From: Halobellus litoreus
Lineage (GTDB): Archaea > Halobacteriota > Halobacteria > Halobacteriales > Haloferacaceae
Direction: 5' to 3'
Assembly: GCF_024464595.1 (NCBI RefSeq)
Contig: NZ_JANHAW010000001.1
Coordinates: forward strand, 1,195,083 to 1,259,082
Length of the DNA: 64,000 bases
Shown here: positions 1-64,000 of the stretch, in pieces
How the letters are laid out: every line of letters starts with the position of its first letter
How positions within the stretch are numbered: position 1 is the first letter of the stretch
Program-made: the position numbers and the translations under genes
Notes under the pieces: generated by a model
What the model saw: only the letters and a program-made list of their open reading frames with translations
What the model was told of the DNA's origin: nothing
Database searches by the model: none

Positions 1-395
1 TCGCCCGGCCCCAACTCGGCGAGTCCCCACGCGTAGGCGACGAGGTTCAGCGACTCGGTGGTGTTCTTCGTGAAGACGATCTCCTCACGCCCCTCGGCGC
101 CGATGAACTCCGCGACGCGGTCGTGGGCCGCCTCGTAGGCGACGGAGGCCTCCTGGCTCAGGTGGTGGATGCCGCGGTGGACGTTCGAGTTGTACCCGTA
201 GTAGTAGTCGACGATGGACTCGACGACGGGCTTCGGCGTCTGACTGGTCGCGGCGTTGTCGAGGTAGACGAGCGGCCGGGTGTCGTCGGGACCCTCGCCC
301 GGGGTCTCGATGTCGCCGCCGACCTGTCGATCGAGAATCGGGAAGTCCTCGCGGATGGCTTCCACGTCGATCGGATACTGTTCCTGCGTTCTCAT
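1..395 (-). CDS. sufS: Cysteine desulfurase, SufS type (N-terminal part, runs off the window)
   Basis: This is the first 131 residues of a class V, PLP-dependent cysteine desulfurase that takes sulfur from cysteine for Fe-S cluster assembly. The start is the ATG at 395. The fold-type I signature LDNAATSQTPKPVV lies near residues 50-63, followed by NSNVHRGIHHLS and EIVFTKNTTESLN, which are typical of the group II (SufS/CsdA) branch. The PLP lysine and the catalytic cysteine lie beyond the window edge and cannot be checked. Other suf genes would also be outside, so the assignment to SufS over another group II desulfurase rests on similarity alone. Confidence 0.85.
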   Translation of the reverse strand, partial: MRTQEQYPIDVEAIREDFPILDRQVGGDIETPGEGPDDTRPLVYLDNAATSQTPKPVVESIVDYYYGYNSNVHRGIHHLSQEASVAYEAAHDRVAEFIGAEGREEIVFTKNTTESLNLVAYAWGLAELGPG

Positions 396-713
396 TGGGG
401 TCTGATAACGGCTGCAGCACTAACACGGCTTCGGTCTGGGCGGGCGAATGCAACCGGTGTTGGTTACAAGATCGTACTTTCAGAAGGTATGAGACGAACT
501 ATCTGTTCCGCAAGTGGCGTCTATTTTTCAGCCGATCCGGAGATCTGTAGATAAAATCCCCCTTGTAGAGTAGCTGTCTCGTCCTCTGTTTCCAGGATGT
601 TCTTCCGCGAGCGAGGCCGAAGGCCGAGCGAGCGGCGTCTTTTTGGTCCAGCTTTTTGCAACGAGCGGTGCGCCGGAGGCGCACCCGAGTCAGCAAAAAG
701 GTGGGGGCGTTTT
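396..713. other. Intergenic region with a palindromic repeat element
   Basis: There is no convincing gene in these 318 bases. The half next to sufS should hold its promoter, but no clear TATA box is visible. The half next to the DUF424 stop codon holds the palindromic element annotated separately at 638-705. Confidence 0.6.
638..705. repeat. Palindromic intergenic element, copy 1
   Basis: A run CTTTTTGC at 652-659 is mirrored by GCAAAAAG at 693-700. These enclose a perfect 7-bp hairpin (GTGCGCC 668-674, GGCGCAC 678-684). The same layout (T-run, TCYAG, T-run GC, hairpin, CAAAAAGGTRGG) recurs at 49969-50049 with a different hairpin. It lies directly behind the 3' end of the DUF424 gene. On that strand it could act as a terminator, or it could be a small dispersed repeat. 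Confidence 0.6.
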
Positions 714-1013
714 CTACATCCACAGCAACTGCGCGTGCAGCGTGCCGTCGACCGAGAGCACGCGCTCCTCGTCGACGATGCCGGCGTCGATCGCGACGGT
801 GACGGCGCGCTCGCCGACCAGGTTGGCGACGCTGGCGCGGGTGAGGCTGTCGACGACGGTCTCCGCATCGGCGTCCCGGGCCTGCTCGCCGCCGTAGAAC
901 GCCTCGGTCACGTCGAGTTCGATCTCGCCCTCCGAGTAGGTCTCGCCCAGGCACTCGGGGTCGCAGACGGAGACGAGCAGGCCGTCCGACGTCTGTCGTT
1001 CGCGGAGGAGCAT
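714..1013 (-). CDS. DUF424 family protein
   Basis: This 99-residue protein matches the archaeal DUF424 family in length and pattern (opening MLLRERQTSDG, then SVCDPECLGETY and GEIELDVTEAFYGG). No catalytic function is established and none is claimed here. Its ATG shares one base with the stop codon of the upstream TPR gene (TGATG), so the two are almost certainly co-translated. The palindromic element at 638-705 follows the stop codon and may end the transcript. Confidence 0.85.
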   Translation of the reverse strand: MLLRERQTSDGLLVSVCDPECLGETYSEGEIELDVTEAFYGGEQARDADAETVVDSLTRASVANLVGERAVTVAIDAGIVDEERVLSVDGTLHAQLLWM

Positions 1014-1795
1014 CACCGGCGCTGCTGGCGCTCTTGCGGCTGCCTCTGCTGTCCTTGCTGCTGTTGCAGCATCTCCTGTTCGCGTTCCTGACGCAGTTCG
1101 TTCGCCTGCTGCTGGACCTCCTCGGCCTGTTCGTCCTCGCCGAGTTCCTCCAGCGCGCGAGCCTTCTCTTCGAGGACGTCGGCGGTGCGCATCCCGAGGC
1201 GGATGGCGTTGTCGAAGGCGTTGACGGCCTCCTCGTTGAGCCCGCGTTCGGCGAGGAAGAACCCGCGGTTGTACCACGCCTGCGGGAAGCGCGGGTCGAT
1301 CTCGACGGCGCGCTCGGCGTGGTGCAGCGCCGCCTCGATCTCGCCGGCGTTCCAGAGCGCGTAGGCGAGGTTCGTCTCCGCCGACGCGGCGTGTTCGGAC
1401 TCCTCGTTGGCGCGGAGCGCCTCCCGATACGCGCCGATGGCCTCGTCCCACTCCTCCAACTCGGCGTGGGCCGCGCCCTTGTTTACCCAGGCCTCCTGCG
1501 CTTCGAGCGACTCCTCGTCGGCGAAGCGCGCCGCGCGCTCGAAGGTCTCGGTGGCCTCCTCGAAGCGGTTGATCTGCATATACGAGAGCCCGACGTCGAC
1601 GAGTTGCTCGACGTCGACCTGGTCGGAGGCGACGTTTCGCCTGTCGAGTTCGTCGGTGAGGACCCGCGTGTCGACGGGGTCGACCTTCGTCGGGTCGACC
1701 TTCAACTCCGGCGGGTCGAGTGTGAACTCCTCGTAGTCCTCGTCGAAGCCCTGCCCCGAGGAGAACTCGTGGTCGTCTCGCTCGCCGTCTGTCAT
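1013..1795 (-). CDS. Tetratricopeptide repeat protein
   Basis: The protein has 260 residues. An acidic N-terminus (1-60) is followed by about five helical TPR units between residues 63 and 215, for example AWYNRGFFLAERGLNEEAV. The tail (230-260) is rich in Gln and Arg. TPRs make protein-protein scaffolds and the partner is unknown. The start at 1795 fits a TATA-like GGTTAAGC at 1819-1826 on this strand, about 28 nt upstream. The stop overlaps the DUF424 start by one base, so the two proteins are likely made together. Confidence 0.85.
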   Translation of the reverse strand: MTDGERDDHEFSSGQGFDEDYEEFTLDPPELKVDPTKVDPVDTRVLTDELDRRNVASDQVDVEQLVDVGLSYMQINRFEEATETFERAARFADEESLEAQEAWVNKGAAHAELEEWDEAIGAYREALRANEESEHAASAETNLAYALWNAGEIEAALHHAERAVEIDPRFPQAWYNRGFFLAERGLNEEAVNAFDNAIRLGMRTADVLEEKARALEELGEDEQAEEVQQQANELRQEREQEMLQQQQGQQRQPQERQQRR

Positions 1796-1818
1796 ACCTC
1801 TCGTTTCTCGGCCGGGAC

Positions 1819-1826
1819 GGTTAAGC
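1819..1826 (-). promoter_or_regulatory. TATA box for the TPR-DUF424 operon
   Basis: Read on the minus strand this is GCTTAACC, centred about 28 nt before the ATG at 1795. The spacing implies a leaderless or near-leaderless mRNA. It is back to back with the thpR promoter. Confidence 0.5.
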
Positions 1827-1842
1827 ACTGCGTCACGCGGTG

Positions 1843-1850
1843 GTTTAACG
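1843..1850 (+). promoter_or_regulatory. TATA box for thpR
   Basis: GTTTAACG lies 24-31 nt before the ATG at 1874, the spacing expected for an archaeal leaderless transcript. Confidence 0.5.
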
Positions 1851-1873
1851 TCTCGCGACGCGTACGGTCCGGT

Positions 1874-2434
1874 ATGCGACTGTTCGTCAGCATCGACCTC
1901 CCGGACCGCCTCGCCGAGGCCGTCGCCGACGCGCAGGAGCGCATCGCCGAGGCCGAGGGACTGCGCTTCGTCGATCCCACACAGGCGCACCTGACGCTGT
2001 TCTTCCTGGGCGACACCGATCCGGACCGCGTGATCGCGATCGAGGACGCGCTGGAGCGGGCGGTCGACGACGCCGGCGTCGACCCCTTCGAGCTCCGCGT
2101 CGGCGGCTTCGGCGTCTTCCCATCCCCGGAGTACATCAGCGTCGTCTGGGTCGGCGTCCGCGACGGCGGGGGCGCGGCGGAGACGACGCGGCTGCACGAC
2201 GCCGTGTCAGAAGAACTCACCGCGCTCGGCTTCGAGGGCGACGACCACGAGTTCACGCCGCACGTCACGATCGCGCGGATGGACGACGCCCGCGGGAAGG
2301 ATCTCGTCCAGCGCGTCGTCCGCGAGACCGACCCGGACCTCGGGGCGTTCCGCGTCGGGGAGATTCGGCTGAAGGAGAGCACGCTGACCGAAGCGGGCCC
2401 CGAGTACGAGACGGTCGCGTCGTTCGAGTTGTGA
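1874..2434 (+). CDS. thpR: RNA 2',3'-cyclic phosphodiesterase (LigT/2H family)
   Basis: This 186-residue member of the 2H phosphoesterase superfamily opens 2',3'-cyclic phosphate RNA ends. Both catalytic HxT motifs are intact: H39-L-T41 in AHLTLFFLG and H130-V-T132 in PHVTIAR. They are separated by the usual duplicated alpha/beta fold. Length and motif spacing are normal for the family. The ATG at 1874 is supported by the TATA box at 1843-1850 and by the MRLFVSIDLP opening, which matches typical family starts. Confidence 0.92.
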   Translation: MRLFVSIDLPDRLAEAVADAQERIAEAEGLRFVDPTQAHLTLFFLGDTDPDRVIAIEDALERAVDDAGVDPFELRVGGFGVFPSPEYISVVWVGVRDGGGAAETTRLHDAVSEELTALGFEGDDHEFTPHVTIARMDDARGKDLVQRVVRETDPDLGAFRVGEIRLKESTLTEAGPEYETVASFEL

Positions 2435-2490
2435 GACGGATCCGGGCATTCGTGGACGCCCTCGGTCCGCCCGGTGGTACTCGGTTCCCC

Positions 2491-2575
2491 CGGTGAAACG
2501 CCTCAGTTCGCCCGGAGACATCCGGTTCGATCGGTGAAGCGCCTCAATTCGCCCGGTGAAGCGCCTCAGTCCGCC
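2491..2575. repeat. 22-bp tandem repeat at the 3' end of the EamA gene
   Basis: Two adjacent 22-bp units of the form CGGTGAAGCGCCTCARTYCGCC lie at 2532-2553 and 2554-2575. A third diverged copy at 2491-2512 is separated by a short spacer. The last unit contains the stop codon of the EamA gene (2566-2568), so the array appears to have grown out of the end of the gene. Confidence 0.75.
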
Positions 2576-3504
2576 CGCTGCGTGTGCGGCGTCGTACCGT
2601 CTCGCCACCGTCGGAGCGCGTTCCGGACGGCCCCGCGCTTGACGAGGAGGAACCCCGCGAAGATGACCACGAACCCGGCGACAGTCGTCGGTGCGAGCGC
2701 CTCGCCGAGGGCGGCCCAGCCGGCGACGGCGGCGACGATCGGAATCACGTACTCCAGGAGGCTCACCTCGATCGGGCCGACGCGGCGCAGGAGCCAGAAG
2801 TACAGCGCGAACCCGGCGGCGCCGGCGACGACGGCGAGGTAGACGACGGCGAGGACCCCGTCGACGGTCCAGAGGACGGCCGACAGCGACTCGCCGGGCA
2901 GGAGTGCGCTCGTCGCGTGGAGGACGACCGCGCCGACGAGCATCATCCAGGCCTGTTCGGCCAGCATCGGCATCGTGGCCTCCGCATCGTGGGTCAACAC
3001 CGCGCCGAACGCGAAGGCGAGCGCGGACCCGAGGACGAGCGCGACCCCCCGGAGGTCCGAGCCGAGGAGGTTCGACGGGTCGGGGTTCGCGATCGTGACG
3101 ACGCCGAGAAAGCCGAGTCCGACGCCGAAGAGGCCGATCGGCGTGAGTCGCTTCCGGGCGGTCGACAGTCGCGTCAGCGCGGGCGTGACGACCGGAATGA
3201 GCCCGAGGAGTACGGCGGCGACGGTGCTCGGAACGTACTGCTGGCCGGCGAACAGCAGCGCGTGGTGGACGCCGATCAGGAGGACGCCGCCGGTCAGGAT
3301 CGGCCACCACTCCCCGCGGCTGGCGGGGCGGAGCCGGTTCCCGCGCCAGACGGCGAGACCGAAGAGGAGGACCGCGGCCAGATCGAACCGGAGCGCCGCG
3401 AAGAGGGCCGGCGGCAGCGATCTGAGGCCGATCTCGGTCGCCGTGAATCCGGTGCCCCAGATCGCGGCGACGAGAAGAAAGACGAGGGGCGTGCGCGTGC
3501 GCAT
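2566..3504 (-). CDS. EamA/DMT superfamily transporter
   Basis: The 312-residue membrane protein has ten predicted hydrophobic segments arranged as two EamA repeats, as in drug/metabolite transporters such as RhaT and YdcZ-like permeases. The opening MRTRTPLVFLLVAAIWGTGF and the GWAALGEAL segment near residue 265 are typical. The substrate cannot be told from sequence. The ATG at 3504 is chosen because the first membrane segment starts straight after it. The stop lies inside a 22-bp tandem repeat. Confidence 0.88.
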   Translation of the reverse strand: MRTRTPLVFLLVAAIWGTGFTATEIGLRSLPPALFAALRFDLAAVLLFGLAVWRGNRLRPASRGEWWPILTGGVLLIGVHHALLFAGQQYVPSTVAAVLLGLIPVVTPALTRLSTARKRLTPIGLFGVGLGFLGVVTIANPDPSNLLGSDLRGVALVLGSALAFAFGAVLTHDAEATMPMLAEQAWMMLVGAVVLHATSALLPGESLSAVLWTVDGVLAVVYLAVVAGAAGFALYFWLLRRVGPIEVSLLEYVIPIVAAVAGWAALGEALAPTTVAGFVVIFAGFLLVKRGAVRNALRRWRDGTTPHTQRAD

Positions 3505-3667
3505 CAACCGATTGAAGGTGTCCGGCCGTGTTGAACGTCTCGACTTCGGCTCGCTCGGGTCGCCGTCGGCGCATCGAACGAGCCGCATCGGACTGAGCCG
3601 CATCGGACCGAGCCGAAACAGAAGCGAGTGGTACACGCTCGCACGGCCGGCAGCCCCGAAGGAACAA

Positions 3668-3676
3668 GATTTTATG
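3668..3676 (+). promoter_or_regulatory. TATA box for the rpl39e operon
   Basis: GATTTTATG is centred about 29 nt before the rpl39e start, the correct spacing for a leaderless archaeal mRNA. It probably drives rpl39e-rpl31e-eif6 and perhaps the genes beyond. Confidence 0.55.
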
Positions 3677-3701
3677 CGGTCCGGGGGTAGAAGCGACCAC
3701 T

Positions 3702-3854
3702 ATGGGTAAGAAATCGAAGGCCAAGAAGAAGCGCCTGGCCAAACTGGAGCGCCAGAACACGCGCGTTCCGGCCTGGGTGATGATGAAGACGGATATGGAA
3801 GTCACGCGAAACCCCAAGCGCCGCAACTGGCGTCGCAGTAACACGGACGAGTAA
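3702..3854 (+). CDS. rpl39e: 50S ribosomal protein L39e
   Basis: This 50-residue, strongly basic protein starts [14 protein letters not shown] and ends [11 protein letters not shown], the classic L39e profile. It lies in the ribosomal exit tunnel. It heads a conserved archaeal cluster, and the L31e gene starts only 2 bases after its stop codon. Confidence 0.97.
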
Positions 3855-3856
3855 GG

Positions 3857-4135
3857 ATGAGCGCCAGCGACTTCGAAGAGCGCGTCGTCACGGTACCGCT
3901 TCGGGACGTCAAGGCGGTCCCCGGCCACGAACGCGCCGGACGAGCGATGTCCCTGATCCGAGAGCACCTCGCGAAGCACTTCAAGGTGGACGAAGACGCC
4001 GTCCGCCTGGACCCCTCGCTCAACGAGACAGTGTGGGCCCGCGGCAAGCAGAAGCCGCCGAGCAAGCTCCGCGTCCGCGCCGCCCGGTTCGACGAGGACG
4101 GCGAGTCCATCGTCGAGGCGGAGATCGCAGAGTAG
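3857..4135 (+). CDS. rpl31e: 50S ribosomal protein L31e
   Basis: The 92-residue large-subunit protein carries the family core [19 protein letters not shown] near the N-terminus and [16 protein letters not shown] in the middle, which are rRNA-binding parts. It is translationally coupled in the order L39e-L31e-eIF6 with gaps of only 2 and 1 bases. Confidence 0.97.
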
Positions 4136-4136
4136 C

Positions 4137-4802
4137 GTGCTCCGCGCCTCCTTCGCCGGGTCGCCGTACGTCGGCGTGTTCGCCCGCGCGACGGATCACG
4201 TTCTCATCGTCCGTTCGGACGCCGAATCCGACGTCGTCGACGCGATGACCGAGGAACTCGACGTTCCGGCAGTCGCGACCACCGTCGGCGGCTCCGGGAC
4301 CGTCGGCGCACTCGCGACCGGCAACGAGAACGGGATCCTCGTGACGAGTCGCGCCACCGAGCGCGAGAAGGAGGCGATCGAGTCGGCGGCGGAGGTGCCG
4401 GTCGCCGAACTGCCCGGTCGAATCAACGCCGCCGGCAACGTCGTCCTCGCGAACGACTACGGCGCGTACGTCCACCCGGAACTCTCCGCAGAGGCGGTCG
4501 GCGTCGTCGAATCGACGCTGGATGTCCCCGTCGAGCACGGCTCGCTCGCGGACGTCCAGACCGTCGGGACGGCCGCCGTCGCGACCAACGAGGGCGCGCT
4601 GTGTCACCCGAAGTCCCGCGAACCGGAACTCGAAGCGCTCGAATCGCACCTCGACGTCCGCGCGGACATCGGCACGGTCAACTACGGCGCGCCGCTCGTC
4701 GGTTCCGGTCTGGTCGCCAACGAGGCCGGCTACGTCGCCGGCGAGGACACCACCGGCCCCGAACTGAGCCGGATCGAGGACGCGCTCGGTTATCTCGAGT
4801 GA
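4137..4802 (+). CDS. eif6: Translation initiation factor 6
   Basis: At 221 residues it has the usual archaeal eIF6 length. The fold is five repeats of a small alpha/beta module (pentein), visible as recurring segments such as [18 protein letters not shown] and [15 protein letters not shown]. eIF6 binds the large subunit and blocks premature joining with the small subunit. The start is GTG at 4137, one base after the rpl31e stop. No nearer in-frame ATG preserves the first module. Confidence 0.95.
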
Positions 4803-4953
4803 GCGGCCGGCCCTCTCGACCCGCATCCTTCGACGCGTCCCTCGCATCATCGATCGCTCACGACGCTGAGAGCCATTCTCACGGCGCGACTCGGGTCAAT
4901 CCTCCGGATCCCGAGTAGGAAGATACTTCCCGCTCGCTCGGGAATCAAGCGGT

Positions 4954-5145
4954 ATGAGTCAGTTTACTGTGAGCGGCCGGTTCCAGAGCCGCGATGGGTT
5001 CAGCGAGTTCACAACGAGCGTGGAGGCGCCCAACGAGGACGTCGCCCGCGAACGCGTGTACGCGAACATCGGCAGCCAACACGGTCTGAAGCGCACGCAG
5101 ATCGAGCTCGGCGAGGTCGCCGAGGCCGAGGAGGCCGCAGCATGA
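4954..5145 (+). CDS. rpl18a: 50S ribosomal protein L18Ae (LX)
   Basis: The protein has 63 residues with the LX core FTVSGRFQSRDGFSEFT and a conserved YANIGSQHGLKRTQIEL segment. It is a small archaeal large-subunit protein and part of the conserved LX-prefoldin-FtsY run. Its stop overlaps the prefoldin alpha start (ATGATG at 5142-5147). Confidence 0.95.
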   Translation: MSQFTVSGRFQSRDGFSEFTTSVEAPNEDVARERVYANIGSQHGLKRTQIELGEVAEAEEAAA

Positions 5146-5603
5146 TGGGTGGCGGTCAGCAGCAACTCCAGCAGCTCTCCCAGGAACTGCAGGCCATCGA
5201 CGAGGAGATCGAAGAGCTGGAGTCTCAGGTCGACGACCTCCAGACCGAACAGACCGAGATCGACGAGGCGATCGAGGCGATTCAGACCCTCGAAAGCGGC
5301 TCGACGGTTCAGGTCCCGCTCGGCGGCGGCGCCTACGTCCGCGCGGAGGTCCAGGACATCGACGAGGTCATCGTCGGTCTCGGCGGCGACTTCGCGGCCG
5401 AGCAGTCCGCCGACGACGCGGTCGACGCCCTTCGCACGAAGCAGGACGCGCTGGACGACCGCATCGACGAGGTCCGCGAGGACATCGCCGAACTCGAATC
5501 CGAGAGCTCGGAGCTCGAACAGCAGGCCCAGCAGATGCAACAGCAGATGCAGCAGCAGCAGATGCAGCAGATGCAGCAGATGGACGAAGGCGGCGACGAG
5601 TAA
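5142..5603 (+). CDS. pfdA: Prefoldin subunit alpha
   Basis: The 153-residue protein has two long coiled-coil arms (about 1-50 and 95-145) flanking a beta-hairpin core (about 52-85, VQVPLGGGAYVRAEVQDIDEVIVGLGG). The alpha subunit pairs with beta in the hexameric holdase that hands nascent chains to the thermosome, which is encoded at 42.5-44.2 kb. The C-terminus is Gln/Met-rich (QQMQQQQMQQMQ), an unusual tail that may be a microsatellite-like expansion. Confidence 0.95.
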   Translation: MMGGGQQQLQQLSQELQAIDEEIEELESQVDDLQTEQTEIDEAIEAIQTLESGSTVQVPLGGGAYVRAEVQDIDEVIVGLGGDFAAEQSADDAVDALRTKQDALDDRIDEVREDIAELESESSELEQQAQQMQQQMQQQQMQQMQQMDEGGDE

Positions 5604-5641
5604 GTCGACCGCGGTAGCACGTTCAGGCGGAGCCGACACCA

Positions 5642-6922
5642 ATGTTTGACGGACTAAAGAAGAAACTCGACAGCTTCCGTGAGGACGTCGAGGAGACGGC
5701 CGAGGAAAAGGAACTGGACGCGGCCGACGCCGACCTCGACGACTCCGAGCCGGCGCCGTCCGGCGAGAACGAGCCCTCCGAGACGACGAGCGACGGGACT
5801 GAAACCGCGTCCGAAGCCGAGCCGTCGATCGACACAGGGGCCGCGGACGACGATACAGAAGCTGCTGACGACGCCGAGGCGGGCGACGGCACGGAAGCGA
5901 ACGCCGGCCCCGACGAAGCCGGCGTCGAGGAGCGCCCCGACACGCGCGACGGTGACGGCGACGAGCCCGCGTCGCTGGCGTCCGAGGAGGCCGCCGCCGC
6001 CCTGCAGGAGGACGCGGCGGAGGACTCGGGACCGGGCCGGCTCAAACGCGCGGCGGCGTTCGCCACGGGCAAGATCATCATCGAGGAGGAGGACCTCGAA
6101 GACCCCCTCTGGGAACTCGAGATGGCGCTGCTCGAGAGCGACGTGGAGATGAACGTCGCCGAGGAGATCCTCGACACGATCCGCGAGAAGATGATCGGCG
6201 AGACGCGCGCGCAGGTCGAGACGACGGGCGAACTCGTCGAGACGGCGCTGCACGACGCGCTCTACGAGGTCATCAGCGTCGGCCAGTTCGACTTCGACGG
6301 GCGCGTCGCCGAGAGCGAGAAGCCCGTGACGATCGTGTTCACCGGCGTCAACGGCGTCGGGAAGACGACGAGCATCGCGAAGATGGCGCGGTACTTCGAG
6401 AACCAGGGGCTGTCCGTCGTGATGGCGAACGGCGACACGTACCGCGCCGGGGCGAACGAGCAGATCCAAAAGCACGCCGAGAACCTCGACACGAAGCTCA
6501 TTACTCACGAGCAGGGCGGCGATCCCGCGGCCGTGCTCTACGACGCCGTCGAGTACGCGGAGGCGCACGACGTCGACGTCGTCCTCGGCGACACCGCGGG
6601 GCGGCTCCACACCTCCAACGACCTGATGGCCCAGTTGGAGAAGATCGACCGCGTCGTCGACCCCGACATGACGCTGTTCGTCGACGAGGCCGTCGCGGGC
6701 CAGGACGCCGTCGAGCGCGCGAAGAAGTTCAACGACGCCGCCGAGATCGACGGGGCCGTTCTCACGAAGGCCGACGCCGACTCCAACGGCGGCGCGGCCA
6801 TCTCGATCGCCTACGTGACGGGCAAGCCGATCCTCTTCTTAGGAACCGGCCAGGGCTACGACGACATCGAACGGTTCGATCCCGAGCGGATGGTCGACCG
6901 GCTGGTCGGCGAGGAGTCGTAG
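5642..6922 (+). CDS. ftsY: Signal recognition particle receptor FtsY
   Basis: The protein has 426 residues. An acidic, low-complexity N-terminal A region (about 15-130) precedes the four-helix N domain (about 130-215) and the SRP-type G domain. GTPase motifs are intact: GVNGVGKT (235-242), DTAGR (317-321) and a TKAD motif near residue 375. FtsY docks SRP-bound ribosomes at the membrane, and its partner SRP54 is encoded 1.5 kb downstream. The acidic A region is longer than in many bacteria, as is common in haloarchaea. Confidence 0.97.
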   Translation: MFDGLKKKLDSFREDVEETAEEKELDAADADLDDSEPAPSGENEPSETTSDGTETASEAEPSIDTGAADDDTEAADDAEAGDGTEANAGPDEAGVEERPDTRDGDGDEPASLASEEAAAALQEDAAEDSGPGRLKRAAAFATGKIIIEEEDLEDPLWELEMALLESDVEMNVAEEILDTIREKMIGETRAQVETTGELVETALHDALYEVISVGQFDFDGRVAESEKPVTIVFTGVNGVGKTTSIAKMARYFENQGLSVVMANGDTYRAGANEQIQKHAENLDTKLITHEQGGDPAAVLYDAVEYAEAHDVDVVLGDTAGRLHTSNDLMAQLEKIDRVVDPDMTLFVDEAVAGQDAVERAKKFNDAAEIDGAVLTKADADSNGGAAISIAYVTGKPILFLGTGQGYDDIERFDPERMVDRLVGEES

Positions 6923-6937
6923 CCGCTCGGTCGCCGG

Positions 6938-7528
6938 TCACCGTTCTGCCGGTGGCCGCTGTACCGCCTCCGCGATTGCAGCGTCCAAAGAGAGTTCCAT
7001 CGAGAGGCCCATCCCCTTCCGTTCGGTGACCTCGAAGTCGACGTTCCGGTAGACGGAGATGGCGCGGCGGTTCTCCTTCGCGACGTCCAGTTGAAGCGCG
7101 TCGTGGCCTCTGTCAGCGGCTGACGCGATGAGGTGTCTGATCAGTTCGGAGCCGACTCCGCGGTTCTGATAGTCGTCGTGCACGAAGATCACGAACTGGG
7201 GGTCTTCGGCCGTGGCCGGGACGACGCCGACGTGTCCGACGACGCGGTCGTCGTCGACGGCGACCAGGTTCCAGCCGTCCTCGGTGAAGTTGGTCAGCCA
7301 CTGTTCGAGCCGCTCTCGACTCGCCGGCGGCAGTCCCATCGTGCGGTTCGTCGGATCGAGATCTTCGTACATCCGCACGACAGCGTCGAACTCTTGCTCC
7401 TCGTAGCGTCGAACGAGTAACGGAGTTTCCTCCCCGTCGACGAACCGGGGGCATCGCGGCGGACAGAACGGCGTTCCGGTGCACTCAGAGGGGTTCCAAT
7501 AGTCACATCGACTGTCGGAGTCGTCCAT
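6938..7528 (-). CDS. GNAT family N-acetyltransferase
   Basis: The 196-residue protein starts with a cysteine-rich segment (C8, C15, C21 and C25, including GTPFCPPRCPRF) that could bind a metal. The GNAT fold follows. The acetyl-CoA-binding motif is DYQNRGVGSELI and the motif B helix is AKENRRAISVYRNVDF. The substrate is unknown. The ATG at 7528 is preferred; an upstream extension to 7672 would add a low-complexity segment without family similarity. The gene is convergent with ftsY, 15 bases away. Confidence 0.83.
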   Translation of the reverse strand: MDDSDSRCDYWNPSECTGTPFCPPRCPRFVDGEETPLLVRRYEEQEFDAVVRMYEDLDPTNRTMGLPPASRERLEQWLTNFTEDGWNLVAVDDDRVVGHVGVVPATAEDPQFVIFVHDDYQNRGVGSELIRHLIASAADRGHDALQLDVAKENRRAISVYRNVDFEVTERKGMGLSMELSLDAAIAEAVQRPPAER

Positions 7529-7754
7529 ACCGATCCCTCCGTCACGACGCCCCGCGAGAGCGTTCTCGTCTCCGCTCAGTCCCGCGTAGAGCGAGCGGAG
7601 GCGGAGAGAAAGTGCGGGAGCGTCGACGCGTCCTGCTAGCGTCGAGAGGCGAGTCCTCGACGGCGTGGTCACACGAGACAGGCGAGTGGGTCGCTGTCAT
7701 ATCCCGAGCGTACGTGCCCTGGGAACAATTATCTTCCCTCGAAACCGTTCGCGA

Positions 7755-8399
7755 TCAGTCGATGGCCAGCGCCAGTCCCAGCGTGATCATCGCGCCGCCG
7801 CCGAGCCAACTCAGCCGCGAGGTCGTCGTCGCCGAGGCGAGCGCGTCTCCGACCCGTCCGGACGCGACGGCGACGCCCGAGAGGTACACCGCCGTCAGCG
7901 CGGCGTACGTCGCCCCGAGAAGCAGCATCCGCGGAGCGGCGTCGGGACCGGAGCCGGCGAAGCCGGGGAGAAACGCGAGGAAGAACAGCGCCACCTTCGG
8001 GTTGAGCGCGTTGACGAGGACGCCGCGGCGGAAACTCCCCGTCGCGTTCGCGGCCGTCCCGTCCGCGTCCCCGGCCGAACCGAACTCGTCGTTCCTGATC
8101 GCCTGCACGCCGAGGTAGACGAGGTAGACCGCGCCGGCGTACTTGACGATCCGATACGCGGCCGGGGCGGCGCGAAGGAGCGCGGCGAGCCCCAGCGTCG
8201 CCGCCGCGGTGTGGAAGAGGACGCCGGTGGACACGCCGAACGCCGAGCGGACGCCGGCGTCGCGGCTCTGAATCCCCCGCGCGAGGACGTACATCGTGTC
8301 CGGACCGGGCGTGAGGATGAGCGCGACGGCGGCGGCGCAGAAAGCGAGGTACGTCGGGAGGTCGGGAACGACGGAGACGAGGTCGAGGACGAGCGACAC
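7755..8399 (-). CDS. LysE/RhtB family exporter
   Basis: The 214-residue membrane protein has about six hydrophobic segments and the LysE-family marker TPGPDTMYVLARG near residues 30-42. VNALNPKVALFFLAFLPGF follows in the third helix region. Members export amino acids and related small molecules. The start is taken as GTG at 8399, which gives the normal family N-terminus; a longer reading frame continues upstream but overlaps the srp54 gene. It is divergent from srp54. Confidence 0.87.
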   Translation of the reverse strand: MSLVLDLVSVVPDLPTYLAFCAAAVALILTPGPDTMYVLARGIQSRDAGVRSAFGVSTGVLFHTAAATLGLAALLRAAPAAYRIVKYAGAVYLVYLGVQAIRNDEFGSAGDADGTAANATGSFRRGVLVNALNPKVALFFLAFLPGFAGSGPDAAPRMLLLGATYAALTAVYLSGVAVASGRVGDALASATTTSRLSWLGGGAMITLGLALAID

Positions 8400-8462
8400 G
8401 GGAGACCGATCGTCGGCGTCGCAGAAAAAGCCTTTACCCGTGTGGTGGCGTAGAGAGCGGTA

Positions 8463-9875
8463 ATGGTACTCGATAATCTCGGGAGTTCCCTCCGCAGCAG
8501 TCTCGACAAGCTGCAGGGGAAGTCCCGCCTCGACGAGGAGGACGTCGAGGAGATCGTCAAGGAGATCCAGCGCTCGCTGCTCTCCGCCGACGTCGAAGTC
8601 GGTCTCGTGATGGACCTCTCCTCGTCGATCGAAGAGCGCGCGACAGAGGAGGAACCGCCCGCCGGTACGTCCGCCCGGGATCACGTCCTCAGAATCGTCT
8701 ACGAGGAACTCGTCGACCTCGTCGGCGAGTCGACGGACCTCCCGCTGGAGTCTCAGACCATCCTCCTCGCCGGGCTCCAGGGATCGGGCAAGACCACGAG
8801 CGCCGCGAAGATGGCGTGGTGGTTCTCGAAGAAGGGGCTCCGCCCGGCCGTCATCCAGACCGACACGTTCCGCCCGGGCGCGTACGACCAGGCCAAGCAG
8901 ATGTGCGAGCGCGCCGAGGTGGACTTCTACGGCGACCCCGACGAGTCCGACCCGGTCACGATCGCCCGCGACGGCCTCGAGGCTACCGAGGACGCCGACG
9001 TTCACATCGTCGACACCGCCGGCCGGCACGCGCTCGAAGACGACCTGATCGCCGAGATCGAAGAGATCGAATCGGTCGTCGACCCCGACCGCTCGCTGCT
9101 CGTCCTCGACGCCGCGATCGGCCAGGGCGCGAAGGAGCAGGCCCGCGAGTTCGACGACGCGATCGGCATCGGCGGCGTCGTCGTCACCAAACTCGACGGG
9201 ACGGCGAAGGGCGGGGGCGCGCTGACCGCCGTCAACGAGACCGGCTCCTCGATCGCCTTCCTGGGGACCGGCGAGACGGTCCAGGACATCGAACGCTTCG
9301 AGCCCAACGGCTTCATCTCCCGGCTGCTCGGGATGGGCGACCTCAAACAGCTATCGGAGCGCGTCGAGCGCGCGATGGCCGAGACCGAGGAGGAGGAGGA
9401 CGACTGGGACCCCGAGGACATCATGGAGGGGTCGTTCACCCTCAAAGATATGCAGAAGCAGATGGAGGCGATGAACCGGATGGGGCCGCTCGATCAGGTC
9501 CTCGATATGATCCCTGGGCTCGGCGGCGGTTTCAAGGATCAGCTCCCGGACGACGCGATGGACGTCACCCAGGACCGGATGCGCGCCTTCGACGTCATTA
9601 TGGACTCGATGACCGACGACGAACTGGAGAACCCCCGCTCGATCGGCGCGTCCCGGACCCGCCGGATCGCCCGCGGCTCCGGGAAGGACGAGGAGACCGT
9701 CCGCGAACTCCTCGAACAGCACAAGATGATGGAACAGACCATCCAGCAGTTCCAGGGGATGGGCGACGGCGATATGCAGCGGATGATGAAGAAGCTCCAG
9801 AACCAGGGCGGCGGAGGCGGCGGAATGGGCGGTCTCGGCGGTGGCGGAGGCGGCGGTCTCGGGCCGTTCGGATAG
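8463..9875 (+). CDS. srp54: Signal recognition particle 54 kDa protein
   Basis: At 470 residues it is a complete SRP54. The N domain is about 1-90. The G domain carries GLQGSGKT (104-111) and, further on, the DTAGRH and TKLDG motifs. The methionine-rich M domain (about 300-440: [28 protein letters not shown]) binds 7S RNA and signal peptides. The C-terminus ends in an unusual polyglycine tail ([14 protein letters not shown]). FtsY, its receptor, lies just upstream. A CTTTACCC box near 8431-8438 may be the promoter. Confidence 0.97.
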
Positions 9876-9895
9876 CGCTCTGATATCGGGGTCGC

Positions 9896-10021
9896 CGGCC
9901 GCGACGCGTTCGATGTGGGTCGCGACGCCTTCGACATCGGCTGCAACACGTTCGACACCGGCCGCGACGCGTTCGACGGTGGTCACAACGCGTTCGATGT
10001 CGGCCGCGACACGTCCGATTT
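9896..10021. repeat. 21-bp tandem repeat, six units, between srp54 and the MgtE-like pair
   Basis: Six imperfect 21-bp units of the form CGGCCGCGACGCGTTCGAYGT fill exactly 126 bp. Because 21 is a multiple of three, all frames stay open. On the minus strand the units read as heptads of the VERVAAG type, without a start codon or gene context to support translation. Confidence 0.8.
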
Positions 10022-10048
10022 TTGACCCCCGCGCCCGTCGGGCGTCGT

Positions 10049-10630
10049 ATGACCGTCCGGGAGGTGGCTCGCGAGGCCTACCGCGAGGCGCTCCCAGCGC
10101 TCGCTGCGAGCCTCGTCGGCGGCCTTTTCGCGGGCGTCGTCCTCAGCGGGATGCGGGCCGAACTCCGCGCAGTCCCCGGACTGCTCGTCCTCGTGCCGGC
10201 GCTGCTGGCGACCCGCGGCAACGTCTACGGCTCCCTCGGCGCGCGCATCTCGACCGCGCTCCACCAGGGGCTCGTCGAACCCCGAGTGCGCGGCGGCGAC
10301 GAGCGCCTCCGCGCGGCGGTGGCTGCGGCCCTCGCGAACGGCCTGCTCGTGTCGTCGTTCGCGGCGGTAGCGGTGTTCGCGATCCTCACCGTACTCGGCG
10401 ACTCCGTCGCCCCGCTCCCCGTGCTCGTCGCGACCGCGCTCCTCTCGGGGTTCCTCTCCGGCGTCGCGCTCGCGGGCGTCGTCGTCACCGCCGTCTTCGC
10501 CGGCTACCGCCGCGGGCGCGACCCCGACACGCTCGTGGGGCCGCTCGTGACGACGACGGGGGACCTCTTCGGGATGCTCTTCCTGCTCGTGGCGGTCAGG
10601 CTGGTCCTGTTCGCCGCCGGGGTGGTCTGA
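10049..10630 (+). CDS. MgtE-like divalent cation transporter, first half
   Basis: The 193-residue membrane protein has about five hydrophobic helices and resembles the MgtE/SLC41 transmembrane domain (LLVLVPALLATRGNVYGSLGARISTALHQG; TTTGDLFGMLFLL). It lacks the cytosolic N and CBS domains that gate bacterial MgtE. The next gene is a second copy of the same domain and begins on the base after this stop, so the two probably form a heterodimeric pore. The ATG at 10049 is used; a TTG at 10022 would add nine residues. Confidence 0.85.
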   Translation: MTVREVAREAYREALPALAASLVGGLFAGVVLSGMRAELRAVPGLLVLVPALLATRGNVYGSLGARISTALHQGLVEPRVRGGDERLRAAVAAALANGLLVSSFAAVAVFAILTVLGDSVAPLPVLVATALLSGFLSGVALAGVVVTAVFAGYRRGRDPDTLVGPLVTTTGDLFGMLFLLVAVRLVLFAAGVV

Positions 10631-11188
10631 GTGTCGACCGACTGGACCGTCCGGGCGATCACGCGCGCGATGCTTCCGGTGCTTCTCGCGCTGACGATCG
10701 TCGAGGTCGGCAGCGGACTCGTGCTCGGTCAGTTCGAGGCGCAACTCCTGCAGTATCCGACGCTGCTCGCGCTCGTTCCCGTGACGATCGGCACGGCCGG
10801 GAACCTCGGGAGCATCCTCGCGGCGCGGCTCTCCACGTCGTTTCACCTCGGGACGCTCTCGTTCGATCCGACCGACGAACACCTCGCCGGCAACGCCGTC
10901 GCGACGCTCGCACTCGCGGTGTCGATCTTTCCGCTCGTCGGGATCGGCGCGTGGGGGCTCACGGCGGTGTTCAGCGGCGTCCGACTCGGCCCCGGGACCG
11001 TGCTCGCCGTCGCCCTCACCTCGGGCATCGCGCTCGCGGTGCTCGCGGTCGCGGTGACGCTCTCGGTCACGTACGTCGCGTACCGCCTCAGCCTCGATCC
11101 CGACGACGTCGTCATCCCGGTCGTCACCAACACGTGCGACGTGCTCGGCGTGGTCGTGCTGTTCGCGACCGTGCAGGTGCTCCTGTGA
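10631..11188 (+). CDS. MgtE-like divalent cation transporter, second half
   Basis: The 185-residue membrane protein is homologous in layout to the gene before it. PTLLALVPVTIGTAGNLGSILAARLSTSFHLG corresponds to the same MgtE core, and VVIPVVTNTCDVLGVVVLF matches the last helix. The start is GTG at 10631, with no spacer after the preceding TGA, which strongly suggests translational coupling and complex formation. Mg2+, Co2+ or another divalent ion is possible; sequence does not decide. Confidence 0.85.
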   Translation: MSTDWTVRAITRAMLPVLLALTIVEVGSGLVLGQFEAQLLQYPTLLALVPVTIGTAGNLGSILAARLSTSFHLGTLSFDPTDEHLAGNAVATLALAVSIFPLVGIGAWGLTAVFSGVRLGPGTVLAVALTSGIALAVLAVAVTLSVTYVAYRLSLDPDDVVIPVVTNTCDVLGVVVLFATVQVLL

Positions 11189-11316
11189 GGTGAGACCGGA
11201 GGTAGAAGTGGAACCGGACCGGGGTCAACCCGGAACCCACCCGGGACCGCGTCGGCGCGACGTTCTGTGACGCCGCAACCGACGCCGATTAGTCGGCCGC
11301 GCGCCAAGCGACGAGC

Positions 11317-12366
11317 GTGCAACCCGCAGGGATCGTCGAGTCCGTCTGGCCCGTGCTCGTCGAAGTCGCCCCGCGAGTCGCCCGCATCGCCGTCTTCATC
11401 GCGGTCGGGGTCTTTCTCGCGAACGTCGCCGTCGGCTTCGGCCTCGTCGAGAAGATCGCCGCGTTCTCGAAGTATCTCACCCGACCGGCGAACCTGCCCG
11501 ACGAAGTCGGGACCGCCATCGTCACGACCGCGGCGTCGACGACCGCGGGCTACGGGATGCTCGCGGACTTCCGGGAGTCCGGCCGGCTCGACGACGTCGA
11601 GACGCTCGTCGCCGTCACGATGAACACGTTCTTCGGCTTCGTCCAGCACATCTTCACCTTCTATGCGCCGGTGTTGATCCCGATCCTCGGCCTCGAAGTC
11701 GGCCTGCTCTACGTCGGCGCGCGCGCCGCCGTCGCGCTCGGGATCACGTTCGCGGGAGTGCTCGGCGGCGCGGTGCTGCTCTCAAGCGCTCGTGCGCCCG
11801 CCACGTCCCGCTCGGCCGGTTCCGAGAGCGCGACCGACGGCGGACTGGCAGCCGATGGGGCGGCAGCCGAACGCGGCGATCTCACGACCGCCGCCGACAT
11901 CGACGACGACGAACCGCCGCTGGAGGTCCTCCGGACCGCCGGCGAGAAGACCTGGCCGAAACTGAAGCGGATCGTCCCGCGCCTGGCGGTCGTCTACGTG
12001 CTCGTCACGCTCTTGGTCCGGACGCAGGACCTGGAGTCGGCCACGGCGATCGCCGAGCCGCTGACGACGCTACTCGGCCTCCCGGCGGCGTCGCTGTTCG
12101 TCGTCGGCGTGTTCGCGTTCGACACCACCACCGGCGCGGCGACCATCGCGCCGATGATCGGATCGACGTTCACCCCGCGGACCGCCGTGGCTACGATGCT
12201 CCTGGGCGGCATCGTCTCCTTCGCAGTCTCGACGTTCAAACGCTCGATTCCCTTCCAGTACGGCATCTGGGGCCCGAAGTTCGGTTCGAAGGTGATCCTC
12301 GTCAACACGGCGCTGAAAATCGTCTTCATCGCGGCGGCGCTGGCCCTGCTCCTCGCGCCGGTGTGA
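11317..12366 (+). CDS. Gate (nucleoside-recognition) domain membrane protein
   Basis: The 349-residue protein has two blocks of membrane helices, about 15-160 and 215-349, joined by a hydrophilic acidic linker (about 165-205). The first block carries the conserved glycine/serine-rich TTAASTTAGYGMLADF and FVQHIFTFYAPV; the second has DTTTGAATIAPMIGS. This matches SpmA/SpmB-like and nucleoside-recognition (Gate) proteins, whose transport role is poorly known. The start is GTG at 11317. Confidence 0.8.
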   Translation: MQPAGIVESVWPVLVEVAPRVARIAVFIAVGVFLANVAVGFGLVEKIAAFSKYLTRPANLPDEVGTAIVTTAASTTAGYGMLADFRESGRLDDVETLVAVTMNTFFGFVQHIFTFYAPVLIPILGLEVGLLYVGARAAVALGITFAGVLGGAVLLSSARAPATSRSAGSESATDGGLAADGAAAERGDLTTAADIDDDEPPLEVLRTAGEKTWPKLKRIVPRLAVVYVLVTLLVRTQDLESATAIAEPLTTLLGLPAASLFVVGVFAFDTTTGAATIAPMIGSTFTPRTAVATMLLGGIVSFAVSTFKRSIPFQYGIWGPKFGSKVILVNTALKIVFIAAALALLLAPV

Positions 12367-12412
12367 ACGTCGCCGCCGAGCCGCGCGTTTCCCGCGTCGG
12401 GATCGGCCGGCT

Positions 12413-12524
12413 ACTACGCTCGCTCGTCGAGCTCGGCTGATCGCTACGCTCGCTCGTCGAACTCGGCTGATCGCTACGCTCGCTCGTCGAACTCGGCTGA
12501 TCGCTACGCTCGCTCGTCTGGATC
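12413..12524. repeat. 30-bp tandem repeat extending the 3' end of the UPF0201 gene
   Basis: Three complete 30-bp units (12413-12442, 12443-12472, 12473-12502; consensus GCTACGCTCGCTCGTCGAAC + TCGGCTGATC) are followed by a partial unit from 12503. That partial unit includes the stop codon and last codons of the UPF0201 gene. On the minus strand each unit repeats a DERA-stop-like ending, so this is amplification of a gene terminus. Confidence 0.85.
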
Positions 12525-12923
12525 GACCGGCCGCCCGTCCTCCGTCGGCGGCGCGACGTGGTCGATGTACGACTCGACGTCGGGTTCGTTGACGGTGACG
12601 TGCACGTGGATGTCGCCGAGTTCGTCGGGGTTGCCCACGGCGAAGTTGATCACGCCCTTGAACGCCGCCTGCTTCTTCAGCGCGAAGGAGAACCCCTCGT
12701 CGTCGGCGCGTTTGAAGAACTCCGTGCGGGCAGTCTCGAGGATTTCCTGCTCGTGGAGGCGTTCGGAGAACCGTTCCAGAGAGTGCGTTTCACCCACGAG
12801 CTCGCCCGGTCGGTGCTCGAACTCGACGTTCGGAAAGAGGCTTCTCACGGCGTCTTCGACCCGGTCCGTCACCTCGGTGTCGCGGACCGGCGCGACGATC
12901 CGCGCGTCGATGCGGTAGATCAT
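12504..12923 (-). CDS. UPF0201 family RNA-binding-like protein (COG1325)
   Basis: The 139-residue archaeal protein has the UPF0201 layout: an N-terminal ferredoxin-like part (IDARIVAPVRDTEVTDRVEDAVRSLFPNVEF) and a second one around KKQAAFKGVINFAV and IHVHVTVNEPDVESYIDHVAPPTEDG. COG1325 is described as a predicted RNA-binding/exosome-related family, but no reaction is known. The start overlaps the UPF0200 stop by four bases (ATGA), an arrangement kept in many archaea. Confidence 0.88.
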   Translation of the reverse strand: MIYRIDARIVAPVRDTEVTDRVEDAVRSLFPNVEFEHRPGELVGETHSLERFSERLHEQEILETARTEFFKRADDEGFSFALKKQAAFKGVINFAVGNPDELGDIHVHVTVNEPDVESYIDHVAPPTEDGRPVDPDERA

Positions 12924-13558
12924 CGCGACTCACCGGGGTCGGCCGCGGCTCTCGATTCGACATCCTCGCCGTTCGTGTCGACGACGCGAACGTACTCGTC
13001 GTCGGCGAGCGATTCGAAGTCGGCGTCGAGGATCGCCCGGATGCGCCCGCGGAACGCCGACAGCGAGTCGGTGTTCTCGACGACGACGTCCGCGCGCTCC
13101 ATCACCTCGCCCATCCCGAAGCCGAGTTCGCGCTCCTCGCGCTCGCGAAGCGCCTCTCTATCGACGTCGGAGTCGTCGCGGTCGCGTTCGAGCAGGCGGT
13201 CGGCGCGCGTCTCGAACGGGGCTTCGATGCTCACGAGCAGGAAGTCCTCGCCGAACGCCGCGCGAAAGCGGTCGAGTTCGACGTCCGAGCGTAGGCCGTC
13301 GACGAGTACGACGTCGCTCGTCTCCAGTTCCGACTCGATCAGCGGGAGCGACCGCTCGGCGATGGCCGCGGGGCCGTCCTCCTCGCGCAGCGTTCGCGCC
13401 ATCTCGCCGTGGTGTTCGGCGGGGTCGAAGCCGCGGTCGCGGCAGGCTTTCCGGATCACGTCGCCCATCGTGACGACCGGAACGTCCGCCTCGCGGGCGA
13501 CGGCGGCGGCCTCGCCCTTGCCGCTGCCGGGCAGTCCGACGGTACCGATGACCTTCAT
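12920..13558 (-). CDS. UPF0200 family P-loop kinase-like protein
   Basis: The 212-residue protein has an intact Walker A motif, GLPGSGKGEAA, at residues 8-18 and a VVLVDGLRSDVEL Walker B-like strand near residue 105. It resembles dephospho-CoA/adenylate kinases but is the separate archaeal UPF0200 family, whose substrate is not established. It is translationally coupled to UPF0201, so the two probably act together. Confidence 0.87.
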   Translation of the reverse strand: MKVIGTVGLPGSGKGEAAAVAREADVPVVTMGDVIRKACRDRGFDPAEHHGEMARTLREEDGPAAIAERSLPLIESELETSDVVLVDGLRSDVELDRFRAAFGEDFLLVSIEAPFETRADRLLERDRDDSDVDREALREREERELGFGMGEVMERADVVVENTDSLSAFRGRIRAILDADFESLADDEYVRVVDTNGEDVESRAAADPGESR

Positions 13559-13645
13559 TACGCGTCGATTCACGGCACCCGACCTTACGCGTTGCGCTCG
13601 GCGGAGCGGACGCACCGGGGCGCTCTCGACGCCGAACCCGTACTC

Positions 13646-13653
13646 CTTTTTAC
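13646..13653 (+). promoter_or_regulatory. TATA box for tRNA-Arg
   Basis: CTTTTTAC is centred about 28 nt before the mature tRNA 5' end, a normal archaeal tRNA promoter position. Confidence 0.5.
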
Positions 13654-13677
13654 CCGCGACCGATTTGACTGCCACGA

Positions 13678-13751
13678 GGGCGCGTAGCTCAGTCGGACAG
13701 AGCGTCGGACTTCTAATCCGATGGTCGCGGGTTCGAATCCCGTCGCGCTCG
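13678..13751 (+). tRNA. trnR: tRNA-Arg (anticodon TCT)
   Basis: The 74-nt sequence folds as a complete cloverleaf. The acceptor stem is GGGCGCG with CGCGCTC (one G-U pair), the D arm is GCTC/GAGC, the anticodon stem is TCGGA/TCCGA around loop CTTCTAA, and the T arm is GCGGG-TTCGAAT-CCCGT. The discriminator is G. CCA is not encoded and no intron is present. It reads AGA codons, and AGG by wobble. Degenerate copies of its 3' half follow downstream. Confidence 0.96.
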
Positions 13752-14086
13752 TGAAGATCGCCGAGCGAAGCGAGGCGTATCTGAACGCACCGGGCGGGAT
13801 TCGAATCAGAGAGCGAACAGAGTGAGCGACCGTGGTCCGAATCCCGTCGCGCTCGTGAAATCGAAGATTTCACTCGCGCGACGACTCCCCGCTCGCGTTG
13901 CTCGCGGGGATCCCGTCGCGCCGCGAGATCAACGAGTGAAGCGAGGCGTATCTGAACGCACCGTGCGGGATTCGGATCAGGGAGATCACGCGCAGCGGAG
14001 CGAGCACGTCCGACCGCGGGTCGAACCCCGCCGTGCTCGTGAAATTGCGGTCTGACTCGTGCGAGGACGGCTCACACTTCCGAAGC
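13752..14086. repeat. Repeat field of tRNA-Arg 3'-end copies
   Basis: A 22-bp identical copy of the tRNA 3' end (13734-13755) recurs at 13838-13859 with the GTGAA flank preserved. A more diverged copy of the T arm and acceptor strand lies at 14016-14045. Between them, a 53-bp imperfect direct repeat occurs at 13757-13809 and 13928-13980. No gene is present. The alternation of tRNA end and repeat suggests serial duplication, or att-site scars left by elements that integrated at this tRNA. Confidence 0.8.
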
Positions 14087-14094
14087 GTTTAATC
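14087..14094 (+). promoter_or_regulatory. TATA box for mdh
   Basis: GTTTAATC lies 27-34 nt before the mdh ATG, as expected for a leaderless transcript. Confidence 0.5.
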
Positions 14095-14120
14095 GAACTC
14101 CGACGCCTTCTCTACTCGAT

Positions 14121-15035
14121 ATGACGAAAGTCAGCGTGGTCGGTGCCGCCGGAACGGTCGGTGCCGCCGCCGGGTACAACCTCGCGCTCCGGGACGTCGT
14201 GGACGAACTCGTCTTCGTCGACATCCCCGAGAAGGAGGACGAGACGGTCGGACAGGCTGCGGACGCGAACCACGGCGTCGCCTACGACTCCAACACCGAG
14301 GTCGTCCAGGGGGGCTACGAGGACACCGCCGGATCGGACGTCGTCGTCATCACCGCGGGCATTCCGCGTCAGCCCGGACAGACGCGGATCGACCTCGCGG
14401 GCGACAACGCGCCGATTATGGAGGACATCGGCTCCTCGCTCGCCGAGCACAACGACGACTTCGTCTCAGTCACCACCTCGAACCCCGTCGACCTGCTGAA
14501 CCGGCACCTCTACGAGTCGGGCGACCGCGACCGCCACAAGGTGATCGGCTTCGGCGGCCGCCTCGACTCCGCGCGCTTCCGCTACGTGCTCAGCCAGCGC
14601 TTCGACGCGCCGGTGAAGAACGTCGAGGCGACGATTCTCGGCGAGCACGGCGATGCGCAGGTTCCAGTCTTCTCAAAGGTTCGCGTCGACGGCGCGGACC
14701 CCGAGTTCTCGGGCGACGAGCGCGAAGAGATCCTCGGCGACCTCCAAGAGTCGGCGATGGACGTCATCGAGCGGAAGGGCGCGACGCAGTGGGGGCCCGC
14801 AACGGGCGTCGCCCACACCGTCGAGGCCATCCTCCGCGACACCGGCGAGGTGCTTCCGGGATCGATCGCCCTCGACGGCGAGTTCGGGTACAAGGACACC
14901 GCCTTCGGCGTCCCGCTGGAACTCGGCTCCGACGGCGCCGAGGAAGTCGTCGAGTGGGACCTCGACGAGTACGAGCGGGAACTGATGGACGATGCGGCCG
15001 AGAAACTGTCCGAGCAGTACGAGAAGATCGCCTGA
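14121..15035 (+). CDS. mdh: Malate dehydrogenase
   Basis: The 304-residue NAD-dependent dehydrogenase belongs to the lactate/malate family. The Rossmann start [17 protein letters not shown] (about 5-21) is followed by the acidic residue VDIPEKEDE that selects NAD. The substrate-binding segments are [18 protein letters not shown] and the catalytic-histidine region [14 protein letters not shown]. The R-Q-P-G-Q-T-R loop, with its arginine, supports malate over lactate. It is the halophilic tetrameric type. The ATG is supported by the TATA box at 14087. Confidence 0.94.
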
Positions 15036-15171
15036 GCGGACAGACCGCCAACGGCGAGGCTGCCGTTCTCTCCGCGACGCCGCGGCTGTTCGGCTATCGA
15101 GGAGACCAACTGAAAAAACGCGACGTCACCTCGTCCGCGCCGGTGACAGGTACATAGGGCGAAACCGTCGG

Positions 15172-15570
15172 TTAGGCGGTCGTCGTGCGGAGGTGGGAGA
15201 CGTACGACGCCAGGTCGGTCGTGGTCACCATTCCGATGACGGCACCGTCGTCGTCGACGACCGGGACGTGGTGAATGCCGTGTTCGATCATCGATTCGGC
15301 GACCTGTGCGATCGGGACCTGCGCGGTCGTCGTCACCGCCGTGTCGGACATGTACGCCGAGACGGGCGTCCGGTCCTTCGGTTTCCGCTCGGCGACGATC
15401 TTCACGAAGTCGGTGTTGGTGAGGATGCCGACGAGCTGGCCGTCGTCGACGACGACGACCGATCCGATCTCCTCGTCCAGCATCTTCTGTGCGGCGTCCT
15501 CGACCAGCGTGTCGGGCGAGACGGTGTGCACGGGCGAGGACATCACGCGTGCGACGAAAATGTCGTCCAT
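15172..15570 (-). CDS. CBS domain pair protein
   Basis: The 132-residue protein is two CBS domains in tandem (about 7-60 and 70-126), with the usual VVVVDDGQLVGILTNTDFVKIV and VPVVDDDGAVIGMVTTTDL strands. Such free-standing pairs bind adenosyl nucleotides and regulate a partner that is not identifiable here. The ATG at 15570 is chosen because a TATA-like box at 15595-15603 would overlap the alternative start at 15597. Confidence 0.88.
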   Translation of the reverse strand: MDDIFVARVMSSPVHTVSPDTLVEDAAQKMLDEEIGSVVVVDDGQLVGILTNTDFVKIVAERKPKDRTPVSAYMSDTAVTTTAQVPIAQVAESMIEHGIHHVPVVDDDGAVIGMVTTTDLASYVSHLRTTTA

Positions 15571-15594
15571 AGTACGCCGTGGGGGAGTATCTAC

Positions 15595-15603
15595 CATTAA
15601 GGA
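15595..15603 (-). promoter_or_regulatory. TATA box for the CBS protein
   Basis: On the minus strand this is TCCTTAATG, 25-33 nt before the ATG at 15570. A second AT-rich box (TATATAAACG, minus strand) lies further upstream at 15666-15675 and could be an additional promoter. Confidence 0.45.
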
Positions 15604-15838
15604 TTCGGCTCGCGGTGGACGAGAATTCGGACCGACTGCCGCACGGCGACCGCTTCCTCGCGTACGTTTATATACGATCGAGGGGCCAGACGCCGCATAA
15701 CGTAACAGTTGCCCCCGCGTCGAACGCGGTCGTTCGGCACGACGACGCGGGGAGTTGTGGCAGTAGTCGTGCCGACAGTCAGCCACTCGTGCGCGTCCGA
15801 ACCGCCGGTCAGCGTGTCATCCGTGCTCGACGCCGCCG

Positions 15839-17581
15839 TCACAGTCGTTCCTGAAGCGTCCGCGCCGTTCCCTCGCCGACGCCCGGCACGTCTGTCAGGT
15901 CCGCTGTCGACGCGTCGCGGACGTTCTCGACGCTCCCGAACCGTCGGAGGAGCGCACGTCGAGTCTGTTCGCCGACGCCCGGCACGTCTTCCAGGACCGT
16001 TCGCACGTCGTCGCGAAGGGTCTGGTGGTACTGGACGGCGAACCGGTGCGCCTCGTCGCGGACGCGCTGGAGGACGTGCAGCGCCGGCTCGTCGCTGTCC
16101 CAGTCGTGAACGCCGTCGGGCGTGATCACGAGTTCCCGCTCCTTCGCGAGCGCGACGGCGGGGACGCTCCAGCCAGTCTCCGCGAGCGCGTCCCGCGCGG
16201 CGCCGAGTTGCCCCTCGCCGCCGTCGATCAGCAGCAGGTCGGGGTCCGGCCTGTCGTCGCGGCCCGCGACCGCGCGCTCGGCCCGCCAGCGGACGAGCTC
16301 GCGCATCCGCGCGTAGTCGTCGTTGCCGTCGGCGAGTCGCTTCCGGCGGTAGTCGGATTTCTCCGCCGACCCGTCGACGAAGCAGACGTCGCTCCCGACA
16401 ACGGCCGTGCCGCCGGCGTGACTCACGTCGAAGCCCTCGATTCGCGTGATCGATGACAGTCCGAGCGCCTCCGCGAGCGCGCTCAGTCCGTCGCCTCGGC
16501 CGGGTCCGCTCCGGGCGTTCTTGAGCGCGAGGTCGACGAGTTTCGACTCTCGACCGGCACCGGGCACGCGGACGTCGACGCCCTCGGCGTTCAGCCACGC
16601 GAGGACGTCCTTGTCGTCGGGGCGCTCCGAACAGAGGATCGCGTCCGGGAGGTCGCGCTCGGCGTAGTACTGCGTGAGAAACGCCGTGAGCACCGCGGCC
16701 GAGCGCTCGCCGCCGTCGGGCGCGTCGAGGCGGTGGCGCGAACGGTCGACGAGCTGTCCGCGTTCGCTGTGCAGCCGCGCCACCGTCGCGCCGTCGCCCT
16801 CGACCGCGACGCCGAGAACGTCGACCGCGCGTTCGTCGGACTGCGCGGAGACGGCCTCCTCGCCTTCCCCGTGAAACGACTCGACGGCGTCGAGGCGGTC
16901 GCGGAGGTTCGCGGCGCGCTCGAACTGTTCGGACTCCGCGGCCGTCTCCATCTCCCGACGAAGCGGATCGGCCAGGACGCCCGTCTCGCCCTCGAAGAAT
17001 CGGACGACCGACTCGACGTCGTCGCGATACGCGTCGGCGTCGATCTCGCCGGTACAGGGCGCGGTGCACAGCCCCATCTCGTAATCGAGACAGGGCCGTT
17101 CGCGGTTCGCGTACTTGTGGTCCGAACAGCCCCGCAGGCCGTACGTCTCCCGGAGCGCCTTCACCACGGTGTCGACGCGGCCCTTGTCGGTGAACGGACC
17201 GAAGACGGTCGCGCCCGGATCCGGGTCGCGGGTGGCCTCGATCCGCGGGACCGGATGGTCCGTGAGTTGCACGAGCGGATAGGACTTGTCGTCCTTCAAC
17301 CGGACGTTGTACCGCGGCTGATGCCGCTTGATCAGGTTCGCTTCGAGCAGCAGCGCCTGCGTCTCGGTGTCGGTGACGGCGACGTCGATCGAGCGGGCGC
17401 GCTCGACCATCTGCCGGATCCGTTCGCCGCGCGGATCGGCGTACGAGCGGACCCGATCGCGGACGTCCACCGCCTTGCCGACGTAGAGGACGTCGTCGCC
17501 GTCGAGAAACTGGTAGACGCCGGGGCCGGTGGGTAACTCCGCGGCGCGCTCGCGAAGTTCGCTGCGCTGCATCGGTTCCAC
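15839..17581 (-). CDS. uvrC: UvrABC system protein C (excinuclease subunit)
   Basis: The 580-residue protein makes both incisions in nucleotide excision repair. Domains in order: GIY-YIG nuclease (about 15-95, [19 protein letters not shown]), a cysteine-bearing segment, a UVR domain (about 195-230), the UvrC RNase H-like nuclease (about 250-450, [14 protein letters not shown] and [14 protein letters not shown]) and two HhH motifs at the end ([32 protein letters not shown]). ATG codons at 17581 and 17572 are both possible. Archaeal uvrC came from bacteria long ago; uvrA and uvrB are not in the window. Confidence 0.96.
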
Positions 17582-17684
17582 GTAGCGGGCCGAGCGGCTT
17601 GAGCGTGACGCGACAGCGCGCGCGGTGGTCCGTCCCCCGATTCGGGGCGGCAGCTACAAACGCGTCGACCGAAGACGTGAGGGT

Positions 17685-18035
17685 ATGACCGACGAGGACG
17701 CTGCCGACGATCAGGGAGACCGGTCCACCGATCCCGAGGACCGCACCGACGACCCCGCGAGTCGCACCGCCGACACCGTCCGCTGCTGGCTCGTCGAGCG
17801 GACGTACACCGACCGCGGACTCGTCGATATGGTGTACGCGACGCCGGACGGCGCGCACGTCCGCCGGAAACAGCTCTCGACGACGATTATGCGACAGCGT
17901 GGCTCAGGGACGACCGCCGCGGTCGACGTGGATCGGGGAGATCTCGAACCAGTCGACGAGGATGCGGTGCGAGAGCGGTACGCGACGGAAGTCGAGCGCG
18001 TGCGCGAACGGTACGGCCCGGACGACGAAGTGTAG
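17685..18035 (+). CDS. Conserved haloarchaeal hypothetical protein
   Basis: The 116-residue protein is divergent from uvrC. The first 40 residues are acidic and disordered (Asp/Thr/Arg-rich). A compact part follows (about 43-116: VRCWLVERTYTDRGLVDMVYATPDGAHVRR) with predicted beta strands and a final helix. No known catalytic motif is visible. I recognise the pattern as haloarchaeal but cannot name a function. The start at 17685 follows a short purine-rich stretch; a longer frame from 17625 adds a basic, unlikely extension. Confidence 0.7.
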   Translation: MTDEDAADDQGDRSTDPEDRTDDPASRTADTVRCWLVERTYTDRGLVDMVYATPDGAHVRRKQLSTTIMRQRGSGTTAAVDVDRGDLEPVDEDAVRERYATEVERVRERYGPDDEV

Positions 18036-18096
18036 GCGGATCGAAACGGAGATAATCGCGGCCCACTGAGTCTCAACGCTGAGTACGGCACCAAAC

Positions 18097-18105
18097 GCTT
18101 TATGA
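18097..18105 (+). promoter_or_regulatory. TATA box for the ABC exporter operon
   Basis: GCTTTATGA lies 23-31 nt before the ATG at 18128, the expected spacing for a leaderless transcript. Confidence 0.5.
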
Positions 18106-18127
18106 ACGGACCTGACAACCGTCGCCT

Positions 18128-19123
18128 ATGACCGCTATCGAACTCGACGGGGTGACGAAGCGGTTCGAGGACGTCACCGCCGTCTCGAATCTCTCGTTGA
18201 CCGTCGAGGAGGGAGAGGTCTTCGGCTTTCTCGGCCCCAACGGCGCCGGGAAGTCAACGACGATCAACGTCCTCCTCGACTTCGTCCGGCCGACGGCGGG
18301 CACCGTGCGAGTCTTGGGCCACGACGCCCGCGAGGAGAGCGTCGCCGTCCGGGAGCGAACGGGCGTCCTTCCGGAGGGCTTCGACGTGTACGATCGGCTG
18401 ACTGGCCGCGCGCACGTGGAGTTCGCCATCGACTCGAAAGAGGTCGACGCCGACCCCGACGCCGTTTTAGAGCGGGTCGGTCTCGCCGACGCGGCCGACA
18501 GGAAGGCCGGCGGCTACTCGAAGGGGATGCGACAGCGCCTCGCGCTGGCGATGGCGCTCGTCGGCGATCCGGATCTCTTGATCCTCGACGAGCCCTCGTC
18601 GGGGCTGGACCCCGCCGGCGCGAAGGAGATGCGCGAAATCGTGCTCTCGGAGGCCGAGCGCGGTACGACGGTCTTCTTCTCCAGCCACATCCTCGAACAG
18701 GTCGAGGCCGTCTGCGACCGCGTCGGCATCCTCCGCGCCGGCGAACTCGTCGCGGTCGACTCCATCGAGGGGCTGCGCGAGGCGACCGACGCCGACGCGA
18801 CCCTCCGCGTCGCCGTCGATGACCGAGTCGACGACGAGGTCATCGCGGAGATCCGGAGCCTCGCGGGCGTACAGAGCGTCGACCGCGACGGCGACGACGC
18901 CCTCCGAGTGACCTGCGACAGCGACGCCAAGACGACCGTCGTCACGGAACTGGAGGAGCACGGGATCACTGTCACCGACTTCACGACTGAAGAGGCCTCT
19001 CTCGAGGATCTCTTCCTCGCGTACACCGAAGACGACGTCGACGTGGGAGTCGACGCCGGGGAGGACGAGGCCGACGGCGCGGAACCGGACTCTTCGGTCG
19101 AAGACACGGAGGTGGCACGATGA
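18128..19123 (+). CDS. ABC transporter ATP-binding protein
   Basis: The 331-residue ATPase has all ABC motifs: Walker A GPNGAGKST (about 39-47), signature YSKGMRQRLALA, Walker B LLILDEPSSGLDPAG and the H-loop FFSSHIL. The last 110 residues form a regulatory-type C-terminal domain followed by an acidic tail. It belongs to the CcmA/NatA exporter-like group. Its stop overlaps the permease start by four bases (ATGA), so the two form one exporter of unknown substrate. Confidence 0.94.
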   Translation: MTAIELDGVTKRFEDVTAVSNLSLTVEEGEVFGFLGPNGAGKSTTINVLLDFVRPTAGTVRVLGHDAREESVAVRERTGVLPEGFDVYDRLTGRAHVEFAIDSKEVDADPDAVLERVGLADAADRKAGGYSKGMRQRLALAMALVGDPDLLILDEPSSGLDPAGAKEMREIVLSEAERGTTVFFSSHILEQVEAVCDRVGILRAGELVAVDSIEGLREATDADATLRVAVDDRVDDEVIAEIRSLAGVQSVDRDGDDALRVTCDSDAKTTVVTELEEHGITVTDFTTEEASLEDLFLAYTEDDVDVGVDAGEDEADGAEPDSSVEDTEVAR

Positions 19124-20040
19124 GCTGGCGGGCCGTCGCCCGCAAGGAGTTCCGCGACGCGATCCGCTCGCGGTGGCTCCACGGCTCGACACTGTTCTTC
19201 GTGCTGTTCCTCGCCGGGACCGCGGGGCTCTTTTTCGGCGTCCTCCTGGGTCCCGAGAGCCGTCAGGTGTCGAACCTGTTCGGATTCTTCGCCAATCTGG
19301 GCGTGTTCAGTTTCTCGTTCCCCGGGCTGCTCGCGCTCGTCCTCGGGTTTATGGCGCTCTCGACGTCGTACGGATCGATCACCGAGGAGCGCGAATCGGG
19401 GTCGATCAAACTGCTCCTGTCGCTGCCGAACTCGCGGCTCGACGCCGTCCTCGGAAAACTCCTGGGCCGCTCGGGCGTCGTCGTCGTCGCCCTGCTGGTC
19501 GGCTTCTTCGCGACCTTCGTCGTCCTCCTGGCGACCGGTACGCGGCTCGAACTCGGATCGTTCTCCCAGCAGATTCTGCTGACGGCGCTCCTGGGCGTCG
19601 CGTTCGTCTCCGTCGGTCTCAGTATCTCCGCGCTCGCGGACTCGAACCGCGAGGCGACGCTCGCGACGATGGGGCTGTATCTGGTTTTCGCGATCCTCTG
19701 GGGATCGGTCTCCGAAGGAATTCCGAAGCTCCTGAACTACGCGGCCCAACAGCTCGGTGGCGGCGGGGTCGCGGAACTCACGCGCGTCAAGCTCGGCGTC
19801 TTTCTCAAGTACCTGAACCCGTTGAAGACCTACGAGACCCTCGCTGCGCAGGCGTACTACGGCCCGGCGCAGGCCCGTCTCGTCAGCACCACGTTCGGCG
19901 AGCGGACGGTGCTGGCTCCCGTTCTCGAGGGGTCGCTTCCGTTCTACTACTCGGGGTGGTTCCTCTTTTTGATCCTGCTCGCGTGGATCGCCCTCCCCGC
20001 GGCAGTCGGCTACTGGGCGTTCGAAGGCGCCGATCTGTAA
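19120..20040 (+). CDS. ABC-2 type transporter permease
   Basis: The 306-residue protein has about six membrane helices. The N-terminal motif VARKEFRDAIRSRWLHGS and the SITEERESGSIKLLLSLPNSR loop are typical of ABC-2/NosY-like permeases. A large extracytoplasmic region lies around residues 215-270. It pairs with the overlapping ATPase. NosY-like permeases act in copper-site maturation, but no nos genes are near, so the substrate stays open. Confidence 0.9.
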   Translation: MSWRAVARKEFRDAIRSRWLHGSTLFFVLFLAGTAGLFFGVLLGPESRQVSNLFGFFANLGVFSFSFPGLLALVLGFMALSTSYGSITEERESGSIKLLLSLPNSRLDAVLGKLLGRSGVVVVALLVGFFATFVVLLATGTRLELGSFSQQILLTALLGVAFVSVGLSISALADSNREATLATMGLYLVFAILWGSVSEGIPKLLNYAAQQLGGGGVAELTRVKLGVFLKYLNPLKTYETLAAQAYYGPAQARLVSTTFGERTVLAPVLEGSLPFYYSGWFLFLILLAWIALPAAVGYWAFEGADL

Positions 20041-20242
20041 CCGGATCGAGACGTCGACGCCCTAGTCCGGACGGGCAGGAGGGAGTTCATTCGAATCAAT
20101 TGCGGTGACGGTGCCGAAATCACGGCCCCGTTCGTGACGTCGGAGCGCTCGGAGCCGAGCGCACGGCGCGAAGCGGCACTACTATCGACGAATACGTGCC
20201 CGTATCTCCACGAAAGTGTATATAGTCGTACAGGTGTCTGAC

Positions 20243-20253
20243 TAATATTTATA
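20243..20253 (+). promoter_or_regulatory. TATA box for the HalOD1 protein
   Basis: TAATATTTATA is centred 27-29 nt before the ATG at 20277. A second AT-rich stretch, TGTATATAGTC, lies just upstream at 20217-20227 and may be another promoter or an operator. Confidence 0.5.
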
Positions 20254-20276
20254 CGGTGTCATTACTCAGACTGTGT

Positions 20277-20531
20277 ATGATGGAGACGACAGTGTCCGAA
20301 CAGATCGTCGAACACGTAGCCAGCGCTACCGACACGGATCCGCTGGAGCTGCCGCCGCTGTACGAATCGATCGATCCGGACGCGTTGAACGCGCTCGTCG
20401 CGGGACCGGGCGACGTCGAAATCACGTTCCCGTACGCGGGCCGCGAGGTCTGCGTCGAGAGCGGGGGGGCGATCAGCATCGTCGACTGTTCCGAGTCACC
20501 CACAGCCGACGGTATCGCTGCCGACGACTGA
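20277..20531 (+). CDS. HalOD1 domain protein
   Basis: The 84-residue protein consists of little more than a halobacterial output domain 1: LPPLYESIDPDALNALV, then VEITFPYAGREVCVESGGAISI. HalOD1 is usually the C-terminal output module of haloarchaeal sensors or response regulators; many free-standing copies exist and their target is unknown. The ATG at 20277 fits the TATA spacing. A GTG at 20256 would sit only a few bases after the TATA box and is rejected. Confidence 0.82.
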   Translation: MMETTVSEQIVEHVASATDTDPLELPPLYESIDPDALNALVAGPGDVEITFPYAGREVCVESGGAISIVDCSESPTADGIAADD

Positions 20532-20745
20532 CAGGGAAGCCCGGACCCGCAGAGCGCGTCCGTTCGGGTCGGCGGTGGGCGGCCGGCTCTCGCACACCGG
20601 CGTCCAGGTCTGACCACACGTCCGTTCGCACGCCGTCGTGCGCTCGGATCTGAACAGCCGCGAGCCTCGAACTCCCTGTCTCTCTGCTCGTGCGCGAGAC
20701 TCGTTTGCGGCGTCGCACACGGCGTCCGCCGCGGATTGGCGGCCG

Positions 20746-22905
<2,160 letters not shown>

Positions 22906-23006
22906 TTAGGTGCTTCGTCGAACGATCCGGACGCGCTCGCCACGTCTTCGAACGCGGACGCGAATCCCGTGTGCGTCGCCCGAGCAGCGGCGACGGCAAC
23001 CCGTAC

Positions 23007-23015
23007 CGCTTATCC
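23007..23015 (+). promoter_or_regulatory. TATA-like box for the class V aminotransferase
   Basis: CGCTTATCC lies 23-31 nt before the ATG at 23038. The match to the TATA consensus is modest. Confidence 0.4.
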
Positions 23016-23037
23016 CCAAGCGCCGCAATCGCCGCGT

Positions 23038-24243
23038 ATGGAAGAGGACTTCCTGCTCCTCAACCCCGGTCCGGTGCCCATCACCGACGAGGTGTCGGCG
23101 GCGATGGACGAGCCGATGGTCTCGCACCGATCCGCGGCGTTCGAGGCGGTCTACGAGCGTGCACAGGACGGTCTCGACTACATCTTCGAGCAGTCGACGC
23201 TCGACGGGTCCTCGACGGCGACCGAGGGAGGCGGGACCTCGCTGATTCTCAACGGGACCGCCTCGATGGGGATGGAGGCGGCCGTGGCCAACCTGGTCGG
23301 GGACGGCGGCCACGTCGTCGCGCTCGTCAACGGGAAGTTCGGCCGCCGCTTCGCGCGGATCGCCGAGCGCTACGCCGACGTCACGCGCGTCGAGGTCCCG
23401 TGGGGCGAGTCGATTCCCCTCGAAGACGTCCGCGCCGTGGTGACCGAGGGGACCGACGTGGTGACGATGGTCCACAACGAGACCAGCACGGGGCTCTTGA
23501 ACCCCGTCGCCGGCGTCGGCGAGGTCGCCGACGAGTACGGCGCTCGCTTCGTCGTCGACGGCGTCACCTCCATCGGCGGCGACGCCTTCGAACTCGACTC
23601 CTGGAACGTCGATATCGCGGTCACGGACTCCCAGAAAGCGCTGGCGGCCCCGCCGGGCATCAGCGCGATGTACGTCACCGAGGAAGTCAAAGACGACTTG
23701 GACGGCGAGGCCGCGCCGTTCTACGAGGACCTGGAGTGGCACCTCCGAAAGTCCGCGTCCCACCAGACGCCCTTCACCAGTGCCGTCCCGCTGTTCCGCG
23801 CGATGGCGGTCGCCGTCGAGGACATCGTCGAGGAGACGATGCCGACGCGCATCGCCCGCCACCGCCGGCAGGCCGCGGCGTTCCGCGCCGGGTTCACCGC
23901 GATGGGACTGGACCTCTTCGCCGACGCGACGGGCGAGACGGAACTGTCGAACACCGTCACGTCGGTGTCGCTGCCCGACGCGGTCTCCGGTGACGACGCC
24001 GACGACTTCTTCGACGGCGTCGCGGCGCGCAACGTCAGCATCTCCGGCGGGCAGGGCCATCTCGGCGGCACCATCTTCCGCGTGAGCAATATGGGGGGGC
24101 TCCCCGACGCGGCCATCCGTCGCGGCGTCCGGACGGTCGGCGAGGCGATGGCCGAAGCGGGCGTCGACGTCGACGTCGACGCCGGCATCGCGGCCGCCGA
24201 GGAGGAACTCGACGTGACCGAGACGGCCTCCGCCGACGACTGA
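23038..24243 (+). CDS. Class V aminotransferase (alanine-glyoxylate/serine-pyruvate type)
   Basis: The 401-residue PLP enzyme begins LLLNPGPVPITDEVSAAM, the hallmark of the alanine-glyoxylate/serine-pyruvate group. The PLP lysine is K200 in VTDSQKALAAPPG, and DGVTSIGGDAFELD carries the cofactor-binding aspartate. It may transaminate glyoxylate, serine or phosphoserine-like substrates; sequence does not separate these. It is divergent from ligA. The last 30 residues are acidic, with repeated VDVD. Confidence 0.88.
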   Translation: MEEDFLLLNPGPVPITDEVSAAMDEPMVSHRSAAFEAVYERAQDGLDYIFEQSTLDGSSTATEGGGTSLILNGTASMGMEAAVANLVGDGGHVVALVNGKFGRRFARIAERYADVTRVEVPWGESIPLEDVRAVVTEGTDVVTMVHNETSTGLLNPVAGVGEVADEYGARFVVDGVTSIGGDAFELDSWNVDIAVTDSQKALAAPPGISAMYVTEEVKDDLDGEAAPFYEDLEWHLRKSASHQTPFTSAVPLFRAMAVAVEDIVEETMPTRIARHRRQAAAFRAGFTAMGLDLFADATGETELSNTVTSVSLPDAVSGDDADDFFDGVAARNVSISGGQGHLGGTIFRVSNMGGLPDAAIRRGVRTVGEAMAEAGVDVDVDAGIAAAEEELDVTETASADD

Positions 24244-24376
24244 GCGAGGGCGGAGGTTTCGACGTTTCTGACGTCGTCGACCCCGTTGCCGGCGACAGGG
24301 CTCGGACCCGATCGACAGGTCCGCCCGGCATCGTTCGGGCGGCGCGAGCATATTTTCGAGCGTATTTCGGCGAGTG

Positions 24377-24943
24377 TCAGGACTCCGAGTCCAGTTCCTT
24401 CACGACCGTCGCCGGGTTCCCCTGGACGACCGCGTTCGCCGGGACGTCCTCGGTCACGACCGCGCCCGATCCGATCACGCTGCCGTCGCCGACGGTGACG
24501 CCGGGGTTGAGGACCGCCCGCCCGCCGATCCAGACGTCGTCACCGATCGTGACCGGCTTGCCGTATTCGAGTCCGGCGACCCGTTCGCTCGCGTCGAGCG
24601 GATGCGTCGCGGTGTAGATGTGAACGCCGGGGCCGAGCATACAGTTCCGTCCGATCTCCACCCGGCAGACGTCCAGGACGACGCAGCCGAAATTCGCGAA
24701 AAACGAGTCGCCGACGTGGATGTTGTACCCGTAGTCACAGCGAAACGGCAGTTCGAGGTAGCACTCCTCGCCGACCGTGCCGAAGAGGTCCGCGAGCAGT
24801 TCCCATCGCCGGTCCGTCTCGGCCTCGGTCGTCCGGTTGAGGCGTCTCGTGAGCGCCCGCGCCGCCTTCCGATCGGCGACGAGTTCGGGGTCTGTGGGAT
24901 CGTACAACTCTCCTCGCAGCATCTTCTCCCGTTCGGTGTCCAT
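24377..24943 (-). CDS. Maltose/galactoside O-acetyltransferase family protein
   Basis: The 188-residue protein has the N-terminal Maa domain (about 1-55, [22 protein letters not shown]) followed by a left-handed beta-helix of hexapeptide repeats (about 75-180: [66 protein letters not shown]). The catalytic histidine is in TATHPLD. It transfers acetyl from acetyl-CoA to a sugar-like hydroxyl; the true substrate is unknown. The ATG at 24943 gives the normal N-terminus. Confidence 0.9.
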
Positions 24944-25064
24944 ACGCGTCACCCGTTTCGGAGGCGGATAGCTGTTTTCGAAGGCGGGTATCGGTCGCGC
25001 CGAAGCGCTCGGGGCGTAACCGCTGGTTATAAGCGTTCGAATGAATATGCATATAACACATAGT

Positions 25065-26435
25065 ATGGTCGATGGGTTCCACACCCGGAGTCTGCACGCC
25101 GGTCAGGAGCCGGACGAGGCGACGAGCGCACGCGCGCCGCCGATCTATCAGACCACCTCCTACGCCTTCGAGGACGCCGACCACGCCGCGGACCTCTACG
25201 CGTTGGAGGCCGACGGCGACGTCTACTCGCGGATCTCGAACCCGACGACGCGGATCCTGGAGGATCGGCTCGCAGCGTTGGAGGGCGGCGTCGCCGCCGT
25301 CGCGACCGCCTCGGGGATGGCGGCGCTGGATTCGGCGACGAGCGTGCTCGCCAGCGCCGGCGACAACGTCGTCGCGAGCGCCGATATGTACGGCGGGACG
25401 GCGACGTATCTCACGAAGATGGCGACGCGCCGCGGCGTCGAGGTCCGGGTCGTGGACACCCTCGACTACGAGGCCTACGCAGAGGAGATCGACGAGGACA
25501 CCGCCTTCGTCCACGTCGAGACCATCGCCAACCCGTCGCTGAAGACGCCCGACTTCGAGCGCCTCGCCGACGTCGCCCACGCCGAGGCCGCGCCGCTCGT
25601 CGTCGACAACACGTTCGCGACGCCGTATCTCTGCCGCCCGCTCGAACACGGTGCGGACATCGTCTGGGAGTCGACCACGAAGTGGATTCACGGGTCGGGC
25701 ACGACGATCGGCGGGGTTCTCGTCGACGGCGGCACGTTCCCGTGGGAGCACGCCGACTACGACGAGCTCTCCGGAGAGAACCCGGCGTTCGGCGTCGACT
25801 TCGTCGAGCGCTACGGCGACGCCGCGTTCGCCAACGTCGTCCGCCAGCGCGCGCTGCGGACGCTCGGCAACCAGCAGTCGCCCTTCGACGCCTGGCAGAC
25901 GATCCAGGGGCTCGAAACCCTACCGCTCCGAATGGCCCGTCACTGCGAGAACGCCCGCGACGTCGCGAGGTTCCTCCGCGACCACGCGGACGTCGCCTGG
26001 GTGTCGTATCCGGGCTTCGAGGACCATCCGACGCACGAGAACGCGCGTCGATATCTCGGCAGTGACGGCGGCGACGTGGGCGAACGTAGCGACGCGAACG
26101 AACGAGGCGACGCCGGCGAGTTCGGCGGGATGGTCACGTTCGGGCTGGCCGCCGGTTTCGAGGCGGCTAAGCGGACCTGCGAGGAGACCGAACTCGCCTC
26201 CTTCCTCGCGAACATCGGCGACGCGAAGACGCTCGTGATCCACCCGGCGTCGACGACGCACGCGCAGTTGTCGGCGGAAGAACAGCGCGCCGCGGGGCTC
26301 AGCCCCGAGATGCTCCGGCTCTCTGTCGGCATCGAAGACGCCGACGACGTGATCGCCGACCTGGACCGGGCGATCCGCGCCGCGACCCGAGACGTTTCGG
26401 GGGCGGGCGACGAAGGGGGGGCAGACGAGCGATGA
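25065..26435 (+). CDS. metY: O-acetylhomoserine sulfhydrylase, copy 1
   Basis: The 456-residue Cys/Met-metabolism PLP enzyme makes homocysteine from O-acetylhomoserine and sulfide. The PLP lysine is K206 in [24 protein letters not shown] and the SRISNPTT active-site tyrosine/arginine region are intact. A low-complexity insert (about 335-355, [17 protein letters not shown]) is absent from copy 2. The C-terminus has a short acidic/Gly extension. AT-rich DNA at 25026-25057 probably holds the promoter. It overlaps metX by four bases. Confidence 0.92.
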
Positions 26436-27682
26436 AAACCGAAAGCGGCACGGTCGACCTCGGCCGGTTCGACTTCGCCTCCGGCGACGAGATCGAGAAC
26501 CTCGAAGTCGCCTACGAGACCTACGGCGAGTTCGACGGCGACAGCGCGGAGCACGGCTCCGCGAGCGACCGGACGCAGTCCGGTAGCAACGCAGTGTTAG
26601 TCTGTCACGCCCTCACCGGGAGTCAGAACGTCGCGGGCTACGGCTCGGAGACGACCGGGCAGGCCCGCGCGTGGTGGAACGACATCGTCGGGCCGGGGAA
26701 GGCGATCGACACCAACGAGTACTACGTCGTCTGCGCGAACATTCCCGGGTCGTGCTACGGCACGTCGGGCCCTGCCTCCGAAGACCCCGAAGGCGAGGTG
26801 TACGGCACCGACTTCCCGCCCGTTACCCTCGGCGACTGGACGCGCTCGCAGCGACTGCTCCTCGATCAACTGGGCGTCGGGCGCCTGCACGCCGTCGTCG
26901 GCGGGAGCGTCGGCGGGATGAACGCCCTCGACTGGGCGAAGCGCTACCCCGACGACGTCCGCTACGTCGTCTCCGTGGCCGCCGCCGCTCGCCTCGACGC
27001 CCAGTGTCTCGCGCTCGACGCCGTCGCGCGCCGAGCGATCACCACCGACCCGAACTGGAACGGCGGCGAGTACTACGACCAGGACGAGAGACCGACCGAC
27101 GGCCTCGCGCTCGCCCGGCAGATCGGACACATAATGTACCTCTCGAAGTCGTCGATGGAGCAGAAGTTCGGCCGCCGGGCGGCCGGCCGCGACGCCAGAC
27201 GCGACTCGTTCCCGTCGGATCCGGCGGCGGCCTTCTTCCCGTACCGGGACGTCGAGTCCTACCTCGACTACCAGGCCGAGAAGTTCGTCGATCGCTTCGA
27301 CGCCAACTCCTACCTCTATCTCACCCGCGCGATGGACGACTACGACCTCGCGGAGGGGTACGAGGACGACGCCCGCGCCGTCGCGGCTTTCGAGGGCGAG
27401 GCGCTGTTGCTCTCCTTCACCGGCGACTGGCACTTCACCACCGAGCAGTCCGAGACGGTCGCCGCCGCGTTCCGCGAGACCGACGCCCCGGTCGCCCACC
27501 ACGTCATCGAGTCCGACCACGGCCACGACGCGTTCCTCGTCGAACCGGAGAAGGTCGGGCCGCCGCTGCGGGACTTCCTCGACGCCGGCGTCGAGGGGCG
27601 CGCCGTCCACGACACCGACGAACCGGACGCCGACTCCGGGACCGACTTCGCGCCCGTCCACGCCTCGCTGTTCAGTCAGTGA
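26432..27682 (+). CDS. metX: Homoserine O-acetyltransferase
   Basis: The 416-residue alpha/beta hydrolase-fold enzyme acetylates homoserine with acetyl-CoA, making the substrate of MetY. The nucleophile is S159 in [13 protein letters not shown]; the acid is in the [11 protein letters not shown] region and the histidine in [13 protein letters not shown]. The oxyanion segment [13 protein letters not shown] is normal. Compared with bacterial MetX it has the usual halophilic acidic surface and a 25-residue acidic tail. ATGA overlap with metY copy 1 implies co-translation. Confidence 0.93.
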
Positions 27683-27730
27683 CCGCCCGAAACCCGAACA
27701 CACTTTTCTCCCTGCGCCGTTCTCGGGCGT

Positions 27731-28102
27731 ATGTCTCCGTCGGAGTTCCTCGCTCGGATCGTCGGCCTGCTCGTCGCCGTCGCGGGGGTCGTCCTCGCGT
27801 GGGGCGGGTTCTTCGTCCCGACCGCGGGTGCGTCCGGCCTCGATCTGCTCGCGCGCGGTGCAGTGGTGCACATCGTCGTCGCCGGGGGCCTCACGGGCGT
27901 CGGCTTCGTCGTCGCCGGGCTCGCCCTAGTCGTCGACCGCGGTCGGTCGCTCGCGGTCACCGTCGGCGGCGTCGTCCTCGTCGCCGCGCTCGGCCTGCTC
28001 GCCGTCGGAACGAACTCGACGGGGAGCGTGCTCGGCGTCGGCGGCGTCGCGCTCGTCCTGCTTCTCACCGGCGCGTCGATCGGCGGTCGCGCGACGGCGT
28101 GA
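27731..28102 (+). CDS. Small hypothetical membrane protein
   Basis: The 123-residue protein has four predicted membrane helices and very few charged residues: about 8-30, 42-65, 72-92 and 98-117. No conserved functional motif is seen. It sits between the metX operon and the second metY, in the same direction, 48 bases after metX. It may be co-transcribed, but a link to methionine synthesis is not supported by sequence. Confidence 0.7.
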   Translation: MSPSEFLARIVGLLVAVAGVVLAWGGFFVPTAGASGLDLLARGAVVHIVVAGGLTGVGFVVAGLALVVDRGRSLAVTVGGVVLVAALGLLAVGTNSTGSVLGVGGVALVLLLTGASIGGRATA

Positions 28103-28210
28103 CCCCGATCCGGGCCGGTTCACGCGCGCCGACTCGCCGTCTCGTCGCAGGTACCGGCGGAAATTGCACAGGTCACGTCGGTTAGGACGCCCCTCCGAGA
28201 AGGGCTCGGT

Positions 28211-29506
28211 ATGGCAGACGACGAGAAACCGCTCGGATTCGGGACGCGGAGCCTCCACGCAGGACAGGAACCGGATTCGGCCACCGGAGCGCGCGCACCG
28301 CCGATCTATCAGACCACCTCCTACGTCTTCGAGGACGCCGAGGACGCCGCGGGGCAGTTCGCGCTGGAGAAGGAGGGGTTCATCTACAGCCGACTGATGA
28401 ACCCGACGGTCGCGACGCTGCAGGAGCGCCTCGCGTCGCTGGAGGGAGGCATCGGCGCGGCCGCGACCGCCTCGGGGATGGCCGCGCTCGACCTCGCGAC
28501 GTTCCTCCTGGCGTCCGCCGGCGACAACATCGTCACGGCGGCGTCGCTGTACGGCGGCACCTACACGTACTTCACCCACACCGTCGAGCGCCGCGGCATC
28601 ACGACGAAGTTCGTCGACACGCTCGATTACGAGGCCTACGAGGAGGCCATCGACGAGGACACCGCCTACGTCCACCTCGAAACGATCGGCAACCCGGCGC
28701 TCGTCACGCCCGACATCGAGCGCATCGCCGACATCGCTCACGAGCACGACGTGCCGCTCTTCGTCGACAACACGTTCGCGACGCCGTATCTCTGCCGCCC
28801 GCTCGAACACGGCGCGGACCTGGTGTGGGACTCGACGACGAAGTGGATCCACGGCGCGGGCACGACCATCGGTGGGATCCTCGTCGACGGCGGGTCGTTC
28901 CCCTGGAGCGAGAACGCCGAGAAGTACCCCGAGATCGGGGCCTCGAACCCCGCCTACCACGGCGTCAACTTCGCCGAGCGCTTCGGCGACGCGGCGTTCA
29001 CCTACGCCGCCATCGCGCGCGGTCTGCGCGACCTCGGCAACGCCCAATCGCCGTTCGACGCGTGGAACACGCTCGAAAAACTGGAGTCGCTGCCGATGCG
29101 GATGGAGCGCCACTGCGAGAACGCCCAGGCCGTCGCGGAGTTCCTCGAAGACCACGACGCCATCTCGTGGGTCAACTACCCCGGACTGGAGAGCCACGAG
29201 ACACACGAGGAGGCCTCGGAATACCTCGACGGCGGCTACGGCGGAATGATCACCTTCGGGCTGGAGGCCGGCTACGCGGCCGCCCGCGACACCGTCGACA
29301 ACGTCGAACTCGCCTCGCTGCTCGCGAACGTCGGCGACGCGAAGACGCTCGTGATCCACCCCGCGTCGACGACCCACCAGCAGCTCACCGAGGAGGAACA
29401 GGAGGCGGCGGGCGTAACGCCGGATATGGTCCGGCTGTCGGTCGGCATCGAGGACGTCGGCGACATCATCGCGGACTTAGAGCAGGCCATCGAGTCGGCG
29501 ACGTAA
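28211..29506 (+). CDS. metY: O-acetylhomoserine sulfhydrylase, copy 2
   Basis: The 431-residue paralogue of the enzyme encoded at 25065 has the PLP lysine K211 in DSTTKWIHG and an intact SRLMNPTV region. It lacks the low-complexity insert and tail of copy 1, so it is closer to a standard MetY. A stretch of 52 identical bases (28761-28812 versus 25600-25651) encodes the same active-site segment, which suggests recent duplication or gene conversion. The ATG follows a purine-rich GAGAAGGGCTCGGT leader. The terminal codons are echoed in the tandem repeat downstream. Confidence 0.92.
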   Translation: MADDEKPLGFGTRSLHAGQEPDSATGARAPPIYQTTSYVFEDAEDAAGQFALEKEGFIYSRLMNPTVATLQERLASLEGGIGAAATASGMAALDLATFLLASAGDNIVTAASLYGGTYTYFTHTVERRGITTKFVDTLDYEAYEEAIDEDTAYVHLETIGNPALVTPDIERIADIAHEHDVPLFVDNTFATPYLCRPLEHGADLVWDSTTKWIHGAGTTIGGILVDGGSFPWSENAEKYPEIGASNPAYHGVNFAERFGDAAFTYAAIARGLRDLGNAQSPFDAWNTLEKLESLPMRMERHCENAQAVAEFLEDHDAISWVNYPGLESHETHEEASEYLDGGYGGMITFGLEAGYAAARDTVDNVELASLLANVGDAKTLVIHPASTTHQQLTEEEQEAAGVTPDMVRLSVGIEDVGDIIADLEQAIESAT

Positions 29507-29611
29507 GCGGAGACCGAGCGGCGGCGTAAGTCAGTCCCAATCGACGACGAAAGCGGGGGCTAAACGGCGGCGTAAGCCAGTCCCAGCCGGCGACGTAAGG
29601 GGGCCCAAGCG
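29494..29611. repeat. 46-bp imperfect tandem repeat after metY copy 2
   Basis: Two imperfect 45-46-bp units begin at 29520 and 29566 (each GGCGGCGTAAGYCAGTCCCA followed by a related GRCGACGWAAG half). Both echo the terminal GGCGACGTAAG of the metY gene. No gene is seen between 29507 and 29699 apart from this array and the PiT start region. Confidence 0.65.
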
Positions 29612-29699
29612 ACGACGGGGAACGAGTCGAGCCAACAGCGTCGGGCGTGCCGAACCGCCGATAGTGACGCTTTTTTGTCGGTCCGCCGAACCGCTCTGC

Positions 29700-30857
29700 G
29701 TGGTCGAAGCACTCCTGGGCGTCGGCGTCCTCGTGGCCGTCTTCGTCGGGTTCAACATCGGCGGCTCCTCGACCGGCGTCGCCTTCGGGCCCGCGGTCGG
29801 AAGCGACCTGGTCTCGAAAGTCGGCGCGGCGGGGTTGATGACGACGTTTGCCCTCCTCGGCGCGTGGACCGCCGGGCGGGAAGTCATCGAGACGATGGGC
29901 GGGCAGATCGTCCCGCGGAGCGAATTCACGCTCGCCGCGAGCGTAGCCGTCCTCTTCTTCGTCGGCCTGGCGCTGCTCGTCTCCAACACGTTCGGCGTGC
30001 CGGCGTCGACGTCGATGACGGCCGTCGGCGCGATCGCCGGTCTCGGCGTCGCCTCGGGGACGTTGAACGAGGCCGTGATGCTCGAGATCATCTCCTGGTG
30101 GATCGTCGCGCCGGTCATCGCCTTCTGGATCTGCGCGGTCATCGGCCGGTACGTCTACCCCTACCTCGACGCGGCGCTGAAACTCGACCGCTCTCCCGGC
30201 CCCGTCGTCGTTTTCGACCGCGACGGGGCTGTTCCGCGGCCCAGACTCGGTCCCAACACGACCCCGCGAGAGCTCGGGAGCGTGGGGCTGGTCGTCGTCA
30301 TCGCGTGTTATATGGCGTACTCGGCGGGCGCGTCGAACGCCGCCAACGCCGTCGCGCCGCTGGTCGGCAACGGCGCGGTGTCGATGAACGGCGGGATCCT
30401 CCTGGCCGCGGGCGCGATCGGCCTCGGCGCGTTCACGATCGCGCGCCGGACGCTCGACACCGTCGGCAACGACCTCACGGAACTGCCGATCCTGGCGGCG
30501 CTCGTCGTCGAGACGGTGTCGGCGACGCTGATCGCGACGCTGTCGTACCTCGGTATTCCGGCGAGTCTGGCCGTCTCGGCGACGATGTGCATCGTCGGTC
30601 TCGGCTGGGGGCGCGCGACCCGGACGGTCACGATCGGCGAGGCCATCGGCGGCGAGACGCCCGAGATGTCGGTCGACGCCCTGACCACGGAAACGGCCGA
30701 GGAGGTCCCTCGGATGGGCGAGGAGTCGACGCAGGAACTCGGCGGAACCGATCTGTTCGACCCCGGGACGACCGGCCGGGTCATCTTCTTTTGGCTCCTG
30801 ACCCCGACGCTGTCGGCCGTCGCCTCGTACGTCCTCTTCGCGACGACACCGCTCTGA
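29700..30857 (+). CDS. pitA: Inorganic phosphate transporter, PiT family
   Basis: The 385-residue membrane protein has two PHO-4 repeats. The first carries GFNIGGSSTGVAFGPAVG (about 12-30) and the second YSAGASNAANAVAPLVG (about 205-221), the paired signatures of low-affinity phosphate/cation symporters. A soluble acidic loop lies at about 320-355. The start is taken as GTG at 29700, directly before the first helix; GTG at 29664 would add 12 residues with no membrane or family character. Confidence 0.9.
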   Translation: MVEALLGVGVLVAVFVGFNIGGSSTGVAFGPAVGSDLVSKVGAAGLMTTFALLGAWTAGREVIETMGGQIVPRSEFTLAASVAVLFFVGLALLVSNTFGVPASTSMTAVGAIAGLGVASGTLNEAVMLEIISWWIVAPVIAFWICAVIGRYVYPYLDAALKLDRSPGPVVVFDRDGAVPRPRLGPNTTPRELGSVGLVVVIACYMAYSAGASNAANAVAPLVGNGAVSMNGGILLAAGAIGLGAFTIARRTLDTVGNDLTELPILAALVVETVSATLIATLSYLGIPASLAVSATMCIVGLGWGRATRTVTIGEAIGGETPEMSVDALTTETAEEVPRMGEESTQELGGTDLFDPGTTGRVIFFWLLTPTLSAVASYVLFATTPL

Positions 30858-30961
30858 GACTGCCGCTCACCGTCGGCAGGCTTCAGATCCGTCCACCTTT
30901 GGGGTTCGAACTGGACGATTTTTGCTATCAATCCGGTGACGGAGGCGAAGTGAACAGCAAA

Positions 30962-30969
30962 GTCTAATG
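30962..30969 (+). promoter_or_regulatory. TATA box for ferredoxin
   Basis: GTCTAATG lies 25-32 nt before the ATG at 30994. This spacing argues against the in-frame ATG at 30967, which lies inside the box. Confidence 0.5.
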
Positions 30970-30993
30970 GGATGGCATACAAATCGCCTGCTG

Positions 30994-31383
30994 ATGCCTA
31001 CCGTAGAATACCTCAACTACGAAGTGCTGGACGACCACGACTGGGACATGGACGACGACGACCTCTTCGAGAAGGCCGCTGACGCCGGCCTGGACGACGA
31101 GGACTACGGTTCCCTCGAAGTCAATCAGGGCGAGTACATCCTCGAAGCCGCCGAGGCGCAGGGCTACGACTGGCCCTTCTCGTGCCGCGCCGGTGCCTGT
31201 GCGAACTGTGCGTCCATCCTCAAGGAGGGCGAAATCGACATGGACATGCAGCAGATCCTCTCCGACGAGGAGGTCTCCGAGAAGAACGTCCGTCTGACCT
31301 GCATCGGATCGCCGGCGGCCGACGAGGTCAAAATCGTCTACAACGCGAAACACCTGGACTACCTCCAGAACCGCGTCATCTAA
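30994..31383 (+). CDS. fdx: Halophilic 2Fe-2S ferredoxin
   Basis: The 129-residue plant-type ferredoxin has cluster ligands C64, C69, C72 (in [10 protein letters not shown]) and C103 (LTCIG). The acidic insertion of about 30 residues near the N-terminus ([27 protein letters not shown]) is the known halophilic adaptation. It serves 2-oxoacid:ferredoxin oxidoreductases and other redox enzymes. The sequence is close to published Halobacterium and Haloarcula ferredoxins, which begin at [10 protein letters not shown], so the ATG at 30994 is used. Confidence 0.97.
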
Positions 31384-31526
31384 GCGCGACTCCCGGGAAC
31401 CACTCCCCCGACCGCGGTGGTCGGCGACCGCAACGTCTCGAAGATGCGCTCGCGTGTCTTCGCTTCTCTTTCGACTTCGCGAGGCCGTATCGGCCCGATC
31501 GTCGGTGACGCCCAGCGATCCCGCCG

Positions 31527-31578
31527 CGTCTTTCTTTCGACGACTCCCCCGGCGTCTTTCTTTCGACGACTTCCCCGG
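31527..31578. repeat. 26-bp tandem duplication in the gap after ferredoxin
   Basis: Two 26-bp units (CGTCTTTCTTTCGACGACTC + CCCCGG, with one difference) lie in the 284-bp gap between the convergent ferredoxin and histidine kinase genes. The pyrimidine-rich runs could help termination. No gene is seen in the gap. Confidence 0.7.
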
Positions 31579-31667
31579 CGTCCGCTATGCGACGCTCCCG
31601 TGCTCCTGCGCGGCTCGACGCCGTCGCTCCGGCGACGACGTCCCGAGTGCGGCTACGCCGAGTCCGG

Positions 31668-33659
31668 CTACGAGGTCTCCGCGCGGGCGACGCCCCGGAT
31701 CTCGAATCTCGCGCCCCCGGTCTCGCTCTCGGTCAGCCGTAGGTTCCAGCCGTGCGCCTCGGTGACGGTCTCGACGATCGAGAGCCCGTAGCCCGTGCCG
31801 TCTTCGGCGGTCGTGTAACTCGCGTCGAACACGCGGTCGCGCTCTGCCTCCGGAACGCCCGGACCGTCGTCCTCGACGAAGAAGTCCGGGCCGTCCCCGA
31901 TCTGACCGACGCGGACCGCGACGCCGTCGCCGGCGTGCTCGCGGGCGTTTCGGAACAGGTTCTCGAACAGTTGCTGGAGCCGGTCCGGATCGGCCGCGAT
32001 GTCCGCCGTGCAGTCGACGCGGAGCGTCGCGTCGGGCGCGTCCGTATGTTCCCACGCCCGTTCGACGACGTCGGGGAGCGACGTCGGCCGCAGTTCGCCG
32101 ATCGTTCGCCCCTCCCGGGCGAGCCACAGCAGGTCGTCGATGATCCGGGCCATCCGGTCGTGGGCGCACTCGACCTCGTCGAGGTGCGCCTGCGAACCGG
32201 TCTCTCGTGCCAGTTCGAGGTAGCCGTCCGCAACCGAGAGCGGGTTCCTGAGGTCGTGTGAGACGACGCTCGCGAAGTTCTCCAGCCGATCGTTCCGCTC
32301 CTGCAACTCGCGCTCGTAGTCGACCCGATCGATGACCTCGGCCAGTGCGGCCGTGAAGACGTTGATGATCGCCTCGTCGGTCGCGTCGAAGGCGTCGGGC
32401 TCCGGTGATCCGACGAACAGAACGCCGTGGGCACCGATGGGAACGAACAGTCCGCTGCGGACGTCGCCGTCCACGTCCAGGTCACCCTCGTCGACGGCAT
32501 CGCACCGACGGGACCGTTTCGTCTCGAAGACGTCCCGAACGGTCGACCGCGCGCCGGAACTTTTCTCTTCTGCGCAGGAAGCCGGTTCCGGGTCGTCGCT
32601 CTCCGGGCTCCGGACCAGCCGATCGGTCGATTCGTCGTACCGATACACCGCGTGGGCCTCGAATCCCGGGAGCCCCGACAGCTGTCGGTCGACGAGCGAA
32701 CAAATTTCCCGTCGGGAGTCGGCGTCCAGCCACCCCGTCATCGATTCGTACAGGCTCCGGAGTTGACGCTCACGCTGCTTTCGGTCCGTTATGTCGGCGT
32801 TGACTGCGACGAAGCGATGGATCCGCCCGTCCTCGTCTTCCACGGGTGCGATCGTCTGATCGACGACGTAGTGTTCGCCGCCTTGGGTCCTGTTCGTGAG
32901 TTCGCTCCGCCAGGTTTCCCCCGAGAGGATCGTCTCCCACAGGTTCGCGTAGAACGCCGGGCCGTGCTCGCCGGACTTCAGAATCCGCGGCGTCTGTCCG
33001 ATCGCTTCCTCGGCCGCGTAGCCGGTCGTCGACTCGAACGCCGAGTTCACGTAGGTGATCGTGCCGTCGGACGTGGTGCAGTAGATCGAGTGTCCGGACG
33101 ACTCGATCGCTTTGCGGAAGGTCCGGAGTCGCCGGGTCTCGTCGTCTCCGAGGACCTCGTCCACGGCATCTGTGGGAGCGTCGCTCTCGTTGTCAGCGCG
33201 AGCGTCGTCCACGGCGTCTGCGGGGGCATCGTCCTCGGCGGTACCACGCTCGACGACCGATCGGAGCCGACCGACGAGCGTCGCGTGTCCGCCGTCGGCC
33301 CTCGATCGCACGACGTAGTCGTCGACGCCGGCACCGATCGCGTCGCTGGCGATCGCCTCCGACCCCGTCGCCGGGTAGAGAACGAACGGAAGGTCGGGGT
33401 GCGCGGCTTTGACCGTTCGGAGTAACTCGACCCCGTTCGTCGATCCGAGGTCGTAGGTCGCGACGGCGCAGTCGTACGGCGTCGTTTCGAGCGCCGAACG
33501 GACATCGCCGGCCGTCGCGACCGAGTCGACGTCGAGCGCCGTATCCTCGCGTTCGAACGCTGCCGCGGTCGCTGCGGCGTCGTCCCGGTCTGCACCGACG
33601 TAGAGAACGCGGATCTCGCCCGGTTCTCGTTGCATCTGCTTGTTTCGTCCATCAGTCAC
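31668..33659 (-). CDS. Hybrid-type sensor histidine kinase (REC-PAS-GAF-HisKA-HATPase)
   Basis: The soluble 663-residue kinase has, in order: a receiver-like domain (about 15-140, with degenerate sequence around ATYDLGSTNG), an acidic linker holding a duplicated TDAVD motif, a PAS domain (about 180-290, ending DRKQRERQL), a GAF domain (about 315-450), a HisKA box (phospho-acceptor His in VVSHDLRNPLSV) and an ATPase domain (NLFRNAREHAGD, DDGPGVP, TGYGLSIV). No membrane segment is seen, so it senses a cytosolic signal. There is no neighbouring response regulator. A start at 33635 is also possible. Confidence 0.92.
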   Translation of the reverse strand: MTDGRNKQMQREPGEIRVLYVGADRDDAAATAAAFEREDTALDVDSVATAGDVRSALETTPYDCAVATYDLGSTNGVELLRTVKAAHPDLPFVLYPATGSEAIASDAIGAGVDDYVVRSRADGGHATLVGRLRSVVERGTAEDDAPADAVDDARADNESDAPTDAVDEVLGDDETRRLRTFRKAIESSGHSIYCTTSDGTITYVNSAFESTTGYAAEEAIGQTPRILKSGEHGPAFYANLWETILSGETWRSELTNRTQGGEHYVVDQTIAPVEDEDGRIHRFVAVNADITDRKQRERQLRSLYESMTGWLDADSRREICSLVDRQLSGLPGFEAHAVYRYDESTDRLVRSPESDDPEPASCAEEKSSGARSTVRDVFETKRSRRCDAVDEGDLDVDGDVRSGLFVPIGAHGVLFVGSPEPDAFDATDEAIINVFTAALAEVIDRVDYERELQERNDRLENFASVVSHDLRNPLSVADGYLELARETGSQAHLDEVECAHDRMARIIDDLLWLAREGRTIGELRPTSLPDVVERAWEHTDAPDATLRVDCTADIAADPDRLQQLFENLFRNAREHAGDGVAVRVGQIGDGPDFFVEDDGPGVPEAERDRVFDASYTTAEDGTGYGLSIVETVTEAHGWNLRLTESETGGARFEIRGVARAETS

Positions 33660-33828
33660 CGGTTCTTAGCTATTTCTGTTTGGTCGTCGCGATGCCGTGC
33701 CGTCACTCGATCCCTCATCAGAAGGTCGACCGCAAGGAGCGTCCAGCCGGACGAACGGGTGGCATAAAGCGACGCTCGGACGATCGGTCACGGCAGGTGG
33801 TCCGGACGGTCGGCCACAGTATGAATGG

Positions 33829-34032
33829 TCACAGCGAGTTGATGTCCTCGCTCGTCACCACGCGGTCGTCCGGGAGTCGTGCGATGCAGTCGTGACACAG
33901 GAAGAACTCTCCGCCGTCGTCGAGTTCGAGCGTCATCCCGCCGCTCGATTCGGCCTCGAACGACCAGAAGTCGCCGATGCCGCCGGCGATTCGCACGGAC
34001 CGACCGCAACCGTCGCAGGGCTCACTCGTCAT
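33829..34032 (-). CDS. Small CxxC...CxxC zinc-ribbon-like protein
   Basis: The 67-residue protein has two cysteine pairs, C6-x-x-C9 and C46-x-x-C49, which fit one zinc site, around a compact beta core (GGIGDFWSFEAESSGGMTLEL). It belongs to the many conserved haloarchaeal zinc-binding microproteins and the function is unknown. The ATG at 34032 is chosen because the first CxxC follows closely; an extension to 34095 adds a basic, unconserved stretch. Confidence 0.75.
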   Translation of the reverse strand: MTSEPCDGCGRSVRIAGGIGDFWSFEAESSGGMTLELDDGGEFFLCHDCIARLPDDRVVTSEDINSL

Positions 34033-34131
34033 ACCGGAGCGACGTGGTGGAGCGTGAAACCACCTGCGAGAATCATTCAATTTCCGACATATCAATAGCT
34101 TCTATGGCCAACCCGACGAACTGACGGTCGA

Positions 34132-35565
34132 ATGACCACTTCCGAACGGGAGGCATCCGCGACCAGCAATCGGGCGGGCGAGTCGCCGCAGACCGTCTCG
34201 CTGCCCGACGCGGACGACGAGACCACGACGACCGAAGCCGGGTCGGAACTCGAACGGACCATCGGGCTGTCCGGCGGGATCTCCATCGGCGTCGGGACGA
34301 TGATCGGCGCGGGGATCTTCGTCTTCCCGGGGCTGGCCGCCGGCCGGGCGGGTCCTGCCGCCGCGGCGTCGTTCGGCATCGGCGCGGTCATCGCGCTGTT
34401 GGTCGCGCTGCCCGCCTCGGAGTTGGCGACGGCGATGCCGAAATCCGGCGGGGGGTACTACTTCATCTCGCGGGCGCTCGGCGCGTTGCCCGGCGCGATC
34501 GTCGGGATCAGCATCTGGCTTGGCCTGGTGTTCGCGACGGCCTTCTACCTCGTCGGGTTCGGCAACTACGCCGCCGCGGTGCTGGCGGAAGCGGGCGTCG
34601 CCGTCGGCGACGTCCCGATCGTGGTGCCGCTCGGCCTCCTGTTCGGCGCGTTCCTGACCGCGCTGAACCTCTTCGGGACCGAGAACGCCGCCGCGTTGCA
34701 GAACTACGTCGTCGGCTTGCTCCTGACGATCCTCGTGTTCTTCCTGAGCTACGGCGGCCTCGACGCCCTCGGAGTGTTCGGTCGCGCGAGCGCCCCGGAG
34801 ACGTTCGCGCCGTTCGGGCCGATTCCCGTGTTCACGACGGCGGCGCTCGTGTTCACGTCGTATCTCGGCTTCGCGCAGGTCGCGACCGTCGCCGGCGACA
34901 TCAAGCGGCCGGGACGGAACCTCCCGCTGGCGATGGTCGCCTCGGTGGTGATCGTAGGCGTGCTCTACGTCGTGACGATCTTCGTCGCCACGAGCGCCTT
35001 CGGGAGCGCGGCGCTCGCGTCCTTCGGCGAGACGGCCATCGTCGAGGTCGCCCGCAACTTCGTCGGGACCGCCGGCGCGATCGCGATCCTCGTCGCGGGG
35101 CTGCTGGCGACGGTCTCCAGCGCGAACGCGTCGATCCTCTCGACCTCTCGGGCCGTCTTCGCGGTGAGCAAAGACGCCATCCTGCCGCGCTTCGCGGCTC
35201 GGATGAACCTCCGCTACGGGACGCCGCACGTCGCCTTGGCGATGGCCGGCGGTCCGGTCCTCGTGCTGGTGGCGTTCGGCGAGGTCGAGGTCCTCGCTGA
35301 GGTCGCGTCCTTCCTCCACCTCGTGATGTACGGCCTGATGTGCGTCTCGCTCTTCGCGATGCGCAGGGACGAACCGGAGTGGTACGACCCGGCGTTCCGG
35401 GTGCCGGCGTACCCGCTGGTCGCGGGCCTCGGCGCGGTCGCGAGCGCCGGGCTGATCCTGTTCATGCAACCCACCTCGCAGATCATCGGCGTCGCGATCA
35501 TGCTCGCCGCCGCCGGATGGTACAAGTACTACGCCGCCGACGTTCGACTCAAGGGGGTGCTCTGA
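34132..35565 (+). CDS. APC superfamily amino acid permease
   Basis: The 477-residue protein has a hydrophilic acidic N-terminus (1-40) followed by about 12 membrane helices. The first helix carries the APC consensus [20 protein letters not shown], with the substrate-binding glycines, and [16 protein letters not shown] lies near helix 8-9. The substrate is unknown. The UspA-type protein begins two bases after its stop; haloarchaeal APC permeases often carry or neighbour Usp domains, which suggests nucleotide-dependent control of transport. Confidence 0.92.
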
Positions 35566-35567
35566 AG

Positions 35568-36368
35568 ATGTACCCGAACGGCTTCGCGGACGACGGTGGC
35601 CGATGCATCACCGACGGCGGACTGGCGATCCGCGAGCCGCCGGTGATCCTCGTTCCGATCGAGATCCTGGAGGGACAAACGATCCCCGAGACGCTCGTGG
35701 AGTTTCTCGCGCCCGCGGAGGTCGTCGTCCTCGGCTACCACGTCCTCCCGGAACAGACCCCGACCGAACAGGCGAGCCTGCAGTTCGAAGAACGCGCCCA
35801 GGCGGCCGTCGACGACATCGCGGCCGCGTTCGTCGACGCCGGCCGCAACCCCGACACGCGCGTTGTGTTCACCCACGACCGCGAGCAGACGATCGACCGC
35901 GTCGCGAGCGAGGTCGGCGCGACGGCGATCCTGCTGCCGAACCCCACGGGCGAGGTCGAGACAGTGCTCGTGCCGATTCGGGGTGCCATCGACGACGACC
36001 GACTCGCGGACCTCGTCGCGACGCTCGTCGTCGAGGATCGCGAACGGGTGACGCTGTGGGGGCTCGCGTCCGACGGATCGGACTTCGATCCGGAGGGCGC
36101 GGTCGAGCGAGCGGCCGACCGGATCCGCGAACGGGGAATCCCCGACGGCCAGCTCGACCGCGAGGTGACGACCACGACCACGCCGATCATCGACATCGTC
36201 GACCGGTCGGCCGCGGCCGACATCATCGTGATGGGCGAGGGGCGCGAGTCGCTGCTCGCGGCGCTCCTCGGGGAAGACACCGAGCGGGTCGCCGAGGGCG
36301 CCGTCGCCCCGGTACTCGTCGTGCGGGACAGGGACCCGGAGGAGACCGATTCCGAAGCAACGCAATGA
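35568..36368 (+). CDS. Universal stress protein family protein
   Basis: The 266-residue protein's second half matches a UspA fold. The nucleotide-binding motif is near the end as MGEGRESLLAALLGEDTERVAEGAVAPVLVV, a variant of G-x2-G-x9-G(S/T). The first half (about 25-150) is a second, more degenerate Usp-like domain (PVILVPIEILEGQTIPETLVEFL). It probably binds ATP and acts with the APC permease just upstream. The stop overlaps the next start by four bases. Confidence 0.85.
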   Translation: MYPNGFADDGGRCITDGGLAIREPPVILVPIEILEGQTIPETLVEFLAPAEVVVLGYHVLPEQTPTEQASLQFEERAQAAVDDIAAAFVDAGRNPDTRVVFTHDREQTIDRVASEVGATAILLPNPTGEVETVLVPIRGAIDDDRLADLVATLVVEDRERVTLWGLASDGSDFDPEGAVERAADRIRERGIPDGQLDREVTTTTTPIIDIVDRSAAADIIVMGEGRESLLAALLGEDTERVAEGAVAPVLVVRDRDPEETDSEATQ

Positions 36369-37315
36369 AGCTGAACTGCGAGGGCTGTGCGGGCTGTTGT
36401 ATCGACTGGCGGCCGCTCGCATCGACGCCGTCGGACCACGAGCGCCGCGGTCCCGGCGAGCCGCTCGACGACGCGTACAACCTCGTGCCGCTGACGCGCG
36501 ACGAGGTGGCGCGGTTCGTCGAGCGCGGTCTGGGCGACGCGCTGACGCCGCGGCTCTGGCGGGTCGACGAGGAGACGCCCGGCGTCGTCGTCGACGGAAT
36601 CCGGATCGCCGCCGTCGCCGGCCGCCCGGTCTTCTTCGTCGGCCTGCGGAAAGCGCCGAAGCCGGTCGCGCCGTTCGGCAGGGATCGGCGGTGGCTGCGG
36701 ACCTGCGCCTTCCTCGATCCGGAGACGCTCCAGTGTCGGATTCACGAGGCCGACACCTACCCGGCGGAGTGCGCGGCGTACCCGAGTTACAACCTCGATC
36801 TCGGCGTCGAGACCGAGTGCGAGCGCGTCGAGGCCGAGTACGGTACCGATCGGCTCCTCGACGACGATCCCGGCGAGTACGAGGGGCCCCTGCTCGGCCC
36901 GCAGGCGCTCGGCGCGAAACTGTTCGGCTACCCCGACCCCGACGAACTCGCGGGCGTCGTCGACCGGATACGCGACGGGGCTCTGCGAGAGACGGATCGG
37001 GCCGCGTTCGTCGGCGTGGCCGCCGGGTCGCGGCCGGGAACGCTCGAAATCGACGACGATCGGGCGGCCGCGGCGACGGCGGACGTGCTCGACGCCGACT
37101 CGTGGGTGGGCCGGGCGATCGACGAGTGGGAGACCGTGGCCGAGGAGAGAGGCGGAGTTCCAGCCGAGTTCGCAGACGAGCCCGTGGCCGAGGACGGGCC
37201 GGAAGACGGCGTGATCGGCACCGTCGCGTTCGACGTGCCGAGCGGGGACGCGGTCGAGGTCGCCCGCGGCGCGCCGGAGACGCCCGGTTGGGACGCCGTC
37301 GGGGACGGTGACTGA
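36365..37315 (+). CDS. YkgJ-type cysteine-cluster protein
   Basis: The 316-residue protein opens with CEGCAGCC (C5, C8, C11, C12). Further cysteines lie in RTCAFLD, LQCRIHEAD and YPAECAAYPSYN, the YkgJ/CxxCxxCC pattern of a probable Fe-S or zinc cluster protein. The last 100 residues form an acidic extension not needed for the cluster. Function is unknown in the family. ATGA overlap with the Usp gene places it in the permease operon. Confidence 0.82.
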   Translation: MKLNCEGCAGCCIDWRPLASTPSDHERRGPGEPLDDAYNLVPLTRDEVARFVERGLGDALTPRLWRVDEETPGVVVDGIRIAAVAGRPVFFVGLRKAPKPVAPFGRDRRWLRTCAFLDPETLQCRIHEADTYPAECAAYPSYNLDLGVETECERVEAEYGTDRLLDDDPGEYEGPLLGPQALGAKLFGYPDPDELAGVVDRIRDGALRETDRAAFVGVAAGSRPGTLEIDDDRAAAATADVLDADSWVGRAIDEWETVAEERGGVPAEFADEPVAEDGPEDGVIGTVAFDVPSGDAVEVARGAPETPGWDAVGDGD

Positions 37316-37364
37316 TCCACGGCCCTGGGGACGAATCCACGTTGACGGTCGACCGCGGCGAGAA

Positions 37365-37373
37365 CGGTTAACC
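37365..37373 (+). promoter_or_regulatory. TATA box for the NmrA-like gene
   Basis: CGGTTAACC lies 23-31 nt before the ATG at 37396. It is a palindrome (GGTTAACC), so it could also be an operator. Confidence 0.45.
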
Positions 37374-37395
37374 GGATGGGGACCCACGTCACAGT

Positions 37396-38451
37396 ATGAA
37401 CGTTCTCGTGACGGGCGCGACGGGGTTCGTCGGGGGCCGTCTCGTGCCCGCGCTGCTCGCTGCGGGTCACGACGTGACGGCGCTGGTCCGCGACGCGTCC
37501 CGGTACGACGCCCCCGACGGGGTCCGCGTCGTCGAGGGCGACCTCCTCGACCCGGGAAGTTTCGACGACGCGCTCGACGTCGACGCGGCCTACTATCTCG
37601 TCCACTCGATGCGGGCCGGATCAGATTTCGAGGAGCGCGACAGGCGAGCGGCGGAGAACTTCGCGCGAGCGGCCTCTGAACACGAGGTCGACCGCGTGGT
37701 CTACCTCGGCGGTCTCGGCGAGGACCGAGATCGGCTCTCCGAACACCTCCGGTCTCGTCGGGAGGTCGAGCGGATCCTGGGCGAGGGCGAATACGCCCTC
37801 ACGACTCTCCGGGCCGCCATCCTGATCGGCGACGGCTCGGCGAGTTTCGAGATGATCGAACAGCTGTCCTCGCGGCTCCCGGTGATGGTGACGCCGAGAT
37901 GGGTCGAGACGAAGTGTCAGCCCATCTTCGTCGACGACGCGGTCGAGTATCTCGTCGGCGTCCTCGACGTGCCCGAGACGGCGGGCGAAACCTACGAGAT
38001 CGGCGGTCCGGACGTGCTGACGTACCGCGAGATACTCGTTCGGGTCGGCGAACACCGCGGCCGCGCACCGCGGATCGTCCCGGTACCGATCCTCTCGCCG
38101 AAGCTCTCCTCGCTGTGGATCGGCCTCGTCACCGACATCCCCGCGTCGGTCGCCCGGCCCCTGATCGAGGGGCTGAAGAACCCCGTCGTCGTGCGCGATC
38201 ACCGCATCGAGTCGCTGGTCGAGGTCGATCTGACACCCTTCGACGAGGCCGTCTCACAGGCCCGGAGCGACGACGTGGCGACCGACGGCGGTGGCGGGGG
38301 AGTCGGCGATGCGCGCGGCGGTCCCGTCGACGGCGGCGATGCGCGCAACCCGACAGCCCGCGGCGGTGGCGCAGCCTCGACCGATGACGGGGACAGCGCC
38401 GACACCGCGAGAAACGTCCGTCTCACGGGAACCGGGAGTCTCGATCGCTGA
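37396..38451 (+). CDS. NAD(P)-binding NmrA/NDUFA9-like protein
   Basis: The 351-residue atypical short-chain dehydrogenase-like protein has a nucleotide loop GATGFVGGRLVPAL (about 7-20) and an acidic residue at strand 2 (VVEGDLLDP). YYLVHSMRAGSDFEERDRRAAENFARAA matches the NDUFA9-like subgroup, where the classical YxxxK is absent. Residues 295-351 are Gly/Ala/Asp-rich and disordered. It may be a redox sensor or quinone/lipid-linked protein. The stop and the next start share one base (TGATG). Confidence 0.84.
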   Translation: MNVLVTGATGFVGGRLVPALLAAGHDVTALVRDASRYDAPDGVRVVEGDLLDPGSFDDALDVDAAYYLVHSMRAGSDFEERDRRAAENFARAASEHEVDRVVYLGGLGEDRDRLSEHLRSRREVERILGEGEYALTTLRAAILIGDGSASFEMIEQLSSRLPVMVTPRWVETKCQPIFVDDAVEYLVGVLDVPETAGETYEIGGPDVLTYREILVRVGEHRGRAPRIVPVPILSPKLSSLWIGLVTDIPASVARPLIEGLKNPVVVRDHRIESLVEVDLTPFDEAVSQARSDDVATDGGGGGVGDARGGPVDGGDARNPTARGGGAASTDDGDSADTARNVRLTGTGSLDR

Positions 38452-39194
38452 TGAGCGGGTCACGTCCCGCGTCCGACAGGCCCAACGAACTGTACGGCGA
38501 CACCTGGGTCTACGAGAGCATCGTCGGCGCGATTCCCGGAGTCGACCTCACTGATTGGCAGGCGATCGCCATCCAGTTGGCGCTCTTCGAGACCGGCGTC
38601 TTACTGCTGGCGTGGTTCTACGACCTCTGGGAGGCCGTCCTCCCGGGGTCCGTGGCCGTCGCCGTCGCGGCCGCCGGCAGCGGAGTGATGCGACAGTTCG
38701 GCCGGCGGACGCGTCGCCTCGATCTCCCCGAACCCTACCGCCGACTCCTGTTCGGTTCGAGCATCGAAGTCGTGCTCGGGATCCTCGCGTTCGTCGCGCT
38801 CGTGACGCACCTGTTCGTCTTCGACCCGCGGTCGGCGGACCCGCCGCTCCTGGAGTGGCTGTTCGGCCCCGATCCGGCAATCCCGGTGGTCTATCTCACG
38901 CTGTTGATCCTCTGGGACCTTTGTTACCGCATCGGGACCTCGTGGTGGGCCGCGGTCGTGGCCCTGTGGCGCTCGTGGCGGTACGCGTTCGATCCCGAGA
39001 CGGCCCGCCGTCTCCGCCGTCTCGACGCGCTCAACGTCGGATTCGGCCTGACGCAGCTCGCGATGATTCCCTTCCTGCTCGACCGCCCGGTGCTTCTCGT
39101 CGCCGTCGGAGGACACATCGTCGCGGTGACGGTGGTCTCGCTCGCGGCGATGGCGACGTTGCGGGTTCGAGAGGTCGATCCGGTGGCTAACTGA
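38451..39194 (+). CDS. Haloarchaeal membrane protein, coupled to the NmrA-like gene
   Basis: The 247-residue protein has about six hydrophobic segments (roughly 45-65, 70-88, 108-128, 145-165, 205-223 and 225-242). A cytosolic RRTRRLDLPEPYRRLLFGS and an ALWRSWRYAFDPETARRLRRLDALN loop are rich in Arg. I do not recognise a characterised family. It begins on the last base of the upstream stop, so it is translated with the NAD(P)-binding protein and may anchor it at the membrane; this is inference. Confidence 0.75.
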   Translation: MSGSRPASDRPNELYGDTWVYESIVGAIPGVDLTDWQAIAIQLALFETGVLLLAWFYDLWEAVLPGSVAVAVAAAGSGVMRQFGRRTRRLDLPEPYRRLLFGSSIEVVLGILAFVALVTHLFVFDPRSADPPLLEWLFGPDPAIPVVYLTLLILWDLCYRIGTSWWAAVVALWRSWRYAFDPETARRLRRLDALNVGFGLTQLAMIPFLLDRPVLLVAVGGHIVAVTVVSLAAMATLRVREVDPVAN

Positions 39195-39234
39195 GCCTCG
39201 GCTCTCCCGCGTCGAGACCGGAGCACCGCCGTCG

Positions 39235-39408
39235 CTACTCGCCCTGGAGCTGTTTGAACTGGTCGAGGAGCGCCTCCGTCGAGTCGCCGTCGTCGTACTC
39301 TACGGACCCTCGATACACCGTTCGGTCGTCCGAGAAGTCCGTATCGACCGCACCGTTCTTCCGCTCACGACGCTCGTGTTCGTCGTCGTCGTATGCGCCC
39401 ATCGACAT
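39235..39408 (-). CDS. DUF5786 family protein
   Basis: The 57-residue, highly charged protein (MSMGAYDDDEHERRERKNG, then VYRGSVEYDDGDSTEALLDQF) matches the haloarchaeal DUF5786 family; the function is unknown. It is divergent from the DUF5784 gene. The start at 39408 is 28-37 nt after a TATA box at 39436-39445. Confidence 0.8.
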   Translation of the reverse strand: MSMGAYDDDEHERRERKNGAVDTDFSDDRTVYRGSVEYDDGDSTEALLDQFKQLQGE

Positions 39409-39435
39409 GGTACGACATACCGTGTGAATGCAACC

Positions 39436-39445
39436 CACATATATG
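39436..39445 (-). promoter_or_regulatory. TATA box for the DUF5786 gene
   Basis: CATATATGTG (minus strand) lies 28-37 nt before the start at 39408. It is one of the strongest TATA boxes in the window. Confidence 0.5.
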
Positions 39446-39513
39446 TATCGCCGTTTCGAGGGACGACAGACGGGCGCGCTGGAACGAGAGGTAAAAACGG
39501 CCCCACAGGCGAC

Positions 39514-39522
39514 AGTATAAAC
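39514..39522 (+). promoter_or_regulatory. TATA box for the DUF5784 gene
   Basis: AGTATAAAC lies 24-32 nt before the GTG at 39546 and supports that codon over the earlier GTG at 39525, which would begin only three bases after the box. Confidence 0.5.
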
Positions 39523-39545
39523 GGGTGGGCGCGCTACTGGCGCGT

Positions 39546-40535
39546 GTGGCACGTCCACTACGCTTTCGACACGCCCCCGGCCGCTGGACCGAAGACCGGG
39601 TGGTGGGTCAGATCTACCGCGATTTAGACCGTAATCTCGGCGCGACTCGTCGCCGTCCGTGGTTCAAACAGCCCGACCGCTACGACGGCGAGCGGTTCGA
39701 GATGGACAACGGCGACGTTGCGCTGTTCCTGTGGAACGACGACGAGGCCTACTGGCTCGGCAACACCGAGACGCCCGAGGCGCTCTGGCGGACCGAGAAG
39801 TACAGTTTCGAGGCCGTCCCGGACGACGTCTCCACGTGGGCCACGCGAGAGCTCACCGCCCAGTTGCACGAGGAGAGCCCGTGGCTCGAACCGTACCCGC
39901 ACCTCTCGTGGTTCTTCCTTCCCGTCTTTCTCTCGAAGGACGGACGCGAGACGACGCGGGAGTTCTTCGACGACCACGCCGCGGGGTTCCCGGACGCGAC
40001 CCGCGAGGAGGCCCTGGAGTTCTACGAGTTGTTCCTCCGGACGCGCGTCCTCGACGAGTGGCGGGAGGTGATGGCCGGCAAACTCGGCACCTCGGAGTAC
40101 CTCGATCACACCCGGATGACGGCGGCGATGGGCGAGTTCAACGTCGGGCACCTGCTCGTCGAGGCGGGCTACGACATCGAACCGGAGATCGAAGTCTCGA
40201 CCGGCCACGCCATCGACTATCGGGCGGGCAGCGGCGGCGACGCGGTGCTCGTCGAGGTGACGCGACCGACGCCGACGGGCGATCGCCGGGCTGGCACGCC
40301 GGTCGCGGCCGTCCGCGACACCGCGTCGACGAAGTCCGAGGGTCAACTCGAAGAACACGGCGGCGGCGTCGTCCTCTTCGTCGACTGCTCGTCGTTCCCC
40401 GACGACGAGTGGCAGTCGGTGCTCGCCGAACAACCCGAAGTCCACCACCGGCCCGCCGTGGTCTTTCGACTCAGGCCGTCCGGTCGCGTCGAGGGGTACA
40501 CGAAAGGAAGCGTCCCGCTGGATCTGCCGATCTGA
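39546..40535 (+). CDS. DUF5784 family protein
   Basis: The 329-residue soluble protein has no catalytic motif known to me. Visible features are WTEDRVVGQIYRDLDRNLG at the N-terminus, a tryptophan-rich central part (LFLWNDDEAYWLGNTETPEALW) and a C-terminal half (about 190-310) that resembles a restriction-endonuclease-like core: HAIDYRAGSGGDAVLVEVTRPTP has a D...ExT arrangement. That nuclease-like reading is inference. The family is haloarchaea-specific. The GTG start at 39546 fits the promoter. Confidence 0.8.
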   Translation: MARPLRFRHAPGRWTEDRVVGQIYRDLDRNLGATRRRPWFKQPDRYDGERFEMDNGDVALFLWNDDEAYWLGNTETPEALWRTEKYSFEAVPDDVSTWATRELTAQLHEESPWLEPYPHLSWFFLPVFLSKDGRETTREFFDDHAAGFPDATREEALEFYELFLRTRVLDEWREVMAGKLGTSEYLDHTRMTAAMGEFNVGHLLVEAGYDIEPEIEVSTGHAIDYRAGSGGDAVLVEVTRPTPTGDRRAGTPVAAVRDTASTKSEGQLEEHGGGVVLFVDCSSFPDDEWQSVLAEQPEVHHRPAVVFRLRPSGRVEGYTKGSVPLDLPI

Positions 40536-40610
40536 ACGTCACCCTTGCGCCGCGGACGGATCGCTTCCGCTCGTTACGTGCGAAAAAACCGCGACACCGC
40601 GTCGCGCCTC

Positions 40611-40895
40611 TCAGAAGGAGACCTGTTGCGGGCCGTCTTCGCCCGTCGCGTAGGCGTCGCGGTCGCTGTAGTACCGTCGGCCGATGGCCTCGTGGCCGAG
40701 GCCGCACAGGAGCGCCGAGTGCGCGTCGTCGGCGCTCGCGTACGTCTCTGAACCCGCACGGGCGAGTACGTCTCCGAGGCGGGCGGTCCCGTTGGGGAGT
40801 TCGATGGTCTGGTCGCCGTACGCCTCGATGAGGTCCTCGGTCGTTGCCGGGAACTCGTGAGCGTCGATGAGATCGCCGGTGCGGTTCAAGCGCAT
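40611..40895 (-). CDS. DUF5789 family protein
   Basis: The 94-residue protein has the haloarchaeal DUF5789 pattern (DAHEFPATTEDLIEAYGDQTIELPNGTARLGDVLARAG ... YASADDAHSALLCGLGHEAIGRRYYSDRDAYATGE). It is probably a small helical protein; its function is unknown. It is one of several short haloarchaea-only proteins between 39.2 and 42.3 kb. The ATG is 26-35 nt after a TATA-like box at 40921-40930. Confidence 0.8.
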   Translation of the reverse strand: MRLNRTGDLIDAHEFPATTEDLIEAYGDQTIELPNGTARLGDVLARAGSETYASADDAHSALLCGLGHEAIGRRYYSDRDAYATGEDGPQQVSF

Positions 40896-40920
40896 TGCAT
40901 CCGTCTCTGATCGCCGAAGG

Positions 40921-40930
40921 TTCTTAATGG
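40921..40930 (-). promoter_or_regulatory. TATA-like box for the DUF5789 gene
   Basis: CCATTAAGAA (minus strand) lies 26-35 nt before the ATG at 40895. It borders the AT-rich island with a short palindrome at 40942-40955. Confidence 0.4.
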
Positions 40931-40941
40931 TTTTCTGTTAT

Positions 40942-40955
40942 GGTCTTTATAGACC
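40942..40955. promoter_or_regulatory. Palindrome in an AT-rich divergent promoter region
   Basis: GGTCT-TTAT-AGACC is a perfect 5-bp inverted repeat inside an unusually AT-rich 90-bp stretch (40931-41020) between the divergent DUF5789 and PHP genes. It may be an operator or a TATA box read both ways. Confidence 0.35.
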
Positions 40956-41080
40956 GGATATTCCTTGTACTACGTTATACTTCCTTAATCGGTAATTTAT
41001 CTCACTAACACTGGTTTGCCGTGCCACGGCAGACGCGCTGTGGCGCAAGTGACTTACTCCGCAGACGCGCATCGAGAGAC

Positions 41081-41914
41081 GTGAGAAGCGAGCGAAGCGG
41101 TGATCCCGCCCCCGAACGTCCGCCGGTGGCGGACCTCCACGTTCACACGACCGCCTCCGACGGCATCCTGGAGGTCTCAGAACTCGCCGACGCCGCACGC
41201 GCCGGCGACGTCGACGTCGTCGCCGTGACGGATCACAACCGCGTCCACCCGAAACTGGACGCACCTGTCCAGCCGATCGGCGGCGTGACCGTGATTCGCG
41301 GGATCGAACTCCGCGTCGACGCCGGGGAGCAGCGCCTCGACCTCCTGGGATACGGCCTCGCGGTGACCGACCGAATCGAATCGGTGACGTCCCGGATCCA
41401 GCGCAACCGAAAACAGCGGGGGGCGGAGATCGTCGCCCGCGTCGAGGACCGACTCGGTGTCGACCTCGACATCGAACTCCGCGAGGGGATCGGTCGGCCG
41501 AACATCGCCCGCGCCATCGAGGCGAGCGACGCGCCCTACGACTTCGACGCGGCCTTCGAGGAACTGATCGGCAACGGCCGTCCCTGTTACGTCGAGCGGT
41601 ACGTTCCCTCCTTTTCCGTCGGTGCCGAGGTGCTTCGGGAGTCCTGCGCTGTCGTCGCGCTGGCGCATCCGTTCCGGTATCCCGATCCCGAGTCGGCGCT
41701 CGAACGCGCCCGAGAACTGGACGCAGTCGAGCGATTCTATCCCTACAGCGGGTCCAGCGCCCAGAAAGAGGAACGAGAACTCTTAGACGACGTCGCCGCC
41801 GACGCGGACCTGCTCTCGACCGGCGGCTCCGACGCGCACGACAGGACGCTCGGGGTCGCCGGACCGCCGTCGGCCGAATTCGAGTCGTTCGCCGCCCGTC
41901 TGCCGGGTGTCTGA
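41081..41914 (+). CDS. PHP-domain metal-dependent phosphoesterase
   Basis: The 277-residue PHP domain has the metal ligands of motif I DLHVHTTASDG (near residue 18), motif II TDHN, an acidic E in IRGIELRVD, a histidine in ALAHPFRYP and the terminal GGSDAHDRTLG. It matches the TrpH/YciV-like nucleotide phosphoesterase group; the substrate is probably a 3',5'-bisnucleotide or short oligonucleotide, by family. GTG at 41081 is preferred; GTG at 41021 would fit a TATA-like AATTTAT near 40997 but adds a basic, unconserved stretch. Confidence 0.87.
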   Translation: MRSERSGDPAPERPPVADLHVHTTASDGILEVSELADAARAGDVDVVAVTDHNRVHPKLDAPVQPIGGVTVIRGIELRVDAGEQRLDLLGYGLAVTDRIESVTSRIQRNRKQRGAEIVARVEDRLGVDLDIELREGIGRPNIARAIEASDAPYDFDAAFEELIGNGRPCYVERYVPSFSVGAEVLRESCAVVALAHPFRYPDPESALERARELDAVERFYPYSGSSAQKEERELLDDVAADADLLSTGGSDAHDRTLGVAGPPSAEFESFAARLPGV

Positions 41915-41948
41915 CGCCAATTCTCGGTGGAGATAGCCGCGAGCGTAG

Positions 41949-41957
41949 AGTTAAACC
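41949..41957 (+). promoter_or_regulatory. TATA box for the CxxC microprotein at 41980
   Basis: AGTTAAACC lies 23-31 nt before the ATG at 41980, a leaderless arrangement. Confidence 0.45.
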
Positions 41958-41979
41958 CCACGGGGAGCCAAGTGGGGGT

Positions 41980-42144
41980 ATGAAGTGCCACTACTGCGAC
42001 CGGGACGCCGCCTACGCCGCGGAGAAAGACGGGATCAAGGTCGGACTCTGCGAACGGCACTTCCGGACGCAGGTCGAGTCGCTGGCCGACTCCGAGGAAC
42101 TGTCCGCGATCCGCGAGCAGATCGACATCGACCGCACCGAATAA
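41980..42144 (+). CDS. Small zinc-finger-like protein (DUF6757-like)
   Basis: The 54-residue protein MKCHYCDRDAAYAAEKDGIK ... VGLCERHFRTQVESL has ligands C3, C6, C25 and H28, a single treble-clef-like zinc site, with a helical tail. It resembles the haloarchaeal DUF6757 family, of unknown function. The TATA box at 41949 supports the start. Confidence 0.78.
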   Translation: MKCHYCDRDAAYAAEKDGIKVGLCERHFRTQVESLADSEELSAIREQIDIDRTE

Positions 42145-42206
42145 GCCGCCCTCGCCCTCCCGAGGGCTCCGACAGCGTGAGCGCCGATTTACTGCTTTCC
42201 TGTCCG

Positions 42207-42314
42207 TTACCGTTCGGCCAACGGACGCCCGCACTCCGGACACTCGTCGTCGACGATCGTCACCGACGCGTCGCAGCGCGGACACACCTCGCGGTAGCAC
42301 GCGCTGTCGCCCAT
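42207..42314 (-). CDS. 35-residue zinc-ribbon microprotein
   Basis: The tiny protein MGDSACYREVCPRCDASVTI... carries two CPxC knuckles (CPRC at 11-14 and CPEC at 24-27), a minimal zinc ribbon. Haloarchaea encode many such conserved microproteins. The start is well supported by a TATA box 27-36 nt upstream. It lies tail to tail with the preceding CxxC protein. Confidence 0.72.
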   Translation of the reverse strand: MGDSACYREVCPRCDASVTIVDDECPECGRPLAER

Positions 42315-42340
42315 ATCAGTACGGTCTGTTAGCAATCCAC

Positions 42341-42350
42341 ATATAAATTC
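42341..42350 (-). promoter_or_regulatory. TATA box for the zinc-ribbon microprotein
   Basis: GAATTTATAT (minus strand) lies 27-36 nt before the ATG at 42314, a strong TATA match that supports the microprotein being real. Confidence 0.5.
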
Positions 42351-42485
42351 GTCGGATCCCCGAAGCGACCGGACCGACGGCGCTGCCGCTCTGCGATTCG
42401 GTCGTCAAAGAAGTCGGATTGCGAGGCGTTCGGCGGGCGATTCAGACGGGGCGTGGAGTGGGTGTAGGTAGGCCTGAGACCGCGC

Positions 42486-44165
42486 TTACATTGCGCCGCC
42501 CATACCGCCCATACCGCCCATACCGCCCATGCCGCCGGCGCCGCCGGGCGCGCCGCCCTCGTCGCCGCCGTCGTCGCTGCCGCCGCCCTTGAGGTCGCCG
42601 GCGGCGATGACGTCGTCGATGCGGAGGATCATCACGGCCGCCTCGGTGGCGGACTCGATGGCCTGCGTCTTCACGCGGAGGGGTTCGACGACGCCGTCGT
42701 CCTCCATGTTGACGATCTCGCCGGTGTAGGCGTCGAGGCCCGCACCGATGTCGCCGTCGGCGTGCTCCTTGCGGAGGTTGACGAGGGACTCGATGGGGTC
42801 GAGGCCGGCGTTCTCGGCGAGCGTGCGCGGGATGACGTCGAGCGCCTCGGTGAACGCCTCGATGGCGAGCTGCTCGCGGCCGCCGACGGAGCTGGCGAAC
42901 TCGCCGAGCTGCATCGAGAGTTCGGTCTCGGAGGCACCGCCGCCGGGCAGGACCTGCCCGTCCTCCAGCGTCGTCTTGACGACGCCGAGGGAGTCTTCGA
43001 TGGCGCGTTCGAGCTCGTCGACGACGTGCTCGGTGCCGCCGCGGAGGATGAGCGTGACGGACTTCGCGTCCTCGACGTCCTCGACGAAGATGCGCTCGTC
43101 GCCGCCGATGTCCTTCTGGGCGACGGAGCCGGCGAAGCCGAGGTCGTCGGCCTCGATGTCGTCGAGCGAGCCGACGACGTTGCCGCCAGTCGCGCGGGCG
43201 AGCCGGTTCAGGTCGGAGGACTTCGCGCGGCGGACCGCGAGGATGCCCTCCTTCGCGAGGTAGTGCTGGGCCATATCGTCGATGCCGTCACCGACGAAGA
43301 CGACGTCGGCGCCGACGTCGACGAGCTTGTCGACCATCTCCTTCAGCTGCTGTTCTTCCTGGTCGAGGAACTGCTGGAGCTGGTCTGGGTCGGTGACGTT
43401 GACCTCGGCGTCGATCTCGGTCTCGCGGACTTCGAGCGCGCCGTCGAACAGCGCGACGTTGGCGTCCTCGACGCCGAAGGGCATATTCTCGTGGACGCGC
43501 TCTTTGTCCACGATGACGCCCTCGACGAGTTCGGAGTTGCCGATCGAGCCGCCGACGACCGTCTCGACGGAGACGTTGTCGGTGTCGATGTCATCGTCGT
43601 CGGCGACGGCCACGACGGCGTCGACGACGAGTTCGGCGAGCAGGTCCTTCGAGGATTCCGCGCCCTTGCCGGTCATCGCCGTCTCGGCGATCTTGACGAG
43701 CGTCTCGCGGTCGTCCTCGCTTACCTCGATGGCGTTCTCCTCGAGGATCTCTTTCGCCTTCTCTGCAGCCTGGCGGTAGCCCTGCGCGATGGTGGTGGCG
43801 TGGACGTCCTGGTCGATGAGCTCCTCGGCCTGATCGAGGAGTTCACCGGCGACGACGACGGCCGTCGTCGTTCCGTCTCCGACCTCGTCCTCCTGGGTCT
43901 CGGAGACTTCGACGATCATGTTCGCCGCGGGGTGATCGATGTCCATCTCCTTGAGGATCGTGACGCCGTCGTTCGTGACGACGACCGAGCCGCCGGAGTC
44001 GACGAGCATCTTGTCCATCCCTTTCGGACCGAGCGTGGTCCGAACCGACTCGGCTACTGCCTTGCCGGCGGAGATGTTCATCGACTGCGCGTCTTTCCCC
44101 TGTGTGCGCTGGGAGTCCTCGCCCAGAATGATCATGGGCTGACCCTGCTGCATTCGCTGAGACAT
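42486..44165 (-). CDS. thsA: Thermosome subunit (group II chaperonin)
   Basis: The 559-residue CCT-type chaperonin has equatorial ATPase motifs [22 protein letters not shown] and [15 protein letters not shown] near the N-terminus. The catalytic aspartate lies in the [10 protein letters not shown] region, and the apical domain is about 200-360. The tail is (GGM)n, as in haloarchaeal CCT proteins. It folds proteins received from prefoldin. Both ATGs at 44165 and 44171 fit the promoter; [14 protein letters not shown] is the usual start. Confidence 0.96.
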
Positions 44166-44190
44166 AGTCATCCATTGATTGTTTGTGATT

Positions 44191-44201
44191 CTATAAAAAA
44201 G
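44191..44201 (-). promoter_or_regulatory. TATA box for the thermosome
   Basis: CTTTTTTATAG (minus strand) lies 26-36 nt before the start. The flanking DNA up to 44280 is AT-rich, as in haloarchaeal heat-inducible cct promoters. Confidence 0.55.
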
Positions 44202-44270
44202 CATCGCTAGCGACAGACAGAAACGTCAGATCGTCCGAAAAATGCGTGTTAATCTCTCTCAATACGTGAG

Positions 44271-44278
44271 TTTATATA
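44271..44278 (+). promoter_or_regulatory. TATA box for the DICT-domain gene
   Basis: TTTATATA lies 59-66 nt before the ATG at 44337, which would give a 5' leader of about 35 nt. It would also place a transcription start near the alternative GTG at 44295. Confidence 0.45.
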
Positions 44279-44336
44279 GAGTAGTCCGCGGTGGGTGTGT
44301 AAAGCTCTATTACCGAGACTGAATATACTCGAATCG

Positions 44337-45110
44337 ATGGCGCTTCGGGAGTTCATCGACGAGTTCGCCGACGGCGACCACGAGACGTCGCTCTCGATCG
44401 TCAACAGCGAACAGCCCCCGATGGTCGCCCGAATGCTGAACTCGCTCTTCGAGGACCAGTCGGTTTCCGTCTCCGAAGTCGCCCGCGTGCTCTCGGAGTC
44501 CGACGTGGTCCAGTTGCGGAGAGACGGACGCGTCGTCGCCCAATCCGAGTTCGGTGACGTTCGGGACTCGATCCTCGCGGTCAACTCCGACCTCTACATC
44601 ACCGGGACTCGGCCGCTCGAAGCCGTCGACACGCCCGCCGTCGTTCGCGACCTGGAGGGAACGCGTTTTCGCGTCCGCGGCTATCCCGCCGGGACGAAGG
44701 GGAAACTCCTGCTCATCGAGATCTCTCGGTACATCGAGGCGATGGCGCTCCGGCACGGCGACGGCGAACTCCACACCGGGTTTCAGCGCCTCTCGCGCAT
44801 CGTCGACGAGCGCGGGACCGAACGCGCCTACGACAAACTGGCCGCCACCGACCTCGACGTCCACGTGTACGGCGTCGGCGACCCCGCCACCCTGGAGTCG
44901 CGGTCGCTCACCGTCCACAACGACGACGTCGAGGAGATCAGATGCGGCTGGTTCGTCGTCTTCGTTCCCCCGCCAGAGTCCGAGGCGGTCGGCGCGGCAC
45001 TCGTCGCGGTCACCGACGACGACGTCGAGTGGGACGGCGTCTGGACGATCGATACGGCGAAGGCCGAGCGCGTCGCGGCGTACCTTTCGACGGAGTACGG
45101 ACAGAACTAG
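44337..45110 (+). CDS. DICT sensory domain protein
   Basis: The 257-residue protein's N-terminus (LREFIDEFADGDHETSLSIVNSEQPPMV) and the middle (SDLYITGTRPLEAVDTP, then GYPAGTKGKLLLIEISRYIEAMA) match the DICT domain, associated with diguanylate cyclases and two-component systems. The C-terminal part (about 160-257) forms a second alpha/beta unit. No output or DNA-binding domain is obvious. It is divergent from the thermosome, so the two may share regulation. An in-frame GTG at 44295 is possible. Confidence 0.8.
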   Translation: MALREFIDEFADGDHETSLSIVNSEQPPMVARMLNSLFEDQSVSVSEVARVLSESDVVQLRRDGRVVAQSEFGDVRDSILAVNSDLYITGTRPLEAVDTPAVVRDLEGTRFRVRGYPAGTKGKLLLIEISRYIEAMALRHGDGELHTGFQRLSRIVDERGTERAYDKLAATDLDVHVYGVGDPATLESRSLTVHNDDVEEIRCGWFVVFVPPPESEAVGAALVAVTDDDVEWDGVWTIDTAKAERVAAYLSTEYGQN

Positions 45111-45172
45111 CGTCGATTCGTCCGGATCCCTGTCTCGACACGACCGCTCGATCTCGGGTCGCTTACGACCGC

Positions 45173-45715
45173 TCAACCGGACTGCCGAACGTCGAACCCC
45201 TGCGTGAGTTCGTTGTGCTTGCGTTCGAGGAAGGAGTAGACCGCGCCGTGCGGCGCGCCGTCGAGAATCATTCCCACGGCGCGTCGGACGGCCTCAACCT
45301 CCTCGGGCTGACCGATGATGCCGAGCGTCGTGCCCTTGATGACGACTTCCGCGCCCGTGAGTTCCTCCATCAACTCGCGCGTCCGACCGTTCTCGCCGAT
45401 GAGCCGACCTTTCTGTCGCTTCAGGTCGTTCTTGTTACGCGTGTGGGATTCGAGGTCGACGAGCTCGAACGTCCGGAGGTCGTCGTCGAGAATCGACAGC
45501 GCCGACTCCGGCGTGAACCCGCGCCCGATCGCCCGCACGATGTCGGGGGCGAGCATCCCGCTCACGGGGTCGCCCACGTCGTCGATCGCGACCGAGCCGC
45601 TCTCGGAGTCGATGTCGAGACGCACTTCGGCCCGTCGCTCGATCTCGCGCATCGTCTCCCCGCCCTCGCCGATGAGGACGCCGATGCGGTCCTGCGGTAC
45701 CTTCACGTGCTTCAT
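45173..45715 (-). CDS. KH-domain rRNA-processing protein (Pno1/Dim2-like)
   Basis: The 180-residue protein has two KH domains, with GxxG loops at IGVLIGEGGETMREIE (about 11-26) and KGRLIGENGRTRELMEELTGAEV (about 107-129). Archaeal Pno1/Dim2 homologues bind 16S rRNA near its 3' end during small-subunit maturation. It follows RIO1 and eIF1A in an order kept across archaea, all linked to 30S assembly and initiation. A start at 45724 is also possible. Confidence 0.92.
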   Translation of the reverse strand: MKHVKVPQDRIGVLIGEGGETMREIERRAEVRLDIDSESGSVAIDDVGDPVSGMLAPDIVRAIGRGFTPESALSILDDDLRTFELVDLESHTRNKNDLKRQKGRLIGENGRTRELMEELTGAEVVIKGTTLGIIGQPEEVEAVRRAVGMILDGAPHGAVYSFLERKHNELTQGFDVRQSG

Positions 45716-45787
45716 ACGCTGCATACCCAACGGAGCGGTTTAAGAGTTTGTTCGTCGAGCGGCCCCACGGCGCGCGGTTCGCACCGG

Positions 45788-46756
45788 CTAGGCCGCCGGA
45801 CCCGAATCGTCCGCGTCACCAGTCTCGTCGGAACCGTCGGAGCCGTCGCGGTCACCGGCGTCGGCGGGACCGTCGGGCGTCCCGCTCGGGTCCGCCTCGA
45901 CGGACGTGACGAACTCGAACAGGTCGTCGGCGGTCACGTCGAGGCCCTGCCGGCCGAAGAACGCGGCGACGTTCCGGCAGTCGCGCCGCAGGAACTCCTC
46001 GGCGTTCGGATGGTGGACGGTCACCGCCTGTCCGAGGTCGATCACGACGAGTTCCCCCTCGTGGATGATCATATTGTACTCCGAGAGGTCGCCGTGGACG
46101 AGACCGGCGGCGTGGAGCCGTCGCATATATTCTGAGACGACTTCGTACGCCGTCTCGGGGTTCTCGACGTCGACCTCGGCCAGCCGCCGCGCCCGCTCCT
46201 CGACGAGGCCGACGAGTTCCATCACGAGGACGTTCCGCTCGACAGCGATCGGTTCCGGAACGCGGACGCCCGCCTGCCGGGCCCGCGAGAGGTTCGCGAA
46301 CTCCTTCTGGGTCCAGGCGAGCACGACCTGTTTCTTGTCGCTGCCGATCCCCTCGAAGCGCGGGTCGCCCTCGAGATACTCCCGCATCTGCCGGAAGTTC
46401 GAGGCGTTGATCCGGTAAATCTTCACCGCGACGTCCCGCTCGGCGCCGTCGTCGCTGCCGAGCGCCTCGTAGACGTTCGCCTCCTTCCCGGTCGATATCG
46501 GCCCGCCGAAGGCGTCGATGTGTCCGTCCTGGACGAGTTTGTAGATCGCCGCGAACGTGGCGTCGTCGAAGACCGACTGCTCGACCTTGAACTGGTCGGC
46601 GTCCTTCAGTCGCTTGCGGAAGTCGTCGAACTCCCGATCCCGACGCCTGGCGATCCGGTCGGCCTCGGTGTCGGTGACGTCGATCTCCTCCCACTCGTCG
46701 CCCGGGGCGTCGGCCTCCTCCGGTGCCAAAAAGCCGTACTCGTCGGAGTCAGTCAC
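45788..46756 (-). CDS. rio1: RIO1 family serine/threonine kinase
   Basis: The 322-residue kinase acts in late 30S subunit maturation. The nucleotide loop is [11 protein letters not shown] (about 88-98), the ATP-binding lysine is in VAVKIYRI, the catalytic loop is [13 protein letters not shown] and the metal-binding residue is in VVIDLGQAV. The last 40 residues are an acidic Asp/Gly tail. The start overlaps the eIF1A stop by four bases. Confidence 0.96.
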
Positions 46757-47043
46757 TGAATGTGTCCTTCCTCACGGAGTTGCTCCGCCTCCGATTTCTC
46801 GTAGCGCCAGGTGATGTCGCCCTTCTCGTCCTGCCAGTCCCACGGTTCGACGAGGACCACGTCGTCCTCGCGGATCCAGATCCGCTTTTGCATCCGACCG
46901 GGGATCCGTGCGGTGCGCTCGACGCCGTCGGCGCACCGGACCTTCACGCGGTTCGCTCCGAGCATATCCGTGACGACGGCGAACACCTCGTCGTCGTCGG
47001 GCATCCGGAGGTCGCGTCGTCCCCCGTTCTCGTCGTCGCTCAT
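46753..47043 (-). CDS. eif1A: Translation initiation factor 1A
   Basis: The 96-residue OB-fold protein (about 18-80: [33 protein letters not shown]) with the family segment [24 protein letters not shown] is a complete aIF1A. It binds the 30S A site. It heads the eIF1A-RIO1-KH operon, with ATGA overlap to RIO1. Confidence 0.97.
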
Positions 47044-47196
47044 ACGCGGGCGTTCGTCACGCCCCGGTTTAAGTTCTGCGAGAGGCGTCGTATCTTCCGA
47101 TGTGGGTGCTTCCGCGTGGTTCGATCCGCTGGGCCGCGGTTCGCTCGACGGAGCCCAGACGATAGCCTCATACGCCCGCCGTCGGTACCGGCCGAT

Positions 47197-48504
47197 ATGG
47201 CTTCCAACACGCTTCTCGTCTCCGGCGGTCGGGTGCTGCGTCCGGACTGTACAGTCGCCGAGGCGGACGTCCTCGTCGATCGGGACGCCGGCCGAATCGC
47301 GGAGATCGCGCCGGATCTCGCGGCCGACCGCGACGCCGACGAGACGCTCGACGCGTCGGGGGGGATCGTGATGCCCGGGCTCGTGAACGCGCACACCCAC
47401 GTCGCGATGACGCTCCTCCGGGGGTACGCCGACGACAAGCCGCTCGACGCGTGGCTCCGCGAGGACATCTGGCCCGCGGAGGCCGAACTCACCGCCGAGG
47501 ACGTCCGCGCCGGGACGGAACTCGGCCTCGTCGAGATGATCCGGTCGGGGACGACGACGTTCGCGGATATGTACTTCCACGTCCCCCAGGTCGTCGCGGC
47601 CGTCGACGAGGCGGGGATGCGCGCCCGCGTCGGTCACGGCGTCGTCACCGTGGGCAAGGACGCGGAAGCGGCCCGCGCGGACGTCCGGGAGAGCCTCGAC
47701 GTCGCCCGCGAGTACGACGGCGCGGCCGAGGGCCGGGTCCGGACCGCCGTGATGCCGCACTCGCTGACGACCGTCGACGAGTCGCTCCTCCGCGAGGCCG
47801 TCGCCGAGGCGCACGAGGAGGGCATCCCGGTCCACACGCACGCCAACGAGACGCGCGACGAGGTGGAGCCGATCGTCGAGGAGCGCTCGGAGCGGCCGCT
47901 CGCGTACGCCGACGACGTCGGCCTCCTCTCCGAGGCCGACTTCCTCGCCCACGGCGTCCACGTCGACGAGAGCGAGATCGACCTCCTGTCCGAGCGCGGG
48001 GCGGCGGTCGTCCACTGTCCGGCGTCGAATATGAAGCTCGCCTCCGGGATCGCGCCCGTTCAGGACCTCCTGGACGCGGGCGTGACCGTCGGCCTCGGCA
48101 CCGACGGCGCCGCCTCGAACAACGACCTCGATCTCTTCGACGAGCTCCGCGACGCCGCGATGCTCGGCAAACTCGGCGCGGACGACGCCTCGGCCGTTCC
48201 CGCCGAGGCCGCCGTGACGATGGCGACGCAGGGGGGCGCGGCGGCGCTGTCGCTGCCGGGCGGTCGGGTGGAAGTCGGGGCCGCCGCGGACCTCGCGGTC
48301 GTCGACTTCGACGCGCCGCACCTCGCGCCGGCGCACGATCCGGTGAGCCACCTTGCCTACGCCGTTCGCGGCTCCGACGTTCGCCACACGGTCTGCGATG
48401 GTCGGGTGCTGATGCGGGATCGCGAGGTCCTGACGCTCGACGAGGCGTCGGTCGTCGAGGAGGCACGGCAGCGCGCGGTCGACCTCGTCGCGCGCGCTGA
48501 GTGA
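47197..48504 (+). CDS. mtaD: 5-methylthioadenosine/S-adenosylhomocysteine deaminase
   Basis: The 435-residue amidohydrolase has zinc ligands H66 and H68 (NAHTHVAM), a third His in HTHANE, and the catalytic aspartate in [16 protein letters not shown]. It deaminates SAH to S-inosylhomocysteine and MTA or 5'-deoxyadenosine to their inosine forms. In methanogens the linked AhcY homologue then hydrolyses S-inosylhomocysteine; AhcY is encoded 1.6 kb downstream here, so the same route is plausible. Confidence 0.91.
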
Positions 48505-48506
48505 GG

Positions 48507-49121
48507 ATGCACCGCCGGACGTACCTCGGACTGCTCGGAGCGGGCGTTACGGGGCTATCTGGGTGCGCAAGCGACACGTCCCCCGCTGGTGACACCGCGA
48601 GCGACACACCGCGGACGACGGATACCGGTCCGGCACCGACGGACGCCGATCCGACCCCCTCGTCGACTGCGTCATCGACCCAGCCCTCGTCGACGTCGGA
48701 GCCGACCGCTTTCTCGATTCACGAGGGCTACGAGACGACCGAGGTCGAGGTTCGCACGCCGGCCGGGGACCGCCTCGGGTCGGTCACGGCGGCGATCGCC
48801 GACACCAGTGAGCTTCGCTACCTCGGTCTCAGCGATACAGACGCCCTACCCGAGGACCGTGGAATGCTCTTCGTGTACGAGACCGTCGACGACCGGACGT
48901 TCGTGATGCGGAGAATGGACTTCGGGATCGACATCGTCTACGCCGATGCCGACGGGACGATCACCCGCATCCACCACGCGCCCGAACCCGGACCCGGCGA
49001 GGACGGAGCAGCGCAGCGATACCCCGGCCGGGGGCAGTACGTGCTCGAAGTCGGCTACCGCTGGACGACTGACCGCGGGATCACCGAGGGAGACCGGCTC
49101 GTGTTCGCGCGTCCAGAATGA
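48507..49121 (+). CDS. DUF192 lipoprotein
   Basis: The 204-residue protein has an RR-containing signal peptide ([20 protein letters not shown]) with a lipobox LSGC, which suggests Tat export and lipid anchoring. A Thr/Ser/Pro linker (about 22-65), likely O-glycosylated, follows, and then a DUF192 beta-barrel (about 75-204, [22 protein letters not shown] and [14 protein letters not shown]). The function of DUF192 is unknown. GTG at 48501 overlaps the deaminase stop and is an alternative start. Confidence 0.85.
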
Positions 49122-49151
49122 TTCGCGAGACCGGATCTCGGTTTCTGATGG

Positions 49152-49484
49152 TCACTCGGGCCGGACCTCGACGCCCTCGTCGGTGATCGATACCGTCAGC
49201 GACTCGACGGCGCGTTCGTAGACGCTGGCGTGCCGCCCGTTCTCGGCGTCGACCCGGACCCGTTCCTCGAGGAGCCCCGCCTCGACGAGTTTGTGCGCCT
49301 CGCGGTAGACCGTCGACAGTGGAATTCCCGACCGATCGCGGAGTTCGCAGGCCGTCCCCGGGCGCCCGGCGGCCTGCAGCAACTCGGCACCGGAGTCACT
49401 CGCTAGCAACGTCAATGCGTCCGACCGCGGGAGAGAGGTCTCTCGCCCCTCTCTGCGGTTCGGCTTGCTTTCAGGTGGAGACAT
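49152..49484 (-). CDS. Winged-helix transcriptional regulator
   Basis: The 110-residue protein has an ArsR-like winged helix (about 25-90): LLASDSGAELLQAA, recognition helix in SGIPLSTVYREAHKLVEAGLLEERV, then a wing RVDAENGRHASVYERAV. No metal-binding cysteines are seen. It is convergent with the DUF192 gene and faces the long non-coding region at 49485-50087. The ATG at 49484 is preferred because it begins just before the conserved part. Confidence 0.82.
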   Translation of the reverse strand: MSPPESKPNRREGRETSLPRSDALTLLASDSGAELLQAAGRPGTACELRDRSGIPLSTVYREAHKLVEAGLLEERVRVDAENGRHASVYERAVESLTVSITDEGVEVRPE

Positions 49485-49870
49485 CTCCGACGGCTGTGTG
49501 TTCGGAGTGAGTACTGAAACGTTTACCGGAGGGCGGGTTACGGCTCCGGCGCCGACCGAAGAGCGAGACGCTACCAGAGGTATCGAAGGGCGAACAGTCG
49601 GCACCCGCTCGGACGACTCGCCAGTCTCTCGCCGACCGGCAGTCGTGTTTTCGCCCCGCGTCGACGTGCCGAACGACCGCTGCCCGACGCGGGGTGAGTC
49701 CTACGTCACGCCGGCTGTGGTCCCGTATTCGGATATAAGCCTACGGCCGTTCGTCGATGCGCCGTAGCGGTCGTGTGATCACGGACATTCGAAGCGAATG
49801 CCCAGTGGCTGGCCGGTAGTTGGCCGGTGCCAGTGGCGAGTTGGGACGACGCGGAGGGTAAACTCTCGTT

Positions 49871-49935
49871 GTTATTCTGGTAGTTGCGGTTGTAGTTGTT
49901 CCAGTAGTTGCGGTCGTAGTTGTTCCAGTAATTGT
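49871..49935. repeat. 24-bp tandem repeat upstream of ahcY
   Basis: About two and a half units of GTAGTTGTTCCAGTAGTTGC + GGTC are visible. On the minus strand a 24-bp period keeps an open frame reading YWNNYNRN-like octads, but no start or codon context supports translation. The T/G-rich bias differs from the flanks. Confidence 0.7.
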
Positions 49936-49936
49936 A

Positions 49937-49966
49937 CCGCGAGGCTCGCGAACGCGAGCCTCGCGG
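49937..49966. repeat. Perfect 14-bp inverted repeat
   Basis: CCGCGAGGCTCGCG and CGCGAGCCTCGCGG are separated by two bases, followed by AATTTTTCCC. This is a strong hairpin with a T-run, so a terminator or processing site for plus-strand transcripts is possible. Confidence 0.65.
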
Positions 49967-49968
49967 AA

Positions 49969-50049
49969 TTTTTCCCTCTAGGTTTTTGCGTGGCGGGTTC
50001 CCGCAGCGAACGCAGTGAGCGAGGAAACCCGCCACGTCAAAAAGGTAGG
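49969..50049. repeat. Palindromic intergenic element, copy 2
   Basis: The T-run, TCTAG and GTTTTTGC are followed by an 11-bp stem (49989-49999 with 50026-50036) and TCAAAAAGGTAGG. The boundary motifs match copy 1 at 638-705, while the stem sequences differ. It ends about 40 bases before ahcY. Confidence 0.6.
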
Positions 50050-50087
50050 TCGGTAGCGTTTTGGCCCGCCTGTCGCTACCGGGGAGT

Positions 50088-51371
50088 ATGAGCACGTACC
50101 CACCGATCGGCGAGCAACTCGACGACGTCGAGAGCGCTCGCACCGAGGGACGGCGAAAGATGGACTGGGCGCTGCAACACATGCCCATCCTTCGGGAACT
50201 CCGCGAGCAGTTCGAGGAATCGAAACCGCTCGCCGGGCAGACCATTGGAATGGCGATGCACGTCGAGGCGAAGACAGCGAACCTCGTCGAACTGCTCGCC
50301 CTCGGCGGCGCGGAGGTCGCGATCACGGGCTGTAACCCGCTGTCGACGCACGACGACGTGAGCGCGGCGCTCGACGCCAACGACGACATCACCTCCTACG
50401 CGAAGCGCGGCGTCGGCGACGACGACTACTACGCCGCCATCGAGGCCGTGGTCTCTCACGGACCGACGATCACTGTCGACGACGGGATGGACATGGTCTA
50501 CGCCATCCACGAGGACTACCCCGAACTCATCGACACCATCGTCGGCGGGGCCGAGGAGACGACCACGGGCGTCCACCGCCTGCGCGCGATGGACGAGGAC
50601 GGCGAACTGAAGTACCCGGTGTTCGCCGTCAACGACACCCCGATGAAGCGCCTGTTCGACAACGTCCACGGGACCGGTGAGTCCTCGCTCGCGACAATCG
50701 CAATGACGACGAACCTCTCGTACGCCGGCAAGGACGTCGTCGTCGCGGGCTACGGCTACTGCGGCAAGGGCGTCGCCAAGAAGGCCGCCGGCCAGAACGC
50801 GAACGTGATCGTCACCGAGGTCGAACCCCGCCGGGCGCTGGAGGCGCATATGGAGGGCTACGACGTGATGCCGATGAACGAGGCCGCCGCGGTCGGCGAC
50901 GTCTTCGTCACGACGACGGGCAACCGCGACGTCGTCACCCGCGAGGACTTCGAGGTGATGAACGACGGCGTCCTGCTCGCGAACGCCGGTCACTTCGACA
51001 TCGAGATCGACCTCGAGGCACTCTCGGATCTCGCGGTCGACGAATACGAGGCGCGCGACGGCGTCCGCGCCTACGAACTGGCCGACGGCCGCCGACTCAA
51101 CGTCCTCGCGGAGGGCCGCCTGGTCAACCTCGCCTCGCCGATCGCCCTGGGCCACCCCGCCGAGGTGATGGACCAGTCCTTCGGGATTCAGGCGGTCTGC
51201 GTGCGCGAACTCGTCGAACACGGCGACGAGTACGGAGCCGGCGTCCACGACGTCCCCGACGAACTCGATCGGGAAGTCGCCGAGATCAAACTCGACGCCG
51301 AGGGCGTCGAGATCGACTCGCTCACCGACGCACAGGCCGAGTACATGGACAGCTGGAGCCACGGGACGTAA
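50088..51371 (+). CDS. ahcY: Adenosylhomocysteinase
   Basis: The 427-residue NAD-containing enzyme cleaves SAH (or S-inosylhomocysteine in some archaea) to homocysteine. The substrate-site segment is GMAMHVEAKTANLVELL (about 54-70), the NAD-binding loop is VVVAGYGYCGKGVAKKA (about 220-236), and GHFDIEIDLEAL and NLASPIALGHPAEVMD lie in the C-terminal half. The length is that of archaeal/short SAHH. Homocysteine from this step rejoins the MetX/MetY product pool. Confidence 0.96.
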   Translation: MSTYPPIGEQLDDVESARTEGRRKMDWALQHMPILRELREQFEESKPLAGQTIGMAMHVEAKTANLVELLALGGAEVAITGCNPLSTHDDVSAALDANDDITSYAKRGVGDDDYYAAIEAVVSHGPTITVDDGMDMVYAIHEDYPELIDTIVGGAEETTTGVHRLRAMDEDGELKYPVFAVNDTPMKRLFDNVHGTGESSLATIAMTTNLSYAGKDVVVAGYGYCGKGVAKKAAGQNANVIVTEVEPRRALEAHMEGYDVMPMNEAAAVGDVFVTTTGNRDVVTREDFEVMNDGVLLANAGHFDIEIDLEALSDLAVDEYEARDGVRAYELADGRRLNVLAEGRLVNLASPIALGHPAEVMDQSFGIQAVCVRELVEHGDEYGAGVHDVPDELDREVAEIKLDAEGVEIDSLTDAQAEYMDSWSHGT

Positions 51372-51392
51372 TCCAACCCCGGTCTCGGCCGG

Positions 51393-52517
51393 TCACAGTC
51401 GGTCTAAGACCGCCTCGGCGTCGTAGGACAGCGACAGCGACCGCGACCGGCCCCGACCCTCGATGTCGGCGTAGTCGGCGTCGAGGAGGCCGAGTTTGTC
51501 GAGTTTGTTGACGATCTCGGAGTACCGCGTGTACCCGAGTTCGGTCTCGTCGTGGAACGCCTCGTACACTTCGCCGGCCTGGCTGCCGTCGTGTTCGGCG
51601 ACCACGCGGACGAGGTCGCGTTCGCGCTCCGAGAGGCCCTGGAGGCTCCGAGAGAGATGGACGTATTTGGACTTCTCGTAGGCGGCCTCGACGTCCTCGA
51701 CGCTGACGGTTCGGCTCGCGCGCATCTCGGCGTGGAGGCCGGCACGTCGGAGGAGGTCGATCCCGACTCGGAGGTCGCCGCTCTCGGCGGTGAGTTCGGC
51801 GACGCGATCGAGTTCCTGGGCGCTCACGACCCCATCGTGGAACCCGCGTTCGACCCGCTCGCGCAGGATGTCGACGATCTCGTCGACGTCGTAGACGGGG
51901 AAGTACACCTCCTCGGGGCGGAAGACGCTCTGGACGCGGGTGTCGAGTTCGTCGATCACGTCGAGCGCGAGGTCCGAGGAGACGACGACGACGCCGATTC
52001 GGGCCCCCGAGTGGGCCTCGTGGGCGCGGAGCAGCGAGTAGAGCGTGTCCGAGACCTCGTTCTCGTAGAAGAGGTAGTTCACGTCGTCGAGGGCGACCGC
52101 GAGCACCTCCTCCTCCTCGACGAGGCGGTCGGTGATCTGGCCGAACAGTTTCTTGAACGAGATGCCCGAGGACGGGGGCTCGTACTCGAAGATCGCCTCG
52201 AAGATCCGCGAGAACACGGCGTACCGCGTCGAATCGACCTGGCAGTTCACGCGAACGGTCTGGACGCCGCTCTGGGCGCCGAGTTCGCCGAACAGTTTCT
52301 GAACGGCCGTCGTCTTTCCGGTCCCCGGCGGCCCGCGGACCATCGTGTTCAGCGGGCGCGAGCCACGGACGGCCGGCCGGAGCGCGTACTTCAGGCTCTC
52401 CAGTTGGCTCTCGCGGTGTTCGAACGTCTCGGGGACGTAGTCGATCTCGAAGACGTGTTCGTCGCGGAAGACCGTCTCGTCCCACGACAGCATCCCCTCG
52501 TCGGGGTCGTCCCTCAT
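51393..52517 (-). CDS. orc1: Orc1/Cdc6 family replication initiator
   Basis: The 374-residue AAA+ protein has Walker A GPPGTGKT (62-69), Walker B ALDDVNYLF (about 133-141), sensor 1 VVVVSSDLALD, arginine finger/sensor 2 in DLRVGIDLLRRAG, and a C-terminal winged helix (about 290-374) for origin DNA. Haloarchaea have many Orc1/Cdc6 paralogues. No origin-recognition-box repeats are seen next to this gene, so it may act at a distant origin. The ATG at 52517 gives MRDDPDEGMLSWDETVF, a typical start. Confidence 0.94.
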   Translation of the reverse strand: MRDDPDEGMLSWDETVFRDEHVFEIDYVPETFEHRESQLESLKYALRPAVRGSRPLNTMVRGPPGTGKTTAVQKLFGELGAQSGVQTVRVNCQVDSTRYAVFSRIFEAIFEYEPPSSGISFKKLFGQITDRLVEEEEVLAVALDDVNYLFYENEVSDTLYSLLRAHEAHSGARIGVVVVSSDLALDVIDELDTRVQSVFRPEEVYFPVYDVDEIVDILRERVERGFHDGVVSAQELDRVAELTAESGDLRVGIDLLRRAGLHAEMRASRTVSVEDVEAAYEKSKYVHLSRSLQGLSERERDLVRVVAEHDGSQAGEVYEAFHDETELGYTRYSEIVNKLDKLGLLDADYADIEGRGRSRSLSLSYDAEAVLDRL

Positions 52518-52616
52518 CGATTGAACCACGTCGAGGAGTCTACTTAATCGTTCCCCAGGCGCGGGGTCACTGTCGCGTCAGGTGTCGTCTCCGGACGGCT
52601 CACGGCACCGATGCCC

Positions 52617-52976
52617 TCACTCGGTGACGAGTCGGTAGACGCGGACGACGGCGAAGACGCCGACGACGAGTGCGAGGACGCCGAGGGTCAGGGCGGTGTA
52701 CGACGCCGACCCGCGGAGGAACGGGCCGATGCCGCCGACGGCGACCGAGAGGCCGATCGCCGCCAGCGCGAGATAGAAGAGGATCAGCGTCGCCGTCCCG
52801 AGCACGTCCCAGATCGCCTCCCGGGCCGCCCGGTAGACGAGGTCGTACGTGTCGTCGTCGATCGTTCCGGTCGACGGTTCGGTCGAGTTCTCGCCGGCGG
52901 GGCTAGTCGGGTCGCCAGCGGCCCGTTCGTCGGTCTCGGTCCGAGCGCGGGAGCCGTCGGAGCGGTCGGGGACCAT
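52617..52976 (-). CDS. Small haloarchaeal membrane protein
   Basis: The 119-residue protein has a disordered acidic N-terminus (1-45) and then DLVYRAAREAIWDVLGTATLILFYLALAAIGLSVAVGG and a second helix YTALTLGVLALVVGVFAVVRVYRLV, so two membrane segments. The family and function are not recognised. An in-frame GTG at 52985 is the alternative start. Confidence 0.72.
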   Translation of the reverse strand: MVPDRSDGSRARTETDERAAGDPTSPAGENSTEPSTGTIDDDTYDLVYRAAREAIWDVLGTATLILFYLALAAIGLSVAVGGIGPFLRGSASYTALTLGVLALVVGVFAVVRVYRLVTE

Positions 52977-53072
52977 ACCTGACACACCGAACCCCGCGTG
53001 AAAAAGCCGGGCGGCGAGCGAGTCGTGCGTCCAGACGTTCCGGAATCGACGGCCGTCCCGGCGCGGAGCGCG

Positions 53073-53591
53073 TCAACCGCCGGAGCCGTTCCCGGACCGG
53101 TCGAGGGCGACGCGTCGCCACCCGATCCTCGCGGTCGCGGCGACGACGCCGACGAGGCCGAGCCCGACGAGCGCGTAGTGATACCGAAACGCGGCCCGGA
53201 GCGTCGCTTGGCCGAGCGTGAACCCACCGAACAGGGCGGTCGCCAGCGGTTCGCCGAGGACCGGGACCGCGAGCAGCAGTTCGAGCCCGAACTGCCCGAG
53301 CGAGAAGGAGAGCTGCGTCCACGGCAGCAACAGCCCGGTGTAGGCGTACAGGGCCACGAGCGGGAGAGAGAGTGCGGCACCCACCGCGTACAGCGGCCGC
53401 GCTGCGAACCCGAGAAGGAAGCCGAGGAACGGCGCGCCGAACGCGCCGACCGCCAGGAGGAGCCGCAGCAACTCCGTTTGCGACGTCGTCGGCGTCGCGG
53501 CGAGCAACGCGAGGTCGACGACGGTGAGGGCGGCGATCAGACCGACGAGAGACGTCTTCAGCGTGGAGTGTGGAGGGGTCGAGCGAGTCAT
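53073..53591 (-). CDS. Haloarchaeal membrane protein
   Basis: The 172-residue protein has about five hydrophobic segments and no charged residues inside them. It begins MTRSTPPHSTLKTSLVGLIAAL, with a long FLGFLLGFAARPLYAVGAALSLPLVALYAYTG section. No known motif is present. A longer frame to 53741 adds a repeat-bearing basic leader (RLFVPTRS ... LLLPTRSRLF) that looks like degenerate non-coding repeats. Confidence 0.7.
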   Translation of the reverse strand: MTRSTPPHSTLKTSLVGLIAALTVVDLALLAATPTTSQTELLRLLLAVGAFGAPFLGFLLGFAARPLYAVGAALSLPLVALYAYTGLLLPWTQLSFSLGQFGLELLLAVPVLGEPLATALFGGFTLGQATLRAAFRYHYALVGLGLVGVVAATARIGWRRVALDRSGNGSGG

Positions 53592-53756
53592 CGCGGAGCC
53601 ACGGAGGACAAACGACCCGCAGTCCGTATGTTTTTCGGGCGGCGGTCGTCCCGGAGGGAAAAGACGCGAACGAGTTGGGAGGAGAAGGCACGAGCGAGTC
53701 GGGACGAAAAGACGCAAGCGGACAAACCAAGACACAGCCAACGCGGTCGACCGCGC

Positions 53757-55769
53757 TCAGAACTTCTCCAGGAGCCGATCGTAGAAGCCCGAGCCGTCGT
53801 CGTCGGCCAGTTTCTCGACGATGAGTTCGGGCGTCGAGCGCGCGAGGTGGTCTTTCACCGGCGAGCGGTTCACGACGAGTTCCCCGTCTTCGAGCCCCAG
53901 CGCCTCGATGCCGTCGACGGCGACGTCGAAGCCGGCGGCCTCGCGGATCTCCCCCGCGAGGTGCGAGACGAAGACGGCCGTCGCGGCCTGCTCGTCGAGC
54001 GCCTCTAAGATTCCGGCGACGATCTTCGCCGACGCGCCGGGTTCGGTGATGCTCTCCAGTTCGTCGACGAGGACGAGGCGGTTCGTCTCGCCGTCGGCGA
54101 GGTCGCGGAAGTCCCGCAACGTGCTCTCGAACGCGCCGGCGTCGAGTGTGCCCTGCGTCTTCGCGTAGTAGTGCAGTTCAGAGAAGCGTTCGAGTTCGAC
54201 GCGCTCGGCCGGGACGGGCAGTCCCATCTGCGCGAGGACGACCACGAGCGCGACAAGGTCCAGCGTCGACGTCTTCCCGCCGGAGTTGACGCCCGAGAGG
54301 AGCGTCGCGCCCGACACCCGGTAATCGACCGGGTCGACCTCAGCGAAGTCGACGTCCAGAAGCGGTGAGCGGCCGCCCTCGATGGCGAAGCCGTGGCTCT
54401 CGGAGATCCCGTCTCGAGCGGCGTCCGCGTCGTCGATATCGACGAACGTCGGCAACGTGCACGCGAAGTCGTCGGCGAAGCGCGCGACCGCGAGTTCGAC
54501 GTCGAGTTCGAGCGCCTCGCGGACGAGTTCCTCGACGGGGTCGCGGAGCGCCGAGAGGTCGGCGGCGAGGTCGCGCTTGAGCCGCGCGGCGCGGCGGTCG
54601 CGCCCGGCCTTCAGTTCGGTCCGGAGCCGCGAGATCACCGAGGACTCGTGTTCGACCGGGAACGCGGGGTCGTCGGGGAACGCCCGCTCGGCGAAGTCGG
54701 CCTCCTCGGGCCGGAGGTCGAGCGCGTCGACGAGGTGCTCGCGGGCGGCGGCGACGGCGTCGTCGTACTCGTCCTCCAACTCCCGATCGAGCAGCGAGTC
54801 GACCCGTGCGCCCTGTTCGACGAGAGAGAGGAAGTCCGTCCCCTCGATCGTCACGTCGCGCTCGCGAATCGCCTCTCGGAGGCGATCGTTGGCGACGGAC
54901 TCGGCAGTCGAGACCGTCGCGTCGAGGTCGTCGACGGCCGTCGCCAGCCGGTCCAGTTCCGCGTCGCCGACGATGGTCCCGTCGTCGTCGAGGCGGTCGA
55001 GCGCGTCCCGCAGCGCGTCGAGGTCGCAGGGCGGGTCGAGATCCGACGCCTCGTGGACCGCCGCGGCCGCGAGGATGCGCGAGCGGTTCTCCGCGAAGAA
55101 TGCGAGGACGCGCTCGGGAACGATCTCGTCCCCGCGTTCCATCGCGTCGGGCCGCACGCGGACGTCGCCGTCGACGTCGATGCCGGCGAACTGCTCGTCG
55201 AGCGCGACGACCGTCGAGTACGAACGGGCGAGTTCCGCGAGGCCGCGGGCGTCCTCGACGACCTCCACCGAGAGTTCGGGAAACGCCTCCTCCGCCGCTG
55301 CGAACCGCTCTGCGTCGGCCGTCGCGAGGCAGCGGTCCCGGACTCGACGCGTCGCGGGCGGCGAGAGCGGTTCGACGCCCGCGAGCGCGTCGAGCACCGC
55401 GGGATCGGGATCGCGTCCGGTCGCGCGCTCGACGAACTCGCGGACCTCCGCGATCCGCGAGGCCGATCTGGTGGGGTAGAACGTCGCCACGCGCTTCGCG
55501 GCGTAGTCGGTGACGGTCCGCTCCCGGAGCAGTCCCAGGACGTCGTCGTACACCTCCCGCGCCCGGTCCGTCGCGAGGAAGTCGCCGTCGTCGTCGTGTC
55601 GGCGGCGGATCGCCCCGCGGGCGACGGCCGCGGCGCGACCCTCCGAGATGCCGGGCGCGCGCGTAAGAGTGGCGACGTCGCCCTCGCTGAGCGCCCGTTC
55701 GGCGTCGTCGAGCTCCGACAGCGCCGCCGCCGTCTTCTCGCCGACGCCCGGGATGGCCTCGAACTCCAT
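53757..55769 (-). CDS. HhH-containing MutS-family ATPase
   Basis: The 670-residue protein opens with a helix-hairpin-helix domain (about 1-50, FEAIPGVGEKTAAALSEL and RAPGISEGRAAAVARG). A helical lever-like region (about 60-440) follows, then a MutS ATPase domain: Walker A SGVNSGGKTSTLD (about 495-507) and Walker B NRLVLVDELESITEPG. The mismatch-reading domain I and the Smr domain are both absent. It is closer to the MutS2/5-like recombination-control branch, where it may bind branched DNA. The HhH probably adds DNA contacts. Confidence 0.85.
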   Translation of the reverse strand: MEFEAIPGVGEKTAAALSELDDAERALSEGDVATLTRAPGISEGRAAAVARGAIRRRHDDDGDFLATDRAREVYDDVLGLLRERTVTDYAAKRVATFYPTRSASRIAEVREFVERATGRDPDPAVLDALAGVEPLSPPATRRVRDRCLATADAERFAAAEEAFPELSVEVVEDARGLAELARSYSTVVALDEQFAGIDVDGDVRVRPDAMERGDEIVPERVLAFFAENRSRILAAAAVHEASDLDPPCDLDALRDALDRLDDDGTIVGDAELDRLATAVDDLDATVSTAESVANDRLREAIRERDVTIEGTDFLSLVEQGARVDSLLDRELEDEYDDAVAAAREHLVDALDLRPEEADFAERAFPDDPAFPVEHESSVISRLRTELKAGRDRRAARLKRDLAADLSALRDPVEELVREALELDVELAVARFADDFACTLPTFVDIDDADAARDGISESHGFAIEGGRSPLLDVDFAEVDPVDYRVSGATLLSGVNSGGKTSTLDLVALVVVLAQMGLPVPAERVELERFSELHYYAKTQGTLDAGAFESTLRDFRDLADGETNRLVLVDELESITEPGASAKIVAGILEALDEQAATAVFVSHLAGEIREAAGFDVAVDGIEALGLEDGELVVNRSPVKDHLARSTPELIVEKLADDDGSGFYDRLLEKF

Positions 55770-55920
55770 TCGAGGTGCCTTCGCTCCCGATCCGACAAAA
55801 CGTTACGGGTCCGATCGGCGACTGCGTGGAAGTCCGACCCGATCGGGGTCCGGTCTCTCGCCGGTGCCGGTCCGCGGCCGACGACAACGTGTTTTTGCCG
55901 CTGCGCCGGATACGTCGGGT

Positions 55921-56859
55921 ATGGCAACCCAGACGGATCCGGATTCGGTCCCCGACGACGCCGCGGGGAAGGCCGCCGCCGTCCGCGACTCGCTCTCGGC
56001 GTGCGACGGCGTCCTGATCGCTTTTTCTGGCGGCGTCGACTCCTCGGTCGTCGCCGCGTTGGCACACGAGGCCCTCGGCGACGACGCCGTCGCGTGCACG
56101 GCCAAGTCCGAGACGCTCCCGGCGGCCGAACTCGACGACGCCCGGCGGGTCGCCGAGGAGGTCGGGATCCGCCACGAGGTCGTCGAGTTCTCGGAACTCG
56201 ACAACCCCGACTTCGTCGAGAACGACGGCGACCGGTGCTATCACTGTCGGACGATGCGTCTCGGTCGGATGTACGAGGCCGCGCAGGAGTTGGGGATCGA
56301 CACGGTCTGCGACGGCACCAACGCCTCCGACCCCGGCGAGGGACACCGCCCGGGACTCCGCGCCGTCGACGAACTCGACGTCCGCTCGCCGCTCCTGGCG
56401 GCGGGCATCGGGAAGGAGGAGGTCAGAGAGATCGCCGACGAGTACGACCTATCGGTCGCCGAGAAACCCTCGATGGCGTGTCTCTCCTCGCGGATCCCGA
56501 CCGGACTGGAGGTGACGACCGAACGGCTCACGCGCGTCGAAAAGGCCGAACGCGTGCTCAGAGAGTGGGGCTTCTCGCAGTTCCGCGTCCGCGACCACGA
56601 CGGCCTCGCGCGCATCGAAATCGCGCCCGACGAACTGGAGGCCGCGCTGAACCACGACTTCGTCGTCGCCGTGCGCGAGCACCTCACGGATCTCGGGTTC
56701 GAGCACGTGACGCTCGATCTGCACGGGTATCAGACCGGCAGTGTCAGTCCAGCGGGCGAGGACGACCAGGACGGCGCGAGCGCCGACAGCGACGAGTCGG
56801 GCGACGAACCGCTCGTCGAAGACGTGTTCTCGGCGGAGTACCCGACCGCCAGCGAGTGA
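55921..56859 (+). CDS. larE: LarE-type ATP-dependent sacrificial sulfur transferase
   Basis: The 312-residue PP-loop enzyme has a pyrophosphate loop FSGGVDSSVVAALAHEAL (about 35-52), then CYHCRTMRLGRM and a catalytic-site cysteine in MACLSSRIPTG. In lactobacilli LarE donates its own cysteine sulfur to a nicotinate-derived cofactor (nickel pincer) with LarB and LarC; neither is nearby. An acidic tail of 40 residues follows the enzyme core. It may serve another sulfur-transfer reaction here. Confidence 0.88.
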   Translation: MATQTDPDSVPDDAAGKAAAVRDSLSACDGVLIAFSGGVDSSVVAALAHEALGDDAVACTAKSETLPAAELDDARRVAEEVGIRHEVVEFSELDNPDFVENDGDRCYHCRTMRLGRMYEAAQELGIDTVCDGTNASDPGEGHRPGLRAVDELDVRSPLLAAGIGKEEVREIADEYDLSVAEKPSMACLSSRIPTGLEVTTERLTRVEKAERVLREWGFSQFRVRDHDGLARIEIAPDELEAALNHDFVVAVREHLTDLGFEHVTLDLHGYQTGSVSPAGEDDQDGASADSDESGDEPLVEDVFSAEYPTASE

Positions 56860-56940
56860 AGCCGCGTCGGCGACCGGTGGTTGGAGCGGTGTGGCCCCGG
56901 TCCTGACTGTCCGGGAGCGCACGGGGAGACAGCCGACAGT

Positions 56941-59067
56941 TCAGGCCGCACGATCTTCGCGGGACGCGAGCAGGAGGCGAAGCCCCTCGTAGCCGAGCAC
57001 CAACCCGACCGCGATTCCGCCGGCCACCGCCGGGGGAAGATTCAGCTCGGCGGCCCACCGGAGGACGGCCGGATCGGGGCTCCCGAGATACCCCACGACG
57101 ACGGCGACCAGCCAAACCGGACGGCGGGCGCTGTCGAGGGCGAGGCGGACCCGCAGCAGCCGCCGCGAGCGGCCGTAGCGGCGCAGGAGGAGCGACACGA
57201 GTTCGAACACACCCACGAGGGCGCCCGCGATGAGCAGGGGCGTGTACACCGCGAGGCCGTTGGCCGCGAGCGTCTCGACGGCCGCCGAGGGAAGACGGCC
57301 GTAATACCCCGTCGGGACCGGCAGGGGACTGAAGAGGTATCCGACGAGCGCCGCGAGCACGGCAGCCTGGGGACGGCGGGCCGCCAGTCCCTCGGCGGTG
57401 GGGATCAGCGATCCCCTCGCGGTCCACCGCAGCGCGAACAGCGTCCCCTCGAACAGCGCGATCATCGTCGCGCCGACGATGATCGGGGCCATCCCGGTCG
57501 GATCGGGGCTGACGAGGAACGCGAGTCCCAGGAACGTCCCCCAGAAGAGCAGGCGGCGGTCTTCGAGCCACACCCGGGTGACGAGGTTCATCATAATCGC
57601 CAGCATCACGAACAGCGGGATCTGGAAGATGATGGCGTTGTAGCCCATCAGGATGAGGATGAGGTTGAACGTCTCCTTGAGGCCGAACGCCACGACCGCC
57701 GTCCCGGTGGTGTAGGAGGTGAAGTACGCGAAGATGGCCGGCAGGACGATGAAGTGCGCGAAGGCGATCCCGACGAACGCGAGGACGAGGCTCGTCGGCA
57801 CCGCCGCGAGGTAGTAGCGGCGCTCCTTCGGATACAGTCCCGGTCGCATAAACAGGTAGGTCTCGTAGACGAACGCCGGCAGACCGATCACGAGGCCGCC
57901 GAGGGCGGCGACCTTCAGTTCCGTCAACAGCAGTTCGAGCGGGCCGTAGACCCGCGGCCGACGGTCGACCATCTCGGGTGCCCCGGGGATGTGCGTGTTC
58001 CAGAGGAAGTCGATGACCTCCGTGGAACTGACGAGGTCGAGGCCGAACGCGGAGTTCACGAGGTCGGCACCGGGGTACAGCAGCAGCGTGACGATGCCGC
58101 CGATGCCGAGGACGACCGCCAGTCGGCGGACCATCTCCTCGATGTGGTCCGCGAGCGGCATCTCTTCGTCGCTCTCGGGGCCGTCCGAGAGCATTCCATC
58201 GTCGGCGTCGACGAGCGGGTCGGGCGCGGCGGTCTCGGCCGCGGCCCCGCCGGGTGCGGCGTCGCCCGTGGCCGGCGCGCCGCCGTCCGTGCCGGTCGCA
58301 GCGGCGACGGCGTCGGGATCGTCGGCGGCGTCTGCCCCCTCGTCGGGCCAGAGTTCGTCGGCGTCGTCGCCGACGACGCCCGCGTCCGGTTCCGCGTCGG
58401 TGTCGTCCCCACCGTCCTCCTCGGTGTCGTCGACACCCTCGTCGGCCGAATCAGCGGATCCGTCGGCCGATTCGTCGTCCGAACCCGCGGGTTCGGATTC
58501 GGCGTCGAGGTCGTCAGCGACGTTTTCGCCGACCGAGAGGTCCCATCCGGCCGTCGGATCACCGGAGGCCGGGAAGTCCTCCTCCGAGTCGGCGGCGGCG
58601 TCAGAAGCGTCCGAATCTCCGTCGGTGTCCGAGTCGCCATTGGTATCCGGGTCGCCGTCAGTGTCCGACTGACTGTCGGTCTCGCCGGACGAGCCCTCGC
58701 CGGCGGCCACGTGTGTCCCCTCGTCGGTGGCGTCTTCAGTCTCGTCGGTGGCGTCTTCACTCTCTTCAGTGGCGTCTTCAGTCTCGGCGGCGGCGTCTTC
58801 ACTCTCTTCAGTGGCGTCTTCAGTCTCTACGTCGCCGGGATTTTCGGTATCATCGGCATCGGCGACAGCGTCTTCAGCCTCGGATCGTTCGGCGTCACCC
58901 GCCGACTGCTCAGTGTCACCTTCCGGCCGCTCGGAGTCGGAGACCGCTTCGGACGCGTCGCTGGCGGACCGTTCGGTTTCCGCGTCGCCGACTGCGGACT
59001 CGCCGCTGCCGGACGCTTCGGCGTCGTCTTCGGGCGTCCGGTCCCCGTCCTCCGAATCGTCGGCCAT
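56941..59067 (-). CDS. tatCo: Tat translocase subunit TatC, TatCo type
   Basis: The 708-residue protein's first ~300 residues are an Asp/Glu/Ser/Thr/Ala low-complexity cytosolic extension, including a 54-nt repeat encoding ATEESEDA/ATEETEDA-like units. The TatC domain (about 303-560) has the conserved LADHIEEMVRRL start, a PGLYPKERRY loop and six helices; additional hydrophobic segments follow at the C-terminus. TatC binds RR signal peptides, here under high-salt export of folded proteins. It is divergent from tatCt. Confidence 0.93.
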   Translation of the reverse strand: MADDSEDGDRTPEDDAEASGSGESAVGDAETERSASDASEAVSDSERPEGDTEQSAGDAERSEAEDAVADADDTENPGDVETEDATEESEDAAAETEDATEESEDATDETEDATDEGTHVAAGEGSSGETDSQSDTDGDPDTNGDSDTDGDSDASDAAADSEEDFPASGDPTAGWDLSVGENVADDLDAESEPAGSDDESADGSADSADEGVDDTEEDGGDDTDAEPDAGVVGDDADELWPDEGADAADDPDAVAAATGTDGGAPATGDAAPGGAAAETAAPDPLVDADDGMLSDGPESDEEMPLADHIEEMVRRLAVVLGIGGIVTLLLYPGADLVNSAFGLDLVSSTEVIDFLWNTHIPGAPEMVDRRPRVYGPLELLLTELKVAALGGLVIGLPAFVYETYLFMRPGLYPKERRYYLAAVPTSLVLAFVGIAFAHFIVLPAIFAYFTSYTTGTAVVAFGLKETFNLILILMGYNAIIFQIPLFVMLAIMMNLVTRVWLEDRRLLFWGTFLGLAFLVSPDPTGMAPIIVGATMIALFEGTLFALRWTARGSLIPTAEGLAARRPQAAVLAALVGYLFSPLPVPTGYYGRLPSAAVETLAANGLAVYTPLLIAGALVGVFELVSLLLRRYGRSRRLLRVRLALDSARRPVWLVAVVVGYLGSPDPAVLRWAAELNLPPAVAGGIAVGLVLGYEGLRLLLASREDRAA
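58720..58835 (-). repeat. 54-nt tandem repeat inside tatCo
   Basis: Repeated units of GTCTTCACTCTCTTCAGTGG and variants (+ strand) encode acidic EDATEES/EDAAAET blocks in the N-terminal extension of TatCo. Copy number is likely to vary between strains. Confidence 0.75.
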
Positions 59068-59177
59068 TCACCAGAGTTTCGCCGCCCGGATCTTATAGGC
59101 CTTTCCGCATCGTCTCGACGCCGATCCCTGCGCGGCGGTCGAAAAGATTGATAACTGCGAGTCGGTTCTCTTCGGGT

Positions 59178-61403
59178 ATGTCTAGCGCGCTCGACGAGGA
59201 CACGAGAGAGACGCTCGACGCCGGCCGTGAGACCGCCGGCGCGATGCTTCGAGCCGCGCAGAAGGATCTCCAGAAGGTATTCATCTTCTTCCTGATCGGC
59301 TTTCTCGGGACGTTCTACGCGCTCAGACTCTACGTCTGGGACTTCCTGAAACGCGTCACGAGAGCGCAGATGTCCGCGGGGATCAGCGGCGACGTCTCGA
59401 TCATCGCCCAGACGCCGTTCGACGTGATCCTCCTGCAGGCGAAGATCGGCCTCGTCGTCGGCGTCGTGCTCGCGCTCCCGGCCTTCCTCTATTTCTCCCG
59501 CGACGCCCTCGTCGAGCGCGGACTGTGGCCCTCCTCGCCGGTCCCCGTCTGGCAGCTCGCGCTCATCTTCGTCGGGATGGTGACGCTCTTCGTCCTCGGC
59601 GTCGCCTACGGCTACTTCGTCTTCTTCCCGTTCACGTTCGCGTTCCTCGCGCAGAACGCGATCGCCGCCGGCTTCTCGCCGACGTACTCGATCGTGAAGT
59701 GGGCGCAGTTCATCTTCCTGCTCACCGCCTCCTTCGGCCTCGCGAGCCAGTTGCCGCTCGCGATGACCGGCCTCTCCTACGCCGAAATCGTCCCCTACGA
59801 GACGTTCCGCGACAAGTGGCGCTACGCCGTCGTCGGCGTCTTCGCCGTCGGCGCGCTGTTCACGCCACCGGACCCGTTCACCCAGATTATGTGGGCGATC
59901 CCCGTCCTGGCGCTGTACGGCGTCAGCCTCTATCTCGCGAAGGTCGTCACGACCGCGCGACGCGGGAGCGAGAAGATGGACGTGAAGGCGACCGTCCGGG
60001 CGCACTGGAACGTCATCGCGGGGGTCGGCGTCCTCGGCGGCGTCCTCGTCTACGCGTTCTTCGAGCGCGGCGGCGTCGGCTACCTCAACGACGGACTCGC
60101 CGCCATCGGCAGCGACTACGTGATCCTCGCGCCGTCGTCGACGGGGCTGCTCGTCGGCTACGTGCTCCTCGCGGTCGTCGTCGCCGCCGTCGTCGCCGTC
60201 GGCTACTTCGTCTACCACGACCTCGACGACCTCGCGGTCGTGGAGGCGGGCGTCGGTGACCCGAGCGCGATCGACCTCGCGGACCTCGACGCCGACGGCG
60301 TCCGCGCCGCGCCGCCCGAGGTGTTCGCCGCGCTCGACGAGGACGAGGCGATGGCCGCCGCCGGCGACGCGCTCGACGCGGGCGAGCGGGCGAAGGCGCA
60401 GGCGATCATCGACCGGTTCGACGAGGACGGCGCGAGCGACGGCGACGAGGGCGACGCGGGCGACGGCGACGGATCGGCCGCCCCGGCGGAGTCGGAAGCG
60501 ACGGCCGCCGAGTCGGGCGGTTCGATCGGCGATCGGTTCTCGCGGGCCGGGAGCACGTTCTTCGACGAGTTCGGCGACGACTCCGACGAGGCCGACGGCG
60601 ATTCCGACGAGGAGAGCGACGATTTCGAGGGGTACTACACCGACCTCGCGTTCATCCTCGACTCGATCACGTCGCGGGCGTTCCGCATTGTGGGGCTGTT
60701 CATGCTCGTGCTCGCCGGGACCTTCGGCTGGCTCTACACCGGCGGGATCAAGCGCGTCTACGAGGACTTCCTCAGCCGACTCCCCGCGCAGGTGACCCCC
60801 GAGGAGGTGCTCAACGTCGTCGCCCTCCACCCGATGGAGGCGCTGGTGTTCGAGGTGAAGTTCTCGACGATCATCGCCGGCCTCGTGACCGCACCGGTGC
60901 TCGCCTACTACGCGTGGCCCGCCCTCCGCGAGCGGAACATCATCAGACAGCGCCGACGCGCGGTCTTCCTGTGGACCGGAGCCCTGGCGGCCGGCCTGCT
61001 CGGCGGGTTCGCGCTCGGCTACTCCACCATCGCGCCCGCCGTCATCTCCTGGCTGGTCAACGACGCCGTCCAGGCGAATATGGTGATCGCCTACCGCATC
61101 ACCAACTTCTTCTGGCTCATCTTCTTCACCACCGCCGGCATCGGCATCCTCGCCGACGTCCCGATCCTGATGATCCTGCTCAACAGCGCGGGCGTGGGCT
61201 ACGGATCGATGCGGGGTCGCTGGCGCGAGGTGACCGTCGGTGTCCTGGCGTTCGCGGCGCTCTTCACGCCCGCGGACGTCCTCACGATGTTCCTCGTGAC
61301 CATCCCGCTGATGGTCGCCTACGGGATCGGTCTCGGCGTCCTGTTCGTGATCACGCTCGGCGGCCGTCGCGACCTGGCACCGCCCCGCAGCATCGACGTC
61401 TGA
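59178..61403 (+). CDS. tatCt: Tat translocase subunit TatC, tandem-fused TatCt type
   Basis: The 741-residue protein is two TatC domains in one chain (about 25-270 and about 490-735), giving about 14 membrane helices with the linker pieces. A two-helix region (about 275-350) and an acidic cytosolic linker (about 355-490) join them. This is the halophile-only TatCt. FFLIGFLGTFYALRLYVWDF and FRIVGLFMLVLAGTFGWLY mark the first helix of each half. It lies head to head with tatCo, 110 bases apart. Confidence 0.94.
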   Translation: MSSALDEDTRETLDAGRETAGAMLRAAQKDLQKVFIFFLIGFLGTFYALRLYVWDFLKRVTRAQMSAGISGDVSIIAQTPFDVILLQAKIGLVVGVVLALPAFLYFSRDALVERGLWPSSPVPVWQLALIFVGMVTLFVLGVAYGYFVFFPFTFAFLAQNAIAAGFSPTYSIVKWAQFIFLLTASFGLASQLPLAMTGLSYAEIVPYETFRDKWRYAVVGVFAVGALFTPPDPFTQIMWAIPVLALYGVSLYLAKVVTTARRGSEKMDVKATVRAHWNVIAGVGVLGGVLVYAFFERGGVGYLNDGLAAIGSDYVILAPSSTGLLVGYVLLAVVVAAVVAVGYFVYHDLDDLAVVEAGVGDPSAIDLADLDADGVRAAPPEVFAALDEDEAMAAAGDALDAGERAKAQAIIDRFDEDGASDGDEGDAGDGDGSAAPAESEATAAESGGSIGDRFSRAGSTFFDEFGDDSDEADGDSDEESDDFEGYYTDLAFILDSITSRAFRIVGLFMLVLAGTFGWLYTGGIKRVYEDFLSRLPAQVTPEEVLNVVALHPMEALVFEVKFSTIIAGLVTAPVLAYYAWPALRERNIIRQRRRAVFLWTGALAAGLLGGFALGYSTIAPAVISWLVNDAVQANMVIAYRITNFFWLIFFTTAGIGILADVPILMILLNSAGVGYGSMRGRWREVTVGVLAFAALFTPADVLTMFLVTIPLMVAYGIGLGVLFVITLGGRRDLAPPRSIDV

Positions 61404-61425
61404 GCGTTATCCCGATAGCTGACTG

Positions 61426-62022
61426 TTACGCCGACGGCCGGAATCCGTCGGGGTAGGAGTCCGGATCCGCCCACTCCTCCGGGTAGTCGTGATCGTATCC
61501 GAGATCCGTCGCCATCGTCACCCGGTTGTATCCCGAGACGATGTTGACGGTGTAGAGCAGTTCGACGAACGTCTTGTCCGTGAACTCGCACGTCTCCCGG
61601 AGCGCCTCGAAGTCCTCGTCGGTCACCGAATCGGGGTCGGCGAGCACGTCGAGCGCGAAATCGATCACGAGCGCTTCCGTTCCGTCGAGGTCGCCGTTCG
61701 CGAGCGCGAGTTGCCACTCGCGGGTCGCCTCGTCGCCGCCGAGGCGCGGCGACAACTGCTTGGCGTAGGCCCCGGTGCAGTACGTGCACGCGTTCGCCAT
61801 CGAGACCGCGACGGCGAGTTTCGTGAACAGTTCGGTGCCGAGGTCTCCCCTCCGCGCGAGGTCGAGGCGGGCCTCGTACACCTGCATCATCACCGGCGGG
61901 AAGTGCGTCTCGGCCTGGAAGTGCTTGCCGACCGATCCGTCGGGGGCGGTCACCTTCGGGGCGAACTCCCGCACAGCCGGGTCGTCGGACTCGTTCGGGT
62001 CGAGGAGATCGATTCGTGCCAT
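61426..62022 (-). CDS. AhpD-like carboxymuconolactone decarboxylase family protein
   Basis: The 198-residue protein has an all-helical CMD fold with the AhpD-type redox motif ANACTYCTGAYAK (cysteines at about 79 and 82) and the conserved histidine/glutamate surroundings. Such proteins reduce peroxides through a CxxC thiol pair or are related decarboxylases. No ahpC lies nearby. The ATG at 62022 gives MARIDLLDPNE, a typical start. Confidence 0.88.
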   Translation of the reverse strand: MARIDLLDPNESDDPAVREFAPKVTAPDGSVGKHFQAETHFPPVMMQVYEARLDLARRGDLGTELFTKLAVAVSMANACTYCTGAYAKQLSPRLGGDEATREWQLALANGDLDGTEALVIDFALDVLADPDSVTDEDFEALRETCEFTDKTFVELLYTVNIVSGYNRVTMATDLGYDHDYPEEWADPDSYPDGFRPSA

Positions 62023-62162
62023 ACGGTCCCAAACTACAGTACGGTACAAAATACTGCCCCGACGTTTCGAGCGAGAAACACGGTCGAATCCGACGCGAGA
62101 GTCTTCGTGTCGCGTTCGGGAGGTTGGGACCGCACCCGAGCGACCCGGACGGAATCCGCGCG

Positions 62163-62170
62163 GTATATTA
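62163..62170 (+). promoter_or_regulatory. TATA box for the RHH-YhhQ operon
   Basis: GTATATTA lies 24-31 nt before the ATG at 62194. The RHH protein may bind near it; there is a short AT-rich repeat CCCAAGAGAATATATG next to the start. Confidence 0.5.
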
Positions 62171-62193
62171 ACCAGGTATTCCCAAGAGAATAT

Positions 62194-62367
62194 ATGCCCA
62201 AAATAAGCGTCGAGATTCCCGAGGAACTCCTCGAAGACCTCGACGAGCACGTCGGCGACGACGGCAAGTTCGTCAACCGGAGCGACGCGGTGCGCGCTTC
62301 GATCCGCAAGACGCTGGATCTGCTCGACGAGATCGACTCCCGGCACGGGCGGATCGACGATGAGTGA
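62194..62367 (+). CDS. Ribbon-helix-helix transcriptional regulator
   Basis: The 57-residue protein has the RHH/MetJ-Arc fold: beta strand KISVEIPEELLEDL, a helix with GKFVNRSDAVRASIRKTLDLL, and no extra domain. It should bind DNA as a dimer. Its end overlaps the start of the YhhQ transporter gene by eight bases, so regulator and transporter are made together. A TATA box at 62163 supports the start. Confidence 0.88.
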   Translation: MPKISVEIPEELLEDLDEHVGDDGKFVNRSDAVRASIRKTLDLLDEIDSRHGRIDDE

Positions 62368-63073
62368 GGCGCGGACGCAGGCCGGCCAGATCGCACTCGT
62401 GGCGCTGTTCGTGACCGCGCTGACGACGGCGCAACTGACGGCGTCGAAACTGCTTGCGTTCGGGCTCCCGTTCGAGTTCCCGGTGACGGGCGCGAGCATC
62501 GTGCTCCCGGGCGCGGCGCTGGCGTACGCGCTGACCTTCTTCGCCTCGGACTGCTACTCCGAACTGTACGGCCGCCGCGCGGCGCAGGTGATGGTCAACG
62601 TCGGCTTCGCGATGAATTTCGTCCTGCTCGCGCTCGTCTGGAGCACCATCCTCGCGCCCGCGGCGAACCCCGAGTCGGCCGCGCAGTACCGCGCGGTGCT
62701 CGCCCCTGGGACGAACATCGTCCTCGGGAGCCTGCTCGCGTACCTCGTCAGCCAGAACTGGGACGTCCTCGTCTTCCACCGCATCCGCGACGCCACCGGC
62801 GCGTCGATGCTGTGGCTTCGCAACATCGCCTCGACGGCGACGAGTCAGGCGATCGACACGGTGCTGTTCGTCGCCATCGCGTTCTACGTCGCCCCGCGGG
62901 TGCTCGGGTTCGGCGCGCAGTTCGAGATCCCGGTGATCCTCTCGCTGATCGTCGGCCAATACCTGCTGAAACTGCTCATCGCCCTGGTCGACACGCCGTT
63001 CGTCTACGCGGTCGTCGCGTTCTTCGGCGGGTCGACGATCGACGACGACGAGAACGCCTGGGCGGCCGACTGA
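62360..63073 (+). CDS. YhhQ/DUF165 queuosine-precursor-type transporter
   Basis: The 237-residue membrane protein has about six helices and the DUF165 core ALTFFASDCYSELYGRRAAQVMVNVGFAMN and NTIVLGSLLAYLVSQNWDVLVFHRIRDATG-like segments. YhhQ takes up 7-cyano-7-deazaguanine (preQ0) for tRNA modification; in archaea this would feed archaeosine. It starts inside the RHH gene, so it is translationally coupled. Confidence 0.9.
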   Translation: MSEARTQAGQIALVALFVTALTTAQLTASKLLAFGLPFEFPVTGASIVLPGAALAYALTFFASDCYSELYGRRAAQVMVNVGFAMNFVLLALVWSTILAPAANPESAAQYRAVLAPGTNIVLGSLLAYLVSQNWDVLVFHRIRDATGASMLWLRNIASTATSQAIDTVLFVAIAFYVAPRVLGFGAQFEIPVILSLIVGQYLLKLLIALVDTPFVYAVVAFFGGSTIDDDENAWAAD

Positions 63074-63091
63074 GCGACCGCGAAAACTCGG

Positions 63092-63868
63092 CTATGCTTC
63101 GTCGACGACCTCGGCGAAGCCGAACTTCGCCTTGACGTCGGTGACGCGGATCCGAACGGAATCGCCCGTCTCCGTCCCGGGGACGAACAGCGCGTAGCCG
63201 TCGATCTTGACGACGCCGTCGCCCTCGCTGCCGACGTCGTCGACGACGACGTCGAGTTCCTCGCCCTCGCGGACGGGTGCCGTGATCCGGTGTTTGCCGA
63301 CCAGATAGAGTTCCGAAGAGGAGTCCCTGGAGGCGTCCGGGCGGATCGAGCGGACGTACTCGAACTCCCGGTCGACGTCTTCGCGGAGGTCGTCGAGGTC
63401 CTGGCCGTCGAACACCTTCGCGGCGAAGTCGCCGCCGGCCGGGAGGAGTTCGAGCGCGACCTCAAGGGCCTGGCGGGCGAGATGGACCGAGCGAGCGTGA
63501 TCCAGCGAGTACTCGCCGGTCATATTCGGCGCCATATCGGAGATCACGACGTCCGCGCCGTCGTCGCCGATTTTCTCCTTCAGTTCGGCTTTGGTGTCCT
63601 CCTCGGTCATATCGCCGCGGATCGTCTCGACGTTGTCGTGCTCTAGGTCGCGGATCCGCTGGAAGTCGACGCCGACGACGGTTCCGCGGTCGCCGACGGC
63701 CTCGGCGGCCACCTGCAGCCACCCGCCGGGGGCGGCCCCGAGGTCGACGACGGTGTTCCCGGGACCGAACAGGCCCGCAGCCTCGTCGAGTTGCTTCAGT
63801 TTGTACGCCGAGCGGGCGCGGTAGCCCTCCTGTTTGGCCTTGTTGTAGTAGTGGTCCTTTCGTGTCAT
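63092..63868 (-). CDS. rlmE: 23S rRNA (uridine-2'-O-)-methyltransferase RlmE
   Basis: The 258-residue protein has an N-terminal FtsJ/RrmJ Rossmann methyltransferase (about 1-195) with SAM motif VVDLGAAPGGWLQVAAE and catalytic residues K, D (SDMAPNMTG), K (AAKVFDG) and E (SSSELYLVG). A C-terminal TRAM domain (about 198-258, APVREGEELDVVVDDVGSEGDGVVKIDGYALFVPG) is fused; archaeal RlmE proteins often have this extra RNA-binding part. Confidence 0.95.
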   Translation of the reverse strand: MTRKDHYYNKAKQEGYRARSAYKLKQLDEAAGLFGPGNTVVDLGAAPGGWLQVAAEAVGDRGTVVGVDFQRIRDLEHDNVETIRGDMTEEDTKAELKEKIGDDGADVVISDMAPNMTGEYSLDHARSVHLARQALEVALELLPAGGDFAAKVFDGQDLDDLREDVDREFEYVRSIRPDASRDSSSELYLVGKHRITAPVREGEELDVVVDDVGSEGDGVVKIDGYALFVPGTETGDSVRIRVTDVKAKFGFAEVVDEA

Positions 63869-63957
63869 ACGGTCCTCACTGAATCGGCTGCCGTGTTCCG
63901 CGGGGAAACAGCCGGCGAATTCGCGTTCATATCGATAGAAAGGAGGTTGAGTCGGAA

Positions 63958-64000
63958 ATGGATGCCGAATTCAGGGGCGTCTTCGAGAGGGACGCCATCG
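63958..64000 (+). CDS. Start of an unidentified gene (runs off the window)
   Basis: An ATG at 63958 opens a frame MDAEFRGVFERDAI that stays open to the edge. A strong Shine-Dalgarno AAAGGAGG lies about ten bases upstream, which is unusual in this mostly leaderless window. Fourteen residues are too few to identify the product. Confidence 0.4.
   Translation, partial: MDAEFRGVFERDAI

Follow-up and report, generated by a model that had tools for sequence, protein, structure and literature searches.

The window analysed here is a 64,000-nucleotide stretch of the Halobellus litoreus genome (genome G000). At 13678-14086 of this window, a tRNA-Arg gene is followed by repeat units in the order tRNA, M2, M1 and M2-prime (Table 1). 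An M2 unit consists of a spacer, an inverted copy of the T-arm, a loop and a direct copy of the tRNA 3' half, while an M1 unit is made up of a hairpin, an inverted acceptor strand, another hairpin and a direct acceptor strand. The next gene downstream is, judging by its sequence, presumably a malate dehydrogenase gene (mdh).

Table 1. Features of the tRNA-Arg locus (window positions; 13968-13984 of the window correspond to G000:C1:1209050)
Feature	Position	Strand	Details
tRNA-Arg (anticodon TCT), source of every copy in the array	13678..13751	+	ARAGORN; Rfam RF00005, 73 bits
First M2 unit, spacer ('A' region) with GCGAAGC mini-hairpin	13752..13794	+	
First M2 unit, inverted tRNA-Arg T-arm copy CGGGATTCGAATC	13795..13807	+	12/13 versus reverse complement of tRNA
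First M2 unit, type I loop; conserved inner helix CAGRGAG...GCGACCGT, tandem G.A	13808..13833	+	
First M2 unit, direct tRNA 3' half copy GGTCCGAATCCCGTCGCGCTCG	13834..13855	+	one mismatch; 20/21 to tRNA, shuffle maximum 15
M1 unit	13856..13922	+	hairpin TGAAATC/GATTTCA, inverted acceptor, inner hairpin, direct acceptor
M1 inverted acceptor GCGCGACG	13876-13883	+	
M1 direct acceptor CGTCGCGC	13914-13921	+	
Second, degenerate M2 unit, spacer	13923..13965	+	48/53 versus first unit, offset 171
Second M2 unit, inverted T-arm copy CGGGATTCGGATC	13966..13978	+	
Second M2 unit, loop AGGGAG..CGCGCAGCGGAGCGAGCACGTCCGACCG	13979..14017	+	covariance-model match C1:1209046-1209116, E 2.7e-14
Second M2 unit, degenerate direct copy of tRNA 3' half GGGTCGAACCCCGCCGTGCTCG	14018..14039	+	
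Malate dehydrogenase-like gene (mdh), downstream	14121..15035	+	outside the system; synteny anchor

A sequence-only reading of the locus had pointed out three repeats: an identical 22-base recurrence of the tRNA end (13734-13755 and 13838-13859), a diverged copy of that end near 14016-14045, and a 53-bp direct repeat (13757-13809 and 13928-13980, 48 matches). All three are present. It had missed the two inverted T-arm copies and the acceptor-strand palindrome unit, and with them the fact that the 171-base offset equals one M2 plus one M1 unit. The longest exact repeat within 13678-14100 is 26 nt, compared to at most 15 in 500 dinucleotide shuffles. The mini-hairpin sequence GAGCGAAGCGAG of the first M2 spacer (13763-13774) has no second occurrence in the window. 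The M1 unit folds strongly (-38.9 kcal/mol, z -4.3, 0/300 shuffles as good), and units of the M1 kind are also found at the tRNA-Arg locus of other Halobellus species. The foldability of the two M2 units in the window is weak (z -1.8 and -0.8, the second unit being decayed). When the tRNA and the first M2 unit are folded together, the inverted arm pairs with the T-arm of the tRNA itself in the predicted minimum-energy structure; thus, the tRNA and the copy may compete in folding. On the opposite strand, a mechanical open reading frame of 317 aa (12920-13873, minus) joins an upstream kinase-like gene to the antisense of tRNA and tail, 'DGIRTRDHRIRSPTLCPTELRA'; automatic annotation could extend the kinase too far at this place or predict proteins that do not exist.

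The repeats far exceed what chance would produce, and they are not peculiar to this locus. A search of the G000 genome with its own array returned matches behind other tRNA genes. By a threshold test, 22 of the 44 tRNAs detected with ARAGORN carry a tail, and scoring by inspection gave 22 of 43; for G009, a close relative, the same threshold gave 16 of 43. The tails share a common anatomy: a spacer hairpin precedes an inverted T-arm copy, and a structured loop separates the latter from a direct 3'-half copy, both copies matching the tail's own tRNA. The match is specific to the host, as the ten acceptor nucleotides of the copy agree with their own tRNA at 9.74 of 10 positions and with other tRNAs at 4.23 of 10. 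The boundary is sharp: identity to the tRNA is 0.15-0.29 at the three bases preceding the copy and rises to 0.85 and 0.99 at tRNA positions 52 and 53. Across many genomes we collected 209 direct copies over 204 tRNA loci, 194 of them accompanied by an inverted arm, in a pool that is enriched for tailed loci since many were fetched with a covariance model. In a separate scan, units ended in the acceptor strand of the host tRNA in 123 cases and in that of a foreign tRNA in three, with two more apparently foreign rows left out as real tRNA-Met genes.

Two further properties of the tails can be mentioned here. Runs of four or more T within the first 60 nt follow 11% of tailed tRNAs versus 29% of the others; with regard to a terminator role for the tails, this slight shortage of T runs is suggestive at most. 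In addition, one extra base, mostly C, recurs at T-loop positions 57-59 of the copies in many tRNA types (Leu-caa, Ser-cga, Lys-ttt, Pro-cgg, Phe, Val-cac, Gly-tcc, Arg-ccg and Ser-tga). It could be a junction scar or a selected bulge.

We used a covariance model (R1), built from 25 type I hairpins, to follow the tails across the phylum. R1 matched 283 of 292 Halobacteria genomes, representing 76 of 77 genera, with a maximum of at least 17 scored matches per genome; the other nine genomes had none. In a search that sampled the phylum, all 51 positive genomes belonged to Halobacteria, and none of the 242 genomes outside the class gave a match. A model-free check of tRNA flanks in three non-Halobacteria genomes was positive in 3 of 30 cases, of which one was a neighbouring real tRNA and two were a different partial repeat behind tRNA-Ala(CGC). 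Within the class, 29 of the 30 best matches lie directly downstream of a tRNA on the same strand, and the last lies behind an intron-containing tRNA-Arg. Among 47 further fetched loci a tRNA is present in 45, the other two being one and the same place behind a truncated tRNA-Gly. One locus (L325, ~570-1070) holds a truncated or interrupted tRNA-Gly(TCC) with a full M2-M1-M2-M1 tail. Even a seemingly tRNA-free match (C1:1088425) follows a tRNA-Pro(CGG), which was missed by the Rfam search and found by ARAGORN. Dispersed elements of the MITE, PATE or REP kind were rejected as an identity for the tails, all 30 best matches and all 47 further loci being placed behind a tRNA or a tRNA fragment. The tail at tRNA-Arg is absent from three divergent Halobacteria with AT-richer flanks (G012, G008 and G032; L301-L303), and G012 and G032 have no R1 match anywhere. 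The tails are a class-wide family of structured repeats in Halobacteria, and the locus in the window is an ordinary member. No Rfam family covers them, and we found no earlier description in the open-access literature, a scope that most subscription papers fall outside. The family is apparently undescribed so far.

Comparison of relatives revealed considerable turnover. At the tRNA-Arg locus of twelve Halobellus genomes the modules occur in the orders M1-M2, M2-M1, M1 only, M1-M2-M1 and M2-M1-M2. Compared to G000, G009 carries exact duplicates of the Leu-taa (111 bp) and Val-cac (146 bp) tails; other tails are lost or decayed, namely Lys-ctt, Leu-tag and His in G009 and Gly-ccc in G000. Longer arrays include four identical 111-bp units behind Lys-ttt (L293) and an alternating I-II-I array behind Leu-taa (L296). 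The sequence-only reading had offered, as one option, a tandem expansion of the tRNA end together with adjoining DNA. This was right in part: the exact whole-unit tandem duplications in relatives bear out its outline. The Phe tails of G000 and G009 have kept their arms and swapped the loop, and the loop GCGAGCAAATCTGTGATTTGCGAGTG is common to Arg-gcg of G000 and to Phe and Ser-tga of G009, so that a near-identical 26-28-nt loop occurs at three different tRNAs in two species between differing arms. Moreover, the Lys tail of L293 contains a complete tRNA-Arg end, which directly attests to rare transfers of segments from one tRNA locus to another. Individual tRNAs gain and lose their tails, so no single tail looks essential.

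The other option given by the sequence-only reading was that the 3' end of the tRNA is an att site scarred by integrative elements. The copies begin in the T-arm, a region that serves some tyrosine integrases as att core. A precedent also exists in Haloquadratum, the prophages of which are bounded and marked by partial copies of tRNAs, 22 and 43 bp long (PMC3119063). However, related genomes have the same repeat field without inserted elements, which the sequence-only reading itself had named as evidence against an att scar: comparison of twelve Halobellus genomes revealed no element between the copies, and adjacent copies lie within one unit (~60-180 bp). Furthermore, tails of this kind occur behind about half of the tRNAs in the genome and throughout the class, and att scars lack the conserved fold and the inverted arm of these units, which measure 60-150 bp. 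In relatives with a tRNA-to-mdh distance of 0.4-8 kb the extra DNA lies beyond the array, and its genes differ from one relative to another; we take them, by reading, to include Rieske-like, amidohydrolase-like, HxlR-like regulator, PKD-repeat-like and DJ-1/PfpI-like genes. An ORF of ~2400 aa with PKD-like and right-handed-helix-like repeats sits just past the tail, between tRNA-Arg and mdh, in one of these genomes (G004, L078). Among the ORFs between tail and mdh we recognised no integrase by reading, which again speaks against an att scar.

The integrases of G000 itself point the same way. None of its nine integrase matches lies at the tRNA-Arg(TCT) locus. Three are found less than 1.2 kb from a tRNA, at tRNA-Gly(gcc), Phe and Leu-tag; by coordinates, the latter two are on the upstream side, and the only one downstream of its tRNA sits at tRNA-Gly(gcc), which is tailless. 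This tRNA is a more likely real integration site in G000. The integrase match there (G000:C1:765207-766493) has an internal TAG and lies ~0.7 kb downstream of the tRNA. Finally, blastn with the array as query returned no match among 50,697 phage and 72,556 plasmid records, a search that distant units could escape, and a phage or plasmid origin was rejected on this result. The att-scar interpretation fails; we consider it extremely improbable.

As expected of copies, the arms show covariation with the host tRNA (11 double-change cells versus 2.9 in shuffled data, 0/500). More informative is the inner stem, which is not derived from the tRNA. Its second pair is C-G in 36, T-A in 33 and G-C in 24 of 96 type I units and unpaired in three; the 93 paired units compare with a mean of 45 and a maximum of 59 in shuffles. 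The 5-bp stem of type II units occurs as GCCAG/CTGGC, ATCAG/CTGAT, GCGAG/CTCGC, GAAAG/CTTTC, GCAAG/CTTGC, GTCAG/CTGAC and GGAAG/CTTCC. Type I units also conserve a non-Watson-Crick arrangement of GA opposite GA, and mini-hairpins of the form XYGNAY'X' (GNA) are present in 122 of 146 loops versus 28 in shuffles. Taken together, these observations indicate that a folded single strand is either under selection or the form through which the units propagate.

The same data weigh against a purely neutral expansion, in which replication slippage between tRNA-end repeats would generate the units and template switching at the quasi-palindromic T-arm would incidentally produce the palindromes, with no selection involved. 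Exact tandem duplications and contractions fit this explanation well, as do degenerate remnants such as Gly-ccc in G000 and the second M2 unit in the window. Nevertheless, strong covariation of an inner stem that does not come from the tRNA, together with conserved mismatches, is at odds with it, and presence in 283 of 292 genomes is difficult to account for unless the units are selected or actively spread. We therefore regard neutral expansion as rather improbable.

Whether the folded strand is RNA or DNA is less clear-cut. Deviations in the arms comprise 71 G.U and 45 A.C when all scored arm columns but one are counted, and 51 G.U and 42 A.C when the outermost column is also left out, in units that are not phylogenetically independent. 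The inner covarying pair shows no G.U at all in 96 units. There is no clear excess of G.U over A.C; a constraint acting on RNA only should leave more wobbles, which counts weakly against an RNA reading. A serious rival is a selfish or recombinogenic DNA hairpin. Without any RNA function, the units would fold as DNA single strands in the course of replication, conjugation or repair; a putative enzyme or template switching would copy or move them, with the GTTC of the T-arm as a universal landing site. Besides the similar tolerance of G.U and A.C, several features suit this rival: the GNA triloops, since GCGNAGC/GNA triloops form exceptionally stable DNA mini-hairpins, the near-identical loop shared by three tRNAs of two species with different arms, the foreign tRNA end within the Lys tail, and the extra base that recurs at the T-loop junction of copies from many tRNA types. 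However, the conserved non-Watson-Crick tandem GA/GA makes sense on one strand only, the units are confined to tRNA tails, the array has no match in the phage and plasmid collections, and no candidate enzyme was found. On balance we hold a DNA hairpin of this kind to be possible, if somewhat unlikely.

Among known systems, the closest is the 178-bp repeat of the E. coli tyrTV/tpr/rttR locus (RtT, RF00391), which has the same anatomy. The tyrT/rttR repeat has been known since the first tRNA genes were sequenced. Downstream of tyrV, the E. coli K-12 genome has three direct copies of the tRNA-Tyr 3' end (19/22), which start in the T-loop and recur with a 178-bp period. Each tRNA end is followed at a distance of ~60 nt by an inverted GGGGAAGGAT that is able to pair with ATCCTTCCCC in the copy; the repeat also holds gcgaagcgcgcagcgc as well as GCGAAGC/GCGCAGC motifs. 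The annotated ncRNA rttR (1287066-1287236) ends exactly where the first copy ends. The haloarchaeal units likewise lie downstream of tRNAs in tandem arrays that combine a direct copy of the 3' end with an inverted copy. In contrast to E. coli, where a single locus is involved and the loop is longer, about half of the tRNAs in the haloarchaea surveyed carry tails; their sequence is unrelated, and their loops contain type I or II inner stems and are joined by M1 acceptor units. The RtT model had no match in G000, whereas the E. coli control was matched. The tails are therefore best filed with rttR-type tRNA-tail repeats, not as members of RtT.

Other similarities are more limited. In Methanopyrus kandleri, a palindrome CGTTA(N)9TAACG, reported as species-specific, occurs downstream of about half of the tRNA genes (PMC5217627). 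It resembles the tails as a palindromic motif just past about half of an archaeon's tRNA genes; unlike them, it is short and fixed, with neither a tRNA copy nor direct 3'-end copies. Partial tRNA copies of prophages and islands, as in Haloquadratum (PMC3119063), are also direct 3'-end copies downstream of a tRNA, but they enclose kilobases of foreign genes, usually with an integrase, and have no inverted arm or tandem hairpins. Haloarchaeal MITEs, PATEs and small mobile repeats (PMC3119063) share with the tails a short, non-coding and palindromic nature and a variable copy number; they are dispersed genome-wide, whereas tails occur only at tRNA ends and derive their arms from the host tRNA. 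Two non-Halobacteria genomes of the phylum (L380 and L387) have a copy of the 3' part of tRNA-Ala(CGC) plus flank behind that tRNA. In contrast to the tails, this repeat is found at a single tRNA, starts in the variable loop and shows no inverted T-arm; it is a second, unrelated case of an archaeal tRNA-tail repeat. Bacterial REP and REPIN sequences are short, non-coding, palindromic and variable in copy number as well, and they are dispersed.

The explanation we favour combines class-wide tails that turn over by recombination, arms formed by fold-back, and a read-through RNA of the rttR type; as a whole, we judge it about equally likely to be right or wrong. Units would multiply and vanish through recombination or slippage between identical copies of the tRNA end, and occasional template switches between tRNA loci would spread loops. 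Fold-back copying at the GTTC of the T-loop may make the inverted arm or correct it to fit the host tRNA. We know of no haloarchaeal data on stem-loop extension of that sort. For human Pol theta, stem-loop extension from very short 3' pairing has been described (PMC11292364). With the exception of this fold-back step, which we infer, the part of the explanation that concerns origin and turnover is well supported by the turnover data. As for function, the analogy with E. coli, the orientation of the units, which is always sense, and the conservation of their fold suggest that the tail is most likely read through from the tRNA promoter, and that it then most likely folds and is cut at the tRNA-like 3' ends, yielding small structured RNAs. 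Candidate roles for such RNAs are trailer protection, insulation of the downstream gene or regulation.

A more elaborate possibility is an integron-like or CRISPR-like array system anchored at tRNAs, with a dedicated enzyme and a tRNA-matched set of small RNAs. A haloarchaeal enzyme would then recognise the folded T-arm hairpin on one strand and insert or excise hairpin units of 60-150 bp behind tRNAs, and the units would yield small RNAs. We consider such a system very doubtful.

In the light of this finding, the E. coli tyrT/rttR repeat is no longer a curiosity but one case of an architecture that recurs. The finding also carries a warning for annotation, as tails look like att scars or partial tRNA genes and give rise to spurious ORFs on the antisense strand. 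Haloferax and Halobacterium offer tractable systems in which to address the role of the tail in tRNA maturation, transcription read-through and DNA recombination.
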